From: Aquitalea aquatilis | Lineage (GTDB): Bacteria; Pseudomonadota; Gammaproteobacteria; Burkholderiales; Chromobacteriaceae | Reading direction: 5' to 3' | DNA length: 64,000 nt | NCBI RefSeq assembly: GCF_005155025.1 | Contig: NZ_CP039731.1 | Span: 2,976,001-3,040,000, forward strand | Part shown: in pieces, positions 1 through 64,000 of the stretch | Layout of the letters: each line of letters begins with the position of its first letter | Numbering within the stretch: position 1 is the first letter of the stretch | Translations under genes and position numbers: made by a program | Notes under the pieces: generated by a model | Databases searched by the model: none | Told to the model about the DNA's origin: nothing | What the model saw: only the letters and a program-made list of their open reading frames with translations

Positions 1-1
1 C

Positions 2-61
2 TTCAAGGCCTATCGAACTCTGGGCTATGAAATCCAACATCACGACATGAGCCACAAGTGA
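2..61 (+). CDS. 3' end of an unidentified upstream gene
   Basis: An open frame runs in from the left edge and ends at the TGA at 59-61; the visible tail reads FKAYRTLGYEIQHHDMSHK. The next gene's GTG start overlaps this stop (GTGA), so the two are probably co-transcribed. A tail with a YRTLGYE-like stretch is seen in some GNAT acetyltransferases, but 19 residues are too few to assign a family. Confidence 0.5.
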   Translation, partial: FKAYRTLGYEIQHHDMSHK

Positions 62-2067
62 CCATGAACGAGTCGCCAATGCCTGATCTGCCCTCCTGGG
101 ACGAGCTGGACCTGCCGGTACTGGATGAAGTGGTGGATGAGTCCGCCGTGCCGGTGCTGGCTGAGGAAGTGCTGGATGTGCCGGATTTTGACTTTTCCAG
201 CGAACTGGACGTGATGCAGCAAAGCCTGGTACCGCCAGGTCACGGTATGGCGGAGCTGGAAATTCCGGAATTGACGCTGGAGGATCTCGACGTCGCCAGC
301 CCGGCGGTCGCACCGGCTGCTGCCGCGCTCGACCTGACGGCCTTGCCGTCGCTCGATCTGGATGAGCCGCTGGCAGATGAGCTGTCGCTGCAACAGGTCT
401 TGCCGGACGAGCAGCCGCCGGCCGCGCAAGCGGCGGGTGTGTCGCTAGTCTTGCAGCCGGAGGCACCGGTGATGGCGGTGGATGGCTTCGAATTCATGCT
501 GGACAGTCATGCGCCGGCAGCGTCGGTGCCGGATAGTCAGCCCGAACCGTCATGGCCTGTCGCTGCATCCGGCGAGTCCCCCCTGTCCGACTTGGCTGCC
601 CCGCAGCAACTGGCCGAGCGCCTGGCGCAGGTGTGGCAAATACCGGTCGAGCCGCCAGTTACTGTTGATGATGCGGTGCCATCTGCACCATCGGTCGAAT
701 CCCCACCGGCTTTGCCAAGTGGTTTGTCCATTTCACTGGATAGCCTGCCTGATGGCGTGCTGGGTGGTGGCGTGGGCAAGGTGGAGGAAGCCAGGCCGTC
801 TGCTGCTGAATTGCTGGCCCGCGCACAAGCGCTGGTGGCGGCGACGCCCAGTTCTCTGGACGAGGTATTGCACGCGGCCGAGCTGACGCTGGCGCAGGAA
901 GAAAGCCTGCAGCGCTTTCATGCGGCACCGGCCGCTGCGCAGCACACCTTCGCTTCGCTGGGCGAGGCCGAGTTGCAAGCCGCCATGGCCGGCCTGCCGG
1001 GAATCGTGGCTGCAGACAACCAGGAAGAAGACTGGCCCAGTCTGGGTGATGTCGACCGTCTGAACGAAACCGAACTCGAATTGCCGGAAGAGGCGGCTGT
1101 CCAGGCCGCCGCACCGCTGCTGCAAGCCGAATGGCAGGACGAGCCGCCGGAGCATGCAACGCCGGATAATGCAGTCGCTTTGCCAGTGCTGGAGCAGGAA
1201 GAGGGCTGGCCCAGCCTGGGTGATGTCGACCGCCTGAATGAAACCGAAGTGGAATTGCCAGATGAGGCTGCGGTGATGGCGGCGGCTTCGCTGCTGCAAG
1301 CTGAATGGCAGGACGAGCCGCCGGAGCACGCAGCACCGGATAGCGCAGTTGCTTTGCCAGTGTTGGAGCAGGAAGAGGACTGGCCAAGTGTAGGCGAGGT
1401 GGACAAGGAGAGTGAAACCGAGGGGGATGGCGAGCCGGAGGTACCGGCAGCCAAGCCTGCCGTATCTACTGTGCAGGGCCTGTTTGCCGAGTCACCCTTT
1501 GCCAGCGAACGTCAGCCAACTGCGCAAGTCGACATGCCGGTCATTCCCGACTTGCCAGACGAGGTGCCGGCCCTGCCCGAGCAAGCGCCAGAGCCGGCAT
1601 TGCTGCCTGCCGTGGCGCAGGTAGTCGAGCCGCCGTTGCTGGAAGAGCTGGCGGGTGCCAGTTTTGCTGCGGCCATGCCGCAAACGGTAGCTCAGCCCAT
1701 TGAGGATGCTGGCAAGGCGGTGGAAGTGCTCAATGTCGCCGCCGTGACCACGGCCACAGCGGCTACCGCGCTGATGAATCCGCTGCGCAAGCCTGATGCC
1801 ACCGTGGCGGTGGTGGATGAGCGTGCGCTGGTGGAGGCGATGTACGAAAAGCTGCTGCCACGGATGAAGGTGGAGCTGTCCTTGTGGCTACAGGATGCGC
1901 TGGAGCTGCAGGCCAAGAACATGTTGTCCGGTGTGATGCAGCAATTGAAAGAAGACTACGACATGTTGTTTGGTGAAACACTGAAAGAAAGCCTGCGCCA
2001 GGCCATTCTGGCGCTGGGGCGCGAGCAGCAGGGGCCGCATGATGCCCCGCGAGGGGAGCAGGACTGA
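58..2067 (+). CDS. Acidic Ala/Pro/Glu-rich protein with internal 58-residue repeats
   Basis: This 669-residue protein of unknown function is strongly acidic and rich in Ala, Pro, Leu and Glu, with no signal peptide or membrane segment. Residues about 326-450 hold two full 58-residue tandem repeats and the start of a third, each opening with a WPSLGDVDRLNETE-like stretch. The last ~80 residues differ: they look amphipathic and helical (LVEAMYEKLLPRMKVELSLW onward) and may be the only folded part. The start could be GTG at 58 or ATG at 64. The gene overlaps both the upstream frame and the downstream adenosyltransferase (TGATG at 2065-2069), implying an operon. The composition recalls the disordered linker of FimV-like or DUF-type acidic scaffolds, but no family was recognised. 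Confidence 0.75.
   Translation: MTMNESPMPDLPSWDELDLPVLDEVVDESAVPVLAEEVLDVPDFDFSSELDVMQQSLVPPGHGMAELEIPELTLEDLDVASPAVAPAAAALDLTALPSLDLDEPLADELSLQQVLPDEQPPAAQAAGVSLVLQPEAPVMAVDGFEFMLDSHAPAASVPDSQPEPSWPVAASGESPLSDLAAPQQLAERLAQVWQIPVEPPVTVDDAVPSAPSVESPPALPSGLSISLDSLPDGVLGGGVGKVEEARPSAAELLARAQALVAATPSSLDEVLHAAELTLAQEESLQRFHAAPAAAQHTFASLGEAELQAAMAGLPGIVAADNQEEDWPSLGDVDRLNETELELPEEAAVQAAAPLLQAEWQDEPPEHATPDNAVALPVLEQEEGWPSLGDVDRLNETEVELPDEAAVMAAASLLQAEWQDEPPEHAAPDSAVALPVLEQEEDWPSVGEVDKESETEGDGEPEVPAAKPAVSTVQGLFAESPFASERQPTAQVDMPVIPDLPDEVPALPEQAPEPALLPAVAQVVEPPLLEELAGASFAAAMPQTVAQPIEDAGKAVEVLNVAAVTTATAATALMNPLRKPDATVAVVDERALVEAMYEKLLPRMKVELSLWLQDALELQAKNMLSGVMQQLKEDYDMLFGETLKESLRQAILALGREQQGPHDAPRGEQD
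1033..1410 (+). repeat. In-frame 174-bp tandem repeat
   Basis: Copies begin at 1033, 1207 and 1381 (partial), each at the codon for the Trp of the WPS motif, giving an exact period of 174 bp (58 codons). Copies one and two are nearly identical in protein and DNA. The third diverges after about ten codons. This indicates a recent in-frame duplication inside the acidic protein gene. Confidence 0.85.
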
Positions 2068-2618
2068 TGGGGCATAGACTGTCACGCATTGTCACCCGTA
2101 CCGGGGATGATGGCAGTACCGGGCTGGGAGATGGCAGCCGCGTGGGCAAGGATAGCCCGCGGGTGCGGGCGCTGGGTGATGTGGATGAGCTGAACTCGGT
2201 GATTGGCGTGCTGCTGGCGGAAGACTTGCCGGAAGAGGTCGCGCAGCGCCTGCTGGCCGTGCAGCATGATCTGTTCGATCTGGGCTCCGAGCTGGCCGTG
2301 CCGGGTTATGCCGCGCTCAAGCCTGAGCATGTGGTGATGCTGGAGGAGTGGGTGGAGGTCATGAATGCCGACCTGCCCATGCTGAAGGAGTTCATCCTGC
2401 CGGGTGGTTCGCGCCAGGCGGGTCTGGCGCATCAGGCCCGATCAGTATGCCGCCGTGCCGAGCGTGCCGTGGTGACTGCGGCGCATGACAGCGAGGTGTC
2501 GACGGCTGCCCGTCAGTATCTCAATCGCCTGTCCGATGCGCTGTTTGTACTGGCCCGTCACCTGAACAAGGCCCTAGGCCGGCCTGATGTGCTGTGGCAG
2601 CCGCATCGGCGCGACTGA
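2067..2618 (+). CDS. pduO: PduO-type cob(I)yrinic acid a,c-diamide adenosyltransferase
   Basis: The 183-residue product matches the PduO/MMAB type of ATP:cob(I)alamin adenosyltransferase, which transfers the 5'-deoxyadenosyl group of ATP to cob(I)alamin in the cytoplasm. The family signatures are visible: the N-terminal TRTGDDGSTGLGDG nucleotide-binding segment (residues about 10-23), the VDELNSVIG helix, the FILPGG turn, and the RSVCRRAER helix with the C-terminal YLNRLSDALFVLAR. The length is normal for a single-domain member. The start overlaps the stop of the acidic protein gene, so translation is probably coupled. A strong hairpin terminator follows at 2641-2666. Confidence 0.93.
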   Translation: MGHRLSRIVTRTGDDGSTGLGDGSRVGKDSPRVRALGDVDELNSVIGVLLAEDLPEEVAQRLLAVQHDLFDLGSELAVPGYAALKPEHVVMLEEWVEVMNADLPMLKEFILPGGSRQAGLAHQARSVCRRAERAVVTAAHDSEVSTAARQYLNRLSDALFVLARHLNKALGRPDVLWQPHRRD

Positions 2619-2634
2619 GTGCACGGGTAGGCAG

Positions 2635-2666
2635 AAAAAAGCCGCGAGGGGTCTCGCGGCTTTTTT
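2635..2666. terminator. Bidirectional Rho-independent terminator
   Basis: An 8-bp perfect stem (GCCGCGAG/CTCGCGGC, 2641-2660, 4-nt loop) is flanked by A6 on the left and T6 on the right. It lies between two convergent genes, the adenosyltransferase and the minus-strand hydrolase, so it can serve both. Confidence 0.93.
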
Positions 2667-2680
2667 CATGCGGGCGGCGG

Positions 2681-3514
2681 TCAGGCCGGTGCGTGGCAGC
2701 TTTGTTCGGTTTTCTGTGGCAGATGCAGGGTGTCCAGCCATTGCAGCAGCCGTTCGGCGGTACGCTCCCAGCGGGTGTCCAGCATCATCATATGGCCCAT
2801 GTGTGGAAGGATTTCCGCATTGACATCCAGACGCTCGGCGGTGGCCACTACATCTTCCGGCGAGATCAGCATGTCTTCTGCCGCGCCCAGTACCAGTGCG
2901 GGCAGAGGTTGTATCGGGCGGATGGCCAGCGGATTGACCAGCGTCATGTCCATGACTGCGCGCTGGCTTTCCTGTTGGCAGCACTGCGTCAGCAGCGCTG
3001 TCGTGGCCTCTGGCGCATCGTGTGACAACAGCAGGTCGCGCAGCTCGCTTTCCGCCGGGTTGTAACTGCCTTGCTGATACAGGTTCAGGTTCAGCAGCAG
3101 CCCCGGTGCCTGGGTCAGCAGGCGCAGGCTGGAGGAGGCCAGCCCGGTGGGCGGAACCGAGGCGAGGAAGGCGGCGGCTGGCAAGGTACGGCTGGTCAGG
3201 TATTGTTGCAGCACGAAACCACCCATCGAGTGGCCGATCATGATGGGCGTGCGCTTGATGCGTTTCACCGCGGCGTCCAGATTGCGCACGTAGTCATCAA
3301 TGCTGATGGCGGACAGGTATTGCTGGCCATCGCTGTCGCCGTGGCCTTCCAGGCTGATGGCCCAGCAGTCGAAACCCTGCTGCGCAAACCAGGGCAGGAA
3401 AGTGCGCTGCCAGCACCAGGCGGCGCAAAACGCGCCGTGGACAAACAAAAGGGGCGGAGCGTCGCGCTCCGTCCCTTGAGCTGCCTCATGGATCAATTCG
3501 AGGCGTGGATGCAT
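2681..3514 (-). CDS. Alpha/beta hydrolase
   Basis: A 277-residue cytoplasmic alpha/beta-hydrolase fold protein. The oxyanion strand LLFVHGAF is at residues 22-29, the nucleophile elbow GHSMGG has Ser at residue 96, an acid is likely within AAEDMLISPED, and the catalytic His is in PHMGHMMMLD near the C-terminus. Substrate cannot be predicted; close relatives are annotated as generic esterases or lysophospholipases. It lies 4 bp downstream of the phoH-like gene on the same strand, so they may share a transcript. Confidence 0.88.
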   Translation of the reverse strand: MHPRLELIHEAAQGTERDAPPLLFVHGAFCAAWCWQRTFLPWFAQQGFDCWAISLEGHGDSDGQQYLSAISIDDYVRNLDAAVKRIKRTPIMIGHSMGGFVLQQYLTSRTLPAAAFLASVPPTGLASSSLRLLTQAPGLLLNLNLYQQGSYNPAESELRDLLLSHDAPEATTALLTQCCQQESQRAVMDMTLVNPLAIRPIQPLPALVLGAAEDMLISPEDVVATAERLDVNAEILPHMGHMMMLDTRWERTAERLLQWLDTLHLPQKTEQSCHAPA

Positions 3515-3518
3515 TTAG

Positions 3519-4922
3519 TCAAAGTACCTCACCAGCATGATCTGCCAGACGTGAACGTTCCCCGCGTTGCAGGGTGATATGGCCGGAATGTTCCCAGCCC
3601 TTGAAGCGGTCGACCACATAGGTCAGACCGGAACTGCCTTCTGTCAGGTAGGGGGTGTCGATTTGCGAAATATTACCCAGACAGACTACCTTGGTTCCCG
3701 GACCTGCACGAGTGATCAGTGTCTTCATCTGCTTGGGCGTCAGGTTTTGCGCCTCGTCGATGATCAGGTATTTGTTGAGGAAGGTACGGCCACGCATGAA
3801 GTTGAGCGACTTGACCTTGATGCGTGAGCGTACCAGGTCGCGGGTGGCGGCACGGCCCCAGTCGCCGCCATCGTCATCGCTCTTGTTGAGCACGTCGAGG
3901 TTGTCCTCCAGCGCACCCATCCACGGGGCCATTTTCTCTTCTTCGGTACCGGGCAGGAAGCCGATGTCTTCGCCTACCGGCACGGTGACCCGGGTCATGA
4001 TGATTTCCGAATACAGCTTCTGCTCCAGTGTCATCGCCAGCCCGGCGGCCAGGGTGAGCAGCGTCTTGCCGGTGCCAGCCTGACCGAGCAGGGTGATGAA
4101 GTCCACTTCGGGGTCCATCAGCAAATTGAGGGCAAAGTTCTGTTCGCGGTTGCGCGCGGTAATGCCCCAGACATTGTTTTTGTGGTGGCTGTAGTCTTTC
4201 AGCGTCTGCAGGACGGCGACTTTGCCCTCGACCTTGCTGACACGCGCTTGCAGCGGCTGCGGGCCATCCTGCCACAGCATCTGGTTGATGTGCAGGTTGG
4301 GAACGTCCGGGCCTTTGAGCTGGTAATAGCTGCGGCCCTGTTCCTGCCAGGACTTCATGTCCTTGCCGTTGCGTTCCCAGAAGGTCTGGTCGACTTCGCG
4401 GGTGCCGGTATAGAGCAGGTCGGAATCCTGCAGCACCTTGTCGTTGAAATAATCTTCGGCATCCAGCCCCAGTGCGCGGGCCTTGATGCGCATATTGATG
4501 TCTTTGGACACCAGGATGACCGAGCGCTCCGGATGCAGCTCTTTCAGCGCCATCACGATGCCAAGAATCTGGTTGTCGGCCTTGCCGACCGGTAGTGATG
4601 CAGGCAGTACGCTGTGAATGGCCTGGGTCTGCAGGATGAGTTTGCCGGTAGCCGCTTCGCGGCTGGCATTTTTCAGGGTGATGCCGGCTTCGATCTTGGT
4701 TTCGCAGCCGCTGACGATGTCGTCGAGGAAACGGCTGGTCTGGCGGGCATTGCGTGCCACTTCGGACATGCCGCTCTTGTGCGCGTCCAGCTCTTCCAGG
4801 GTGATGATGGGGATGAAAACATCGTGCTCTTCAAAGCGGTACAAGCTGGTAGGGTCGTGCAGCAATACATTGGTGTCCAGAACGAACAGCTTGGTGGTTT
4901 TGCTTTTCTTACGGCTTACCAT
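3519..4922 (-). CDS. phoH: PIN domain plus PhoH-like ATPase
   Basis: The 467-residue product has two domains: an N-terminal PIN RNase domain (residues about 11-150; acidic residues at LDTN Asp16, Glu43/44 and SKDIN Asp141) and a C-terminal PhoH ATPase domain (about 250-467) with Walker A GQAGTGKT at 280-287 and a Walker B-like LIIDEAQ. This PhoH2/YlaK architecture is known to couple RNA unwinding and cleavage in characterised members. The start is preceded by an AAGGGG ribosome site 9-14 nt upstream. The physiological RNA target is unknown. Confidence 0.93.
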   Translation of the reverse strand: MVSRKKSKTTKLFVLDTNVLLHDPTSLYRFEEHDVFIPIITLEELDAHKSGMSEVARNARQTSRFLDDIVSGCETKIEAGITLKNASREAATGKLILQTQAIHSVLPASLPVGKADNQILGIVMALKELHPERSVILVSKDINMRIKARALGLDAEDYFNDKVLQDSDLLYTGTREVDQTFWERNGKDMKSWQEQGRSYYQLKGPDVPNLHINQMLWQDGPQPLQARVSKVEGKVAVLQTLKDYSHHKNNVWGITARNREQNFALNLLMDPEVDFITLLGQAGTGKTLLTLAAGLAMTLEQKLYSEIIMTRVTVPVGEDIGFLPGTEEEKMAPWMGALEDNLDVLNKSDDDGGDWGRAATRDLVRSRIKVKSLNFMRGRTFLNKYLIIDEAQNLTPKQMKTLITRAGPGTKVVCLGNISQIDTPYLTEGSSGLTYVVDRFKGWEHSGHITLQRGERSRLADHAGEVL

Positions 4923-4973
4923 GATGGACCCCTTGGTGATGCAGGGCCCGGTCGGCAGACCGGGGCACTGCGT

Positions 4974-5426
4974 TTAGAGAGTGTTTACAAAGGCAAGAAC
5001 TTCAGCGGCGTGGCCGGGTACTTTGACCTTGCGCCACTCACGAACAATCATGCCGGCGGCATCGATCACGAAGGTGCTGCGCTCGATTCCCCTTACCTGT
5101 TTGCCGTACATGTTTTTCATTTTGATGACATCAAGCAGGGTGCAAACCGTTTCCTCCGCATCGGACAGCAATTCAAACGGCAATTCCAGCTTGGTTTTGA
5201 AGTTTTCGTGCGATTTCAGACTATCGCGGGAGATGCCGACAATGCTGACACCTGCTGCGGCAAACTGGCTGTGCAGGTCACGAAAATCCATGGTTTCAGT
5301 GGTGCAGCCGGGGGTGTTGTCCTTGGGGTAGAAGTAAATCACCAGTGGCTTGGGGGCTGCAGACAGGGAAAACGTGGTGCCGGCTGTGCCGGGCAGGGTG
5401 AAGTCGGGGCAGGCTGTACCTGACAT
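4974..5426 (-). CDS. bcp: Bcp/PrxQ-family peroxiredoxin
   Basis: A 150-residue thiol peroxidase of the Bcp (PrxQ) family that reduces peroxides and organic hydroperoxides in the cytoplasm. The start at 5426 is preferred because AGGAG lies just upstream and homology begins there; a 38-residue upstream extension of the frame has no family resemblance. The peroxidatic Cys is Cys41 in DNTPGCTTETMDFRD. The usual resolving Cys five residues later is Met46. Other Cys residues are at position 6 and in EETVCTLL, so recycling probably uses a different resolving thiol or an external one. Thioredoxin reductase is encoded close by (trxB). Confidence 0.92.
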   Translation of the reverse strand: MSGTACPDFTLPGTAGTTFSLSAAPKPLVIYFYPKDNTPGCTTETMDFRDLHSQFAAAGVSIVGISRDSLKSHENFKTKLELPFELLSDAEETVCTLLDVIKMKNMYGKQVRGIERSTFVIDAAGMIVREWRKVKVPGHAAEVLAFVNTL

Positions 5427-5502
5427 GCAAGACTCCTGATGGTGGTGGTTGATGGGAATGCAACCGCCTTGCTTTGAGCTTAGCGGAAATTTCTTACTAT
5501 TG

Positions 5503-6141
5503 TCATCCGGATTCTGAGCCGTATTCTTCGTGCTGACCACGTCGTATCAACACCAGTAGCGCGCCGTCGCCGCCCATTTCCTCGCTGGCCTGGCAAAACG
5601 CCAGCACCTCCGGGTGATGGCTGAGCCAGGAGCGCACCAGCTTTTTCAATACCGGCTGGCCGTTGGAGCCAAAGCCCTTGCCGTGAATGATGCGCAGACA
5701 GGGGCCACGCCGCCGCGCGCGGTGCAAAAACAGCGCCAGTGCATCCTGCGCCTGGTAGCGGTCCATGCCATGCAGGTCCAGCTGGCAGGCTACCGGCCAG
5801 TGGCCATTGCGCAGGCGCTTCAGGGTCTGGCTGGGCATGCCGCTGCGGCAGAACTGTCCCAGGTGCTCGGCGGGTTCGAACAGGCCAACCATGTGGCGCA
5901 GTACTTCCATTTCGCTCTGGCGGGAGAGTCCGTGCTGGGCATGCCGGTGCTTTGGGTGCGGGCTGGGTTTTCTGGGCTGGGGAATGTGGCGTGGTGGGCT
6001 TTTCAGCGGGATGACATCGCTGAACAGCTGTTTGAAGTCGGGCTCGGGTGGGGCGGGCGGAGGGGATGCGGGCGCGGCAGACGTGTCACGTAGACGCGTC
6101 TGCCGGCGGATTTCCTTCAATGTGTCCTTGAAGGCCTTCAA
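5503..6141 (-). CDS. Smr-domain protein
   Basis: The 212-residue protein has a basic/Pro-rich N-terminal region (residues 1-90) and a C-terminal Smr domain with LDLHG (121-125), IIHGKG and GGDGALLVLIRR, the three signatures of the MutS2-type small nuclease/RNA-cleavage domain. Stand-alone Smr proteins of this layout (YdaL/SmrB-like) are linked to nucleic-acid or ribosome-associated cleavage; the exact role here is not known. The start is a TTG four bases after the trxB stop, which suggests coupling to trxB; the true start is uncertain. Confidence 0.85.
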   Translation of the reverse strand: MKAFKDTLKEIRRQTRLRDTSAAPASPPPAPPEPDFKQLFSDVIPLKSPPRHIPQPRKPSPHPKHRHAQHGLSRQSEMEVLRHMVGLFEPAEHLGQFCRSGMPSQTLKRLRNGHWPVACQLDLHGMDRYQAQDALALFLHRARRRGPCLRIIHGKGFGSNGQPVLKKLVRSWLSHHPEVLAFCQASEEMGGDGALLVLIRRGQHEEYGSESG

Positions 6142-6145
6142 GATA

Positions 6146-7114
<969 letters not shown>

Positions 7115-7214
7115 TTAGGTCGTTGGGTTGTCATTTTAGCAGCTTTGCCATGACAGGATGGCGCAGGCCGTCTAAACTGATCTGGTAGCATTTGTTGACT
7201 TGGGAGGTGAGGGC

Positions 7215-7409
7215 ATGGACGGAATAAGTCAAGTAAGCGGACAGAATGTTTCATCGGCGACCGAAGTTTTCGCCCTGAAAAAATCCCTGCAGGCCAGTGG
7301 CCAGTCGGTGTTGTCTCTGGTGCAGGGTGCAAGCGATACCGGCACCCAGATCAGCCAGGCGGCGTCCAATCCGGCACATTTGGGACAAAGCGTCGACGTC
7401 AGGGCCTGA
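7215..7409 (+). CDS. Small YjfB-like putative motility protein
   Basis: A 64-residue protein beginning at the ATG at 7215, preceded by GGGAGGTGAGGG. The sequence runs from MDGISQ through an amphipathic helix (EVFALKKSLQASGQSVLSLV) to the C-terminal NPAHLGQSVDVRA. This arrangement matches the small YjfB-like family (putative motility protein), whose function is unknown. The C-terminal motif recurs in another small protein at 29061-29258. A hairpin terminator follows. An upstream TTG at 7200 is in frame but would place the ribosome site inside the gene. Confidence 0.8.
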   Translation: MDGISQVSGQNVSSATEVFALKKSLQASGQSVLSLVQGASDTGTQISQAASNPAHLGQSVDVRA

Positions 7410-7424
7410 GTCGGTAGCAGTCAG

Positions 7425-7447
7425 AAGCGGCGCAAGCCGCTTTTTTT
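7425..7447 (+). terminator. Rho-independent terminator after the YjfB-like gene
   Basis: A 7-bp stem (AAGCGGC/GCCGCTT) with a GCAA tetraloop, running into T7. It separates the small gene from the Sel1 gene. Confidence 0.88.
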
Positions 7448-7498
7448 ACGTCTGTAAGAAATCGGCAGCCGTGGCGACCAATTTGCAGGAGGTGCCAC

Positions 7499-8143
7499 AT
7501 GCATTGCAAAAATGGAGTTGTCCTGCTGCTTCTGTTCGGGCTAGCCATGTCGGCCGTGGCTGCGGAAAAGCCGTCGTTGCCAGGGTGGGCCAGTTATCAG
7601 GCTGGAGATTATGCCGCTGCCTTCCGCACGTTCAAAGCCGGGGCCGAGCGTGGGGATAGGGTGGCGCAATATGATCTGGCCATGCTGTACTGGCGTGGCG
7701 AGGGCGTGCCGCGCAATCGGGAACTGGCCCTGAAATGGCTGCAGCAAGCGGTGGCCGCACAATTGTCATCGGCACAGTACGTACTGGCACAGGTCTATGA
7801 AAGTGGCGATGGCTTGCCGCGTGACATGCAGCGGGCCACCCGTCTGTTTGAAGCCGCTGCCAGGCAGGGGCATCGTGATGCGCAGGTGAGTGTGGCGACC
7901 CAGTATTACCTGGGGCGTGGTGCCCGGCAGGATTATGCCACTGCGGCGCGCTGGTATCTGGCGGCGGCCGAGCAGGGCGATGTGGGCGCGCAGTATCTGC
8001 TGGCCAGCCAGTATGAGCATGGGCTAGGCGTGAAGGAAAACTGGCGCGAAGCCATGCGCTGGTATGCCCGCGCCGGTGAGCAGGGAGATCGTGCCGGCCA
8101 GCTGAAAGCCAAGGCGTTGGCGGCTGGGCATGTCGGGCAATAA
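7499..8143 (+). CDS. Secreted Sel1-repeat protein
   Basis: A 214-residue protein with an N-terminal signal peptide (hydrophobic VVLLLLFGLAMSAVA, likely cleavage after AVAA, residue ~22) followed by five Sel1-like repeats of about 36 residues (e.g. AQYDLAMLYWRGEGVPRN, AQYLLASQYEHGLGVKEN). Sel1 repeats form alpha-alpha superhelices that bind partner proteins; here the location would be periplasmic. It has its own terminator upstream and a hairpin downstream, so it is probably a single-gene unit. Partner and pathway are unknown. Confidence 0.88.
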   Translation: MHCKNGVVLLLLFGLAMSAVAAEKPSLPGWASYQAGDYAAAFRTFKAGAERGDRVAQYDLAMLYWRGEGVPRNRELALKWLQQAVAAQLSSAQYVLAQVYESGDGLPRDMQRATRLFEAAARQGHRDAQVSVATQYYLGRGARQDYATAARWYLAAAEQGDVGAQYLLASQYEHGLGVKENWREAMRWYARAGEQGDRAGQLKAKALAAGHVGQ

Positions 8144-8159
8144 TGGGGCGACAAAAGCA

Positions 8160-8194
8160 AACGAGCACCGCGGGGCAGAGCCGCTGTGCTCGTT
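8160..8194. terminator. Hairpin between convergent genes (possible terminator)
   Basis: Inverted repeat AACGAGCAC / GTGCTCGTT with an additional imperfect inner stem. It lies between the convergent Sel1 gene and the Ser-rich gene. There is no long T run, so efficiency is uncertain. Confidence 0.6.
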
Positions 8195-8207
8195 GTTGAT
8201 GGCAGAC

Positions 8208-8807
8208 TCAGGCGCTTTCGCTGATGCGCCGGCTGCTGGCCTGGGTGGATGTTTCCAGTAGCGACTGATTGTTCTGGTACTGCGCCACGGCAATCTGGCC
8301 GCTGCTCTTCTGGCTTTCCAGCGTTGCCTGTGCCTTATTCTCTGGCGTGGTCACCGTGCTGCTGGCAGTGGTCTGTGTGCTGTCTGGTCTGGCTGTGCCG
8401 CTGGAGCGGCTGCTGGCGGCTGCCGGTGTGCGCTCGCTACGGTTCAGGGCGGCGCTGGTGCTGTCATTATTGCTGCGGGTGTCGCTGCTGGCCTGGCTGG
8501 CATTGACCGTGGCGGTCGAGCTGGTGCTGCTGCTTTGGCTGGCGGCCAGTTGCCGGCTCAGTTCCTGTTCGATCTGCAGGCGGTTCTGGCTTTGTTGCGA
8601 GCGGCTGTTGCTGCTGCTCGGTGCTTGTTGGCTGACTGCTTGTGCCTGCAGCTGCTCGGTATTGCCCTGAGTACGGGTGGATTGTGTGGTACTGGCGGTT
8701 TCCGTGCTGCTCTGGCTGGTGCTGGCGGCGCGGGAGTTGCGGCCCTGCTGTAGCAAGCTGGCGGTGGTGCTGGCGCTACTGCTTTGCAGACGATGGATGC
8801 TGTCCAT
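8208..8807 (-). CDS. Ser/Thr/Gln/Asn-rich low-complexity protein
   Basis: A 199-residue protein made almost entirely of Ser, Thr, Gln, Ala and Asn, with scattered Arg, and no signal peptide or membrane segment. An AGGAG site 6-10 nt before the ATG and the absence of a better frame support translation. The central EQELSRQLAASQSSS and the C-terminal QIAVAQYQNNQSLLE stretches are the only predicted helical parts. No family was recognised. A different Ser-rich protein lies at 22758-23474. Confidence 0.65.
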   Translation of the reverse strand: MDSIHRLQSSSASTTASLLQQGRNSRAASTSQSSTETASTTQSTRTQGNTEQLQAQAVSQQAPSSSNSRSQQSQNRLQIEQELSRQLAASQSSSTSSTATVNASQASSDTRSNNDSTSAALNRSERTPAAASSRSSGTARPDSTQTTASSTVTTPENKAQATLESQKSSGQIAVAQYQNNQSLLETSTQASSRRISESA

Positions 8808-8905
8808 GATCGCAACTCCTGTGGTTTGGTGCTAACCCTGTGATTTTAGAACACTTTGCATTGGTTTTGCTGAAAAAATGAGCGTCAGCCTGGTGCTGTG
8901 TGGGT

Positions 8906-9496
8906 TTACTTCAACAAAACCAGCGCCAGCATGCGCTCGGCCAGCTCATCGACGCTCAGCTCGCCCTCGGATTTGTACCATTGCACTGACCAGTGCAGGC
9001 TGCCCAGCAAGGTGCGGCGTAGCAGGCGGGTATCCTGCTTGACCAGTCCGGCAGCGGCGGCTTCGTCCAGCACTTCCTGCCACAGTGCTTCGTAGCGGTC
9101 GCGCAGCACGATCAGGCCCGGTTTGGCGGCGGCGGAGACGCTGCGCCATTCGTACAGCATGACTTCCAGTGCCGCCTGGTTGTCGCCCAGCAGTGAGCTG
9201 AGGTGGACATGAAACAGTGCGGACAGCTTGTCGCGCGGGTTGCGCGCCCTGGCGATGGCTGCGCCCAGTTGCTCGGTGGTGGCGCTGATGCCCAGTGCCA
9301 TCACGGCGACCAGAATTTCTTCCTTGGTACGAAAATGATAGAACAGGCTGCCGGATTGCAGGCCGACGGCATTGCCCAGGTCACGTACCGTGGTGCGTTC
9401 GTAACCCTGGTCGCGAAACAGTTTGGCTGCAGCGCGCACCAGTTCCATGCGGCGGCTGTTTTCTTCGGGCTGATTGTTTTTGTCTTGTACGCTCAT
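8906..9496 (-). CDS. TetR-family transcriptional regulator
   Basis: A 196-residue regulator with an N-terminal TetR HTH (residues about 17-64: AAAKLFRDQGYERTTVRDLG, recognition helix around GSLFYHFRTKEE) and an all-helical ligand domain. Ligand and targets are not evident. It lies 8 bp downstream of waaF on the same strand, which may place it on the waaF transcript, although a functional link is not implied. Confidence 0.92.
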   Translation of the reverse strand: MSVQDKNNQPEENSRRMELVRAAAKLFRDQGYERTTVRDLGNAVGLQSGSLFYHFRTKEEILVAVMALGISATTEQLGAAIARARNPRDKLSALFHVHLSSLLGDNQAALEVMLYEWRSVSAAAKPGLIVLRDRYEALWQEVLDEAAAAGLVKQDTRLLRRTLLGSLHWSVQWYKSEGELSVDELAERMLALVLLK

Positions 9497-9504
9497 GGTC
9501 CAGC

Positions 9505-10557
9505 CTATGTGCTGCGGGTCAGTTGAATGGGGGCGGTGTGCAGCTCGGGCAGAAAGCGCTGCGCGGCCTGCCAGGCGAGGTCTGGTTGCAGCTGTTCCAG
9601 GCAGTTGGTGTGCTGGTAAGGACAGTTGCGTTCGAAGCAGGGGCTGCAGTCCAGGTTAAGGCTGACTACGGCGGCCTGCTCGGACAGTGGTGGGGTGAAG
9701 TCCGGGCTGGATGAGCCATACAGCGCAACCAGCGGCTTGCCTAGTGCGGCGGCGACGTGCATCAGACCGGAGTCGTTGCACACCGCCAGCCGGGCCAGGC
9801 CCATCAGGTCGATGGCTTCTTCCAGTCCGGTGCTGCCGCACAGATTGATGGCTTTGCCATCTGCCAGCTGGGCAATCTGGGCGCCGATTTCCTGATCCTT
9901 GCTGGAGCCGAACAGCCAGACGGCGAAGCCGGCGGCATCAAAGCGTTTGGCCAGTTCGGCAAAGTGGCGTGCCGGCCAGCGTTTGGCCGGGCCGTATTCC
10001 GCGCCAGGGCAGAAGGCGACTACCGGGCGGCTGGTGTCCAGTTGCAGGCGGCTGGCGGTCTGTTGCCGGCTTTGGGCATTGGTCACCAGTGCCGGGTGGG
10101 CGATGGGGCGTGGCAGCGGTTTGTTGCGGTCTTCGGCCAGGGCGCAGAAGCGCTCAACCATCATCGGCAATTCCTGCTCGTCCAGCTCGCGACTGTCGTT
10201 GAGAATCCAGTAGCGCGATTCACCGATGAAGCCGGTGCGCAGTGGAATGCCGGCAAACAGCGGAATCAGCGCTGATTTGATCGAGTTGGGCAGGACAATG
10301 GCCTGGTCAAAGCCTTCAGCCTTGAGCTTGCGGGCAGTCTGCCAGCGCTCGCGCAGGCGCAAGGCGCCGTGGCCAAAGGGGTTGAGGTGGGCCTTGGCGA
10401 CCTCGGGCATGCGTTCCAGCAAGGGCAAGGTCCAGGCTGGGGCAAATACGTGCAGCTCCAGGCCGGGATGGCGTTGGTGCAGGCGCTGATACAGCGGCTG
10501 GGCCATGACGCTGTCGCCCACCCAGGAGGGGCCAATGACCAGTATCTTTTTCTTCAT
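9505..10557 (-). CDS. waaF: ADP-heptose:LPS heptosyltransferase II
   Basis: A 350-residue family-9 glycosyltransferase that adds the second heptose to the LPS inner core on the cytoplasmic face of the inner membrane. Seen: the N-terminal VIGPSWVGDSVMAQPL, the central FCPGAEYGPAKRWP donor-binding region, and the C-terminal NDSGLMHVAAALGKPLVALYG. The start at 10557 (MKKKILVIG) is chosen because homology begins there; six more codons upstream start with TTG. Confidence 0.93.
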   Translation of the reverse strand: MKKKILVIGPSWVGDSVMAQPLYQRLHQRHPGLELHVFAPAWTLPLLERMPEVAKAHLNPFGHGALRLRERWQTARKLKAEGFDQAIVLPNSIKSALIPLFAGIPLRTGFIGESRYWILNDSRELDEQELPMMVERFCALAEDRNKPLPRPIAHPALVTNAQSRQQTASRLQLDTSRPVVAFCPGAEYGPAKRWPARHFAELAKRFDAAGFAVWLFGSSKDQEIGAQIAQLADGKAINLCGSTGLEEAIDLMGLARLAVCNDSGLMHVAAALGKPLVALYGSSSPDFTPPLSEQAAVVSLNLDCSPCFERNCPYQHTNCLEQLQPDLAWQAAQRFLPELHTAPIQLTRST

Positions 10558-10630
10558 GAAGTTTTCCGCTTCCAAATCAGCGCCATCCTGCAGGATGGGG
10601 CAGGGTGGCCCTGATTTGGTGGCCGATCAA

Positions 10631-10663
10631 GCGAAAAAGGTGCGGGGGCCCGCACCTTTCGCT
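10631..10663. terminator. Hairpin terminator between waaF and the zinc-finger gene
   Basis: An 8-bp stem AGGTGCGG/CCGCACCT (10638-10657), preceded by GCGAAAA and followed by TTTCGC. Read on the minus strand it ends in a T-rich run after the stem, so it fits the 3' end of the ilvE/zinc-finger unit. Confidence 0.8.
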
Positions 10664-10682
10664 TGCTGACTGCTGCCGGGGC

Positions 10683-10883
10683 TCAGTGATGATGACCAAC
10701 CGGGCCGGTCAGCTTGTACTGGGTGCCGCAATAGGGGCAGAGTGCTTCGCCGGTCTTGTGTACGGGCAGGAAGACGCGCGGATGCGAATTCCAGGCCACC
10801 ATGTCCGGCATCGGGCAGTGCAGGGGCAGGTCTTTGGCGGTCACTTCGATGACGCGCCGGGTGTTTTCTTTCAGTTCAGCCAT
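10683..10883 (-). CDS. Small zinc-finger (CHCC-type) protein
   Basis: A 66-residue protein with the C-H-C-C pattern of the zf-CHCC family: Cys in LPLHCPMPD, His in NSHPRVFLPV, and CPYCGTQYKL, ending with three His. The family is related to the NDUFS6-type zinc subunit. Its bacterial role is unresolved, but it is commonly encoded next to ilvE, as here. AAGGAAAG lies just before the ATG. It probably shares the ilvE promoter. Confidence 0.88.
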   Translation of the reverse strand: MAELKENTRRVIEVTAKDLPLHCPMPDMVAWNSHPRVFLPVHKTGEALCPYCGTQYKLTGPVGHHH

Positions 10884-10933
10884 GGTCTTTCCTTGTAAGG
10901 CCGGCGCTGCCGGCCCTTGCTGCTTGGATGAGT

Positions 10934-11875
10934 TTACTTGACGTAGGTCAGCCAGTGTTCGTGTTCGGCATCGAGGCCCTTCACGATATTGAAGTATTTC
11001 TGCTGGATGGCTGCGGTGATCGGGCCACGGCTGCCTTCGCCGATGGCGCGGCGATCCAGTTCGCGAATCGGGGTGACTTCGGCGGCGGTGCCGGTGAAGA
11101 AGGCTTCGTCGGCGCTATACACTTCGTCGCGGGTAATGCGTTTTTCAATGATTTCCAGGCCCTGTTCCTGCGCGATCTGCACCACGGTGTCGCGGGTGAT
11201 GCCTTCCAGCGCGGAGGTGAGGTCCGGGGTGTACAGCTTGCCCTTGCGCACGATGAAGATGTTTTCACCCGAGCCTTCGGCCACGAAACCGTCCACATCC
11301 AGCAGCAGGGCTTCGTCGTAGCCGTCTGCCGTGGCCTCGTTATTGGCGAGGATGGAGTTCATGTAGTTGCCGTTGGCCTTGGCCTTGCACATGGTGATGT
11401 TGACGTGGTGGCGGGTAAAGGACGAAGTCTTGACGCGAATGCCCTTTTCCAGACCTTCTTCCCCCAGATAGGCACCCCACGGCCAGGCGGCCACGATGAT
11501 GCGCACGTCGTCTTTTTTCGGGGCCACGCCCAGCTTGCCCGAACCATAGAAGGCCATGGGGCGGAAGTAGCAGGATTGCAGCTTGTTGGCTTTCACCACG
11601 TCCAGGTGGGCCTGGTTGATGTCGTCCTTGCTGAAGGGCAGGTCCATGCCCAGGATTTTGGCGGAGCGGAACAGACGATCGGTGTGATCCTGCAGACGGA
11701 AAATTGCCGGGCCTTTGGGGGTTTCATAGGCACGCACGCCTTCGAACACGCCCATGCCGTAGTGGAGGGTGTGGGTCAGCACATGGGTGGTGGCGTCGCG
11801 CCAGTCAACCAGTTTGCCGTCATACCAGATGAATCCGTCACGATCTGCCATCGACATCTTGGAGCTCTCCGTCAT
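10934..11875 (-). CDS. ilvE: Branched-chain amino acid aminotransferase
   Basis: A 313-residue PLP-dependent fold-type IV aminotransferase that makes Leu, Ile and Val from their 2-oxo acids. The PLP-binding Lys is Lys166 in [11 protein letters not shown]; the N-terminal [14 protein letters not shown] and the EGSGENIF and TPDL substrate/cofactor loops are present. The first ATG has AGGA upstream; an internal Met at residue 7 with a GGAG site (start at 11857) is an equally plausible start. A good sigma-70 promoter lies at 11895-11922. Confidence 0.95.
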
Positions 11876-11894
11876 TGTGTTTTGTATCCTGCCG

Positions 11895-11922
11895 ATTATA
11901 CCGTCCGCCGCCGTCTTGTGAA
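11895..11922 (-). promoter_or_regulatory. Sigma-70 promoter of ilvE
   Basis: On the minus strand, TTCACA, a 16-bp spacer and a perfect TATAAT (complement of 11895-11900) lie about 20 bp before the first ATG of ilvE, so the transcript would have a very short leader. Confidence 0.75.
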
Positions 11923-11944
11923 CCGTCCGCAGCGAAAAACGGCA

Positions 11945-14626
11945 TCAGCCCAGACTGTCCGGTCCGAAAACCTGCAGCCATAGTTGCTGCGCCTGCTGGT
12001 AGTGCGCGCGCAGCCGGTCGTTGACTTCCACCTTGCCGCTTTCATTGAGTCGGGCGGCATGCTGCAGCTTGCGGTAGTCGCGGTAGGCGGCGCGGCCTTG
12101 TTCGGCCAGTTCGTGGCTGATCAGTCCGGCCTCGGCGGCAACGGCCAGCAGGGCGATATTGCCGGTATTGCGGGTAAAGGCGGGTAGCTGGCCGGCATGG
12201 GCCAGAATCAGGTATTGCACGATGAATTCCACATCAATGATGCCACCGCGAGCATGCTTGACGTCGTATTCCTGCGCCGGGTGGCTTTCCAGCATGCGCT
12301 GGCGCATGGTCAGCACTTCGCTGCGCAGCTTGTCCAGATCGCGGGGCTGGGTCAGTACGTCGTGGCGGATGGCTTCGAAACCTTCGCCGATATCGGCCGC
12401 GCCGGCGACATAGCGTGCGCGGGTCAGTGCCTGATGCTCCCATACCCAGGCCTGTTTTTCCTGATAGCTGCGGAAGGCTTGCAGCGAGCTGACCAGCAGG
12501 CCGCTGGCACCGTTGGGGCGCAGGCGCAGGTCGATATCGTACAGAATGCCGGCGCTGGTGGCGCTGGTCAGCCAGGTGGACATCTTGCGCGCCAGACGCG
12601 AGTACAGGTCGGTGGCGTCCGGGTGATCGTCGTCATACAGGAAGATGATGTCCAGGTCTGAGGCGTAGCCCAGTTCTTTGCCGCCCAGCTTGCCGTAACC
12701 GATGATGGCGAAGCGCGGGGTGTCGGTGTGGCGGCTGGGAATGTCCAGCCAGGCATGGCGCAGCGTGGCGTCCAGCACGGTGTCGGCCAGCAAGGATAGC
12801 TGGTCGGACAGTGCCTCCACCGTCCACATGCCGGCGATGTCCTGTGCGACCAGGCGGAAGGCCTGGGCGTGCTGGAAGTGGCGCAGGGTGTCCATCTTGG
12901 CCTCGACGTCGCCCTCGCATTGCTGCATTTGTTCTTGCAGCTGGCTGGCCAGCGCCGGCCAGTCCGGCGTGGCGTACAGCACGCGGGCATCCAGCAGTTC
13001 GTCCAGCAGGATGGGGTGGCGGGTCAGGTAGTTGGACACCCAGGCACTGGCCGAGCACAGGGTGGCCAGTCGTTGCAGGGTCTGCGGGTATTCGGTCAGC
13101 AGTGCCAGGTAGGAGGCGCGCCGGCTGATGGCCTCCATCAGGTTGATGATGCGCGACAGGGTGGCCGCCGGGTTGGGGAAGTGGGTGGACACTTCGATCA
13201 AGGGCGGGATCAGGGCGTCGAATTTCTTGCGGCCAGCCAGTGGAATCTGCTGATAGCGCTGGCTCTGCGCCAGTGCGCGCAGCTGCCCGGTGACGCCACT
13301 GACATCATCAAAGCCCAGGCTGGAGAGTTGTTCTGCCGGGTCCTGTTCGCAGATGTCGCGCCACAGGCAGGATAGCGGGTGGTCCGGTGCGGTTTCGGTT
13401 GGCAGGATGAATACCTGTTCGAAGTGGCGCGTGACCTTGCGGCGCTCGCTGTTGAGGGCGTCGAGGAAATCCTGCCAGCCGGCAAAACCCATGCTGCTGG
13501 CGATCTTGCCCTGGTTTTCCTCGCTGGTGGGCAGGGTCTGGGTTTGCTGGTCGTCCAGGTATTGCAGGCGGTGTTCCAGATTGCGCAGGAAGGCATAGGC
13601 TTCCTGTAGTTCCTGCACGGCAGCCGGTTCCAGCAGGCGCAGCTCGGCCAGGCGGTTGAGCGTGGCGCGGGTGCTGCGCAGTTGCAGGCTTTTGTCGCGG
13701 CCACCGCGAATCAGCTGGAATACCTGGGCAATGAATTCCACTTCGCGAATGCCGCCCGGCCCCAGCTTGATATTGTCCACCATGTCGCGCCGGGCCACTT
13801 CGCGGCGGATTTGTGCATGCAGCTCACGCATGGCGCCATAGGCGTTGTAGTCGAGATATTTGCGATAGACGAAGGGGCGGACCATGTCGGACAGCCCCGC
13901 GATGTCGCCGGTGAGTGCCTTGGCCTTGATCCAGGCATAGCGTTCCCATTCCCGGCCCTGGGTCAGCAGATAGTTTTCCAGTGCGGCAAAGCTCATCACC
14001 AGCGGGCCGGAATCGCCATAGGGGCGCAGTCGCATGTCGACGCGGAATACCTGTCCATCCAGCGTCACGTCATTGATCAGGCTGATAATGCGTTTGCCAA
14101 CCTGGCTGAAGTACTCGTGGTTGCTGAGCTTGCGCGGGCCGCTGGTTTCGCCGCCTTCGGGATAAATGAAAATCAGGTCGATGTCGGAGGAGACATTCAG
14201 TTCGCCGCCACCCAGCTTGCCCATGCCGATCACGATGAGTTGCTGCACTTCACCGCTGTCTTCGCCAAGCGGCTGGCCGTATTGCGGTAGCGAACGGCAG
14301 GCGCAGGCCAGGGCTTGTTGCACGGCAAATTCCGCCAGCAGGCTGATGGTACTTACCACCTCGTCCAGATCAGCCAGTCCGTTGTGGTCACGGCAGATCA
14401 GGCGTGCCATCACCGCCTGGCGCAGGCTGCGCAGCGGCGGCGTCATGGCCTCTGGTGTGTCAAACGCCTCCCAGTCGGCAAAGCCGGCCATTTCGGCGCT
14501 GCCAAATGGCTGAGCCAGTCTGTGCTGCAGCAGGGTTTGCTGCTCCGGTCGCGCGCTCAGCAAGCGGTCCAGATAAAGTGAAAAGGCACGGCTCTGGGCA
14601 ATGGCATGATCCGGGTTTGCTGGCAT
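11945..14626 (-). CDS. glnE: Bifunctional glutamine synthetase adenylyltransferase/deadenylase
   Basis: An 893-residue GlnE that adenylylates and deadenylylates glutamine synthetase in response to PII. Both nucleotidyltransferase domains are visible: the N-terminal one with GMGKLGGGELNVSSDIDLIF and the C-terminal one with GYGKLGGKELGYASDLDIIF (the GS-x-DxD catalytic pattern), each followed by a helical GlnD-PII-uridylyltransferase-type domain. The ATG at 14626 (MPANPDH) is preferred; a GTG at 14659 is in frame. It is divergent from the yhdP-like gene with about 56 bp between starts. Confidence 0.95.
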   Translation of the reverse strand: MPANPDHAIAQSRAFSLYLDRLLSARPEQQTLLQHRLAQPFGSAEMAGFADWEAFDTPEAMTPPLRSLRQAVMARLICRDHNGLADLDEVVSTISLLAEFAVQQALACACRSLPQYGQPLGEDSGEVQQLIVIGMGKLGGGELNVSSDIDLIFIYPEGGETSGPRKLSNHEYFSQVGKRIISLINDVTLDGQVFRVDMRLRPYGDSGPLVMSFAALENYLLTQGREWERYAWIKAKALTGDIAGLSDMVRPFVYRKYLDYNAYGAMRELHAQIRREVARRDMVDNIKLGPGGIREVEFIAQVFQLIRGGRDKSLQLRSTRATLNRLAELRLLEPAAVQELQEAYAFLRNLEHRLQYLDDQQTQTLPTSEENQGKIASSMGFAGWQDFLDALNSERRKVTRHFEQVFILPTETAPDHPLSCLWRDICEQDPAEQLSSLGFDDVSGVTGQLRALAQSQRYQQIPLAGRKKFDALIPPLIEVSTHFPNPAATLSRIINLMEAISRRASYLALLTEYPQTLQRLATLCSASAWVSNYLTRHPILLDELLDARVLYATPDWPALASQLQEQMQQCEGDVEAKMDTLRHFQHAQAFRLVAQDIAGMWTVEALSDQLSLLADTVLDATLRHAWLDIPSRHTDTPRFAIIGYGKLGGKELGYASDLDIIFLYDDDHPDATDLYSRLARKMSTWLTSATSAGILYDIDLRLRPNGASGLLVSSLQAFRSYQEKQAWVWEHQALTRARYVAGAADIGEGFEAIRHDVLTQPRDLDKLRSEVLTMRQRMLESHPAQEYDVKHARGGIIDVEFIVQYLILAHAGQLPAFTRNTGNIALLAVAAEAGLISHELAEQGRAAYRDYRKLQHAARLNESGKVEVNDRLRAHYQQAQQLWLQVFGPDSLG

Positions 14627-14682
14627 AATGACGAGGCGCTCGTTAGGGTCCTGTAACACTTCATTGTATCGGTTTAGCTCAT

Positions 14683-17600
14683 TTGGAAAAGCCCCCGCAT
14701 CTGTTAGCCAGAGTCCACGTCATCGGTTTGCTGCGCAAATCGCTGCAAGCCCTCGGCCTGTTGCTGCTGCTGGCACTGCTGGTGGTGGGGGGCGGCTTTG
14801 CCGTTTTCAACTGGTGGTTCTTGCCGCGGCTGGAGCAATTTCGGCCCCAGCTTGAGCAGAGTTTGTCGCAGGCTACCGGCCGCCAGGTGTCGGTGGCCTC
14901 CTTGTCCGGCCAGTGGCTGGGGGTGGCTCCGCAGTTGCAACTGCGTGGCTTGCGCATTGCCAATCCGGTTACCGCCGATGCGCTGACCTTGAAGCAGGTG
15001 GCGGTGGTGCCGTCATGGTGGTCGCTGCTGTCATGGGAGCCGCTGTTTTCCAGCGTGACCATCGATGGGCCAAGCGTGGCCCTGCTGCGCCGGGCCGATG
15101 GCCATGTGCTGCTGAATGGCTTCGACATGAGCGCGCCGGCGGCCCAACCGCAAGCCGAAGATAGCGAGCCGTCTGCCAACTGGTTGCTCAAGCACAGCCG
15201 TATTGACATCCGCCAGGCGCGCATCAGTTGGGAAGATCAGGCATTGGGCCTGCCGCGGCTGGATTTGCAGCAGGGGCAACTGACGCTGAGCCAAACCCTG
15301 CTGGGTCACCGTCTGACCTTGTCCGGCCTGCCAGCGGCCACGCTGGGTAAAGGTTTTGACATGGAGCTGGCCTGGCGCGGCAATGATTTTCGCCAGTGGC
15401 GCAACTGGGCGGGCAATATGCGCATACGCCTGAACGGTGCGCAGGCTGGCATGGTGTCGCGCTATATGGAAAAGATCGGCCTGATCAATAAAGGTGAAGG
15501 CAGCGGGACGCTGGAGGCGGATTTTGCCGATGGCCACATCAACAGCCTGAGTGCCGATGTCCGCATCCATGACGCGGCCTATACCCCCAGGGATGCGCGC
15601 ACGCTGGTGTTGCCGGCCATCAGCGGCAAGTTGCAGCTGGAGCGGTCGGCCAACGGCAGCTATGCCATCAATGCCTCCAATCTGACTTTGGCCAGCGCCA
15701 CCGGGCTGGCCTTCGACAAATCTTCCATCCGTGGTGACTGGACGCCGGGCGAGCAGGGGCAGGGCAAGCTGACGCTGGATAATGTCAATGTTGCCCATCT
15801 CACACCGTTTATTCATGCGCTGGGCGGAGATGGCAATTCCTTGTTTGCCCGTTTCGCACCCAGCGGGCAGCTGAAAAACCTGTCGTTGAGCTGGCAGGGG
15901 CCGTTGCAGTCGCCACGCCAGTATGCGGTGGCCACCCGCTTTGAACAGTTGGCCTGGCAAGCGTTTTCCTCTGTGCCCGGTGTCAGTGGCGTCACTGGCG
16001 AGCTGAGCTTTGGTGAGCAGGGCGGCCAGTTGAAGCTCAATAGCCGACATGCCGCGCTCAATTATCCGGCGGTGTTTCCGCAGCTACTCGACTTCGACCG
16101 GCTGGATGGCCGCGTGGACTGGCGCAATCACGGCCAGCAGACCGATGTCGAATTTCACGATGTGGCTTTTGCCAATGCCGACCTCAGCGGCCATTTCGGC
16201 GGTCGCTACCAGCATGATGGCAATGGGCCGGGTGTGGTCGACTTTACTGCCGACGTCGACAAGGTGGCCGCCGTGCGTGTGCCTGCCTATCTGCCGCATG
16301 CGGTGGGGCAGGATACCTTGCGCTGGCTGAATGCTGGCTTGCAGGGCGGCACCGCCAGCAATGTCCGCATGGTGCTGAAGGGTGATCTGGCCAACTTCCC
16401 CTTTGCTGGTGGCAAGGGTGGGCAATTCAGCGTTGATGCCAAGGTGGAGCAAGGCCGTTTGCTATATGAAAAAGGCTGGCCAACCATCGACAACATCCAG
16501 GCCGATCTGGGGTTTCACAATGAAAAGATGCTGATTGCCGCGCGCAGTGGCAGCACGCTGGGTGTGCCACTGAGTGGTGTCAAAGTCGGGATTGATGACC
16601 TGGGTGCGGCCAATTCCACGCTGACGGTAGAAGGACGGGCGCAAGGACCGCTGGCCAGCATGCTGAAATTCACCACCAGCAGCCCGGTTGATGGTTGGCT
16701 GGATGGTTTTACCGGTGGTATTCAGGCTGGTGGCAATGCGGCACTGGATCTGCATCTGGGCATTCCCTTGTCGGGCAAGCAGCCGGTCAAGGTGCGGGGT
16801 GACATTCTGCTGTCGGGCAATCAGCTGGCGTTCAAGGGTTTGCCGATTCCACCGGCCAGCAATGCACATGGCACGCTGAGCTTTACCGAGTACGGCGTGG
16901 AATCGAAGGGCGTGCAATTTGCCGCGCTGGGCGGCCAGTTCCAGTTGAAGGCAAGCAGTACGCCGGCCGGTCGCATGAGTTTCGATATTCACGGCGACGC
17001 CGACAGCCGCCAGGCACTGGGCCTTTATCTGCCCTTGCTGGCACCCTATGTCAGCGGGCATTCGCCATTTTCGGTGCAGTTTGTCGTGCAAAAAGGGCTG
17101 GAAAACCTGACGGTGCAATCCAGCCTGGTCGGTACTGCCATCACTGCTCCGGCACCGTTGGGCAAACCGGCGGCAGACAGCTTGCCCTTGTCCTTGCGTT
17201 TTGCCCAGGGCAAAACTGCACAGCAGCCGTTCCGACTGGATTTTGACGCTGGCAGCGTTGCCAGCGGCAGCCTGTTGCTGGATGGTCATGGCAACCTGAA
17301 AAGCGGAGTGGTCGCTGCCGGACGCGCCCTGGGCAAGCAGCCTGACGAGGGGCTGGCGCTGCGATTGGCAGCGCCGCAAGTCGATCTGCAGCGCTGGGTG
17401 GCGGCGATTGCCGGCCCAGGTGGCAGTCAGGGCGGAGCAGAGGCGGTCCGGCAGATCGACCTGCCCTTGCTGATCGAAGTGGAAAGTCCGCAACTGGAAG
17501 GGTGGGGCGGCACCTTGCATCAGGTCAATGCCAGTCTGAGCAACCGGCGTCTGCGCAATGGCTGGTCGCTGGATGTGCGTGCACGCGAGTTGAGCGGCAG

Positions 17601-18561
17601 TATTGACTACCTGCCGGCAGGCAGTGGCCTGGTGCGGGCCAATCTGGCTTACGCCATCCTGCCGTCGCCCGACAAGGGTGCTGGCGACGAGGCCGACACG
17701 GGCATGGTGGACAAGGGCGACTGGCCGGAACTGGATATTCGTGTCGGCGACCTCATCTACCAGAACAAGACAGTTGGCAAGCTGGAACTGCGCGCACGCC
17801 GCGAAGGGCGCGACTGGGTGCTCAATCCGCTGCGCCTGCAGGCGGTGGAAGGCAGTCTGCAAGGTAGTGCGCGCGTGCGGCGTGGCGAAGCCGGCAAGGA
17901 AGTACAGGCCCGCTATCAGCTGGAGAGTAGCGATGTGGGCAAGCTGTTGGCGCGCATCGGCCTGCAGGATACCTTCCGCAAGGGCGAAGGCAGCTTGTCC
18001 GGTAATATGAGCTGGCCGGGCGGCCTGTTTGATGTCAGTGCCAGCCGTTTGTCCGGCGAGATGACGCTGGCGCTGAAAAACGGCCGGTTTGCCAAGGTTG
18101 ACCCCGGCGTGGCGCGCCTGCTTGGTGTCATCAGCCTGCAATCGCTCAGCCGCCGGGTGAAGCTGGATTTCACCGATGTGTTCAGTGACGGCTTCGCCTT
18201 CGATACCATCAATGGCAATGCCAGGGTGAGCAAGGGTGTGTTTGTTTCTGATAATGTGCACATGAAAGGGCCGGCTGCCGATGTCTCGCTTAGCGGCCAG
18301 GTGAATCTGGCCAGTGAAACCCAGGATGTGCGCATCCGGGTACAGCCGCATCTGGCCGAGAGCGTGGCGCTGGCTGCCGGGGCCGCACTGCTCAATCCGG
18401 TGGTGGGTGTTGCGGCGCTGGCCGCCCAGAAAGTATTGCAGGACCCGTTCGGCAAGATATTGTCGGTCGACTATGCCATTACCGGTTCCTTTGCCAATCC
18501 CAAGATCGACAAGCTGGCAGCGGACCCTTTGAGAAACACCAAGCGGATACTCACACCATGA
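14683..18561 (+). CDS. yhdP: YhdP-type AsmA-like phospholipid-transport protein
   Basis: A 1292-residue inner-membrane-anchored protein of the YhdP/TIGR02099 group. One N-terminal membrane segment (residues about 15-42: SLQALGLLLLLALLVVGGGF) is followed by a long beta-rich periplasmic region and a C-terminal AsmA-like domain with LLGVISLQSLSRRVKLDFTDVFSDG. YhdP-like proteins are thought to form hydrophobic-groove bridges moving phospholipid to the outer membrane. The start is TTG. The stop overlaps the nitrilase-like start (ATGA), so an operon with the next two genes is likely. Confidence 0.9.
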   Translation: MEKPPHLLARVHVIGLLRKSLQALGLLLLLALLVVGGGFAVFNWWFLPRLEQFRPQLEQSLSQATGRQVSVASLSGQWLGVAPQLQLRGLRIANPVTADALTLKQVAVVPSWWSLLSWEPLFSSVTIDGPSVALLRRADGHVLLNGFDMSAPAAQPQAEDSEPSANWLLKHSRIDIRQARISWEDQALGLPRLDLQQGQLTLSQTLLGHRLTLSGLPAATLGKGFDMELAWRGNDFRQWRNWAGNMRIRLNGAQAGMVSRYMEKIGLINKGEGSGTLEADFADGHINSLSADVRIHDAAYTPRDARTLVLPAISGKLQLERSANGSYAINASNLTLASATGLAFDKSSIRGDWTPGEQGQGKLTLDNVNVAHLTPFIHALGGDGNSLFARFAPSGQLKNLSLSWQGPLQSPRQYAVATRFEQLAWQAFSSVPGVSGVTGELSFGEQGGQLKLNSRHAALNYPAVFPQLLDFDRLDGRVDWRNHGQQTDVEFHDVAFANADLSGHFGGRYQHDGNGPGVVDFTADVDKVAAVRVPAYLPHAVGQDTLRWLNAGLQGGTASNVRMVLKGDLANFPFAGGKGGQFSVDAKVEQGRLLYEKGWPTIDNIQADLGFHNEKMLIAARSGSTLGVPLSGVKVGIDDLGAANSTLTVEGRAQGPLASMLKFTTSSPVDGWLDGFTGGIQAGGNAALDLHLGIPLSGKQPVKVRGDILLSGNQLAFKGLPIPPASNAHGTLSFTEYGVESKGVQFAALGGQFQLKASSTPAGRMSFDIHGDADSRQALGLYLPLLAPYVSGHSPFSVQFVVQKGLENLTVQSSLVGTAITAPAPLGKPAADSLPLSLRFAQGKTAQQPFRLDFDAGSVASGSLLLDGHGNLKSGVVAAGRALGKQPDEGLALRLAAPQVDLQRWVAAIAGPGGSQGGAEAVRQIDLPLLIEVESPQLEGWGGTLHQVNASLSNRRLRNGWSLDVRARELSGSIDYLPAGSGLVRANLAYAILPSPDKGAGDEADTGMVDKGDWPELDIRVGDLIYQNKTVGKLELRARREGRDWVLNPLRLQAVEGSLQGSARVRRGEAGKEVQARYQLESSDVGKLLARIGLQDTFRKGEGSLSGNMSWPGGLFDVSASRLSGEMTLALKNGRFAKVDPGVARLLGVISLQSLSRRVKLDFTDVFSDGFAFDTINGNARVSKGVFVSDNVHMKGPAADVSLSGQVNLASETQDVRIRVQPHLAESVALAAGAALLNPVVGVAALAAQKVLQDPFGKILSVDYAITGSFANPKIDKLAADPLRNTKRILTP

Positions 18562-19364
18562 AACAGAAATTTATCGCCGCCGCCGTGCAAATGGTGTCCG
18601 GCACGGATGTTGCCGCCAATCTGGCCACGGCGGCGCGGCTGGTGGCCGAGGCGGCTGCTGCGGGAGCCGGTTTTGTGGTGCTGCCGGAGTATTTCTGCCT
18701 GATGGGCAGGCAGGATGGCGACAAGGTGGCCATCAGCGAAGAGGCCGGTCACGGGCCCTTGCAAGCGGCGCTGGCCGCCATGGCGTGTGACAACAAGGTA
18801 TGGCTGGCTGCCGGCACCATTCCGCTGCGTTGCCCGGAACCGGGCAAGGTATTCAACAGCACGCTGGTGTTTGATCCGGCAGGGCAGCAGGCTGCCCGTT
18901 ACGACAAGATTCACCTGTTCGGCTATACCGGCAATGGCGAACGCTATTGCGAGTCGGACAGTATTGCGGCGGGTAGCACACCGGTAAAGGTGGACATCGG
19001 TCTGGCCGAAGTCGCCTGCGGCATTTGCTATGATCTGCGCTTTCCCGAGCTGTTCCGCCAACTGGCCCCGTTTGATGTGATGATTCTGCCGGCCGCATTT
19101 ACTGCGACCACCGGCGAAGCGCACTGGGAGGTGCTGCTGCGCGCCCGTGCCATCGAAAACCAGTGTTATGTGATTGCCTCCGGCCAGGGTGGCACCCATG
19201 AAAACGGCCGCAAGACCCATGGCCAGTCCATGATCATCGACCCCTGGGGGCGCATTCTGGCGCAACAAGCCCTGGGCGAAGGTGTGGTACTGGCTGAAAT
19301 CGACCCCGCATTGCTGCATTCGGTGCGCAGTGGCCTGCCGGCCCTGACGCATCGCGTGCTCTGA
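18558..19364 (+). CDS. Nit-type carbon-nitrogen hydrolase (probable deaminated glutathione amidase)
   Basis: A 268-residue nitrilase-superfamily amidase. The Glu-Lys-Cys triad is visible: Glu44 in VLPEYF, Lys116 in RYDKIHLF, Cys156 in CGICYDLRFPE. The DLRFPELFR and GQGGTHENGRKTHGQSMIIDPWG segments are typical of the Nit1/Nit2 branch, whose members repair deaminated glutathione; that assignment is by family. It overlaps yhdP by 4 bp and is 14 bp ahead of tldD, a widespread proteobacterial arrangement. Confidence 0.92.
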   Translation: MKQKFIAAAVQMVSGTDVAANLATAARLVAEAAAAGAGFVVLPEYFCLMGRQDGDKVAISEEAGHGPLQAALAAMACDNKVWLAAGTIPLRCPEPGKVFNSTLVFDPAGQQAARYDKIHLFGYTGNGERYCESDSIAAGSTPVKVDIGLAEVACGICYDLRFPELFRQLAPFDVMILPAAFTATTGEAHWEVLLRARAIENQCYVIASGQGGTHENGRKTHGQSMIIDPWGRILAQQALGEGVVLAEIDPALLHSVRSGLPALTHRVL

Positions 19365-19378
19365 CAGAAAGACCCACC

Positions 19379-20821
19379 ATGCAAGACGCATTCCGCATTG
19401 CCGATCAACTCCTGCTCGCGCCTTATGGCGTGGACGAGTCCGTGATCGAAGCCACCTTCTCGCGCATGCGCCAGCATGCTGTCGACTATGCCGATCTGTA
19501 TTTCCAGTACACCCGCAGCGAGGGCTGGAGTCTGGAGGAAGGCATCGTCAAGTCCGGCAGTTTCAGCATCGATCAGGGCGTGGGTGTCCGCGCCGTTGCC
19601 GGCGACAAGACCGCTTTTGCCTATTCCGATGATATCGGTGCCGAAGCCATTGGCCGTGCAGCTGATGCGGTACGTGCCATCGGTGCGATTGGTGGCGATG
19701 GCTCGGCCGGACGGCAGTCGCCGCAGCGCGGGCGTGACCTGTACCCGGCCATCGACCCCTGTTACAGCCTGGAAGCCGCGGCCAAGGTCGCTCTGCTGGA
19801 AAAGGTGGAAAAGCTGGCCCGCGCCATGGACCCACGGGTGATCCAGGTGATGGCTGGCGTGGCTTCGGAATACGACGTGGTTTACGTGGCACGGCATGAT
19901 GGCGTGCGTGCTGCGGATGTGCGCCCGCTGGTGCGGCTGTCGGTGCATGTGATTGCCGAACAGGATGGCCGCCGCGAACAGGGTTCCGGCGGTGGCGGTG
20001 GTCGTTTTGACCTGACCCGTTTCGACGATGAGCTGGTGGAACTCTATGTGCGTCAGGCAGTGAACCAGGCGCTGATCAATCTGGAAGCTCGTCCGGCCCC
20101 GGCCGGCCAGATGACGGTGGTGCTGGGTTCCGGCTGGCCGGGTGTGCTGCTGCACGAGGCCATCGGTCATGGCCTGGAAGGCGACTTCAACCGCAAGGGC
20201 ACCTCGGCCTTCTCCGGCAAGCTGGGCCAGCGTGTGGCGGCAGCCGGGGTGACGGTGGTGGACGACGGTACGCTGGATGGCCGACGCGGTTCGCTGGCCA
20301 TCGACGACGAAGGCAACCAGACCAACCGTACCGTGCTGATCGAAGACGGCATTCTCAAGGGCTATATGCAGGATGCGATGAATGCGCGCCTGATGCAGGT
20401 GGCTCCCACCGGCAATGGCCGGCGTGAGTCTTATGCCCATATCCCGATGCCGCGCATGACCAATACCTATATGTTGGGTGGTCAGCACGATCCCAAGGAA
20501 ATCATCGCCTCGGTCAAGGATGGTCTGTACGCCGCCAACTTTGGTGGTGGCCAGGTGGATATCACCAGCGGCAAGTTTGTGTTCTCGGCTTCGGAAGCCT
20601 GGCGCATCGAGGACGGCAAGCTGACCTATCCGGTCAAGGGCGCGACCCTGATCGGCAATGGCCCGGATGTATTGGGCCATGTGTCGATGATAGGCAATGA
20701 CATGGCGCTGGATCAGGGCGTGGGTGTCTGCGGCAAGGAAGGCCAGAGTGTGCCGGTGGGAGTGGGACAGCCTACCTTGCGCATTGACGGCGGCCTCACG
20801 GTTGGCGGCACTGCCGGCTAG
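19379..20821 (+). CDS. tldD: TldD metalloprotease subunit
   Basis: A 480-residue TldD, the catalytic half of the TldD/TldE zinc protease that processes small peptides (e.g. microcin precursors) and unfolded substrates. The metal-binding motif HEAIGHGLEGD has His259, Glu260 and His264. The C-terminal FGGGQVDITSGKFVFSASEA is diagnostic. The partner TldE (PmbA) is not in this window. It is third in the yhdP-nit-tldD cluster. Confidence 0.95.
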   Translation: MQDAFRIADQLLLAPYGVDESVIEATFSRMRQHAVDYADLYFQYTRSEGWSLEEGIVKSGSFSIDQGVGVRAVAGDKTAFAYSDDIGAEAIGRAADAVRAIGAIGGDGSAGRQSPQRGRDLYPAIDPCYSLEAAAKVALLEKVEKLARAMDPRVIQVMAGVASEYDVVYVARHDGVRAADVRPLVRLSVHVIAEQDGRREQGSGGGGGRFDLTRFDDELVELYVRQAVNQALINLEARPAPAGQMTVVLGSGWPGVLLHEAIGHGLEGDFNRKGTSAFSGKLGQRVAAAGVTVVDDGTLDGRRGSLAIDDEGNQTNRTVLIEDGILKGYMQDAMNARLMQVAPTGNGRRESYAHIPMPRMTNTYMLGGQHDPKEIIASVKDGLYAANFGGGQVDITSGKFVFSASEAWRIEDGKLTYPVKGATLIGNGPDVLGHVSMIGNDMALDQGVGVCGKEGQSVPVGVGQPTLRIDGGLTVGGTAG

Positions 20822-20830
20822 CCGGATTGC

Positions 20831-21637
20831 ATGCTGATGTGGCATAGCAAGGCCATGCGTGTCGGCAGCGGGTTGCTGCTGGCATGTCTGTTACGCGTCG
20901 CCGATGCCTCTGCCCAGGACTTTGTCGTGGCGGTGGAGGAGTCGGACAACCATCCCTTCGAGTACGCACGGGGGGATGGTGCGGAGCATGGCGGTTTCCA
21001 TCTGGAGGAAATCGACCAGGTGACGGCCAGCCTGGGCTGGCATGTGGTGTACAAGCCCATGCCATGGCAGCGCGCCCTGCGCAGCCTGCAACTGGGCCGG
21101 GTGGATGCGCTCAGTTATCTGGCGCGCACGCCAGAGCGCGAGGCCTATACCGTCTTCATGCCGGCGGCCATTCAGCACCGCCAGTATGCCGGGCTGTTTG
21201 TGCGCCGCAGCCAGCGCCGGCATTTTCCTGAAAGCAGCCAGCCCTGCACGTATGCGGGTTATCGCATGGCTGCCGCCAGCAATTACTTTTATGGCGAAGT
21301 GGTGCAAAAAGCCATGCATTCCTGCTGGCAGATCGAGATGACCGCCAGCTCCAAGGAAGAAGTGTTTTCCAAGCTATTGGCCGGCCGCATCGATATCGCG
21401 GTGGCGTATGGCACCTCTTTGCAGTCGCTGGCAGCCAGCATGCCGGAGCTGGAAACGCAAGTGGTGGCCCTGCGCCAGCCGCGCTGGCTGATCGGTGATT
21501 TCTACCTCGGTTTTTCCCGCAAGGCGATGTCCGCTCAGCGTATTGCCAGCTATCTGCAGGCGCAGCAGCAGTTTCGCGCTGGCAGCAGCTATCAGCGGCT
21601 GGTACGCAAATACAATATGAAGGAATTTCTGCCCTGA
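20831..21637 (+). CDS. Periplasmic solute-binding-like protein
   Basis: A 268-residue protein with a signal peptide (MRVGSGLLLACLLRVADASA when started at the Met at 20855, which has AAGG upstream; ATG at 20831 is also possible) and a family-3 extracellular solute-binding fold: AVEESDNHPFEY, KPMPWQRALRSLQLGRVDAL, and a C-terminal lobe ending GSSYQRLVRKYNM. Stand-alone proteins like this often bind amino acids without a linked transporter; no permease or ATPase is adjacent. Two Cys residues (in QPCTYAG and HSCWQI) could form a disulfide. Confidence 0.8.
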   Translation: MLMWHSKAMRVGSGLLLACLLRVADASAQDFVVAVEESDNHPFEYARGDGAEHGGFHLEEIDQVTASLGWHVVYKPMPWQRALRSLQLGRVDALSYLARTPEREAYTVFMPAAIQHRQYAGLFVRRSQRRHFPESSQPCTYAGYRMAAASNYFYGEVVQKAMHSCWQIEMTASSKEEVFSKLLAGRIDIAVAYGTSLQSLAASMPELETQVVALRQPRWLIGDFYLGFSRKAMSAQRIASYLQAQQQFRAGSSYQRLVRKYNMKEFLP

Positions 21638-21808
21638 GCGCAGAGTGGGCGAGCCAGCCATACCGCAGCGCGCCATGTTCGCCAGCGCCTGAGCGCCGTG
21701 CAGCAGGCCACCACCCAGGCCGTGCTGTCGTCCTGAAAATTCAAGCATGTCCCAGCTATTTCCACTAAATGATTGATAACGGTAGCCGCCTGCTGCCAGG
21801 GGAGGGGA

Positions 21809-22744
21809 ATGGTCCGACTGGAAGATCTGCAGATATTGCTGCATACCGCACAGCTGGGCAGCCTGTCCGCCGCCGCCCGCCTGCTTGATGTCAGTCCGGC
21901 GGTGGCCAGTGCCGGGCTGAAGCGGCTGGAAGCCGAGCTGCATACCCGGCTGCTGGTGCGCTCCACCCGCAGCTTGCGGCTGACGGCCGATGGCGAGCGC
22001 TATCTGGCGCATGCCCGTGCCGCCATCGAAGCATTGCAGGCGGGCGAGCAGGCGCTGGCGGCCGGGCAGCAGGCGCTGCATGGCCAGCTCAGCCTGTCCA
22101 TGCCTTCGGATATTGGCCGTCAGCTGTTGCGGCCGTGGCTGGATGATTTCCTCGCGCTGCATCCGGCGGTGCGTTTGCAGCTGCACATCAGTGACCGGCT
22201 GGCAGATCTGTACCGCATGCCGGTGGACGTAGCCTTGCGCTATGGTGTGCCGGAGGATTCCAGCCTGGTCGCCCTGCCGCTGCTGGCGGACAACCGGCGG
22301 CTGTTGTGCGCGGCACCAGCCTACCTGGAGCTGCATGGCTGGCCGCAGCGACCGGAAGATCTGGCCGCGCATGAGTGCCTGCGGCTGGTGCTGGGAGATG
22401 CCTTGCACGAGCGCTGGCGGTTTGCGCGGCATGGCGAGTGGTCGGTGGTGACAGTGGGTGGGCGACGCAATAGTGACGATGGTGAAATCGTGCGCCGTTG
22501 GGCGGTGGCCGGGCTGGGCATCGCCTACAAGTCGCAGCTGGATGTGCTGGATGATGTGCGCAGCGGTCGGCTGCACGCCCTGCTGACAGATTACCAGCCG
22601 GAGCCGACGCCTTTGTACCTGGTGTGTCCGCACCGGCTGATGCTGTCGCCCTTGCTGATGCGCTTGCGCGAGTTCCTGCAACAGCGGCTGCAGGATTATG
22701 TGGCGGGAGAGGGCGCAAGCCTGCCGCAAGCGGGCTTGCGCTGA
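21809..22744 (+). CDS. LysR-family transcriptional regulator
   Basis: A 311-residue LysR regulator. The HTH spans residues about 1-60 (LQILLHTAQLGSLSAAARLLDVSPAVASAGLKRLE) and is followed by the effector domain. The start at 21809 follows a GGGGAGGGG ribosome site; the longer frame from 21773 lacks one. The closest characterised subgroup is the CrgA/AaeR-like one, by general resemblance only. No divergent target gene is adjacent, so its regulon is not evident. Confidence 0.9.
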   Translation: MVRLEDLQILLHTAQLGSLSAAARLLDVSPAVASAGLKRLEAELHTRLLVRSTRSLRLTADGERYLAHARAAIEALQAGEQALAAGQQALHGQLSLSMPSDIGRQLLRPWLDDFLALHPAVRLQLHISDRLADLYRMPVDVALRYGVPEDSSLVALPLLADNRRLLCAAPAYLELHGWPQRPEDLAAHECLRLVLGDALHERWRFARHGEWSVVTVGGRRNSDDGEIVRRWAVAGLGIAYKSQLDVLDDVRSGRLHALLTDYQPEPTPLYLVCPHRLMLSPLLMRLREFLQQRLQDYVAGEGASLPQAGLR

Positions 22745-22757
22745 CGGCACGCAGCGT

Positions 22758-23474
22758 TCAGATCTGCGTGCTGAGCAGATTGCCGACCGAAGACGAATAG
22801 CCGTTGCTCTGGCTGTTCTGCAGGTTCTGCAGCAGAGCGTTCAGGAAGGATTGCAGATTGGCGGAGTTGTTGCTGCCAGAATTGCTGCCCGAGCTGCTCG
22901 AGCTGGTGTCGCTACTGCCATTGGCCTGCTGCACGCTGCTGAGCAGATTGTTGAAGTCGCTTTGCAGCGTATTGAGCGCGCTGGAGCTGCTGCTGGTCGT
23001 GCTGCTGCTGGAGGAGCTGGACAGCTGCTGAATCAGGCTTTGCAGCTGGCTTTCGGCATTGCCATAGGCACTGCTGCTGGTGCTGCTGTCGGAACTGCTG
23101 GTGTTGCTGGATTTCAGCGCGTTGAACAGATCATGCATGAAGGTATGCATGGCCTGCATCGGGTTTTGTGCGCTGCCAGTGCTGCCGTCGTTGTCGCCGT
23201 CATCATCCGGCGGTGGCGGGGCTTGCGTGCCGGCCAGTGCGCTGTTGCCCGAGCCACTACTGGTGCTGGTGCTATTGCTGCTGGATGGTGGCTGCAAGGA
23301 GATACCCAGCTGGCTGAGTGCCTGCTCCACGCTTTGCATGAAGGCGTCGTTGCCGCCACGGTGCTTGCCGTGGTGACGGGTTTCGCTGCTGCTGGACGTG
23401 CTGCTGGTCGACGTGCTGCCATTGAGCAGGCTGCTGTAAATCGACGACGTGCTGCTGATGCCCGAAATGCTCAT
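22758..23474 (-). CDS. Ser-rich low-complexity protein with a conserved helical core
   Basis: A 238-residue protein starting at the ATG at 23474 (AGGGAGCC upstream). Long Ser runs surround short non-repetitive blocks: MSISGISSTSSIYSSLLNG at the N-terminus, FMQSVEQALSQLGISLQ, PMQAMHTFMHDLFNALK, and NLQSFLNALLQNLQNSQ. No signal peptide. Similar Ser-rich proteins with an FMQSV/HTFMHDLF core occur in beta- and gammaproteobacteria as uncharacterised proteins. Function unknown. Confidence 0.75.
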   Translation of the reverse strand: MSISGISSTSSIYSSLLNGSTSTSSTSSSSETRHHGKHRGGNDAFMQSVEQALSQLGISLQPPSSSNSTSTSSGSGNSALAGTQAPPPPDDDGDNDGSTGSAQNPMQAMHTFMHDLFNALKSSNTSSSDSSTSSSAYGNAESQLQSLIQQLSSSSSSSTTSSSSSALNTLQSDFNNLLSSVQQANGSSDTSSSSSGSNSGSNNSANLQSFLNALLQNLQNSQSNGYSSSVGNLLSTQI

Positions 23475-23880
23475 GATAAGGCTCCCTGTGCTTGCTTGTG
23501 ACTTGTGCAGTAAAGCCACCTCCAGAGATCAGGACGCGGCATTGCGCCTGCCTACACTGGCAAGTTTCAGACCAGCAGCCCTGCTGGGAAATGTAAATAT
23601 TCGTCAGTAAATGTTAAGAAGTGTTGGCACAACCAGGGCTTGAGCCTGATTTTGCTAATATCCTGCCGGCGACTGACCGAGCTGGATGGCTGGTCTGGCA
23701 AAATTTGCCGCTGATGCAGGCAACAGCCGGAGGCATTGCCGGGCCGCCACGGCATGATCTGGCGCGGCACGGCCTGCAGCCGGCAAGAATTGCCGCTGTA
23801 GTGGGGCAGCCGCCAGAGGTGAGAGAGGGACCCGGGCAAGCGGGTGGCGGCTGCTTGGGAAGCAAGATGCGGGACATGGC
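23475..23880. other. Non-coding region, no gene recognised
   Basis: About 400 bp between the Ser-rich gene and the CpxR-box array. It contains a short inverted repeat (CCAGCAG/CTGCTGG near 23570-23587) and no frame with family resemblance; a 91-codon open frame here has unconvincing content. Confidence 0.6.
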
Positions 23881-23881
23881 G

Positions 23882-23937
23882 GTTAAGGAAGGTTAATACC
23901 CGGTAAAGCGCTATAAATCAGTGTAAAAGCCAGTAAA
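23882..23937 (+). promoter_or_regulatory. Array of six phased CpxR-type boxes
   Basis: Pentamers GTTAA (23882), GTTAA (23892), GTAAA (23903), ATAAA (23913), GTAAA (23923) and GTAAA (23933) repeat at 10, 11, 10, 10 and 10 bp. The established CpxR site is GTAAA-N5-GTAAA, also a 10-bp period. The array ends 88 bp before the start codon of the CpxR-like gene, consistent with autoregulation. A hairpin (GCCCCG/CGGGGC) lies in the leader near 23982-23999. Confidence 0.75.
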
Positions 23938-24024
23938 ACTTCCCCCGCAAGCGGCCGTGATGTGGATCATGTCTGCCGACAGCCCCGGGAGAGCGGGGCC
24001 TGCACAGAATAATCAGGATGGAAA

Positions 24025-24711
24025 ATGCGAATACTGCTGGTAGATGACGATATCGAGTTGGCCGACATGCTGGGCAGCTATCTGGAGCGGGAGTCCTGCC
24101 TGGTTCAGAAAGTGAGCGATGGCACCAGCGCCGTGGTACAGGCCTTGTCCGGCCAGTTTGACCTGATGGTGCTGGATGTCATGATGCCGGGCCTCAGTGG
24201 CGTGGAAGTGCTGCGACGGGTGCGCGAACACAGCATGTTGCCGGTACTGATGCTGACGGCGCGTGGCGATGATACCGACCGCGTGCTGGGCCTGGAGCTG
24301 GGTGCGGATGACTATGTGCCCAAGCCTTGCACACCGCGCGAGTTGCTGGCCCGCATTCGTGCCATTTTGCGCCGAACCGGTAACCAGGTGCAGCCGGCCC
24401 AGGAAAATGATGTTTTGCGCGAAGGCCCGCTTGCCATGTGGCCGGGCGAGCGTCGTGCCCAGTGGGCTGAAGAAACGCTGGAGCTGACCAGTACCGAATA
24501 CAGCTTGCTGGAATTGCTGGTGCGCCATGCCGGCCAGCCGGTGGGCAAGGATGTGCTGTCCAAGCAGGCGCTGGGTCGGCCGCTGGCACGTTTTGACCGC
24601 AGCGTCGATGTGCACATGAGCAGCATCCGGCAGAAGCTGTCGCGGGTGGCGCCTGGCCGCATCTGCATCCAGACCGTGGTGCGCCGCGGCTATCAGTTCA
24701 TCAAGGCCTGA
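24025..24711 (+). CDS. cpxR: CpxR-like OmpR-family response regulator
   Basis: A 228-residue response regulator: receiver domain with Asp7-Asp9, phosphoacceptor Asp51 in VLDVMMPG and TARGDDTDRVLGLELGADD, then a winged-helix DNA-binding domain (LELTSTEYSLLELLV, FDRSVDVHMSSIRQKL). The receiver C-terminus and the ALGRPLARFDRS segment closely resemble CpxR. The ribosome site AGGATGG precedes the ATG. It is 2 bp ahead of its kinase. Role inferred: envelope-stress response. The upstream box array fits this. Confidence 0.9.
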   Translation: MRILLVDDDIELADMLGSYLERESCLVQKVSDGTSAVVQALSGQFDLMVLDVMMPGLSGVEVLRRVREHSMLPVLMLTARGDDTDRVLGLELGADDYVPKPCTPRELLARIRAILRRTGNQVQPAQENDVLREGPLAMWPGERRAQWAEETLELTSTEYSLLELLVRHAGQPVGKDVLSKQALGRPLARFDRSVDVHMSSIRQKLSRVAPGRICIQTVVRRGYQFIKA

Positions 24712-24713
24712 GT

Positions 24714-26033
24714 ATGGGACGCCTGTTCTGGAAACTGTTTCTCATTCTGTGGCTGGCGCAGATCAGCACGGTGTTCGGGGTGGGCGCGGTGTTCTGGCTC
24801 AGGCATCGCATGGAAAGCGCTGCGGCCATCGAGCAGCAGCATCCCATGGATACGGTGGTGCTGGACATGGCCGCGGCGGTGCTGCGGCGCGAGGGTGTCG
24901 CCGGCTTGCGTGCTCATCTGCAAGACATGAGTACCAAGGCGCGCAACCATCTGCTGGTGTTGGACGATCAGCAACACGAGCTGCTGGGCCGGGCGCTGCC
25001 TGCGCCGGACCGGCTGGGGCTGCGGCCAATGCGCGAGGTGACGCTTGGCGCTTCCGCTCATTACCGCTTGCTGCTATTGCCGCCCGGGCCGCACGGCAGC
25101 ATGCCTGGTGGCGGGCCGGAGCATGGTCCGGGAGAGCCCAGCCCTTTCCCCTTGTTGCCTATCATTGGCGCGCTGTTGGCCAGCTTGTTATTCGGTGCCA
25201 TCCTGGCGCGCTACCTGTCCAAGCCGATCCGGCTGATGAGCGAGGCGTTCCAGTCGGTGGCCAGGGGTGAGATGGATGTGCATCTGGCCAGTGACCTGGG
25301 CAGCCGGCGCGATGAGCTGGCCGATCTCGGGCGCGATTTTGATGGTCTGGCCCATCGCTTGAAGCAGTTGATTACCGGCCAGCGCCGGCTGTTTCACGAT
25401 GTCTCGCACGAGTTGCGCTCGCCCTTGGCCCGGCTGAATGCCGCAGTGGACCTGGCACGACAGCAGCCGGAAAAACTGGAGGAATGGCTGGACCGCATCG
25501 AGCGTGAATCCGGGCGCATGGATGCGCTGGTGGGTGAAATCCTGGCGCTGGCCCGGCTGGATGCCGAAGCATCGCAACACCCGGCGGAGTGCCTGCCGGT
25601 CGATGTGCTGCTGGAAGAGCTGATTACCGATGCCCAGTTCGAGGCCGAAGCCAATGGCACCAGCATCCTGCTGCTGCAAGAAGATGCGGCCGAGGTGATG
25701 GCGCAGCCGGAGCTGCTGTCTCGCGCACTGGAAAACGTGGTGCGCAATGCCATTCACCACACCCGCAAGGGTGATCCGGTTTCACTGGCCGTGATGCGTG
25801 GTGCTGCCGAGGTGACGATTGCCGTGAGCGATTGCGGGCCGGGCGTGCCGGAGCATGAACTGAAAACCATCTTCGAGCCGTTTTTCCGCAGCGAGCAGAA
25901 TACCCAGCCCGGTGGTTACGGCCTGGGGCTGGCCATGGCGCAGCGCATTGTCGAGGCGCACCAGGGCCGGATACAGGCGGTCAATCTGCCGCAGGGTGGT
26001 TTGCAAGTGAGCATCACCCTGCCGCTGGCCTGA
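24714..26033 (+). CDS. cpxA: CpxA-like sensor histidine kinase
   Basis: A 439-residue membrane kinase: TM1 (residues about 8-28), a short periplasmic domain of about 120 residues with a Pro/Gly/His-rich end (GPHGSMPGGGPEHGPG), TM2 (about 147-166), HAMP, dimerisation domain with phosphoacceptor His232 in FHDVSHELRSPLARL, and an HATPase domain with N, G1 and G2 boxes (ENVVRNAIHH, DCGPGVP, GYGLGLAMA). CpxA is the closest E. coli counterpart by layout. The His/Gly/Pro-rich periplasmic tail could bind metal, which is inference. Confidence 0.9.
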   Translation: MGRLFWKLFLILWLAQISTVFGVGAVFWLRHRMESAAAIEQQHPMDTVVLDMAAAVLRREGVAGLRAHLQDMSTKARNHLLVLDDQQHELLGRALPAPDRLGLRPMREVTLGASAHYRLLLLPPGPHGSMPGGGPEHGPGEPSPFPLLPIIGALLASLLFGAILARYLSKPIRLMSEAFQSVARGEMDVHLASDLGSRRDELADLGRDFDGLAHRLKQLITGQRRLFHDVSHELRSPLARLNAAVDLARQQPEKLEEWLDRIERESGRMDALVGEILALARLDAEASQHPAECLPVDVLLEELITDAQFEAEANGTSILLLQEDAAEVMAQPELLSRALENVVRNAIHHTRKGDPVSLAVMRGAAEVTIAVSDCGPGVPEHELKTIFEPFFRSEQNTQPGGYGLGLAMAQRIVEAHQGRIQAVNLPQGGLQVSITLPLA

Positions 26034-26039
26034 GCAGGC

Positions 26040-26465
26040 TTAGCCGCGCGAGCGCAGGCCGCCCGAGCTGCCCAGTTCGCTGAGCAGGCGCGTGGTGGTG
26101 CTGCCGCTCAGGCGGAAGGGGTCCAGTACCGGACTGGAAGAATGCCGCAGCAGGAGTGCGGCATTTTTCTTGTCGATGGGGGCCTGCGCCATCGACCAGC
26201 TGGCGAATTCGCGCTGATCGATTTCCTGGTAGGCCAGCAGGGTGACGTCGCGATGGCGGTCGTCACGGCAGATGTGCTGGTACAGGGCATTCACTTCGGC
26301 ACGGCCACCTTCCAGCGCCTGCACGAAGACATCGTCGCCATAGCACAGAACCCCGGTAATACCGCTTTGCGGATTGTGCTGGTGGGCGGCGTCCAGGATG
26401 TGTTTCACCAGTTCGCTGGTGATCGGGCTGCAGCTGCGGCTGGCGTAAATGAGTCGGACGAGCAT
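26040..26465 (-). CDS. BLUF-domain blue-light photoreceptor
   Basis: A 141-residue single-domain BLUF protein that binds FAD and senses blue light. The known photocycle residues are all present: Tyr7 in LIYAS, Asn31, Gln49 in FVQALEG, and the Trp90/Met92 pair in SWSMA. A ~45-residue C-terminal extension has no output domain, so it likely signals by protein interaction. It is 2 bp downstream of folE on the same strand, forming a two-gene unit. Confidence 0.93.
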   Translation of the reverse strand: MLVRLIYASRSCSPITSELVKHILDAAHQHNPQSGITGVLCYGDDVFVQALEGGRAEVNALYQHICRDDRHRDVTLLAYQEIDQREFASWSMAQAPIDKKNAALLLRHSSSPVLDPFRLSGSTTTRLLSELGSSGGLRSRG

Positions 26466-26467
26466 GG

Positions 26468-27175
26468 TCAGTTTCCTCTGTGCATCAGCGACAGGAATTC
26501 CCGGCGCAGATTGGCGTCGCGCAGGAAAGAACCGCGCATCACGCTATTGGTCATTTTCGAATTGTTGTCCTTCACGCCGCGCCAGTGCATGCAGAAATGA
26601 TCTGCTTCCATGACGATGGCCAGGCCATCCGGCTGCAGCTTGTCCATCAGCAGGTCGGCAATCTGCATGACCGCTTCTTCCTGGATTTGCGGGCGGGTCA
26701 TGATCCAGTCGATCAGGCGCGCGTATTTGGACAGACCAATCAGGTTGGAATGCTCATTCGGCATCACCCCGACCCAAACCCGGCCCATGATGGGGCACAG
26801 ATGGTGGGAGCAGGCACTGCGTACCGTGATGGGGCCGACAATCATCAGCTCGTTGAGCTGTTCGATATTGGGGAATTCGGTATTCGGCGGGCTGGCTACA
26901 TAGCGGCCACGAAACACCTCGCGCACATACATCTTGGCCACGCGGCGGGCGGTGTCCTGGGTGTTGTGATCGTTGACCGTATCGATGACCAGGCTTTCCA
27001 GCACAGCCTGCATTTTTTCTGCCACTTCCTGCTGCAGCAGGTCCAGCTCATCGTCCTGGATGAAGTCGGCAATATTGTCATTGGCGTGAAAGCGTACACC
27101 CGCCTGTTGCAGGCGGTAGCGTATGCGCGATGAAACGCTGGCCGTCGTCATGGCCTTGTCGTCCGGTTTACTCAT
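26468..27175 (-). CDS. folE: GTP cyclohydrolase I
   Basis: A 235-residue FolE converting GTP to dihydroneopterin triphosphate, the first step of folate/pterin synthesis. The zinc-binding CSHHLCP, GRVWVGVMPNEHSNLIGLSKYAR and the later Cys in HFCMHWRGVKD are present. The N-terminal ~25 residues are variable. Being directly fused into a unit with a BLUF photoreceptor suggests a light-related paralogue, perhaps supplying the pterin antenna of photolyase, rather than the main housekeeping copy; no photolyase is in the window. Confidence 0.94.
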   Translation of the reverse strand: MSKPDDKAMTTASVSSRIRYRLQQAGVRFHANDNIADFIQDDELDLLQQEVAEKMQAVLESLVIDTVNDHNTQDTARRVAKMYVREVFRGRYVASPPNTEFPNIEQLNELMIVGPITVRSACSHHLCPIMGRVWVGVMPNEHSNLIGLSKYARLIDWIMTRPQIQEEAVMQIADLLMDKLQPDGLAIVMEADHFCMHWRGVKDNNSKMTNSVMRGSFLRDANLRREFLSLMHRGN

Positions 27176-27419
27176 GGTGGGGGTGGCCCTATCTGGATGG
27201 CTGGCTTGTTCTGGGTAAGGGGCATTGCAAGTCGCTACAGCGGTGGTGCCAGGCCTGATGTGCCAACCGCTCTTAGCCGTGATGTGTGGGGACTGCTGTC
27301 TATTCTAGTGGCTGCCGTTTGCTGCTGCCGGCCCTGCCCTGAATGGTAATGCGCTTGTCCGGCAGGGGGAAGGAAAAATCCGACCTTTCCAGTCTAGATG
27401 GTGTCGTCGCTGGCTGCTT

Positions 27420-27620
27420 TCAAGAGGATGCGGCGGTTTTGTGCTGCCGATACAGGCAGGGCTGGCCGGAGGCTTCCAGCACGTCCTGGCAGGGCTGGCG
27501 CTTGCTCTTGATCTGCAAGGCATGGCAGGCATAGGGGAAGCGTGCGTCGTGGCTGATGTAATAGTGGCGGCAGCCCTGACAGCGCAGACGGGCAGCCGTG
27601 GTATGGCTGGTGGTGGGCAT
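27420..27620 (-). CDS. Small Cys-rich protein
   Basis: A 66-residue protein with a C-x2-C...C...C...C arrangement (CQGCRHYYISHDARFPYACH, then QPCQDVLEASGQPCLY), resembling a widespread uncharacterised small Cys protein family sometimes mis-annotated as a uracil-DNA-glycosylase-related protein. The ATG at 27620 is chosen over an in-frame TTG at 27635; no clear ribosome site is seen. The pattern suggests a metal-binding module. Confidence 0.6.
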   Translation of the reverse strand: MPTTSHTTAARLRCQGCRHYYISHDARFPYACHALQIKSKRQPCQDVLEASGQPCLYRQHKTAASS

Positions 27621-27790
27621 GGGATGGTGTGGCAACGGGTCGTGGGTGGATTGTGCCGCGAGTGGTGCGGAATGTGAATATTTGTTTTAAATGATGATGG
27701 CGGCTGTCATTTTTGATATAAAGCTACATTGCCCCCTGCCGTTTTCGTCTGACTTCTTTCGACGGCTCAAAGCGGCTGACATCGATCACT

Positions 27791-28984
27791 ATGAATATCA
27801 ACCCCGTATTGGTGCTGGCACCCATCTTCCTCACCACCGAGTTGCTGAGCCTGGCACTGTGCATGGTGCTGGCTTCGCTGCGCAGCAGCGGGCTGCCCGG
27901 TGTGCGCCAATGGCTGCTGGCCAATGTGGCGGTGGTGGTCTACCTGCCATTGCTGGGTTTGCGCGACATCATTCCCGACGCCTTATCCATCGTGCTGGCC
28001 AATGGCATGCTGGCGCTGTCGGCTGCTTGCTATTACGCCGGCTGCGCCCACTTCCTCGGCCAGCCGCCACGCTGGAAATACCTGCTTGCAGGAGCCGCAC
28101 TGCAAGTGCTGGCGGTGGTCTACTGGCGTTATGGTTTCAACAGCCTGCCTTTGCGGGTGATGGCGGTTTCTGCTTATGCTGCGGTGGTTTGCACGGCCAC
28201 CGCCTGGCTGATGCTGCGGCATTACACCGGCCGCCGCAACAGCGTGCACTACCGTCTGCTGACGGGCTTGTCCTGCCTGTTTGCCATGGCACAGATCGTG
28301 CGCAGCATTTATTTCGGCATGATGCAGCCCGAACCTACCCACATCATGCTGGCCAGTGGCTGGAATGTAGTGTTGCTGTGTATCGGCGCGGCCATCATGC
28401 CGGCCTTATCGATGGCCGCGGTGCTGATGTTGCACGAGGCATTGCAGACCGAGGCCGAAGAGGCCGCCAATCGCGACTTCATGACCGGCGCCTTGTCACG
28501 CAAGCATCTGTTTGCCACCGGCCAGCAGTTCATTCTGCAGGCGGCAGCCACCCGCCGTCCGCTGACCCTGCTGCTGATCGATCTGGATCATTTCAAAATC
28601 ATCAATGACACCTATGGCCACGCGGCGGGCGATGAAGTGTTGCGGGCCTTTGCCGACATGGTGGGCGAGCATTTGCGCGGCCGCGATGTGCTGGGCCGGC
28701 TGGGTGGCGAGGAGTTTGCGGTATTGCTGCCGGATGCCAGTGTCGCATCGGCGCAGCTGGTGGCCGAGCGGCTACGCTTGCGCGCACAGCAGCATCAGGT
28801 AGTCAGTAGTTTTGGTACATGCCACTACAGCATCAGCATAGGTGTGGCCGGCTGGCTGGGCGGGGAGAGCTTCGACCAGCTGTGCCAGTGTGCGGATCAG
28901 GCCTTGTATCAGGCCAAGAATAGCGGTCGCAACCGGGTGCATACCAGTCAGGCTGAGCTGGCGTTGCTGCCGCAGTCGGCCTGA
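27791..28984 (+). CDS. Membrane-bound diguanylate cyclase
   Basis: A 397-residue protein with six to seven hydrophobic segments in residues 1-215 and a C-terminal GGDEF domain that makes c-di-GMP from two GTP. The catalytic motif is GGEEF at 305-309, the substrate-binding DLDHFKIINDTYGH is intact, and the inhibitory I-site RGRD (296-299) lies five residues upstream, so product feedback is expected. The sensor input of the membrane region is unknown. An AT-rich stretch precedes the start. Confidence 0.92.
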   Translation: MNINPVLVLAPIFLTTELLSLALCMVLASLRSSGLPGVRQWLLANVAVVVYLPLLGLRDIIPDALSIVLANGMLALSAACYYAGCAHFLGQPPRWKYLLAGAALQVLAVVYWRYGFNSLPLRVMAVSAYAAVVCTATAWLMLRHYTGRRNSVHYRLLTGLSCLFAMAQIVRSIYFGMMQPEPTHIMLASGWNVVLLCIGAAIMPALSMAAVLMLHEALQTEAEEAANRDFMTGALSRKHLFATGQQFILQAAATRRPLTLLLIDLDHFKIINDTYGHAAGDEVLRAFADMVGEHLRGRDVLGRLGGEEFAVLLPDASVASAQLVAERLRLRAQQHQVVSSFGTCHYSISIGVAGWLGGESFDQLCQCADQALYQAKNSGRNRVHTSQAELALLPQSA

Positions 28985-29060
28985 GCTTGCGCTTTTCGCT
29001 GGCTGTATCGTGGCCAGCGCTTGGCGGTTGAGGCGAGGCCGGCGTCTGGCGGGGAAGGGT

Positions 29061-29258
29061 TCAGGCCTTGGTGTCGACGCTATTGCCCAGATGGCTGGGG
29101 TTGCTGACGTATTCGTAGACACCGACACCCAGGGCGGCGGCGGCGAGCAGTGGGTGGGCTTCTACCACCGACGCCGCCTCGGTCACCACGGAAGCGGTGG
29201 CCTTGAGCATCGCCCCACCTGATGTGCTGATGAAAGAACCTACCGCTCCCAGAAACAT
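29061..29258 (-). CDS. Small hydrophobic protein with YjfB-like C-terminus
   Basis: A 65-residue protein beginning MFLGAVGSF, with AAGGGAT before the ATG. It has two apolar segments (GAVGSFISTSGGAML and HPLLAAAALGVGVYEYV) and ends NPSHLGNSVDTKA, almost the same ending as the YjfB-like protein at 7215-7409 (NPAHLGQSVDVRA). The rest is unlike that protein. Function unknown. The MITE-like repeat lies 13 bp upstream of the start codon, so its promoter may lie in the element. Confidence 0.65.
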   Translation of the reverse strand: MFLGAVGSFISTSGGAMLKATASVVTEAASVVEAHPLLAAAALGVGVYEYVSNPSHLGNSVDTKA

Positions 29259-29271
29259 GGTTTTATCCCTT

Positions 29272-29434
29272 AGAACCTGCTCATCGTCTGCTGGATTGAG
29301 TCGAGATGGGGCTGAGATTGCGTTGAAAACACCTGCGGAATGCTCATTTACTCTAGGTAAACTCTGCTTCCTCACTTGTTTTCGGTCGTTTTCGCCTTGT
29401 CTCACTCTAGCTCGCGAGCCTTTGAACAGGCTCT
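29272..29434. mobile_element. MITE-like repeat, copy A (163 bp)
   Basis: This element shares length and about four fifths of its sequence (by eye) with 54790-54951, in the same orientation. Its ends form an imperfect 12-bp inverted repeat (AGAACCTGCTCA / TGAACAGGCTCT). An inner inverted repeat sits in TTTAC...GTAAA. There is no coding capacity. Confidence 0.75.
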
Positions 29435-29571
29435 TCGTGCATTTCAACTGCTATCGGCAGCCATGCAGCGGGCTTGAGGCGGTTTACCCGGATTTACACC
29501 GGGCAGCCGGCAGGCGTTACCAAAAGCAGGTTTGCCCGGCCGGCCCTTGCTGGAGGCCTGGCTGGGCAGCG

Positions 29572-30663
29572 TTAGTCAGTCTGCTTGCGGACATCCAGTA
29601 ATTCTTGCAGCTGCGACAGGGTGGAATCGTCCTTGACCACGTGTTGCAGCCATTCTTCCAGGCTCATTTCCGCCCAGCGGGCCGCCCGTTCCGCCAGTGC
29701 TGCCACCGGGCTGTGTGGTTCATGTACGCGGAAATAGCGGGCGACTTCGCCCAGCATCTGCACTGCTTGTTCACGGCTGTGGATCTGGCCGTCAAAGTTA
29801 AGCGGGTGCGCCGGGGCCGGGTGATGGATGGTGGCGGTGGGCATGGCGGGTCTGCTCTCCTGCGGGGCGGGCTGAGGCCGCGTGGTAGTCGGGGCGGCTT
29901 CCGGTGTGGTCTGCTTGCGATAACGCAATACCAGGTCCTGGCAGGCGTAGATGGCATTGCGGGCGTCGACCAGGCTGGGCGCATGTTCGCCAAAACGCTG
30001 CTCCAGTTTCTGCTCCAGCAGTTCATAGCATTGATGCGACTGCACCAGTTGCTCGTGGACCGTGCTAAACCAGCCTGCACCGCAGAGGGTGGCGGCTTTT
30101 TCAAAGCTTTCCCCCGGCAGCTTGCCTTCGGCAATGGCGGCCTCGCGCGCGGCGGCATCCTTCAGCCCCAGATTGTCCACTTCCCGTGATTGCTGCCAGT
30201 CGTTCCAGCCATAGCCGCCAAACTCGGGCTTAATGAGTGGCGTGGCACGGATGGCGGCTGCCAGTTGCTGATTCAGCCATTCCAGCTTGCCGATGCGTTC
30301 GTCCAGATCTTGCGGGTCCAGCTCGGGATAGCCGCTGGCCCAGTATTGATCCAGCCAGCCATTGAGCAGGCTCAGTCCCAGCGGCAGGCTGGCAATGCCT
30401 TGTTGCTGCAGCAGGGCTTCCGCCAGCCAGACAATCAGTTGCAGATCCTTGCTTTGTTGGCTTAAGGCCTGTTCGCACAGCCGTATGACCTTGGGCCATT
30501 CGGCTAGCTTCAGGGTCTGTTCCCATTCGCCCTGGGCCAGGCCGGGGTCGTCGCTGCGGCGGGCTTCGCGAATCTGGTCGAACAGCACCGAGTAGCTGAG
30601 GTCTTCGCCCGCCGGCTGCGAGCCGGCAATCGGTGCCAGCAGTTGTTCAAGCTTGTCTTGCAT
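29572..30663 (-). CDS. tssA: T6SS TssA
   Basis: A 363-residue TssA (ImpA N-terminal family), a baseplate/sheath-assembly organiser of type VI secretion. The N-terminal ImpA domain is clear ([43 protein letters not shown]). The C-terminal part ([36 protein letters not shown]) matches the short TssA class. The start at 30663 has AGGA upstream; the in-frame ATG at 30699 does not. Last gene of the minus-strand T6SS locus, 68 bp after PAAR. Confidence 0.93.
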
Positions 30664-30731
30664 GAGGTGTCCTGAAAAATGGAGTGGCTGGCTATCCATG
30701 GTTAGCCAGCACTTTTGTTTTGCTGCCGGGC

Positions 30732-30995
30732 TTAGCCCTTGCCGACTTCCGGCATGGTAGAAATCAGTACCGCGCCGCAGCTGGTTTTGTGGCCTTCCAG
30801 GGCCACTGGCTTGCCACCGACCAGCCAGGAGGAGTCACCCTCGACGATGCTGCAATTGCTATGGCCATTGCGTGGACAGCTGACACTGTCACCGAGGCAG
30901 GCCACCTGCTTGCCAAACAGGGTGGTAGAGGAGGCGGCGCTGAGCACATTGCCGCCATGATCGGTAGGGTCGCCAAGACGGATGACGCGTTTCAT
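30732..30995 (-). CDS. PAAR-domain spike tip protein
   Basis: An 87-residue PAAR protein that sharpens the VgrG spike of T6SS. The pattern [17 protein letters not shown], a central [11 protein letters not shown] and [20 protein letters not shown] with regular His/Cys supports zinc binding at the tip. It lacks any effector extension. The start overlaps the stop of the membrane-protein gene (ATGA), so they are coupled. Confidence 0.93.
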
Positions 30996-32437
30996 GCGGG
31001 TATTTCCTCCACGGTGGGACGTATCACGCTCAGGCAGGCTTCATCGTGGCTGAACTGCACCAGCATGACGGGCGCACCCAGCTGGGTGCTGCGGGTGATG
31101 GCCTGTGCGGTAAGCAAGGCCGTGGTGGCTGCGCCGACATTGCCCCATTCGCGCACGCTGTTGCTGGCCTGATCGATGGGATGCAGCTCGATCTGATGGC
31201 GGCTGAGCGCACCGGACAAGGCTGAGAGGCGGGTACCGCCCACATCGACATCGCCGCTGTTATGGCTGAGCCAGGCCAGGCTGGTGGCGCGGTTGTTGTC
31301 TGGCTGGGCGTCTTCCTCGCTGAAGGGGTAGTCCAGCAAGCGGCCGTTCACCAGAGCATTGTCCAGCAGGCTTTGCAGCTGGCGGGCCAGCTGCATGGCG
31401 CGCATGGCTGCCGGGCCACGGCTGGCGGTGGCCAGCTGGGCGAGCAGGGGCAAGGCTGCCAGTGAAGCCTGAAAGGATGGTGGGACCGGCCCCCATTCCG
31501 GCGAACCGGCCACGGTATTTTTCTCCCAGTACGGCTGGTAGGGGTCTGGCTGGTCATCAACTGCCGTATTCACCGGGCTGGCGGCTGCATCTTGCTGCGG
31601 CAGGTCGCTACGCAAAAACAGCATGGCTACCAGGGCAATGCCGGGGCGGCCGCGCCATGCCAGTTCCGGGTCCGGGCTGTTTTCCTGCCATGGCTCGTCG
31701 TCTTCCTCAAAGGGCAGACCAGGCGCATCGGCGGCCAGCACCACCAGGCCGGGCAGCTCGGGCGTTTGTTGCAGCACTTGTGCCACCCGTTCCGCCAGCG
31801 GGCCATTGCCGGGAAGAAAGCGGCAATCCTGCGAAGGTGCTTGTTGCAGGCCAAGGCTTTGTTGCACAGCTTCGAGCTGGGCCGTCTTGAGAGCGTCAAG
31901 TTGCTCTATGCCGGACAGCGTGGGAATGACCTCGGTATACAGTGGCAACCAGGCGGCCCCGGCGGCCTCAGCATACAGTCGTGACAAGGCCTCCTGCAGC
32001 AGCGGCGTGATGGCATCCAGCACGTTGTCTGCTTCGATATCGTCCTGGCTGATGCTTTCCCACTCGTAAGCGCTGTCGGTTTCTGTCAGCCAGTCGGCCT
32101 CGTCCTTCACCGGCAGTGCCGTGCCGTACAGCCAGCGGCAGTCTATGGTGTACTGTCTTTCGCGCAGGGCGTTCTGGTGCTGCTGGCGGGCAGCCTCGCG
32201 GGTGGCGGTTCTTTCGGCTTCGGCACTGGCGGCGGCGGCTTGCTGCGCCGCCTGCTCGCGCCGCTGCCGCAATACGCCCCACCAGCGAATGGCCAGCGTG
32301 GCCGCGACCGGCGGCACGATGTGCAATAGCAAGATGGCCGAAGGGCTGATGCGCTGCCAGCTGAGCGGCAGCACCAGCCATAGCAGCCCCCACCAGCCTA
32401 TGGTGAGGCCCCCAAGCAGGGCGGGTAGTCTCCACAT
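30992..32437 (-). CDS. T6SS-associated membrane protein of unknown function
   Basis: A 481-residue protein with two N-terminal membrane segments (residues about 5-27 and 33-52), a basic/Ala-rich coiled coil (57-93) and a large soluble domain split by an acidic linker. The C-terminal half contains SLAWLSHNSGDVDVGG and TALLTAQAITRSTQLGAPVML. It sits between clpV and PAAR, overlapping PAAR by 4 bp. I do not recognise a named Tss or Tag family; by position it could aid spike loading or effector export. Confidence 0.75.
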   Translation of the reverse strand: MWRLPALLGGLTIGWWGLLWLVLPLSWQRISPSAILLLHIVPPVAATLAIRWWGVLRQRREQAAQQAAAASAEAERTATREAARQQHQNALRERQYTIDCRWLYGTALPVKDEADWLTETDSAYEWESISQDDIEADNVLDAITPLLQEALSRLYAEAAGAAWLPLYTEVIPTLSGIEQLDALKTAQLEAVQQSLGLQQAPSQDCRFLPGNGPLAERVAQVLQQTPELPGLVVLAADAPGLPFEEDDEPWQENSPDPELAWRGRPGIALVAMLFLRSDLPQQDAAASPVNTAVDDQPDPYQPYWEKNTVAGSPEWGPVPPSFQASLAALPLLAQLATASRGPAAMRAMQLARQLQSLLDNALVNGRLLDYPFSEEDAQPDNNRATSLAWLSHNSGDVDVGGTRLSALSGALSRHQIELHPIDQASNSVREWGNVGAATTALLTAQAITRSTQLGAPVMLVQFSHDEACLSVIRPTVEEIPA

Positions 32438-32449
32438 GGTGCCGGGTCC

Positions 32450-35095
32450 TTAGCTCAGACGCACTTTGATCTGCTCGCCCTTGAGCGAGACGGCGATTTT
32501 CTTCACCGGCTTGCCGCTGGCCATGCGGCCCAGCAAGTCACTGGAGATTTGCGCCAGCAGGGTGCGGGTGAGGATGGCATCGGCATTGCGCGCGCCACTG
32601 TCCACATCCATGCAGCGTGCGGCGATTTGCTCGGCCAACTCCTGCGGGAATTCCACCTTGGCACCGTGATTGTTGGCGATGCGCTGGCGAATCTTCTCCA
32701 GCTTGAGGGCAACAATGGCCTGCAGGACTTCGTCGCTGATGGGGAAATAGGGGACGATATCCAGCCGGCCCAGCAGGGCGGGTTTGAATACCTGCTGCAA
32801 GGTGGGCCGCAGGATTTCCACCAGGTCGGCGGCGGTCGGCTCGCGGTTCTCGCCTTCGACCGTGACGCCGTGTTCGCAGGCGCGCATCACCAAGTCGGTG
32901 CCGGTATTGGAGGTCAGCAGGATGATGGTGTTCTTGAAGTCCACCTCGCGCCCTTCGCTGTCTTCCAGCTGGCCTTTGTCAAAGACCTGGAAGAACAGCT
33001 CCATGACGTCGGGGTGGGCTTTTTCCACCTCATCCAGCAGCACCACGGAGTAAGGCTTGCGGCGTACGGCTTCGGTCAGTACGCCACCTTCGCCGTAACC
33101 CACATAGCCCGGAGGCGAGCCTTTCAGCCCGGATACGCTGTGCGCTTCCTGGTATTCGGACATATTGATGGTGATCAGATTGCGTTCGCCGCCATAGAGG
33201 GCTTCGGCCAGCGCCAGTGCGGTTTCGGTCTTGCCCACGCCGGATGGGCCAACCAGCATGAATACCCCCTTGGGCTTGCCGGGGTCTTCCAGATTGGCCT
33301 TGGCGATCTGCACCCGCTCGGCAATCTGCGCCAGTGCATGTTGCTGGCCGATCACCCGCTCGCCCAGCAGGCTGGCCAGCCGCTGCACCTGTTCCAGCTC
33401 ATTGCTGACCATGCGGCCCAGCGGAATGCCGGTCCAGCCGGAGATCACGTCGGCGATGACGCTTTCGTCCACGCACTCGAAGGCCAGCGGTTGCTGCTGT
33501 TGCAGGGCGCGCAAAGCCTTGCGCTTGAGCAGCAGCGGGCTGGGCTTTTTGCTGCTGGGCTTGGCGCTGTCGGTTTGCTGCTTCAGCGCTTCGATTTCGC
33601 TGACCAGCTGTTGCTGCTCCTCCCAGGCGGCGTGCAGCTGCTGCAAGTCCTGCTGCAGCAGGGCGTGTCGGGTCTGCAGCTCGGCAATGCGTTCGGCATG
33701 GCCTTCTTCGCGCTGCAAGGCGGCAATTTCACGCTCGATATTAGCCAGCAATACGCTGACATCTTCCACCGGGCCTGGCTTGCCGGCGCGGGACAGGGCG
33801 ACGCGGGCGCAAGCGGTATCCAGCACGCTGATGGCCTTGTCCGGCAGCTGCCGCCCGGTGATGTAACGGCTGGACAGGTGCACGGCAGCGGTAATGGCTT
33901 CGTTGAGGATGTCCACCTGATGGTGATCCTGCATGGCCTGGGTAAGCCCGCGCACCATCTGCACGGCGATGTCGGGTACGGGCTCTTCCACTTTCACCAC
34001 CTGGAAGCGGCGTGCCAGGGCAGCATCTTTTTCAAAGTATTTCTTGTACTCGGCCCAGGTGGTGGCGGCGATGGTGCGCAATTCGCCACGTGCCAGCGCC
34101 GGTTTCAGCAGATTGGCCGCGTCGTTCTGGCCGGCGGCACCACCCGCGCCAATCATGGTGTGGGCTTCGTCGATAAACAGAATGATGGGCTGCGGGCTGG
34201 CCTTGACCTCGTCGATGACCTGACGCAGCCGGTTTTCAAACTCGCCCTTGACGCTGGCGCCGGCTTGCAGCAGCCCCAGGTCCAGCGTGCGCAGGGCCAC
34301 GCCCAGCAACACATCCGGTACTTCCTGCCGCACGATCTTGCGTGCCAGCCCCTCGACCACGGCGGTTTTGCCCACGCCCGGTTCGCCGGTCAGGATGGGG
34401 TTGTTCTGACGGCGACGCATCAGGATGTCGATCATCTGGCGGATTTCACCATCGCGCCCCAGGATGGGGTCGATCTTGCCGGCGCGGGCCTGGGCGGTGA
34501 GGTCTATCGTGTACTTGTCGAGCGCCGGGCTGCCACGGCCTGCCGGGCGCGCTGCGGCGCTACCGGGCTGCTCGTTGCTGTCGTCGTCGGCTTCCTCGTC
34601 GCCGCTGAGGCCGCTGGCCGCTTCGCCGCCGTGCTGGCGCAATTGGCGGTAAGCGCCTTGCAACTGGCTGGAATCCTGCCGGGCCAGGCTGCGCGAGCCG
34701 GATTGCAGCGCATTGCGCAGGGCGTCATCGCGCCACAGCACTAGGAGCAGGTCCAGGGTGGAGATACTGTCCTGGCCATATTCCATGCTGGCCAGCAACC
34801 AGGCCTTTTCCAGCCATTGCGGCAGCCAGGCGGACAGCACCGGGTTGCGGGTATTGCCGCTGCGGAAGGCGTCCAGCGCAGCATCCAGCTCGCGGTTGAC
34901 CTGTACCACCGGTAGGCCTAGTGCCTGCAGCGCAGACAGCGCGGCATTGTCTGCCTGGTCCAGCATGGCCAGCAGGACGTGTTCGATTTCCACTTCAAAA
35001 TGGGTGCGCGCCAGCGCGCGGCTGGCAGCTTGCTCTACTGCCTGGCGTGCGGTGGGGGTGAGTCGTTCGATAAGGGATTTCAAAGATACCGACAT
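32450..35095 (-). CDS. clpV: T6SS sheath-disassembly ATPase ClpV/TssH
   Basis: An 881-residue AAA+ unfoldase of the Clp/Hsp100 class that recycles contracted VipA/VipB sheath. Order: Clp N-domain (residues 1-150), AAA-1 with Walker A GEPGVGKT and Walker B ILFIDEAH, a middle coiled coil, and AAA-2 with GPSGVGKT and [14 protein letters not shown]. The start at 35095 ([10 protein letters not shown]) is preferred over the frame from 35113. It is 13 bp ahead of the membrane-protein gene. Confidence 0.96.
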
Positions 35096-35139
35096 AGGTT
35101 TTCCAATAAGCACAATTCAAATCAACAAGCCTGCTGCAA

Positions 35140-36165
35140 TCATTGCAGCAGGGCGTAACGCATATCATCCGGGTCGCGCTGTTGTGCGCCCAGCCAGCAA
35201 CTGCCGCCCAGCCGCAGGGCGTTGTCTGCAGCCAGCCGTGCCGGTGGTACGGCCTGTTTCTGCAATACCAGGCAGACATCCACCGCCAGATTGTGGCCGA
35301 CGGCAAACTTCAGCAGCGCCTGCAAGGCCTGTGCCGCCTGGCCTCCCGGTTGCAGGGCGTCGTAACGCTGGCGGTCCATGCTGCCCAGCCGCAGCTGCAG
35401 CCTGGTTTGCCGGTCCCATACCCGTGCGCCGGCCAGCACCGAAACTCCCAGCTCGCAGGCATGGCCGCCCAGGCGGCTTTGTTCGTCCTGCGGAATATTC
35501 ATCCATTGCCCGACAAACTGCTGCAGGCTGGCCGATACGCCGAAGAAGCCTTCCACCAGTGCCACCAGTGCCTGTCCCGACAAGGGTTTCTGGCTGAGCA
35601 GGCCGGCAAAGTAGACGAACAGATTTTCGTCTATGCCATTGTCACCTTGCAATTGCTGGCGCAAGGATTGCAGACCCAAGCCGCTCAAATCCAGCAGATT
35701 CCGGCTGAAGTCGTCTTCTTCGCCGGCCTCCACGCGAATCCAGTAACGGTATTTTTGCCAGGCCGCAAAAAACAGCGCGGCAGAGCGGTGGCTGAACAGG
35801 TCGAGAAAGGCGTGCAGCGAGTCGTCCTTGTATTGCTGGCGACGCTCCAGCAACAGCTCGGTATAGGAGGTGGGTAGTACACCGCTGGGACCGGTGAGGC
35901 CGATGAAGCTCTGCGTCATCTCGGCCAGGGTGTCACTCTCCTCAGCCGTGGCAGGTGGCCGGTAAGACTGCAGTTCGCTGGGTGGAAAACTGAGCGAGGC
36001 CAGGGTGCGGAAACGCAAACGCGGCGGCAGCGCGGCGCGGCGGCTATCGCGCTTGCGCGCACTCAGCCCCAGCAGCCGCACTGCCTGGAAAAAGCTGAAC
36101 TGGCTGGCGTCTTGCGCCAGCTCTGCGTTCAGATCACGAGGGCTTCGCCGGCGCGGGCTGGCCAT
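35140..36165 (-). CDS. tssG: T6SS baseplate protein TssG
   Basis: A 341-residue TssG, a baseplate wedge protein that binds TssF and TssK. Typical features are ASQFSFFQAVRLL at the N-terminus, the mid-region FIGLTGPSGVLPTSYTELLL, and the C-terminal LGGHACELGVSVLAGARVWDRQT. The start at 36165 has a GGAGG site; the gene overlaps the 3' end of tssF by 37 bp, as is usual for this pair. Confidence 0.95.
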   Translation of the reverse strand: MASPRRRSPRDLNAELAQDASQFSFFQAVRLLGLSARKRDSRRAALPPRLRFRTLASLSFPPSELQSYRPPATAEESDTLAEMTQSFIGLTGPSGVLPTSYTELLLERRQQYKDDSLHAFLDLFSHRSAALFFAAWQKYRYWIRVEAGEEDDFSRNLLDLSGLGLQSLRQQLQGDNGIDENLFVYFAGLLSQKPLSGQALVALVEGFFGVSASLQQFVGQWMNIPQDEQSRLGGHACELGVSVLAGARVWDRQTRLQLRLGSMDRQRYDALQPGGQAAQALQALLKFAVGHNLAVDVCLVLQKQAVPPARLAADNALRLGGSCWLGAQQRDPDDMRYALLQ

Positions 36166-37988
36166 GTCGCTACCTCCTCGTCTTGTTGCACCGTATGCAC
36201 GCGCAGACGGCTGAAACTGTTGGGACTGCAATAAAGCGCAAAGAAACGCTCCAGTACCGAGGCAAACAGGTAAACGCTGCCGCCCACGTAATAATCAGCA
36301 TCCAGCGTCAGCTGGATTTCACTGCCACGCACAAAGCCGGAGAAGTCCCGGCCACTGACCCGGCTAACTGCCGCCTGGCTGCGGATGCCGACAATGCCCT
36401 GGATCTGCCGGGTATTCACTGCCGAGTCCCCCAGGTTGTACAGCGTCAGCATTTCCTGGATCGCCTGACAGCCGGAATCGACGATGGACAGGTAATTCAG
36501 CGACAAATGCGAAATCAGCCGCCACTGCACCGCCCGCCCCAGCGGGCTGCGCTGGCTGGCGCTGGGCTTGCGCAATAGCCGCACCCGTTTCACTACCGAA
36601 TGGCCGGGCAGGGAAAAGTCCGTGCGCTGGGTGGCCTGGCTGCCACCAAAGGGAATCTGCTCCGGCAGGTCGCGGTTGCTGCACAGCAGGCTCAGGCTCA
36701 ATACCTCGCTGGCTGGCCGCACCGCATTGAACTGCAAGTCCACCAGATGCAGTTCCATTTCACTGCCCTTGTCACTCTGGCGGCGCGAATTTTCACGGCT
36801 GGCGTGCCAGTAAAAGCGGGGAGCCTTGATATGGCTGCCATGGCGGGTGGCGTAGAAGGGGGCGACTTCTTCGCTGCGTTCGCCTTCGGCGGATTTCTCT
36901 ACGCGGACGACCCGCTGCAGCTGTACCACTTCGTAGGCCAGCGGCTTGCGCGCATCCACCACCACCGGATAGCTGGCTTTCTGATGGGTCACCCGGATGG
37001 GTTCACCCGGCTGCTGGAACAGATTGACGATGGGCGTGCAGCCCAGCTTCAGGTGCTGTGCCTGCAACTGCGCCAACAGCCGGTGGTGGCGTTCGCTGTC
37101 CGGGTAGCGTTTCAGCATGATCTGCACGACCAGCTTGTCGCCAGGCAGCCGGCTGGCCGGTTTCTCCAGTTGCAACAGGTCGACAAACAGGAATTTGTCC
37201 GGGTAGCAGAAGTATTCGGTCAGCAGGCGATAGCCCATGAATGAACGCTCGTCATACTCCAGCATGCCTTCGTCTTTGCCAAAGCCCACCGGCTGCAGGC
37301 AGGAGGCGGGCAGCACCCGCGTGCGTGCCGGGTCCTCGCTGCCATCGCCTACTCGTACGCCCAGCGCATTGGACAGCAGCATTTCATACAGCAGGTGCAT
37401 CAGCGCCGGCTCGCCATCCAGGAAGAAGCGCAGCGATTGCAGGCCGATATCGCATAGCGGCAAGCCGCCCTGGCTTTGCAGCTCGAGAGTGAGGATGGCG
37501 GCGGCGTCCGGTGCCAGTTGGCGCAGATAAGGCGAGGCGCTGGTCAGTTCCAGCCGGGCCTTGTCCAGCGTCAGCGGATACAGGTCCACCGGATAGGCAC
37601 TGCGGAATTTGCACACCACGCCCTGCATGGCCGGGGCATGCACCGGCTGGCCGCGTTCCACCCGGTAGCGCTTGGCAATTTCCGGCCGCAGGGGGTCGCA
37701 CTCAAACTGCACGATGCTGGCCGATGGCACGGGCTGCAGATAGTGCGGGTAGAGCACGTCCAGGAAACTGCCGGCCACTTCCGGATAGTCATCATCCAGC
37801 TTTTTGTGGATACGGGCGGCCAGCAGCGCAAACGACTCGATCAGCCGCTCGGTATGCGGGTCCTCGCACTGGTCGCCTTCCATATGCAGGCGACCGGCAA
37901 TCTTCGGATAGCGCCGGGCAAACTCACCGGATAACTCGCGCAGCTGGCCCAGCTCGCGTTCGTAATAGGGGAGGAGGGATTCAAGCAT
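36129..37988 (-). CDS. tssF: T6SS baseplate protein TssF
   Basis: A 619-residue TssF, the other wedge subunit of the baseplate. The diagnostic start MLESLLPYYERELGQLRELS, the mid-region LPDKFLFVDLL-like segment and the C-terminal YVGGSVYLFASVLERFFALY are present. In most loci tssE precedes tssF; here the upstream neighbour is the Tle1 effector gene 40 bp away instead, so the effector cassette may have been inserted at that point. Confidence 0.95.
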   Translation of the reverse strand: MLESLLPYYERELGQLRELSGEFARRYPKIAGRLHMEGDQCEDPHTERLIESFALLAARIHKKLDDDYPEVAGSFLDVLYPHYLQPVPSASIVQFECDPLRPEIAKRYRVERGQPVHAPAMQGVVCKFRSAYPVDLYPLTLDKARLELTSASPYLRQLAPDAAAILTLELQSQGGLPLCDIGLQSLRFFLDGEPALMHLLYEMLLSNALGVRVGDGSEDPARTRVLPASCLQPVGFGKDEGMLEYDERSFMGYRLLTEYFCYPDKFLFVDLLQLEKPASRLPGDKLVVQIMLKRYPDSERHHRLLAQLQAQHLKLGCTPIVNLFQQPGEPIRVTHQKASYPVVVDARKPLAYEVVQLQRVVRVEKSAEGERSEEVAPFYATRHGSHIKAPRFYWHASRENSRRQSDKGSEMELHLVDLQFNAVRPASEVLSLSLLCSNRDLPEQIPFGGSQATQRTDFSLPGHSVVKRVRLLRKPSASQRSPLGRAVQWRLISHLSLNYLSIVDSGCQAIQEMLTLYNLGDSAVNTRQIQGIVGIRSQAAVSRVSGRDFSGFVRGSEIQLTLDADYYVGGSVYLFASVLERFFALYCSPNSFSRLRVHTVQQDEEVATWPARAGEALVI

Positions 37989-38027
37989 TCAATTACACTC
38001 GGTTTCCATGAAAGCTGCGTGGATCAC

Positions 38028-40058
38028 TCAGGCCACCGCGGTTTCTGTTGATGGTGAGTTGCGCTGGTTCAGGCGCGTCAGCAGCACGGAGTCGGCCCCG
38101 GCATATACTTTGCGGTAGCGCAGGTAGCCGGCGCCAATCAGGAATGGTTCCTGCCCTTCGGTGACTGTCTGCGGAACCTGAGTGCCTTGGGAGTCCTCGT
38201 ACAATTTCACCCAGCCTTCTTCTTCCTTGGTCAATCTGCCGTTGGCTTTTTTCTTTTCGCTCAGCTCTTTCAAGCCCGCCAGAATCTCCGGGCTCTCCTT
38301 GCCGGTAATCCGGAACCAGGCATAGGAGTCATGCACATAGTCGGTAAACAGGCGATTGACTGCTGGCGGCAGGAATTTGCTGTCCGTGCCTTTGGACAAC
38401 TCTGGCCAGATTTCCACCAGCTCTGCCCAGTCCTTGACCACTTTCGGGTCCCAGGTCGGGGGGTAGTAGTCGCGTGTGGTACGGCCGATGCTGACTTTGT
38501 CCTTTTTCATCCAGCTGCGGAAATAGCCCAGATGCTCGGCCATCTTCTGGTTGCCGCCCAGCAGGTCGTTGACATCACCGTTGTCAGCCGCTTGCAGGTT
38601 GGGAAAGCGCTCCAGCAGGGCCGCACGGTCCTGAATGCCGGCCCAGCTCAGCCGCCAGGCGACATAAGGCCAGTACATATCGCGTAGCAGGTCCTTGTAT
38701 TTGACCGGCTTGTCCTTGTCCGCGGGGTTTTTGCGTGGCAAGGCTTCCAGGAAGGCATTGAAGTCTTCGATCAGCTTGGCATCCACCTGCATGCGGTACT
38801 GCACTGCTGCGGGCATCTTTTCCGCTTTGAGTGGCACGCCGGCCAGCCTTGCCTTGCGGTACATCACCGCCAGAGTAATGCGGGACAGTTTTTCTTGTCC
38901 TCTGTTGGTGGTGCCGCGTCCCTGTTCCTTGGGCAGGTAGCCACCACCAATATCGGAGTGCACGCCGGGAAACATGATTTCCTCGCAACCGGCAGGCAGC
39001 CCGGCCTCGGTTTCGATGGAATCCAGCGGGAAGCTACGGCGGATTTCATGTGCCGATACCAGGTGCACACAGGGCATGCCTGGCGGTACGCGCAGCGATT
39101 GTTCGGCATCCGCCCATTCCGCATGGCCATCAAACAGCAGGGTGGAGGCCGCCAGCCCCACCGAGGCCACCGTGTCGAATATGCCAAGAAAGTCAAAGGT
39201 GACCGGGAAGCCACCCAGCGTCATGCCGCTCTGATTGGCCAGCTCGGCGTCCAGCGTGCACATTCTTTGCATCCAGTTACTGAAGGAGCGCGCCTTGGTC
39301 GCGCCGCGCGAGAAACCGAACACCGACAGATGAATGTTGCCCACCTTGCCTTTGCTCATATTGGCCGGTTTTTCCCCAGGGGCATGCATGAAGGGGGCAA
39401 TGGCTGCATGCAGTCTTTTCAGTACGCCGCGCAGTTTGTCAAAAGTGTTCTGCTGGGCGTTTTCCATTTGGCGCGCAGTGATCCAGCTACCATCTTTCAG
39501 GCTCCAGCCGGTAATCACCATGCCACGGCTCAGGCTGAGAATCTCGGCATCTTGCAGCAGGACACTGCCGAGAAAATAGAAATGGACATTATTGATCGCC
39601 TGCATCAGGCCCCACACGATACGCTCATGTCCATACAAGGCCATGGCCGCACCCATGGCAGCATCGCGCCCTTGGCCGCTGTCCTTCACCTGCGGGAAGG
39701 GGGTACCCACCCCTGGTATGTATACCTTGAAGAAATGGGGATAGTCGGTTTCCACATTCTCCCATTTCGTTTCACTGGTAATGACGCCGGGTACCGACTG
39801 CCCCGGGTAGCAGTCGTATAGTCGTGCTACATTGGAAAAACCTTCATTGCTCTGGCACAGATTGTAGTTGTTGCGCGTGCCATCAAAGAAAAAGCCGAAA
39901 AACAGGTTGGCATCGCAACTGGCCGTGGGGGTGCAGATGGGTGGGAGTTCTCTTGATGAGTACTTTCTCAAATCTCTTGTGTCTTCCTTTGAGAAAAAAA
40001 TATCAAACTCGCATGGGTTGGACATGTTTGGCAAAAATTTATCTGCGAGCTTTGTCAT
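38028..40058 (-). CDS. Tle1-type T6SS phospholipase effector
   Basis: A 676-residue DUF2235/Tle1-family lipase. Catalytic elements visible: the GFSRG elbow with Ser250, Asp295 in LGIFDTVASVG, and His367 with Asp369 in FPGVHSDIGGGY. Tle1 effectors degrade phospholipids of competitor cells after delivery by T6SS. There is no signal peptide, as expected. Its ATG overlaps the stop of a DUF3304 lipoprotein gene, the classic effector/immunity layout, and vgrG and DUF4123 genes upstream would supply carrier and adaptor. Confidence 0.92.
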   Translation of the reverse strand: MTKLADKFLPNMSNPCEFDIFFSKEDTRDLRKYSSRELPPICTPTASCDANLFFGFFFDGTRNNYNLCQSNEGFSNVARLYDCYPGQSVPGVITSETKWENVETDYPHFFKVYIPGVGTPFPQVKDSGQGRDAAMGAAMALYGHERIVWGLMQAINNVHFYFLGSVLLQDAEILSLSRGMVITGWSLKDGSWITARQMENAQQNTFDKLRGVLKRLHAAIAPFMHAPGEKPANMSKGKVGNIHLSVFGFSRGATKARSFSNWMQRMCTLDAELANQSGMTLGGFPVTFDFLGIFDTVASVGLAASTLLFDGHAEWADAEQSLRVPPGMPCVHLVSAHEIRRSFPLDSIETEAGLPAGCEEIMFPGVHSDIGGGYLPKEQGRGTTNRGQEKLSRITLAVMYRKARLAGVPLKAEKMPAAVQYRMQVDAKLIEDFNAFLEALPRKNPADKDKPVKYKDLLRDMYWPYVAWRLSWAGIQDRAALLERFPNLQAADNGDVNDLLGGNQKMAEHLGYFRSWMKKDKVSIGRTTRDYYPPTWDPKVVKDWAELVEIWPELSKGTDSKFLPPAVNRLFTDYVHDSYAWFRITGKESPEILAGLKELSEKKKANGRLTKEEEGWVKLYEDSQGTQVPQTVTEGQEPFLIGAGYLRYRKVYAGADSVLLTRLNQRNSPSTETAVA

Positions 40059-40702
40059 GGTCTTTTACCTCGAAATTTTAATTCTTCTTGAATCGAGTCA
40101 ATTGCCTCTTGGTAGCTGTTCTTTTCTTTAATATCGGTTTTGCTGTCTCGAGCCTCAATCATTTTTTTTAGTTGTTTTTGTAGTAAAGAATTATCTCTGT
40201 CCCATATTTTTCTGCGGTATTCCAGCGATGGCTTGGGACCACCTTTGATCTCTCCCGGCCAGTTGGGGTTTTCCGGTGAGTAATTGCTTACCGTGACCAG
40301 CACCTTGTCCGGCGACATGATCTGTATCCATACCCGGGCTGGCGTCGTATAGCGTGGTACGTCCACCTGATGCGGAATCACCGGAATTTTTTCTTTATCC
40401 CACTCTTCCAGTGTTTTTGCCTTGGTGCCAGCCTGGGTCAGTACCACCATCTTCATGCCCGGTTGCCATTTTTCCGGCAGGGCAACGCAGCACATGGTAC
40501 CGCTGCCGCCATAGGCGGATACCCTGTCCATCGCCTCGAATGTCTTGATGTCATCCGGCATGGCAATGCCGACTGCATCGTAGTCGTCATCGGTGTAGTT
40601 GATGGCGGTAAGCGCAACCCCCATTTTCTGCTGTCCCAAGGCGGAGCAGGCGCTGAGCAAGAGTGCGCTCGAGATCAGCAGTAGAATTCGTGATGGCGAC
40701 AT
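40055..40702 (-). CDS. DUF3304 lipoprotein, probable Tle1 immunity protein (copy 1)
   Basis: A 215-residue lipoprotein: signal peptide with lipobox LLSAC (Cys19), then a DUF3304 domain (MGVALTAINYT...). DUF3304 proteins beside Tle1 effectors act as periplasmic immunity proteins in characterised systems; that role is inferred here. Residues 27-165 differ from the second copy at only 4 of 139 positions, while the signal peptide and C-terminal ~50 residues are unrelated. The coding stop overlaps the tle1 start. The 3' quarter is notably AT-rich. Confidence 0.9.
   Translation of the reverse strand: MSPSRILLLISSALLLSACSALGQQKMGVALTAINYTDDDYDAVGIAMPDDIKTFEAMDRVSAYGGSGTMCCVALPEKWQPGMKMVVLTQAGTKAKTLEEWDKEKIPVIPHQVDVPRYTTPARVWIQIMSPDKVLVTVSNYSPENPNWPGEIKGGPKPSLEYRRKIWDRDNSLLQKQLKKMIEARDSKTDIKEKNSYQEAIDSIQEELKFRGKRP
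40208..40624. repeat. 417-bp near-identical duplicate, copy 1 (paired with 41172-41588)
   Basis: The DNA encoding the DUF3304 core is repeated at 41172-41588 in the same orientation with few mismatches, while the flanks have diverged. The sharp edges suggest gene conversion or a partial duplication. Confidence 0.85.
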
Positions 40703-40925
40703 GGCAGGCCTTTAAATTAATTGGCGATATTTTTGCTAAATAAAATTGCTAAGCAAATATTTTTTATTTGACTATTTTTATCTGTGTATCTTGTTGGTGA
40801 AAAATCGCAATAATATGTTTATTGCTGTTGCGTTGGATTGATGCGGGCTCGAAACATTGTATATGATGCATTGCATTAATAAGCTATCTTTGCATTGTGC
40901 AGGCTGAGAGGGTTGCATGGTATGG
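40703..40925. other. AT-rich spacer between the DUF3304 copies
   Basis: A 223-bp stretch with clearly lower GC than its neighbours and long T/A runs. No open frame or terminator stands out. It may carry a promoter for the downstream lipoprotein and effector. Confidence 0.55.
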
Positions 40926-41687
40926 TTATGGCTCTATTTTCATGTAGTATTCGAGATATTCTATTGATTCTTGTAGTGATTTTTTATATGTATTTATTAA
41001 ATATTCTCTATATTTCGGATCATCTTTTCCCTTGAATACTTTAACTTCGCTTGCATTGTATTGAGAGTCCAATTTCCATTTTTCTTGCAGGTCGGCTGTG
41101 TCAATATTGCTCAGCTGTCGTTTGAATAAATCAACTGCATTCTTTCGTTCAGTAATCGTTTCTTTCCATTTTTTTCTGCGATATTCCAACGATGGCTTGG
41201 GGCCACCTTTGATCTCTCCAGGCCAGTTGGGGTTTTCCGGTGAATAATTGCTCACCGTAACCAGAACTTTTTCTGGCGACATGATCTGTATCCATACCCG
41301 TGCTGGTGTCGTATAGCGGGGTACGTCCACCTGATGGGGAATCACCGGAATTTTTTCTTTATCCCACTCTTCCAGTGTTTTTGCCTTGGTGCCAGCCTGG
41401 GTCAGTACCACCAACTTCATGCCTGGTTGCCATTTTTCCGGCAGGGCAACGCAGCACATGGTGCCGCTGCCGCCATAGGCGGATGCCCTGTCCATCGCCT
41501 CGAATGTCTTGATGTCATCCGGCATGGCAATGCCGACTGCATCGTAGTCGTCCTCGGTGTAGTTGATGGCGGTGAGCGCAACCCCCATATAGTTTGGGCC
41601 GAGACTCACGCAGCTGCTGAGCAGCCCCCCAGTCAGTAGTGCGCTGCAGAGGCGTGCCAGCATATTGCGGTACAGCCGGTCATTCAT
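40926..41687 (-). CDS. DUF3304 lipoprotein, probable immunity protein (copy 2)
   Basis: A 253-residue lipoprotein: signal peptide with lipobox LLSSC (Cys26), the DUF3304 core shared with copy 1 (residues 34-172), then a different, lysine-rich C-terminal tail encoded by AT-rich DNA. The start overlaps the stop of the periplasmic-protein gene upstream (ATGA). Two immunity-like copies with one effector could mean immunity against a second Tle1 variant. Confidence 0.88.
   Translation of the reverse strand: MNDRLYRNMLARLCSALLTGGLLSSCVSLGPNYMGVALTAINYTEDDYDAVGIAMPDDIKTFEAMDRASAYGGSGTMCCVALPEKWQPGMKLVVLTQAGTKAKTLEEWDKEKIPVIPHQVDVPRYTTPARVWIQIMSPEKVLVTVSNYSPENPNWPGEIKGGPKPSLEYRRKKWKETITERKNAVDLFKRQLSNIDTADLQEKWKLDSQYNASEVKVFKGKDDPKYREYLINTYKKSLQESIEYLEYYMKIEP
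41172..41588. repeat. 417-bp near-identical duplicate, copy 2 (paired with 40208-40624)
   Basis: Second copy of the DUF3304 core repeat; 4 of the 139 encoded residues differ between the copies. Confidence 0.85.
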
Positions 41688-42139
41688 GGCGTGGCGGGTT
41701 TCTTTTCCAGCTCGACATCCATGCCCATCATGCTGATGATCAGCAGGTAATCGCTGTGCATCTCATGGCTACGTCCGTTGGCGGCGTTCAGGACGCTGCC
41801 TTTGGCAAGCTTGATCAGGGCAATCTTGTCCCCCACCAGTGCTTGCGATTTCACCGTGCTGGCATCATTCATCAGCCAGTCACGCAGTGCCTGGCCGGTG
41901 GTTTCCAGCTTGGTGGGGACGGGGTCTTCCCAGCCAAACTGCTTGGATACCAGCCCGTATTCTTCCCCCCGCTTCACAATGGTGACCAGGGTTTGCGCCT
42001 GGCCATTGGCGTCATAAAGCTGCGGCATGCGTTCATTCGGCACCATGACATACTCTCCCAGCCAGTCATCGGCCTTGGCCAGTGGGGACAGCAGCAGGGC
42101 CAGTAACAGCGCACAAGAACGGAACCATTTATTCGTCAT
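41684..42139 (-). CDS. Periplasmic protein of the effector module, unknown function
   Basis: A 151-residue protein with a signal peptide (FRSCALLLALLLSPLAKA, cleavage near residue 23) and a small soluble domain (DWLGEYVMVPNERMPQLYD at its start). There is no lipobox. It lies between the DUF4123 adaptor and the DUF3304 pair and overlaps the second lipoprotein start by 4 bp, so it is part of the effector/immunity cassette. An accessory immunity role is possible; no family was recognised. Confidence 0.75.
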   Translation of the reverse strand: MTNKWFRSCALLLALLLSPLAKADDWLGEYVMVPNERMPQLYDANGQAQTLVTIVKRGEEYGLVSKQFGWEDPVPTKLETTGQALRDWLMNDASTVKSQALVGDKIALIKLAKGSVLNAANGRSHEMHSDYLLIISMMGMDVELEKKPATP

Positions 42140-42157
42140 TGCCTTCTCCTTGTTGCA

Positions 42158-42913
42158 TCATGTGCCGGGCTGCAAGGCCGCCAGGCAGTGGGTGAATCGG
42201 CTATCAGGCGCATGCTGGCCGGCACGGTCGGCTTGCTGCAAGGCGCTTTCCACAGACGGGTAATGATCGGCCAGCACGGCAGGGCTGATATGGCTGTGGT
42301 ACTGCAGCTGGTATAGGGTTTCGTCGGCTTCGCCTGCCCGGATCAGTGCCAGCGTCTGTGACTGATCCAATTCGACTTTTTCCGCTGCAGCCATGTCGCT
42401 GCTGCTTACGGGCAAGCATTCCCACCCGCCGCCACGCAGCGGCAGCAGGCAGCGTGTGGCCGGGCCAAACAGCTGTTGGTGTTGGGTATCGCTGAGAACG
42501 GCCACGATATCTTTTAGCCGGCGTGTGTCCGGATAGCGCAGATTGAAGTACATGTCATCGGCCTTGACCACGCACCAGGGGTAGAGGCGCTGCGCCAGTG
42601 CCTGCAGGCTCTCCGGGCTGTGCCACAGGCTTGCCATCGGCATGCCATCGCAGTGGCTCAGCAGCTTGCTGACCGGTTCGAATGCCAAGGCATCGAATTG
42701 CACCAGCAGGGGAGAGGCTGCCATCAGGTCGTCGCTACCGTCATTGCTCTGGGTGAAAATGCTGAGCCAGGGCAGGCCGCTACGGCGCACGCGGCGCAGA
42801 ATGGCCGGATTGAGTGCGCCATCCAGCAGCAAGTAGTCATTCCCGCCGCTGTTGTCAGGCTGCTGCAATAGTTGCTGCAGTGTGGCCAGATCAAAAGAAT
42901 GAATCAGTTTCAT
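42158..42913 (-). CDS. DUF4123 T6SS adaptor (Tap/TEC)
   Basis: A 251-residue DUF4123 protein, the adaptor/chaperone family that loads effectors onto VgrG. The N-terminal YLLLDGALNP, the central SLWHSPESLQALAQRLYPW and FNLRYPDTRRL are characteristic. Its ATG overlaps the vgrG stop (TGATG), so translation is coupled. By position its cargo is the Tle1 effector encoded downstream. Confidence 0.9.
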   Translation of the reverse strand: MKLIHSFDLATLQQLLQQPDNSGGNDYLLLDGALNPAILRRVRRSGLPWLSIFTQSNDGSDDLMAASPLLVQFDALAFEPVSKLLSHCDGMPMASLWHSPESLQALAQRLYPWCVVKADDMYFNLRYPDTRRLKDIVAVLSDTQHQQLFGPATRCLLPLRGGGWECLPVSSSDMAAAEKVELDQSQTLALIRAGEADETLYQLQYHSHISPAVLADHYPSVESALQQADRAGQHAPDSRFTHCLAALQPGT

Positions 42914-45549
42914 CACTGCACCTGGCTAAAGGCCGAACCTGCTTTGGCGCTGCGCAGCAGGCAGGGGATGCAGACTTCCTTGGGGAAAATCGGCATCGGA
43001 ATATTCATGCTGTCTGGCCCGCTCCAGTCATGGCTGCCACCCTTGAAGCTGACGGTGCCGGGGGCGTGCAGCTCGATCTTGCCATCCTTGATCCGCACAT
43101 AAGCGCCGCCGCTGGTCAGCAGGATTTCCTTCTTGCCATTGAATTGCTGCTTGCCCTTGGCCGAGGTAATGGTCAGGTCCTTGTTCGCCGTCAGTTCCAT
43201 CGCATCACTCTGAGCTTGCACCTGCACCTTGCCCTTCGCGGCGATCAGTTTCAGCGCGATCTGGTCTTTCACCCCCGCCACGAACAGGCTGATGTGCTGG
43301 CCGACGTTGTGCAGCCAGCGGCGGCCGGTGGTGTGGTTGGCGTCGCGCTGGGCGATGAGGTTGAGGTTGCTCCCGGCAGAGAGGGTGTGGCTTTGTTCGG
43401 TCAGGCTGGCGATGCCGGCCGGGGCGGACAGGATGAGCAGGGCTTGTTGGCCGCTTTGCTCTTTGGCGGTTTTGCCGTCTTTGTCGGTGTTGCTGCCGGC
43501 TTCCCAGGCTTTGACGGCGGCGGCGTGATGTTGCAGGTGGCCGCTGTCTTTCTTGCCGTCTTTGCTGTTCTCCGGCTTGATGCCGTCCGGCCCGGTTTCC
43601 ATGGTGTCGGCCAGTTGGCCAGTGGCCACTTCCGCCAGGCTCTGGCTGAGGCTGAGGGCGGCGTCGAGCTGGCTTTGCGCATGGTCACGTGCCAGTTGTT
43701 TGCCGGAGGCGCCGTTTTGCGCTTCGGTGCTGATGAGCAGGCCGTGGCCGGCGCGGATGGCGCCGTGCTGGTCGGTGCGCAGTTCGAAGCCTTCACCGCG
43801 TGGCTGGGCTTTGCCATTGCTGCGCGGGTGGGTGAGGAAGCCTTGGTTGAGCTGGGTTTTGCCGGGTTCGCTACTGAGTTTTGCCCGCACTTCGCCGGGG
43901 GTGTCGTCGAATAGCAGCTCGTTGTACTGGCCGCCCTGGTGTTCTTTGGATTTGATGCCAGACAGGGTTTTGTTGGCCGGCAGTGCACCCGCGCCGCTGA
44001 AGGCCGGGGTGGCGTGGCTGCCGTTGTACAGCACACCAACGATGACCGGGCGGTCGATATCGCCTTCGATAAAGTCGATCAGCACTTCCTGACCGATGCG
44101 CGGGATGAACTGGTGACCCCAGCCAGCACCGGCGCTGGGCATGGCCACGCGCAGCCAGCAGGAGGATTTGTCATCCTGATTGGCACCGATGCCGGGGTGT
44201 TCGTCCGGCCGTTGCCAGTGGAACTCCACCTTGATGCGGCCCAGTTCGTCGGTATGGACTTCTTCGCCAGCGGGGCCGACCACGGTGGCGGTCTGTACAC
44301 CTTTGGAGGTGGGCTTGGCTTGGACGCTGTGGGCGTAAGCCGGTGTCAGCGGAATGCCGCGACGCTGGGCGGTGATGTTGGTCTGAAAGGGGCTGCTGTC
44401 TGGTGTGCTGGCGTCCTTGCCCAGCAAGCCACGCAGACTGCTGGCCAGATCGCCCGGCAGATTGTTGTTGGCGCGGAAGGTTTGGCCGGTGACCACGAAT
44501 TCGCGCTGCTCGCTGCTGTCGCCCTCGTGCGCCGGGTGTTCGTCCAGGCGGAACCACTGGCCGGCCTGCAGGCTGCGTACTGAGCCGCTGCCAGAGAATT
44601 GCTTGGCCTGCACATCGTGTGCCTGCTGGCGCAACTGGGCGTACTGGCTGAGCTGCTCGGCATCGCTGGCGTAGTACAGCGACTGCGGATCGTAATCCTG
44701 CAGGGTGGATTGCAAGGCATCACCGCTACGGCCTTGCTGGATGCGGCTTTGGTCGCCGGTGTGCTGGGTGCTTACCGGCTGGTAGTCGAAACTGGCCAGT
44801 GCGACATTGCCGGACACCACCTGGCGCGCGGTGCTCCAATCGGTCAGGCCGTCTTCGTCCTCGGTGGCATCGCTGCGGTGAAAGCGCACGCGCTCGCTGG
44901 CCGCCGGCGGCAGGCTGTAAGCGTCGTCGAACACCACCAGCTTGACCTGCGGATGCTCGCCATCGACATGCTCGAAACGCCAGGCATAACCTTCTTCGTG
45001 CAACAGCCGTAAGATGAAGTCGAAATCGCTCTCGCGATACTGCAGGCAATAACTGCGCGGGCTGGCTGATGCGGTGTGGAATTCCAGCGTCTGCACCTGG
45101 GCAAACACCGGATTATTGGCCTGATGCTCGGCCAGGATCTGTTTGACGATGTCCGGGACGGACAGGTCCTGAAACACCCGCGAGGTGCGGCGCAGGCGCA
45201 GCAGGGCAAACGGCGGTTCGATGGTGAGGCCATACTTGGCAAAGCCGCCATCAGAACCCAACAGCTCGGCGCGCGACACCACGCCACAGCGCACCACCTC
45301 GCTGCCAGCGGCATCCAGCACCCCGAGACGGGCGGCTACGCCCAGCAGCGACTTGAGCTCGATAGTGCCGTCGGGCGACAAACAGCTCAGCTGATAGCGA
45401 TAGGCTTCCGACACGCCCTCGCTGCCATCCAGGGTGTGCGGCAGCAACTGCTCGGTGGCGATCTGCCCGCCATCCAGCTGCAGGGTAAGCAGGCGCTGGT
45501 GCTGGGAAAAGGCGGCGGCGAAGCTGGCGAGCAGTGCAGAAAAGTCCAT
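42913..45549 (-). CDS. vgrG: VgrG spike protein
   Basis: An 878-residue VgrG/TssI: gp27-like and gp5-like domains (RLLTLQLDGGQIATEQL, ESDFDFILRLLHEEGYAW, FIEGDIDRPVIVGVLYNG) and a long beta-helical DUF2345 C-terminal region ending in SGGAYVRIKDGKIELHAPGT. There is no catalytic extension; the effector is carried separately via DUF4123. It is the first gene of the T6SS locus and follows a 274-bp intergenic region. Confidence 0.95.
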   Translation of the reverse strand: MDFSALLASFAAAFSQHQRLLTLQLDGGQIATEQLLPHTLDGSEGVSEAYRYQLSCLSPDGTIELKSLLGVAARLGVLDAAGSEVVRCGVVSRAELLGSDGGFAKYGLTIEPPFALLRLRRTSRVFQDLSVPDIVKQILAEHQANNPVFAQVQTLEFHTASASPRSYCLQYRESDFDFILRLLHEEGYAWRFEHVDGEHPQVKLVVFDDAYSLPPAASERVRFHRSDATEDEDGLTDWSTARQVVSGNVALASFDYQPVSTQHTGDQSRIQQGRSGDALQSTLQDYDPQSLYYASDAEQLSQYAQLRQQAHDVQAKQFSGSGSVRSLQAGQWFRLDEHPAHEGDSSEQREFVVTGQTFRANNNLPGDLASSLRGLLGKDASTPDSSPFQTNITAQRRGIPLTPAYAHSVQAKPTSKGVQTATVVGPAGEEVHTDELGRIKVEFHWQRPDEHPGIGANQDDKSSCWLRVAMPSAGAGWGHQFIPRIGQEVLIDFIEGDIDRPVIVGVLYNGSHATPAFSGAGALPANKTLSGIKSKEHQGGQYNELLFDDTPGEVRAKLSSEPGKTQLNQGFLTHPRSNGKAQPRGEGFELRTDQHGAIRAGHGLLISTEAQNGASGKQLARDHAQSQLDAALSLSQSLAEVATGQLADTMETGPDGIKPENSKDGKKDSGHLQHHAAAVKAWEAGSNTDKDGKTAKEQSGQQALLILSAPAGIASLTEQSHTLSAGSNLNLIAQRDANHTTGRRWLHNVGQHISLFVAGVKDQIALKLIAAKGKVQVQAQSDAMELTANKDLTITSAKGKQQFNGKKEILLTSGGAYVRIKDGKIELHAPGTVSFKGGSHDWSGPDSMNIPMPIFPKEVCIPCLLRSAKAGSAFSQVQ

Positions 45550-45763
45550 GGCGTCTCATCACGTCTGCTGACGTGAATCTTCACATTCTGTTGAAAGTTC
45601 AACAGTTTATGCGCCTAACATGCGCCGGGCAAGGTGGAATGGCATGAATGCGTAGTTCTACTGAGTTCTACGCGTGGTTTGCGCTGTTGTGGAGGATACG
45701 GTGTGGCGGTGCGATGTCCGCATGAAAATGCCTGGGCAGAGGGGCGGTCAGCGGCCCAGACAT

Positions 45764-45798
45764 AAAAGAAAACGCCGTGGATGGTAAGGCCGCGGCGT
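45764..45798 (-). terminator. Rho-independent terminator of sdaA
   Basis: Minus-strand stem ACGCCGCGG/CCACGGCGT (9 bp, one G-U pair; 45772-45798) followed by TTTTCTTTTA. It ends the sdaA transcript before the vgrG locus. Confidence 0.88.
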
Positions 45799-45823
45799 GT
45801 TGTCTGTTACTACCTGACTCGGT

Positions 45824-47224
45824 TCAACATTCCACTACGTTGACCGGTACTTCGATCACATTGATGGCCAGCCCGCCACGGGCGGTTTCCTTGTATTTGG
45901 TGCTCATGTCGCGGCCGGTGTCGCGCATGGTCTTGATGACGCGGTCCAGCGATACGCAGTGCTGGCCATCGCCGCGCAGCGCCATGCGGGCAGCGTTGAT
46001 GGCCTTGATCGAGGCCATGGCATTGCGTTCGATGCAGGGGACTTGCACCAGGCCGCCGACCGGGTCGCAGGTCAGGCCCAGGTTGTGCTCCATGCCGATT
46101 TCTGCTGCGTTTTCCACCTGTTCCGGCGTACCGCCCATGACTTCAGCCAGTGCACCGGCGGCCATGGAGCAGGCCGAGCCCACTTCGCCTTGGCAACCTA
46201 CTTCCGCCCCGGAAATCGAGGCATTCAGCTTGAACAGGATGCCGATGGCACCGGCGGTCAGCAGGTAGCGCACGATGCCGTCTTCACTGGCACCCGGTAC
46301 AAAGCGCGAATAGTAGTGCATGACTGCCGGGATGATGCCGGCGGCACCGTTGGTGGGGGCGGTGACGACGCGGCCACCGGCGGCATTTTCCTCGTTCACG
46401 GCCAGCGCATACAGATTGACCCAGTCCATTACGGTGAGCGGGTCGCGCAGCGCGGCTTCCGGTGCAGCCAGCAGCTTTTGGTACATATCGGCGGCACGGC
46501 GTTTTACCTTCATGCCGCCAGGCAGAATGCCTTCGCGCTGACAGCCACGTTTGACGCAGGCCTGCATCACCCCCCAGATGGTCAGCAGGTCGCGGCGTAC
46601 TTCTTCCTCGCTGCGCCAGGCCAGTTCGTTTTCCAGCATGATCTGGCTGATGCTTTTGCCTTGCGCCTTGCACAGGGCCAGCAGTTCGGCGGCGGTATTG
46701 AACGGGTGTTTGAGTTCGGTGACGCCGGGCGGTGCAAAGCCGGCTTCGATGGCGGCTTCATCCACGACGAAACCACCCCCCACCGAGTAATAGGCGCGTT
46801 TGGACAGGCTATTGCCGGCGGCGTCGTAGGCTTCGAAGATCATGCCGTTGGGGTGGTAGGGCAGGGTTTTGCGCTTGTGCAGGATCAGGTCTTCGGCCTC
46901 GTTAAAGGCGATATCCTGCTGGCCCAGCAAGTTCAGCCGCTTGCTGCTGCGGATTGCCGTGAGCAGGTCTGGCACGGCATCGGTATCGACCAGGTCGGGC
47001 AGTTCGCCGGCCAGGCCCAGCAGCACGGCGGTATCCGAGCCGTGGCCCTTGCCGGTGGCACCCAGCGAGCCATACATCTCGCTACGCACGCGGCAGGTGG
47101 CGGCCAGCAGGCCGTCTTTTTCCAGCCGTGCGACAAACTGGCGGGCGGCGCGCATGGGGCCGACGGTGTGCGAGCTGGATGGGCCGATGCCAATCTTGAA
47201 CAGGTCGAAAACGCTGATAGCCAT
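45824..47224 (-). CDS. sdaA: L-serine ammonia-lyase
   Basis: A 466-residue single-chain L-serine dehydratase converting serine to pyruvate and ammonia with a [4Fe-4S] cluster. The beta domain opens with [20 protein letters not shown]; the alpha domain carries the cluster-ligand segments [11 protein letters not shown] and GLTCDPVGG and ends at the conserved C-terminal Cys. Its transcript has a ~700-nt leader with a tandem glycine riboswitch, so serine breakdown is tied to glycine level. Confidence 0.96.
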
Positions 47225-47544
47225 ATTGCTCTCTTGTCTGCTGCAGGCAGGCCGTTTGGCGGCGCTGCCGGTGTTTCGGGTGCGGGCCGCTCGCTAAAGG
47301 ATGGCCCGTTGATGTGTGTGTCAGCCTGTCATGTTTTGTGCGCGTGGACTGTTCTGCTTCCGGCCATCAGGCGTCGTGAAGCGTCCGGTCCGCTGCTTGT
47401 CCGCGGCGGGATAGGCCGTGGTGCGGGGCTGCTCATGGTGGCTGGCGCAGGGATGACAGGCTGGAGGGGCGGCAGGAGGGCAGGCTCCATCGCTCGCAAA
47501 CCGGGCAGGCCGACGCATGCTGACATGAATGCAGTCACTGCCCC
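47225..47544 (-). other. sdaA leader between riboswitch and start codon
   Basis: About 320 bp between the second aptamer's 3' half and sdaA. It is rich in short G/C inverted repeats and would hold the expression platform. No terminator hairpin with a T run was identified. Confidence 0.55.
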
Positions 47545-47587
47545 CTCTGTCCTTTTGCCTGAGAGATTGCGACAGCGTGGGCTGTCT
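47545..47587 (-). ncRNA. Glycine riboswitch aptamer 2, 3' half
   Basis: Read on the minus strand this contains one complete P3 hairpin copy (GACAGC-CCAC-GCTGTC) followed by CAATCTCTCAGGCAAAAGG and ACAGAG, the conserved 3' end of a glycine aptamer. It is separated from the matching 5' half (47761-47828) by the insert. Confidence 0.85.
47570..47587. repeat. 18-bp direct repeat at the insert edge, copy 1
   Basis: The sequence CGACAGCGTGGGCTGTCT is repeated exactly at 47761-47778, 191 bp away. It corresponds to the P3 hairpin of the riboswitch. Confidence 0.95.
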
Positions 47588-47760
47588 CGGGCTGCTGACA
47601 AAGTAATTTGATAGGATTGCACAGGACCCGGCAAAGCCGGGCCTTCCGGCTCACTGATTGATTCCGCAGCCTTCCTATCTATTCCCAATCCCCCCGCCCT
47701 TGCCCTGCAAGGGAGCCTCGCTTTCTTTTCAGAAAGCGAGAGGGGTTTGTCAACAATCTT
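47588..47760. mobile_element. Structured ~173-bp insert splitting glycine aptamer 2
   Basis: The segment lies between two identical 18-bp copies of the P3 hairpin sequence (47570-47587 and 47761-47778). It contains three perfect hairpins: CCCGGC/GCCGGG (47627-47641), CCCTTGC/GCAAGGG (47697-47713), CTCGCTTTC/GAAAGCGAG (47717-47740). There is no coding capacity. It looks like a small palindromic mobile unit, which is inference. Confidence 0.65.
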
Positions 47761-47778
47761 CGACAGCGTGGGCTGTCT
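47761..47778. repeat. 18-bp direct repeat at the insert edge, copy 2
   Basis: Exact second copy of the 18-mer at 47570-47587. Confidence 0.95.
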
Positions 47779-47828
47779 TTTCCTTCGGCGAGGCCGGGCG
47801 TGGTGGCCCGGTCCTTCTCTCCAGAGAG
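47761..47828 (-). ncRNA. Glycine riboswitch aptamer 2, 5' half
   Basis: On the minus strand: CTCTCTGGAGAG, a P2 hairpin (CCGGGC/GCCCGG), CGCCGAAGGAAAA and a P3 hairpin. Joined to 47545-47587 without the insert and one repeat copy, it makes a canonical glycine aptamer. Confidence 0.85.
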
Positions 47829-47838
47829 CCAGACGACG

Positions 47839-47912
47839 GCGCGGTTCTTTTGCCTGAGAGTTTCTGGGGCGATACCCCTTCGGCGTCACCGCAAAGGTGA
47901 TCTCTCCCGCGC
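47839..47912 (-). ncRNA. Glycine riboswitch aptamer 1 (intact)
   Basis: On the minus strand: P1 GCGCGG..CCGCGC, GGGAGAGATCACC, the CGCCGAAGGGG core, and AAACTCTCAGGCAAAAG, all matching the glycine riboswitch consensus. It is the first aptamer of the tandem pair that controls sdaA. Confidence 0.95.
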
Positions 47913-47933
47913 CATCCAGTACGGCTGGCTGGC

Positions 47934-47962
47934 ACTGTAGATAAGCTGCCCAAGCCTGTCAA
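47934..47962 (-). promoter_or_regulatory. Sigma-70 promoter of the riboswitch-sdaA transcript
   Basis: On the minus strand, a perfect TTGACA (complement of 47957-47962), a 17-bp spacer and TACAGT (complement of 47934-47939) lie about 22 bp before aptamer 1. Confidence 0.8.
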
Positions 47963-48067
47963 CGCCAATATTGGCGCGTGTTTCAATGTGCAGTTGCAGC
48001 ATGCGGATGGCAATAAAAAAGAGCTGCGCGCAGTGCGGGCAGCTCGGCAAGGAGAATGGTGGAAAAA

Positions 48068-48709
48068 CTAGTTGGCGACGGTAAAGCGCTGGCGGCTGTG
48101 GCGTGACGTTTCCACCTCGTCGGCGATGGCTACGGCGAGGTCGGCCACGCTGATGCCGGCTGGTGCTTCACCATCCATCAGCAGCTCTTCGCCACCCACG
48201 CGGTACTGGCCGCTGCGCTCGCCCGGTGCCAGCAGGGCTGGCGGCGACAGGAATACCCAGTCCAGTACAGTCTCGCTGCGCAGGCTATCGAGTGCCTGGC
48301 GTGCGCCTTCGGCCCCTTCCTTGTATTCGGCAGGGAAGTGCGGGGTGTCGATCAGTTGCAGGCCCGGTGCCACGAACAGGCTGCCGGCACCGCCCACCTC
48401 CAGAAAGCGTGTCACCCCGGCCTGCTTCACCCCGGCGACGATGGCGTCATGCCCCTGAATGAACAGGGTGCGAATGTCGCTCTTGTCCCAGCCGGGGTTG
48501 AAGGCGCTGATCGCGACGTCGTGGCCGGCGACGGCGCTGGCAATGGCGGCGGCGTCATAGGCATCGGCCTTGATGGCCTGCAGTTGCGCATGCTGGGGCA
48601 GGCGTTCCGGACGGCTGACGATGGCGGTAACTTGATGCTGGCGGGCCAGCAGCTCTTGCAGAATGGCCGAGCCAACAAAACCGGTAGCGCCGATCAGTGC
48701 GATTTTCAT
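48068..48709 (-). CDS. NmrA-like NAD(P)-binding protein
   Basis: A 213-residue Rossmann-fold protein of the atypical SDR/NmrA group: GATGFVGSAI nucleotide-binding loop near residue 7, VSRPERLP, and a YKEGAEGARQALDSLR helix. The start at 48709 has AGGAAAG upstream; the longer frame from 48763 does not. Members are redox-responsive or epimerase-like, and the substrate is unknown. It is divergent from a LysR gene with a 102-bp shared region, suggesting that the regulator controls it. Confidence 0.88.
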   Translation of the reverse strand: MKIALIGATGFVGSAILQELLARQHQVTAIVSRPERLPQHAQLQAIKADAYDAAAIASAVAGHDVAISAFNPGWDKSDIRTLFIQGHDAIVAGVKQAGVTRFLEVGGAGSLFVAPGLQLIDTPHFPAEYKEGAEGARQALDSLRSETVLDWVFLSPPALLAPGERSGQYRVGGEELLMDGEAPAGISVADLAVAIADEVETSRHSRQRFTVAN

Positions 48710-48784
48710 TTTGCTTTCCTTTCGATAGTGGATGGAAGCAACTGTAATCGCTTGCGAATCCACTGATAATCCGTCAATACTGGC

Positions 48785-48808
48785 ATTAATAAATTAGCTG
48801 GACTTAAT
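48785..48808. promoter_or_regulatory. Inverted repeat in the NmrA/LysR divergent region
   Basis: ATTAA-N14-TTAAT lies immediately before the LysR start codon, in a region that is AT-rich compared with its surroundings. A LysR-type regulator could bind here; this is a positional inference. Confidence 0.45.
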
Positions 48809-48811
48809 AAT

Positions 48812-49717
48812 ATGGAAATGTTGCGGCGTATGGCGGTGTTTGCCACCGTGGTGGAGCAGGGCTCGATGATTGCCGCCTCACGCGAGTTGGGCATGACCCC
48901 GTCGGCGGTGAGCCAGCACATCAGCAAGCTGGAGGCCGAGCATGGCGTGTCCTTATTGCACCGGACCACACGCAGCCTGACCCTGACTGAGGCGGGCAGC
49001 CTGTTTTACCAGGGCTGTGCCGATATGCTGGCCGCCGCGCGCCTGGCCGAGCAACGGCTGAGCGAGCTGCGTGATGCGCCGGTGGGCGAATTGCGGCTGG
49101 CGGCTCCCACCGGCTTTGCCGGCCCGATGCTGACTGAGGCGCTGGCGCCCTTGCTGGCGGCCCATCCCCGGCTCAGTTTGAAGCTGTTCTTCCATGACGA
49201 GATGATCGATCTGGTACAGCACCGTATCGATCTGGCTCTGCGTGCGGGCGACTTGAAAGACTCCAGTCTGGTGGCGCGTCATCTGGCCGACTGGGATAGC
49301 GTGCTGTGTGCTGCACCAGCCTATCTGGCCCGCCATGCGCCGATTACCCAGCCGCAGCAGCTGACGGAACACCAATGGGTGATGCTGGATCACGAACGCA
49401 GCCAGAGCTGGCTGAGCATGGAAAATGCAGAAGGGGTGGTAGTACGGCCCGAGGTGGGTGTGCGGGTCAGCAGCAATAATATCCTGGCGGCGCGCCAGTT
49501 CGTGCTGGCCGGCATGGGCTTGTCTATCCAGCCGGAGCCGGAAATCAGGCAGGAGCTGGCCGATGGCCGCTTGCTACGCATCCTGCCCGAGTGGCGCTTG
49601 CCGGCGCTGGGCATTTACGTGGTAACGCCCAGGCGCGATGCGCAGCCAGCCAAGGTGCGCTATGCCATCGACGCACTGCGCCAGCGCATGCAACACCGCC
49701 CCGCCGTGGCGGCGTAA
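48812..49717 (+). CDS. LysR-family transcriptional regulator
   Basis: A 301-residue LysR regulator: N-terminal winged helix (MAVFATVVEQGSMIAASREL, MTPSAVSQHISKLEAEHGV) and an effector-binding domain. It resembles the CrgA/DsdC-like class often found divergent from NmrA or quinone-reductase-like genes, as here. Effector unknown. Confidence 0.92.
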   Translation: MEMLRRMAVFATVVEQGSMIAASRELGMTPSAVSQHISKLEAEHGVSLLHRTTRSLTLTEAGSLFYQGCADMLAAARLAEQRLSELRDAPVGELRLAAPTGFAGPMLTEALAPLLAAHPRLSLKLFFHDEMIDLVQHRIDLALRAGDLKDSSLVARHLADWDSVLCAAPAYLARHAPITQPQQLTEHQWVMLDHERSQSWLSMENAEGVVVRPEVGVRVSSNNILAARQFVLAGMGLSIQPEPEIRQELADGRLLRILPEWRLPALGIYVVTPRRDAQPAKVRYAIDALRQRMQHRPAVAA

Positions 49718-49752
49718 GCGGCTTGCGTGACAGCCACGGCTGTTGCGCTGAT

Positions 49753-50859
49753 TTAGATCTTGTTGTTACAAGGCTGCTGTTCCAGCTGGGTCAGCAAATC
49801 CATCACCTGATCGGATGCTTCTTCCATGCGTTGCAGTGCCTGTCTGGCCTTGGCGAAATCCTTGGCGTGGAAGGCGTTCAGTGCCTCCTTGCCGGCGTTG
49901 TGCACATTGGCATGCGGGGTTTCCAGCTGCATGAACTGGCTGTTGCCCTTGCATTCCTGCGCGCCACGACCTTCGTAATACCACTTGCCCAGACGGCAAT
50001 GCTGGTGCGAGGACACCTTGTCTGCCGCCAGGTCGTGGTAGCCGATGAAGGCTTTGTAGATGTCCAGCTTGAACACCACATGGTCGAGCTTGACCACCTC
50101 CATGAAGCTGGTATTGGTGCCCTGGGCGATGACCCGCGCCATCTGCTCGCTGACATCCACCATGCTGCGGATGGCGGCGGCGGTTTCCAGCCCGGTATTG
50201 CGGTAGCCGGCCACTTGCCCGGCCGCTTCGGTGACTTGCAGCTTGGTGCTGAGCGAGGCGCTTTCCACATCGCTGACCAGGGTGGAAATCTCATTGGTGG
50301 CATTGGCCGTGCGCTCGGCCAGCTTGCGCACCTCGTCGGCCACCACGGCAAAGCCGCGGCCCTGTTCGCCGGCACGGGCGGCCTCGATGGCCGCATTCAG
50401 CGCCAGCAGATTGGTCTGCTCGGCGACATCCTTGATCAACTGCACAAACTGGCGGATCTGGCTGGTCTTGCTATTGAGCGAATCCATGGATTCGGCGGTT
50501 TTCTGCTGGGCCTGGGCGATTTCGTCGAAGCTGTGTGCCAGCGTATCCACCGCGCCACGGGTGTGGTGCAGGGTGGTGACCGCATCGGCGGCTGCGCCGA
50601 AATTGCTTTCCATCAGTGCCGCCAGTTCGGCAAAGGAACCACGAATGCTGGCCAGGCTGATGCAGAAATCGCCAAAGGGCTCGACATAGCTTTGATTGCG
50701 CTGGGTCTGGTTCTGTTGAGTGCTGATCTGCTGTTCGGCCTGCTGGCGTGCCTGTTCGCTGTCCTGTAACTGGCGCTGGCTGTGTTGCAGCGCGTTTTCC
50801 AGTTCTGTTACCCGATCCTGCAGTTGCTGTATGCGCTTTTTGTTGCCTGATCCAAACAT
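49753..50859 (-). CDS. Soluble chemoreceptor with CZB zinc-binding domain
   Basis: A 368-residue cytoplasmic MCP without membrane segments: N-terminal coiled coil (residues 1-60), signalling hairpin with [20 protein letters not shown] (147-166), and a C-terminal CZB domain (257-325) with the His260, Cys288, His316 and His320 zinc ligands around [13 protein letters not shown] receptors sense zinc availability or oxidants such as HOCl by the zinc-thiolate site in known cases. There is no clear promoter motif. Confidence 0.92.
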
Positions 50860-51239
50860 TCTTTGATATCTCCCGGATGCCCAGCTTGTTTTATTTGAAG
50901 ACTGATTGATTCATTTTAAACACTCTACCGTGTTTTTTCCGTGTCTGGCAAAGACAAGGCCACTCGCCGCAAGCCGGCGCGGCTAATCGAAACGCAATTT
51001 TCTTGTGATTGACCGCTATTTTTTTAAATTCAATGCTTTAAATGATAAAGACGGCAGGCTGAGTGGTCTTTGCGTCATGTCATATGATTTTCATAAACCC
51101 GCGGTGGTGTTTTCCCTGGCGCTGGTTGGTCAATTGCTAGTTTTTGATAAGTAATGCGTTTTTTCTTGCTTAGTTTTGCGGGGACGGCTTGCTAGATTGG
51201 TGTGCATCAACAAAACCCACACCATTACTGGAATCTGCG
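50860..51239. other. AT-rich divergent region between the CZB receptor and tauA
   Basis: A 380-bp region with strong A/T tracts (ATTTTTTTAAATTC near 51029) between two divergently transcribed genes. It must hold both promoters, and a CysB/TauR-type activator site is expected upstream of tauA; none could be placed with confidence. No gene seen. Confidence 0.55.
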
Positions 51240-52229
51240 ATGAACTACGCCAAACTGCCCCGTCTTACCCTGATTGCTGCCTCGCTCACCCTGCTCAGCG
51301 GTCTTGCACTGGCTGCCGATGCCGTGACCATTGCCTACCAGACCGGCATTGATCCCACCAAGATCCCGCAGGCCGATGGTGCTTATGAAAAGGCCACCGG
51401 CAGCCAGATCAACTGGCGCAAGTTTGAAAGTGGTTCGGAAGTGATTGCCGCCGTGGCTTCCGGCGATGTGGTGATTGGCAATCTGGGTTCCAGCCCGCTG
51501 GCCGCAGCGGCCAGTCGCGGTCTGCCGATTGTGACCTTCCTGGTGGCCGACGAAATTGGTGATGCCGAGGCGCTGGTGGTGCGCAATGGCAGCAAGATCA
51601 ACACGCCGCAAGACCTGATCGGCAAAAAGGTGGCGGTGCCTTATGTGTCCACCACCCATTACAGCCTGCTGGCCTCGCTGAAGCACTGGAAGGTCGATCC
51701 GACCAAGGTCAATGTGCTGAACCTGCGCCCCAGTGAAATCACCGCTGCCTGGCAGCGTGGCGACATCGATGCCGCCTATGTGTGGGACCCGGCACTGGGC
51801 AAGATCAAGGCTAATGGCAAGGTGCTGACCAGTTCGGCCCAGGTATCGAAGTGGGGTGCGCCCACTTACGATATCTGGATCGTGCGCAAGGACTTTGCCG
51901 CGGCCCACCCGGAATTCGTCAACAAGTTTGCCAAGGTATCGCTGGATGCCATCGCCGGCTATGTGGCCAATCCCAAGGCCTTTATCGCGAACAAGGACAA
52001 TATCGACAAGATCAGCCGCCTGACCGGCGCGGCCCCGGCCGATGTGGTGCTGGGCTTGCAGGGTAACCGCTTCCTCACCCAGAAAGACCAGGTCGCCCTG
52101 TTGCAGAAGCCTTTCGTGCAGGCGGTGGCCAATACCGCGGCCTTCCTCAAGTCGCAGGGCAAGGTGGAATCGCTGCAGCCTGATTACAGCCCCTATGTGA
52201 GCAACCAGTACGTCAAGGCGGCGAAGTAA
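51240..52229 (+). CDS. tauA: Taurine ABC transporter substrate-binding protein
   Basis: A 329-residue periplasmic TauA with a signal peptide (LTLIAASLTLLSGLALA, cleavage near residue 25). The AYQTGIDPTKIPQADGAYEK opening, GNLGSSPLAAAASRGLP and YVWDPALGKI segments match TauA. The start at 51240 is chosen because the signal peptide begins there. It heads tauABCD for taurine uptake and use as a sulfur source; tauB follows after 3 bp. Confidence 0.94.
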   Translation: MNYAKLPRLTLIAASLTLLSGLALAADAVTIAYQTGIDPTKIPQADGAYEKATGSQINWRKFESGSEVIAAVASGDVVIGNLGSSPLAAAASRGLPIVTFLVADEIGDAEALVVRNGSKINTPQDLIGKKVAVPYVSTTHYSLLASLKHWKVDPTKVNVLNLRPSEITAAWQRGDIDAAYVWDPALGKIKANGKVLTSSAQVSKWGAPTYDIWIVRKDFAAAHPEFVNKFAKVSLDAIAGYVANPKAFIANKDNIDKISRLTGAAPADVVLGLQGNRFLTQKDQVALLQKPFVQAVANTAAFLKSQGKVESLQPDYSPYVSNQYVKAAK

Positions 52230-52232
52230 ACC

Positions 52233-53024
52233 ATGTCCAGCCTGTCTGCCAACAAGGTCACGGTGCGCTATCCCGGCCAGACCCGCCCGGCCCTGGCCGG
52301 GGTGTCGCTGGATATCGGCCCGGACGACCTCACCGTCGCGCTGGGTCCGTCCGGCTGCGGCAAGACCACCTTGCTCAACCTGTTCGCCGGTTTTGTTAAG
52401 CCCGATAGCGGTACGGTCAGCTTTGCCGGCCAGCCGGTGACGGGGCCGGGGGCCGAGCGGGCGGTGGTGTTTCAGCACGATGCCTTGCTGCCCTGGCTGA
52501 ACGTGCGTGACAACGTGGCTTTTGGCCTGCGTCTGCAAGGGGTGGCCAAGGCCGAGCGGCTGGCCCGTGCCGACGAAGTGCTGGCACTGGTCGACCTGCC
52601 GGAGGCTGGCAGCCGTTACAGCTGGCAGCTGTCCGGCGGGCAACGCCAGCGGGTGGGCATTGCCCGTGCGCTGGCCAGTCATTCGCAAGTGCTGCTGATG
52701 GACGAACCGTTTGGCGCGCTGGATGCCTTTACCCGCGAGCAGATGCAGGAGCTGCTGCTGAAAGTGTGGCAGCAGGCGCACCGCCGTATTTTTCTGATTA
52801 CCCACGATATCGAAGAGGCGCTGTTTCTGGCCACCGAACTGGTACTGATGTCGCCAGGGCCGGGGCGCATCGTCGAGACGCTGCGTCCTGGTTTCAGTCA
52901 GCGTTACCGTGCCGGCGAGTCGGCGCGTGCCATCAAGTCGGACCCGGCCTTTATCGCCCTGCGCGAACAGCTGCTGGCCACGCTGTTTGATCACCGGCGC
53001 AAGCCGGAGGAGGAGCTTGCATGA
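52233..53024 (+). CDS. tauB: Taurine ABC transporter ATPase
   Basis: A 263-residue ABC ATPase: Walker A GPSGCGKT (residues about 35-42), Q-loop [12 protein letters not shown], signature LSGGQRQR, Walker [13 protein letters not shown] and the His switch ITHDIEEA. It energises taurine uptake together with TauC. Its stop overlaps the tauC ATG (ATGA). Confidence 0.95.
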
Positions 53025-53899
53025 ATACGCTGGAAACTTCACTGGAACAACGGCTGGTGGCGGTTGCCCCGACGGTGGTGCCGGACGAGATTGCACCAGA
53101 GGCCGCAGCGTTAAGTCGTGGGGTATGGACACAATATCGCCGTGGCTGGCTCAGCGGCATCAGCCTGCTGAGCCTGCTGGCGCTGTGGTGGGGGCTGTCG
53201 CATAGCGGGCTGGTACCGGCATTGTTTCTGCCCGCGCCGGAGGCGGTGCTGGCCAAACTGGTGACGGTCAGCACGCAGGGTTTCATGGATGCCACGCTGT
53301 GGCAGCACCTGGCAGCCAGCCTGCAGCGCATTGTGCTGGCCCTGGTGGCCGCGGTGCTGCTGGGTATCCCGCTGGGGGTGCTGATGGGCGTCAGTCCGGT
53401 GGCGCGCGGTCTGCTCGATCCGCTGATCGAAGCCTATCGCCCGGTGCCGCCGCTGGCCTATCTGCCGCTGATCGTGATCTGGTTCGGCATTGGCGAATTG
53501 TCCAAGGTGCTGCTGATTTTCCTGGCGGTACTGGCCCCGGTCATCATCGCCACCAGCCATGGGGTGGCGCAGGTCAGCCGCAACCGTTTGCGTGCGGCGC
53601 AGACGCTGGGCGCCAGCCGTCGCCAGTTGCTGTGGTTTGTCATCCTGCCGGAAGCGCTGCCGGAAATTCTCACCGGCATCCGCATCGGCCTGGGTACCGG
53701 CTGGTCCACCTTGGTGGCCGCTGAGCTGGTAGCCGCCACCCGTGGGCTGGGTTTCATGGTGCAGTCTGCCGCCCAGTTTCTGGTGACCGACGTGGTGATT
53801 CTGGGCATCGTGGTGATCGCCGTCATCGCCTTTGCGCTGGAGCTGGGGCTGCGGCTGCTGCAACGCCGTCTGGCTCCCTGGCATGGCCAGCAGGATTAA
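53021..53899 (+). CDS. tauC: Taurine ABC transporter permease
   Basis: A 292-residue inner-membrane permease with about six membrane segments after an N-terminal cytoplasmic stretch. The EAA loop that docks on the ATPase is visible as [20 protein letters not shown] followed by [17 protein letters not shown]. It is translationally coupled to tauB and 54 bp ahead of tauD. Confidence 0.95.
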
Positions 53900-53953
53900 C
53901 TTTAGCGCCACTGCCGTGTGGTGGTGGCCACGACTGAATGATGCAAGGAATAC

Positions 53954-54790
53954 ATGATGAGTTTGACGCTTACCCGTTTGTCCCCGGCGCTGGGAGCGAT
54001 TGTCGAGGGCGTGGATCTGGCGCAGCCGCTGACCGACAGCCTGCAGCAGGAATTACGCCAGGCCCTGCTGCAGCATCAGGTGCTGTTCTTCCGTAACCAG
54101 GACATCAGCCCGCGCCAGCAGCGCGACTTTGCCGCCCGCTTCGGCGATCTGCACACCCACCCCATCTACCCGCAGCACCCGGATGCGCCGCAGGTGATGA
54201 TTCTGGATACCGACGCGTTCGACCTGAAAGACAATGCGATCTGGCACACCGATGTCACCTTCATCGAAACCCCGCCGGCCGCCGCCGTATTGGCCGCCCG
54301 CCAGTTGCCAGAGTTTGGTGGCGATACGCTGTGGGCCAGCAGCTTTGCTGCCTGGGATGCGCTGTCTGACCGCCTGAAAGTCTTGCTGGAAGGGCTGACC
54401 GCCACCCATGACTTTACCAAGACCTTCCCGCTCAAACGCTTTGGCCTGACGCCGGCCGACCGGGAAAAGTGGGAGCAGACCCGGCGTGACAATCCGCCGC
54501 TGAGCCACCCGGTGGTGCGTACCCATCCGGAAAGCGGACGCAAGGGTTTGTTCGTCAATGGCGGCTTCACCACCGAAATCAACGAGCTGCCGGAAGAAGA
54601 AAGTGCTGCCTTGCTGGCTTTCCTGCTGGCCCATCAGGCGCGGCCGGAATTCACCATCCGCTGGCGCTGGCAGGCCGGCGATGTGGCCTTCTGGGACAAT
54701 CGCTCCACCAGCCATTACGCGGTGGACGACTATCGTCCGACGCGCCGCATCATGCACCGGGCCACGATTCTGGGTGACAAGCCCTTTTAA
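53954..54790 (+). CDS. tauD: Taurine dioxygenase
   Basis: A 278-residue Fe(II)/2-oxoglutarate dioxygenase that converts taurine to sulfite and aminoacetaldehyde. The metal triad is His98, Asp100 (WHTDVTF) and His254 (STSHYAVDD), and Arg265 binds 2-oxoglutarate. The start has AAGGA upstream; ATG at 53957 is an alternative. It ends the tau operon; the MITE-like copy B begins at its stop codon. Confidence 0.95.
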
Positions 54791-54951
54791 GAGCCAGTCC
54801 ATAGCCTGCTGGATTTAGTCGAAATGGGGTGATACTGCGTTAAAAACGCCTGCGGAATACTCATTTACGCCATGTAAACTCCGCTTCCCCACTTCTTTCC
54901 GGTCGTTTTCGCCTTGTCTCACTCTCGCTCGCGAGACTCTGAACAGGCTCT
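54790..54951. mobile_element. MITE-like repeat, copy B (162 bp)
   Basis: Homologous to 29272-29434 over the full length. The ends are AGAGCCAGTCCA and TGAACAGGCTCT (imperfect 12-bp inverted repeat), and an inner TTTAC/GTAAA inverted repeat is kept. The left end starts at the last base of the tauD stop codon. There is no coding capacity. Confidence 0.75.
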
Positions 54952-54967
54952 AGTGTTCTCGGTCGGA

Positions 54968-54997
54968 AAATAAAAAAGCCACCCTGCGGGGTGGCTT
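54968..54997 (-). terminator. Rho-independent terminator of dbpA
   Basis: Minus-strand 8-bp stem AAGCCACC/GGTGGCTT with a 6-nt loop (54976-54997), followed by TTTTATTTTCC. It lies just beyond the dbpA stop. Confidence 0.93.
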
Positions 54998-55020
54998 GTG
55001 CATGGCTGGCAGCTGGGCGC

Positions 55021-56406
55021 TTATTCGACAAAGCGCATCTTGAACAGACGGCCCTTGATCTTGCTCACCGCCAGCTGCTCGAAAGCCTGCTGGGCAATAT
55101 CGCGTTGCAGGGCAACAAAGCTGGCACCCTCCAGCACATTGATCTTGCCGACATGGCTGCCGGCAATGCCGCCTTCGCCGGTCAGTGCGCCCAGAATGTC
55201 GCCGGGGCGCAGCTTGTCACGTTTGCCACCGGCAATTTCCAGCGTCACCATGGCCGGAATCAGCTGGCCGCCCGGAGCCGGGGTCAGTTCGGTGACTTCA
55301 GCCCAGGTGAGCGGGGCTTTCTGATAGTCCTCGATCTGCACCAGACGGCGCGCATCGTTTTCGCAGGTCAGGGTCATGGCCAGGCCGTGCAGCTCGCCGC
55401 GACCGGTACGGCCGATACGGTGGATGTGGATTTCCGGGTCGTGGCTCACGTCCACATTGATCACCAGATCCAGCTCCTTGATATCCAGACCACGGGCGGC
55501 CACGTCGGTAGCCACCAGCACGGTGGTGCTCTTGTTGGCAAAGCGCAGCAGGATCTGGTCGCGGTCGCGCTGTTCCAGATCGCCATACAGTGCCAGTGCC
55601 GAGAAGCCGCGGTTTTGCAGGTCTTTCACCAGCTCCTTGCAGCGTTCCTTGGTGTTGCAGAAGGCCAGCGCCGAAGCCGGGCGCACATGCTGCAGGATGC
55701 GGGTGACGGTTTCCAGGCGGGTTTCCGGCTTGACCTTGTAAAACCATTGCTCGATATGGTCGCCGCTGTGCAGGGCCTGTACCTTCACTTCCACCGGCTG
55801 GCGCAGGAACTGCGCGCTGGCCTTGCGGATGGTGTCCGGGTAGGTGGCGGAGAACAGCAGGGTCTGGCGGGTACGCGGGCAGGCGCGCACGATGCCGACG
55901 ATTTCTTCGATGAAGCCCATGTCAATCATGCGGTCGGCCTCGTCCAGCACCAGCATTTTCACATTGGACAGGTCCAGCGACTGGCGGAACAGGTGGTCCT
56001 GCAACCGGCCGGGGGTGCCCACCACGATGTGCGCGCCGTGTTCCAGCGAGCCGCGCTGCGGACCCATCGGTGAGCCGCCAGTGAGGGTGACTACCTTGAT
56101 ATTGTCGATGCTGCGCGCCAGACGGCGGATTTCCTGTGCCACCTGGTCGGCCAGTTCGCGGGTGGGACAGAGCACCAGCCCCTGCACGGCGAACCAGCGC
56201 GGATTGATGCCGGCCAGCATGCCAAGGCCGAAGGCCGCTGTTTTGCCGCTGCCGGTCTTGGCCTGGGCGATCAAATCGCGGCCTTCCAGAATCACCGGCA
56301 GGCTTTCGGCCTGGATGGGGGTCATGCTGTGATAACCCAGGCTGTCCAGATTGGAAAGCAGGGCGGCAGGCAGCGCGGTGAGGCTGGAAAAGGCGATTTT
56401 TTTCAC
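55021..56406 (-). CDS. dbpA: ATP-dependent RNA helicase DbpA
   Basis: A 461-residue DEAD-box helicase: Q motif (SMTPIQAESLP), Walker A AKTGSGKT, motif Ib TPGRLQDHL, DEAD box in VLDEADRMIDMGF, SAT motif, HRIGRTGR, and the C-terminal DbpA RNA-binding domain (DKLRPGDILGALTGEGGIAG) that recognises 23S rRNA hairpin 92. It assists 50S assembly. The start is GTG at 56406 where homology begins; a 22-codon extension to 56472 has no similarity. Confidence 0.95.
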   Translation of the reverse strand: MKKIAFSSLTALPAALLSNLDSLGYHSMTPIQAESLPVILEGRDLIAQAKTGSGKTAAFGLGMLAGINPRWFAVQGLVLCPTRELADQVAQEIRRLARSIDNIKVVTLTGGSPMGPQRGSLEHGAHIVVGTPGRLQDHLFRQSLDLSNVKMLVLDEADRMIDMGFIEEIVGIVRACPRTRQTLLFSATYPDTIRKASAQFLRQPVEVKVQALHSGDHIEQWFYKVKPETRLETVTRILQHVRPASALAFCNTKERCKELVKDLQNRGFSALALYGDLEQRDRDQILLRFANKSTTVLVATDVAARGLDIKELDLVINVDVSHDPEIHIHRIGRTGRGELHGLAMTLTCENDARRLVQIEDYQKAPLTWAEVTELTPAPGGQLIPAMVTLEIAGGKRDKLRPGDILGALTGEGGIAGSHVGKINVLEGASFVALQRDIAQQAFEQLAVSKIKGRLFKMRFVE

Positions 56407-56562
56407 GGACTTGGCGATGTAACGACAGAAAGGGTGGGCAGTGTAACAGTTGCGGCGGCATTGTCCAAACAAGCCTTGATGCCGGTGGGGTAAAGCGACC
56501 GGCTTGTGGCATTTTTTACTGTGTGGTGAATGACTTGGCGCTGGCGGCGGTTGGCCGGCACA

Positions 56563-56595
56563 AGAAAAAACGCCAGTGAGGGGCTCACTGGCGTT
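56563..56595 (-). terminator. Rho-independent terminator of the heme-MCP gene
   Basis: Minus-strand 12-bp perfect stem AACGCCAGTGAG/CTCACTGGCGTT with a 3-nt loop, followed by TTTTCTTG. Very stable. Confidence 0.95.
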
Positions 56596-56614
56596 GTCGA
56601 TGGTGCTGTCTGGC

Positions 56615-58243
56615 TTATACCTTGAAGCGGGCTACTGAATCGTTCAGACCTGCGGCCAGGCTTTCCAGCTCTTCTGCCGAGCGCACGGTGTGCTGGATGG
56701 CGCTGTCGTTGGTGCTGGCCAGTTCGGCGATGCTGTCGATATTGCGGGTGACGCGCTGGCTGGTTTCGCGCTGCTGCTCGGTTACCTGCACGATCTGGCG
56801 CAGGCCATTGCGTACGGCGGTGGCCGAGTCGCTGGCCGATTCCAGCACGCTGGCCACTTGCCCTGCCGACTGGTGGCTGGCTTCCAGCGAGGACAGGCTG
56901 GCGGCCACGGCCTGGCGTACCGCTTCGGTCTTGTGGTTGAGTGCGCCAGTCACGGTGTCGATTTCGCGGGCGGACAGAGCGGATTTTTCCGCCAGCTTGC
57001 GTACCTCATCGGCCACCACGGCAAAGCCGCGTCCGGCTTCACCGGCACGGGCGGCTTCAATGGCGGCATTCAGCGCCAGCAGATTGGTCTGTTCGGCGAT
57101 GTCGCGTACCTGTTGCGTCATGCTGGTGATGGAGCTGGTGGACTTCACCAGTTCGGTTTCGGCCTCGGCCATCATTTCCACCGCCTGCTGCACCTGATTG
57201 ACTTCCTGTTGCAGCTGGGTGAGGTCGCGGCGGCCCTGTTGCGAGCGCTGCAGGCTTTCGTCCGACTGTTCCAGCACCTGTTCGGCATGGCGGGCGATTT
57301 CGCCGATATGTTGCGCCAGTTGCTCTACCGCTTGCGCCGCATCCTGCGACTGGGCGTTCTGCGTGCGCGAGCTGTCCGCCAGCTTTTCTGCACCACCGCT
57401 GAGCTGGCCGGCAGAGGAGGCTACCGTGCGGGCGGCGCCGCCAACCTGTCTGACCAGGTCGGCAATCGAGCCCAGCATCTGGTTGAACAGGCCAGCGGTC
57501 TGGCCGATTTCGTCCTGGTGGCGCACTTCCAGCCGGCGGGTAAGATCGCCTTCGCCCTTGGCCAGTTCGGACAGGCCACCCGCCATGGCTTGCAGCGGGC
57601 GGGTGACGAAACTGCGGATGAAGAAGAAGACCACGGCCATCAGCGGCAGCGAGGCGACGATGGCAAACAGAATGCTCTGATTACGGAACTGGGTGACCGA
57701 GGCATAGGGTTTTTCCAGCGAAATGCGCATGCTGACGGCACCCAGCGGTGTGCCGGCACTGACCTGATGGCAGCCCATGCAGTTCTTGCCCAGATAGTTG
57801 CTGGCGGCGCGCGCCGGATACACCACATGCAGGTGTTCGCCCAGCTGCGGGGTGGATTCGATGGCGATATAAGGCTGGCCGCTGGCCAGTGCACCTTTTT
57901 CTGCCTCATCGGCGGCGTGGGCCTTGTCACCGGCATTGCCAGGGCCAAACTGCTTGCTGACTGCTTCGCCACGGATGACCCGCAGTTCGCGCACCGCAGA
58001 CAGTTCCTTGATCTGATCCAGAAACACATCGCGCTGGCCTACCGTGCCGGTCATCATCATGCCGGTGAGGCCGGCCAGCGTCATTTCATTCATGCTGCTG
58101 GCCAGGTCCTTGGCCTGGGATACCGCGATGTCGCGGCTGACGGTGGTTTCCCAGGCAATCAGCCCGCTCCATGCCAGCACCAGGCAGCACCAGATGGCGC
58201 TGGTCAGTCTCAGCCAGATTGGCCATTCGGAAAATTTTTTCAT
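56615..58243 (-). CDS. Chemoreceptor with periplasmic c-type heme motif
   Basis: A 542-residue transmembrane MCP: TM1 (residues about 11-31), a periplasmic domain of ~155 residues with CMGCH (Cys155, Cys158, His159), TM2 (about 190-210), HAMP and the cytoplasmic signalling hairpin ([20 protein letters not shown]). CxxCH in this position is the covalent heme c attachment signature used by heme-based PAS-like or DUF3365-type sensors, so redox or gas sensing is inferred. It needs cytochrome c maturation. Confidence 0.9.
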
Positions 58244-58513
58244 TGCAAACGGGAGCCCCGCCTCCTTTTGTTGTTGCTTATGCTTTTATTGAGCCGTCAT
58301 GCATGGCCTGTAACAGCGGCCAGCGTACCGTACGTCATATTAACTGTGCTTGGTTTAAATCAAATTTTTTCCCTCGATGGTGTCATGGGCACGATGTGGC
58401 TTGGGGGAACGCGTGATTTCTGCAACAATCCCGCCTCAATCAACAGGCAGAGCACTGAACTTGGCACTTTCGCGGTGCGGTCAGCGGCTGTCGGCCACCA
58501 GTCAGGAGTCCTC

Positions 58514-59764
58514 ATGCAACAGCCCACGTCCTCATCCAGTGTCGCCATCATTGGCGGAGGTCCGTCCGGCCTGATGGCAGCCGAGGTGCTGGCGGCCGCC
58601 GGGGTGGCGGTCACGGTGTATGACGCCATGCCGTCAGTTGGGCGCAAGTTCCTGCTGGCCGGTGTGGGCGGCATGAATATTACCCACGCGGAAGCCAAGG
58701 CCGACTTCCTCACCCGCTATCGTGAGCGCGAGGCCGAACTGAGCGTATTGCTGCAGGATTTTGACGCCGACCGGCTGCGCGAGTGGGTGCATGGACTGGG
58801 GGTGGAAACCTTCGTCGGCAGTTCTGGCAAGGTGTTCCCGCGCGAAATGAAGGCGGCGCCCTTGCTGCGTGCCTGGCTGTCGCGTCTGCGTGAAGGCAGG
58901 GTGCAGTTCCGGGTGCGCCACCGCTGGCAGGGCTGGGATGCACAGGGCGCGCTGCGTTTCACTACGCCGGCTGGCGACTTGCTGGTGCAACACGATGCCG
59001 TGTTGCTGGCACTGGGTGGGGGTAGCTGGAAAAAGCTGGGTTCGGATGGCAGCTGGTTGCCGCTGCTTGGCGAGCAGGGCGTGGCCGTGCGGCCCTTGTT
59101 GCCGGCCAATTGCGGCTTTGACTGCAACTGGAGCGCGCACTTTGCCGACAAGTTTGCCGGCCAGCCGCTCAAGTCAGTCACGCTGGAGTTTACCGATCTG
59201 GCAGGCAATACCGTGCGCAAGACCGGCGAGTGTGTGGTGACCCGCTACGGCGTGGAAGGCAATCTGATCTATGCGTTTTCCGCCGCGCTGCGTGATACGC
59301 TGCTGGCGCAGGGTTCGGCCACCTGCTATCTGGATTTGTTGTCACAAAAAAGCGCCGAACAGGTGCTGGGCGAAGTCGCCCATCCGCGTGGTTCGCGCTC
59401 TCTGTCCAGCCATCTGCAAAGCCGGCTCAATCTCAAGGGCGTACGGACTGGGCTGCTGCGCGAGTGCCTGAGCAAGGAAGCCTTTACCGATATGACTGCG
59501 CTGGCCGCCGGCATCAAGCGCCTGCCGCTGACAGTCTATGCCACGCGGCCCATTGACGAAGCCATCAGCACCGCCGGTGGTGTGTGTTTCGAGGCCATGG
59601 ATGAGCGGCTGATGCTCAAGGCCCGCCCCGGTGTGTTCTGCGCCGGGGAAATGCTGGACTGGGAAGCGCCAACCGGCGGCTATCTGCTGACCGCCTGCCT
59701 GGCCAGCGGCCGGGCTGCCGGTCTGGGCATGCTGGACTGGCTGCGTGGCACCAAGGCGGTTTGA
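58514..59764 (+). CDS. BaiN/YhiN-family flavoprotein
   Basis: A 416-residue NAD(P)/FAD-dependent oxidoreductase of the BaiN/HI0933 (TIGR03862) group. The N-terminal IIGGGPSGLMAAEVLAAAG binds FAD, KFLLAGVGGMNITH is the family signature, and the C-terminal GVFCAGEMLDWEAPTGGYLL closes the fold. It is generally a soluble protein of unknown substrate. The start follows AGGAGTCCTC; a much longer upstream frame is rejected as antisense to the chemoreceptor gene. Confidence 0.93.
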   Translation: MQQPTSSSSVAIIGGGPSGLMAAEVLAAAGVAVTVYDAMPSVGRKFLLAGVGGMNITHAEAKADFLTRYREREAELSVLLQDFDADRLREWVHGLGVETFVGSSGKVFPREMKAAPLLRAWLSRLREGRVQFRVRHRWQGWDAQGALRFTTPAGDLLVQHDAVLLALGGGSWKKLGSDGSWLPLLGEQGVAVRPLLPANCGFDCNWSAHFADKFAGQPLKSVTLEFTDLAGNTVRKTGECVVTRYGVEGNLIYAFSAALRDTLLAQGSATCYLDLLSQKSAEQVLGEVAHPRGSRSLSSHLQSRLNLKGVRTGLLRECLSKEAFTDMTALAAGIKRLPLTVYATRPIDEAISTAGGVCFEAMDERLMLKARPGVFCAGEMLDWEAPTGGYLLTACLASGRAAGLGMLDWLRGTKAV

Positions 59765-60086
59765 TTTTCTGTTGCGGCGATCCCGTGCTCACCATAGTTA
59801 AAAGTCGCGGCAGGCCTGGCCTGCCGCGCACTTCTCGCCACTTGGCGTAAGCCTGCCTTTCCCTCTCTCGCACAGTGCAGCCGCCATGTCCGTACTGCCT
59901 GCCCAATCCATATCCATTCCCGCCGGTGAGCCCCACCGCAGCCTGTCACCCGCCGACGGTGATGACTGACAGGCGTAGTGAGCTGAATTTTTGATGTCAA
60001 TGTCCTTGCCGGACGGCTATACCATAGCAATAGCCCGGTACGCCGGCAGCAAGGCTAGATGGCCTTGGCACAATTCAGGGTGGGAT
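59765..60086. other. Region between the flavoprotein and hybrid kinase genes
   Basis: A 322-bp gap. It has a 10-bp perfect hairpin CGCGGCAGGC/GCCTGCCGCG with a 3-nt loop at 59806-59828, not followed by a plus-strand T run. No gene was recognised; promoter of the kinase expected. Confidence 0.55.
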
Positions 60087-63000
60087 ATGCGCCAAAAAAT
60101 AAGCAGCAAGGTCCTGCAGACCTTGTCTATAAGCAGGGCGGTGTTGTTGATTGTCATTTTGTTGGGCGGAATTCAGCTGGCCTGGATTGCCGAACTGCTG
60201 CTTGCGTCCTGGGCCAATTATCAACAGGCCGAGCAGGTGATGCAGCTGAACAATATCAGCAGGCAGTTGTTCATGGCGGCTGACCTGTTGCGGCGCGAAT
60301 CCATTCAGGCGCGCATTGTGCTGAACCGCAGCACCGCACCGGATGAGGCAGAGCGCGCCACCCTGTTGCGCTTGCAGCAAGGGGCTGATTTTCAGGCCGG
60401 GCAAATTTTGCAGTCATTCCGCCAGCTGCCGGACGACCGTCACTATGGCGAGCAGTTTGCCGGGCAATTGCAAAACTTCAAACGCTTGCGCAGTGAAGTG
60501 AACACCCGGCTGAACCAGTCATTCGCCCGCGACGAAACGCTCAGCTACGGGCTGGAGCTGGCCATGCGCAATCTCCAGAGCACACTGAGCGCCATGATGG
60601 TGGAAGCCGGCAACCGCATCGACCTCAGCGGTAGCGCCGACATCAATCTGCTGGATACGATCAAGCAGGATGGCTGGCTGGTGGCGCGCAGCCTGCGGGC
60701 CGCTGCCATGGGGCTGGTGTTGCGCGCTGAACTCAATTCCATGCTGAGTGAAACCGAGGAGGATGATCTGCGCGCCCGGCTGGATTTGGCCGGCGTATTG
60801 CTGGAAAAATTGCGCGCCGATGCCCGCTATGCCAATGACCCGCGCCTGACGCAGCGCATGCGGCAATTTTCCGAGCTGGCGCTGCAACTGAACATCCAGA
60901 CCAAGCAGCAAACCCAGCTACTGCGCGAACATGGCAACAACCCCCTGGCGATAGCCCAGCTGCAAAAGCAGCTGACGCAAACCCAGGATGCGGCGCGCGC
61001 TACCTTCATGGTCTTGTCCGACATGACCGGGGAGCTGATTCAGCAGAATCATCAACACTATCGCCGCCTGCTGCTGCGCGACAGCCTGTTGGGTCTCTTC
61101 TTGCTGGTGCTGGGCGTGGCCTTGCTGTATTTCATGGTGCGCAAGGTGCTGCAGCCGCTGAATCATCAGCAGCGCATGCTGGATGCCGCAGGCGATGCCA
61201 TCATGACCATCAGCGACCAGGGCATTATCCAGAGCGCCGCCGCCGGTGCCGAGCGCATGTTTGCCTACCCGGAGGGAGGCTTGCTCGGCTTGCCCATCGA
61301 CCAGTTGCTGCGCATGGGCGATGACCTTGACAAGGCCATGCTGCTTGCCGGTGATGAGGTGGGCATCAATTTGCAGGGCCTGGGCATGGAGTGCAGTGGT
61401 CGCTGTTTTTTTGCCGGCCTGACCCTGACGCGCTTTCAGGACCGCACAGCCCATACCGTTTATCTCCTGATCGTGCGCAACGAGCAGGAACGCCGGCTGG
61501 CCGAGCATTCGCTGGAACGCAATCTGGACATGCTGTCGGCCATCTCCCATGTGGAAAACCTGATGTTGTGTCGCTGGCCGCGGGAGCAGGTGCTGAACCG
61601 GCTGCTGGATGAGTTCAAACGCTTTGCCGCAGCGGCGGATGGTTTCCTGCTGGAGCTGTTCAATGTCAGCGATGGATCGCTGAATATCAATTTGCAGGCC
61701 GGGCAATGGCCAGCGCATTTCCCGGCCCTGATCAGCATCGGGCAGGAGCTGGACCCGGTCAGCTATCTGATGGCGGCCCTGGCCAACGAGCCGGCATGGG
61801 TCAGTTTGCCCGTGATACAGGACGAGCAGATTCACGCCATCATCTGCTTGCGCGGCGCAGACCCCTTGCTGGTGGAAAAGGATATCCGGCCACTGGTCAG
61901 CTCCTGCGCCAGCATTCTGGGCTTCTATGACGAGGAAGACCGTCGCCTGCATTCGGAAGCGCAGCTGCGGGCGGTATTGCAGGAAGAAGAGGCGATCTAT
62001 TCCGCCTCGCCGGTCGGCTTGTTGCGGCTGAATGCCAATATGCAGATTGTCCGTGCCAACCGCATGGCCGAGGCGATGTTCCTCAGCGGCCGGGAGCAAT
62101 TGCCGGGCCGGCATCTGATGGAACTGGTGCTGTCCGACGAGGGCTGGTTTGAGCTGACCAGCCAGCTGCAGGACATGGTGCAGAAGCAGACCAAGGTAGG
62201 CTGCGAGATCGAATGCAAGACCGGGCAGGGTAAGCCGATATGGGTTTTGTTCGAGGGTATGAATCTGTTTGCCGCGCAGCCGGAGCAGGGGTCGATTCTG
62301 GCGTGCATCGATATTTCCGAACGCAAGCAGGCCGAGCGCGAGTTGCTGGAAGCGCGCGATCAGGCCAACTCGGCCAACAAGGCCAAGAGCGCCTTTCTGG
62401 CCACCATGAGCCATGAAATCCGCACCCCCATGAACGGCGTGCTGGGCATGCTGGAACTGCTGGCCATGACCGCACTGGACGCGGAGCAGAAAGACTCGGT
62501 GGACACCATACAGGAGTCCGCCCGCACCTTGCTGCGGCTGATCGATGACATCCTGGATTTTTCCAAGATCGAGGCCGACAAGCTCGAGGTGGTGATGACG
62601 CCCACCGTACTGCGTCCCCTGCTGGAACAGGTGCATACCCTGTATTCGCAGGCCGTCGCGCGCAAAGGGCTGGAGTTTGTGCTGGAGATCGATCCGCGCG
62701 TGGCCGCCGCCGTGCTGGTCGACCCCTTGCGGGTACGGCAGATCCTGCAAAACTTTGTCAGCAATGCGGTGAAATTCACCGCGCATGGCCGGATTGTCTT
62801 GCGGGTGCTGTTGCTGGAAGAAGAGGGCCGCTCGCAGACCTTGCGGTTCGAAGTGCAAGACAGCGGGATCGGTATCAATGCCGAAGGGCTGGCCAAGCTG
62901 TTCCAGCCCTTTACCCAGGCCGAATCCGATACCTCACGCCGTTTTGGCGGCACCGGGCTGGGGCTGACCATCTGTCGCCGGCTGGCCAAGCTGATGGGTG

Positions 63001-63557
63001 GCGAGGTGAGTCTGGAGAGCGAGGTCGGGCAGGGCAGCTGCGCCTCGCTATTGCTGGTGGTGAGCGTGGCCGACGCGCACGCTCTGGAGGAGTCGCTGCA
63101 ACAGCTGCCGGGCGGCCCCGCCGCATTTGTCAGCAATCAGGATCAGACCATTCTGCCCATTTTGTTTGCCGAGGATAATCCCACCAACCGCAAGCTGGCG
63201 ACCAGGCAGCTGGAAAAACTGGGCTATCGGGTGGAGCTGGCCGAAGATGGCGCCGAGGCCTATGCCAAGTGGCAAGACGGCCATTTCAGCCTGCTTCTGA
63301 CCGACTGCCAGATGCCGAATACCGATGGCTACCAGCTGGCGCGGCTGATCCGCAATTACGAGGCAGAACATCCGGCCAGGCCTGCCACCATCATCATCGC
63401 TTGCACCGCCAATGCCGGGGTGGAGGAGCAGGAAAAAACCAGCGCAGCCGGCATGGACGATTTCCTCACCAAGCCGCTGTCCATCGTGGCCTTGTCGGCC
63501 ATGCTGGACAAGTATCTGGGGCCATCGCGCCAGGCGACTGAGCACCGCACGCCCTAG
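60087..63557 (+). CDS. Hybrid sensor histidine kinase
   Basis: A 1156-residue kinase started at the ATG at 60087, with AGGGTGGG upstream. N-terminal TM1 (about residues 14-36), a ~300-residue mostly helical periplasmic region, TM2 at about 345-365 ([16 protein letters not shown]), PAS-type modules (one around [20 protein letters not shown], a second around [20 protein letters not shown]), HisKA with [20 protein letters not shown], HATPase and a C-terminal receiver with Asp in [14 protein letters not shown]. There is no Hpt domain, so phosphotransfer needs a separate partner. Ligand unknown. Confidence 0.93.
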
Positions 63558-63760
63558 CGGCAGCACCGTGCAAAATCGCAATCGCTGACCGGCTGGCAGC
63601 ACTACAGCAGCATTTGATGCAAATCAGACCATGCATTTTTTATGCAAGCATCTATGCTGAAAAAACAAGCCGCTGCGGTTTGCTGTCTTGCCGGTGTTAC
63701 CCGCCCGGTTTCACACTGGCAGCGCCAAGTCCCCTCAGTTTGATGTCGGAGATCAGAGCC

Positions 63761-63973
63761 ATGAAACTTGACGATTTCAACCAGGTTGCCGACCTGATCG
63801 GCCTGAAAAAACGCTCGCGCGAAGCCGTATGGCTGATGGAAGTGGAGGGCATGACCGGCTATTTTGCCGCGCAGCAAATGGATATCAGTGAATCCACCGT
63901 TTCCCGTGCGCATACCCGTTTTCGCCTCGCGCTGCGCAAGCTCAATGCCTTGTCCGGGCATCTGCCTTTGTAA
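63761..63973 (+). CDS. Small TrfB/KorA-like HTH protein
   Basis: A 70-residue protein whose helix-turn-helix (GYFAAQQMDISESTVSRAHT) and preceding VWLMEVEGM resemble the TrfB/KorA family of plasmid transcriptional repressors. The ATG at 63761 has GGAG upstream; an upstream extension to 63614 is not convincing. Such genes occur on chromosomes as stand-alone regulators; targets unknown. It is not followed by a plasmid partition gene within the window. Confidence 0.6.
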   Translation: MKLDDFNQVADLIGLKKRSREAVWLMEVEGMTGYFAAQQMDISESTVSRAHTRFRLALRKLNALSGHLPL

Positions 63974-64000
63974 TTTCTCCTGTGTTGTTGACTTGCAGCC

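Follow-up and report, generated by a model that had tools for sequence, protein, structure and literature searches.

The leader of an L-serine deaminase gene in Aquitalea aquatilis raises the question of how one aptamer of a tandem glycine riboswitch came to be cut in two, and whether it outlived the event. The locus lies within a 64,000-nucleotide stretch of contig NZ_CP039731.1, which was analysed as a whole and is called the window here. We take the downstream gene to be sdaA, a name that comes from the first-pass annotation and from knowledge of the family, and it has one-to-one matches (92-98% identity) in eight other genomes of the genus. The parts of the leader are listed in Table 1; its σ70-like promoter is also seen in the sister leaders.

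Table 1. Features of the sdaA leader, in window coordinates.
Feature	Position	Strand	Basis
sdaA, encoding L-serine deaminase (466 aa), 3' of the riboswitch	45824..47224	-	ORF
Leader promoter, sigma-70-like, TTGACA-17-TACAGT	47934..47962	-	consensus scan: 1 found vs 0.2 expected
Glycine riboswitch aptamer 1, intact	47832..47919	-	RF00504, 63.2 bits
Aptamer 2, 5' half: P1 5' strand, P2, P3 5' strand	47779..47830	-	covariance half-match
P3 hairpin, first copy, AGACAGCCCACGCTGTCG (target-site duplication)	47761..47778	-	exact direct repeat
Insert, a 173-bp MITE copy	47588..47760	-	related copies in own genome and other genomes
Left terminal inverted repeat, AAGATTGTTGACAAA (family consensus CAGATTATTGACAAA)	47746..47760	-	pattern search, alignment
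Right terminal inverted repeat, CGGGCTGCTGACAAA (family consensus CAGGCTGCTGACAAA)	47588..47602	+	pattern search, alignment
P3 hairpin, second copy, AGACAGCCCACGCTGTCG (target-site duplication)	47570..47587	-	exact direct repeat
Aptamer 2, 3' half: P3 3' strand, conserved CUCUCAGGCAAAAGGACAGAG, P1 3' strand	47541..47569	-	covariance half-match

The first-pass annotation had described a tandem glycine riboswitch with an intact first aptamer and a second one split in P3 by 173 bp between exact 18-bp copies of a hairpin, and this description holds. Aptamer 1 gives a full-length match to RF00504, well above the gathering score of 32. Aptamer 2 lies in two pieces, 47830-47761 and 47587-47541 on the minus strand, and the hairpin copies at their inner edges are 100% identical. 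No Rfam glycine match covers 47541-47830 at an E-value limit of 5, and RF00504 does not recognise aptamer 2 as a single match. We also built a covariance model from five sister species in which aptamer 2 is uninterrupted. These sisters, its own training set, score 86-120 bits, whereas the window yields no single gap-free match across the split but two half-matches only, one of 27.4 bits at 47688-47830 and one of 25.8 bits at 47541-47628. P1, P2, and the P3 core are nevertheless present across the two halves: in all four insert-bearing species the P1 and P3 pairs are standard throughout, and P2 has one mismatch, in two of the four. The tandem model RF03166 matches both aptamers of the uninterrupted sister leaders at 63-67 bits, which is below its gathering score of 110. 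Unlike the aptamers described by RF00504 and RF03166, aptamer 2 here has 191 bp added within P3, namely the 173-bp transposon and the second copy of the hairpin, and matches neither model in one piece.

Nine genomes of the genus contain sdaA. The insert is present in the window and in G002, G006, and G007, and absent from five, G001, G003, G004, G005, and G009, whose leaders contain a compact aptamer 2. Since the same insert occupies the same position in three other species and is missing from five, the split of aptamer 2 is real and not due to chance. The interrupted sequence is thus not found in all relatives. Once the insert is removed, the aptamer has a canonical fold, as the first-pass annotation had proposed. 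The insertion is not a recent one, since between the four insert-bearing species 14-25% of the fourfold sites in sdaA differ. (Near sdaA in G009, the sRNA family ar35 also gave a sub-threshold match, at L057, 1301-1430 on the plus strand, with 33.9 bits where the gathering score is 45.) None of the genomes examined contains the exact P3 sequence from before the insertion, which was reconstructed from the repeat. The P3 hairpin, with 6 pairs and a 4-nt loop, is a small example among the duplicated target hairpins described below; on the opposite strand it scores as terminator-like, which would fit its use as a target.

What the first-pass annotation missed is the identity of the insert, a hairpin-targeting, hairpin-duplicating MITE with IS1182-type ends. 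A DNA search with the insert retrieved about 19 copies, 77-92% identical, from its own genome, and matches in 20 of the 61 genomes searched, spread over eight genera across the bacterial family; family copies are also present in Pseudogulbenkiania. The copies are about 165-185 bp long, start with CAGATTATTGACAAA, end with TTTGTCAGCAGCCTG, have imperfect 15-bp inverted repeats, and encode no transposase. The family is thus a MITE, being short, multicopy, and bounded by terminal inverted repeats, without a transposase of its own. DUF559 endonuclease genes were considered as a parent element and rejected, as their ends are not those of the MITE. In other genera, DUF559 genes (L088-L091) adjoin palindromic repeats of the CCCTCTCCC/GGGAGAGGG type on one or both sides, possibly another sort of endonuclease-linked dispersed repeat.

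The insert is strongly structured (z = -4.5) and its family has a conserved core in the alignment, as might be expected if it were a recruited functional RNA domain, such as a second sensor or a regulated terminator, and not a tolerated passenger. Yet the same element sits at dozens of unrelated hairpins, and the rate at which the leader copy varies is close to that of fourfold sites. RNAalifold finds 27 pairs in the element, only 2 of them with double changes, so that covariation support is almost nil, and there is no Rfam match; a functional RNA inside the element was rejected on these grounds, and recruitment is very unlikely. At 40 other loci struck by the same MITE, no other known RNA was found.

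The hairpin repeats are the most telling property of the family. For 49 of 79 MITE copies, flanking direct repeats reach at least the 99th percentile of a control in which left and right flanks of MITE copies were paired at random (median score 15 versus 6). In the 46 strongest cases the MITE lies between duplicated whole hairpins whose sequence varies from site to site while the left copy matches the right. These repeats are 16-37 bp long and their limits are those of the palindrome itself, with a median of 0 bases left unpaired at each side; in 83% of the 46 the stem has 7 pairs or more, compared with 4% of background windows. About 30 of the 79 copies are without a convincing hairpin duplication; these are explained as old, truncated, or rearranged copies, or ones whose ends are imprecisely placed. 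Slippage could also yield two identical hairpin copies at a single locus, and the repeats might instead belong to the element. Neither origin is compatible with hairpins that differ between sites and agree from left to right in 46 of 79 copies, nor with the same pattern around IS1182 elements of unrelated hosts (below), and both are hardly credible. At the 46 loci (L029-L046, L109-L165), the two hairpin copies differ mainly in the loop (30 of 180 loop positions versus 9 of 778 stem positions, P about 1e-15), a bias that could reflect selection, templated correction of quasi-palindromes, or a step of transposition.

Target duplications of bacterial MITEs in general are short sequences of fixed length. 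The duplication described here differs in being a whole hairpin of variable length, 16-37 bp. In other respects the family resembles bacterial MITEs as one review presents them: short, non-autonomous, intergenic elements with terminal inverted repeats and many copies (PMC10969869).

Autonomous elements with the same target behaviour were found elsewhere. In G033, two pattern matches led to an element of 1.72 kb whose ends, CAGGCTGTTGATAAAGCCC, are perfect over 19 bp and whose 461-aa transposase scores above the threshold of the NCBI IS1182 model NF033551 (434.9 bits versus 270). This IS adjoins MITE copies and itself has a different hairpin on each side. At locus L209 (G033:C42:48800-49900, 440-700), a MITE copy and an IS1182-type end have a long terminator-like hairpin in common, and a duplicate of this hairpin lies on the far side of the MITE, i.e., one target was reused. 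Plasmid IS1182 elements from Klebsiella pneumoniae, K. oxytoca, Rhizobium, Sphingobium, and Salinivibrio, with ends CAGACTGCTGACAAA, are each flanked by an exact whole-hairpin duplication of 16-23 bp. An element of Bacillus pumilus with a more distant end, CAGGCTGTCGAGAAAA, has an exact whole-hairpin duplication of 28 bp. In a Salmonella copy the end is the same and the hairpin repeat imperfect; the result for a Providencia copy was unclear. Whole-hairpin target-site duplication is thus common to the MITE and to autonomous IS1182 elements, and the ends match as well (CAGATTATTGACAAACCCC / CAGGCTGCTGACAAA for the MITE, CAGACTGCTGACAAACCCC and CAGGCTGTTGATAAAGCCC for the IS1182 elements). Given the near-identical ends and the exact hairpin duplications, the MITE most likely belongs to a stem-loop-duplicating subgroup of IS1182.

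No transposase gene with MITE-like ends was found in the genus, and in the bacterial family the only such IS is in one genome; a search of G000, G001, and G004 found no full-length partner with the MITE ends. Because the genus yielded no matching transposase, the IS1182 assignment rests on shared ends and target behaviour. The IS1182 elements that are present in the A. aquatilis genome and in nearby genera have ends AGGCTGTGTGAAAAC or similar and appear to belong to another subgroup; several of them are flanked by inverted rather than direct repeats. In this second subgroup (L217, L219, L226, L233; ends CAGGCTGTGTAAAAACG or similar) it is as if the element lay in the loop of a palindrome or had replaced one. 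Possibly, each subgroup attacks a different foot of the hairpin.

Structure-directed insertion has been described for IS1272 and TnSha1 of the IS1182 family, which insert at inverted repeats and terminator hairpins without a sequence consensus; the hairpin is reportedly replaced or deleted, without target duplication (PMC5678879, PMC4923244). The MITE family is like them in targeting hairpins by structure, and unlike them in that the whole hairpin is duplicated, remaining on both sides of the insert, and in that the element mainly concerned is a MITE. The published transposition model does allow for a stem-loop duplicated at both ends, as a model branch only (Fig 13, branch 6b; PMC5678879), and the MITE family behaves as this branch describes.

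What such an insertion does to the RNA was examined with Vienna energies only, which ignore tertiary contacts and cotranscriptional folding. Because the hairpin is duplicated and the ends of the element are inverted repeats, the RNA would be able to pair across the insert. The minimum-energy folds of all four species keep P1, P2, and the P3 core, with the element at the P3 tip. Pairing is predicted between the outer arms of the hairpin copies (5' arm of copy 1 with 3' arm of copy 2), between the inner arms, and, inside them, between the ends of the element. The result would be a stacked, interrupted extension of P3 of about 23 pairs, 12 from the hairpin copies and 11 from the element ends. In the energy model, pairing across the insert has a probability of 0.83-1.0 and the local hairpins at most 0.01, a prediction in line with the first-pass suggestion that the P3 arms could pair over the insert as a giant P3 arm. 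The base of P3 pairs with a probability of 0.97-0.99 with the native insert, which equals or exceeds the 0.78-0.98 of the uninterrupted sisters; when the body of the element is shuffled, this value drops to 0.08-0.47 on average. At one inner pair across the insert the window has C-G, G006 and G007 have U-G, and G002 has U-A; in G002 the local two-hairpin alternative is broken. As one event at a single pair among four sequences, this covariation is only suggestive.

Variable columns were counted along the leader in the four insert-bearing species. Aptamer 1 has no variable columns (0/83). Aptamer 2 has 4/52 in its 5' half, all within the P2 hairpin, and 0/30 in its 3' half; the insert with the hairpin copies has 55/218 (25%) and the downstream leader 22/122. 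For the aptamer 2 halves outside P2, taken by eye as 62 columns, the contrast of 0 variable columns with 55/218 in the insert gives P = 3e-7 in a Fisher test that treats columns as independent. Invariant halves beside a drifting insert speak for selection having maintained aptamer 2. The adjoining downstream leader is likewise conserved in these species over its first 60 nt, and some of the constraint may therefore act on more than the aptamer. This stretch (47481-47540, minus strand), about 60 nt directly after aptamer 2, is near-identical in the four species and different in the five species without the insert; possibly, it is a clade-specific expression platform.

One could suppose instead that the insertion killed aptamer 2 and that the leader works through aptamer 1 alone, the two halves being decaying relics. 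Single glycine aptamers can work alone, and aptamer 2 escapes Rfam detection in all four species with the insert. Decay is difficult to reconcile with halves that lack a single variable column outside P2 while a quarter of the columns in the insert vary, and with a predicted fold kept in all four species, and we consider it rather unlikely. The first-pass annotation had left the choice between a modified and an inactivated riboswitch; the first of these terms stands, and the second is not supported, given the conservation of the aptamer halves in four diverged species. Judged from sequence comparison and predicted folds, the riboswitch is modified and probably still functional.

Taken together, these observations support the following reading, to which we assign a probability of about 0.82. 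A non-autonomous MITE with IS1182-type ends would have entered the terminal P3 hairpin of aptamer 2 in the sdaA tandem glycine riboswitch of an ancestor of the four Aquitalea species. An IS1182-type transposase would choose hairpins for their structure (cruciform or terminator-like palindromes), whatever their sequence; the element would be joined to the hairpin at its two 5' feet, after which repair would leave a whole hairpin on each side. With the stacked extension in place, P1, P2, and the conserved P3 core would still form, and the riboswitch would have been kept under purifying selection. The transposase step, the fold in vivo, and the continued response to glycine are the parts of this reading that we infer.

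The literature searched, which leaves out most subscription journals, contains nothing relevant on a transposon within a glycine riboswitch, and this absence is weak evidence of novelty. Tentatively, and with the odds somewhat against it, hairpin-targeting, hairpin-duplicating transposons may be a general route by which structured RNAs acquire large helical extensions and keep their function, with sdaA as a first natural riboswitch case: because the target is a stem, the hairpin is duplicated, and the ends of the element are inverted, the insertion would be self-accommodating in the RNA. If the reading of the sdaA leader is right, the locus is a natural experiment in which an aptamer tolerates a 191-nt transposon insertion in a peripheral stem and stays under selection, and the tolerance would be explained by a transposon that picks hairpins and extends them. 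It would also add comparative evidence, drawn from both Pseudomonadota and Bacillota, in favour of the branch of the IS1182/IS1272 transposition model in which the stem-loop is duplicated.
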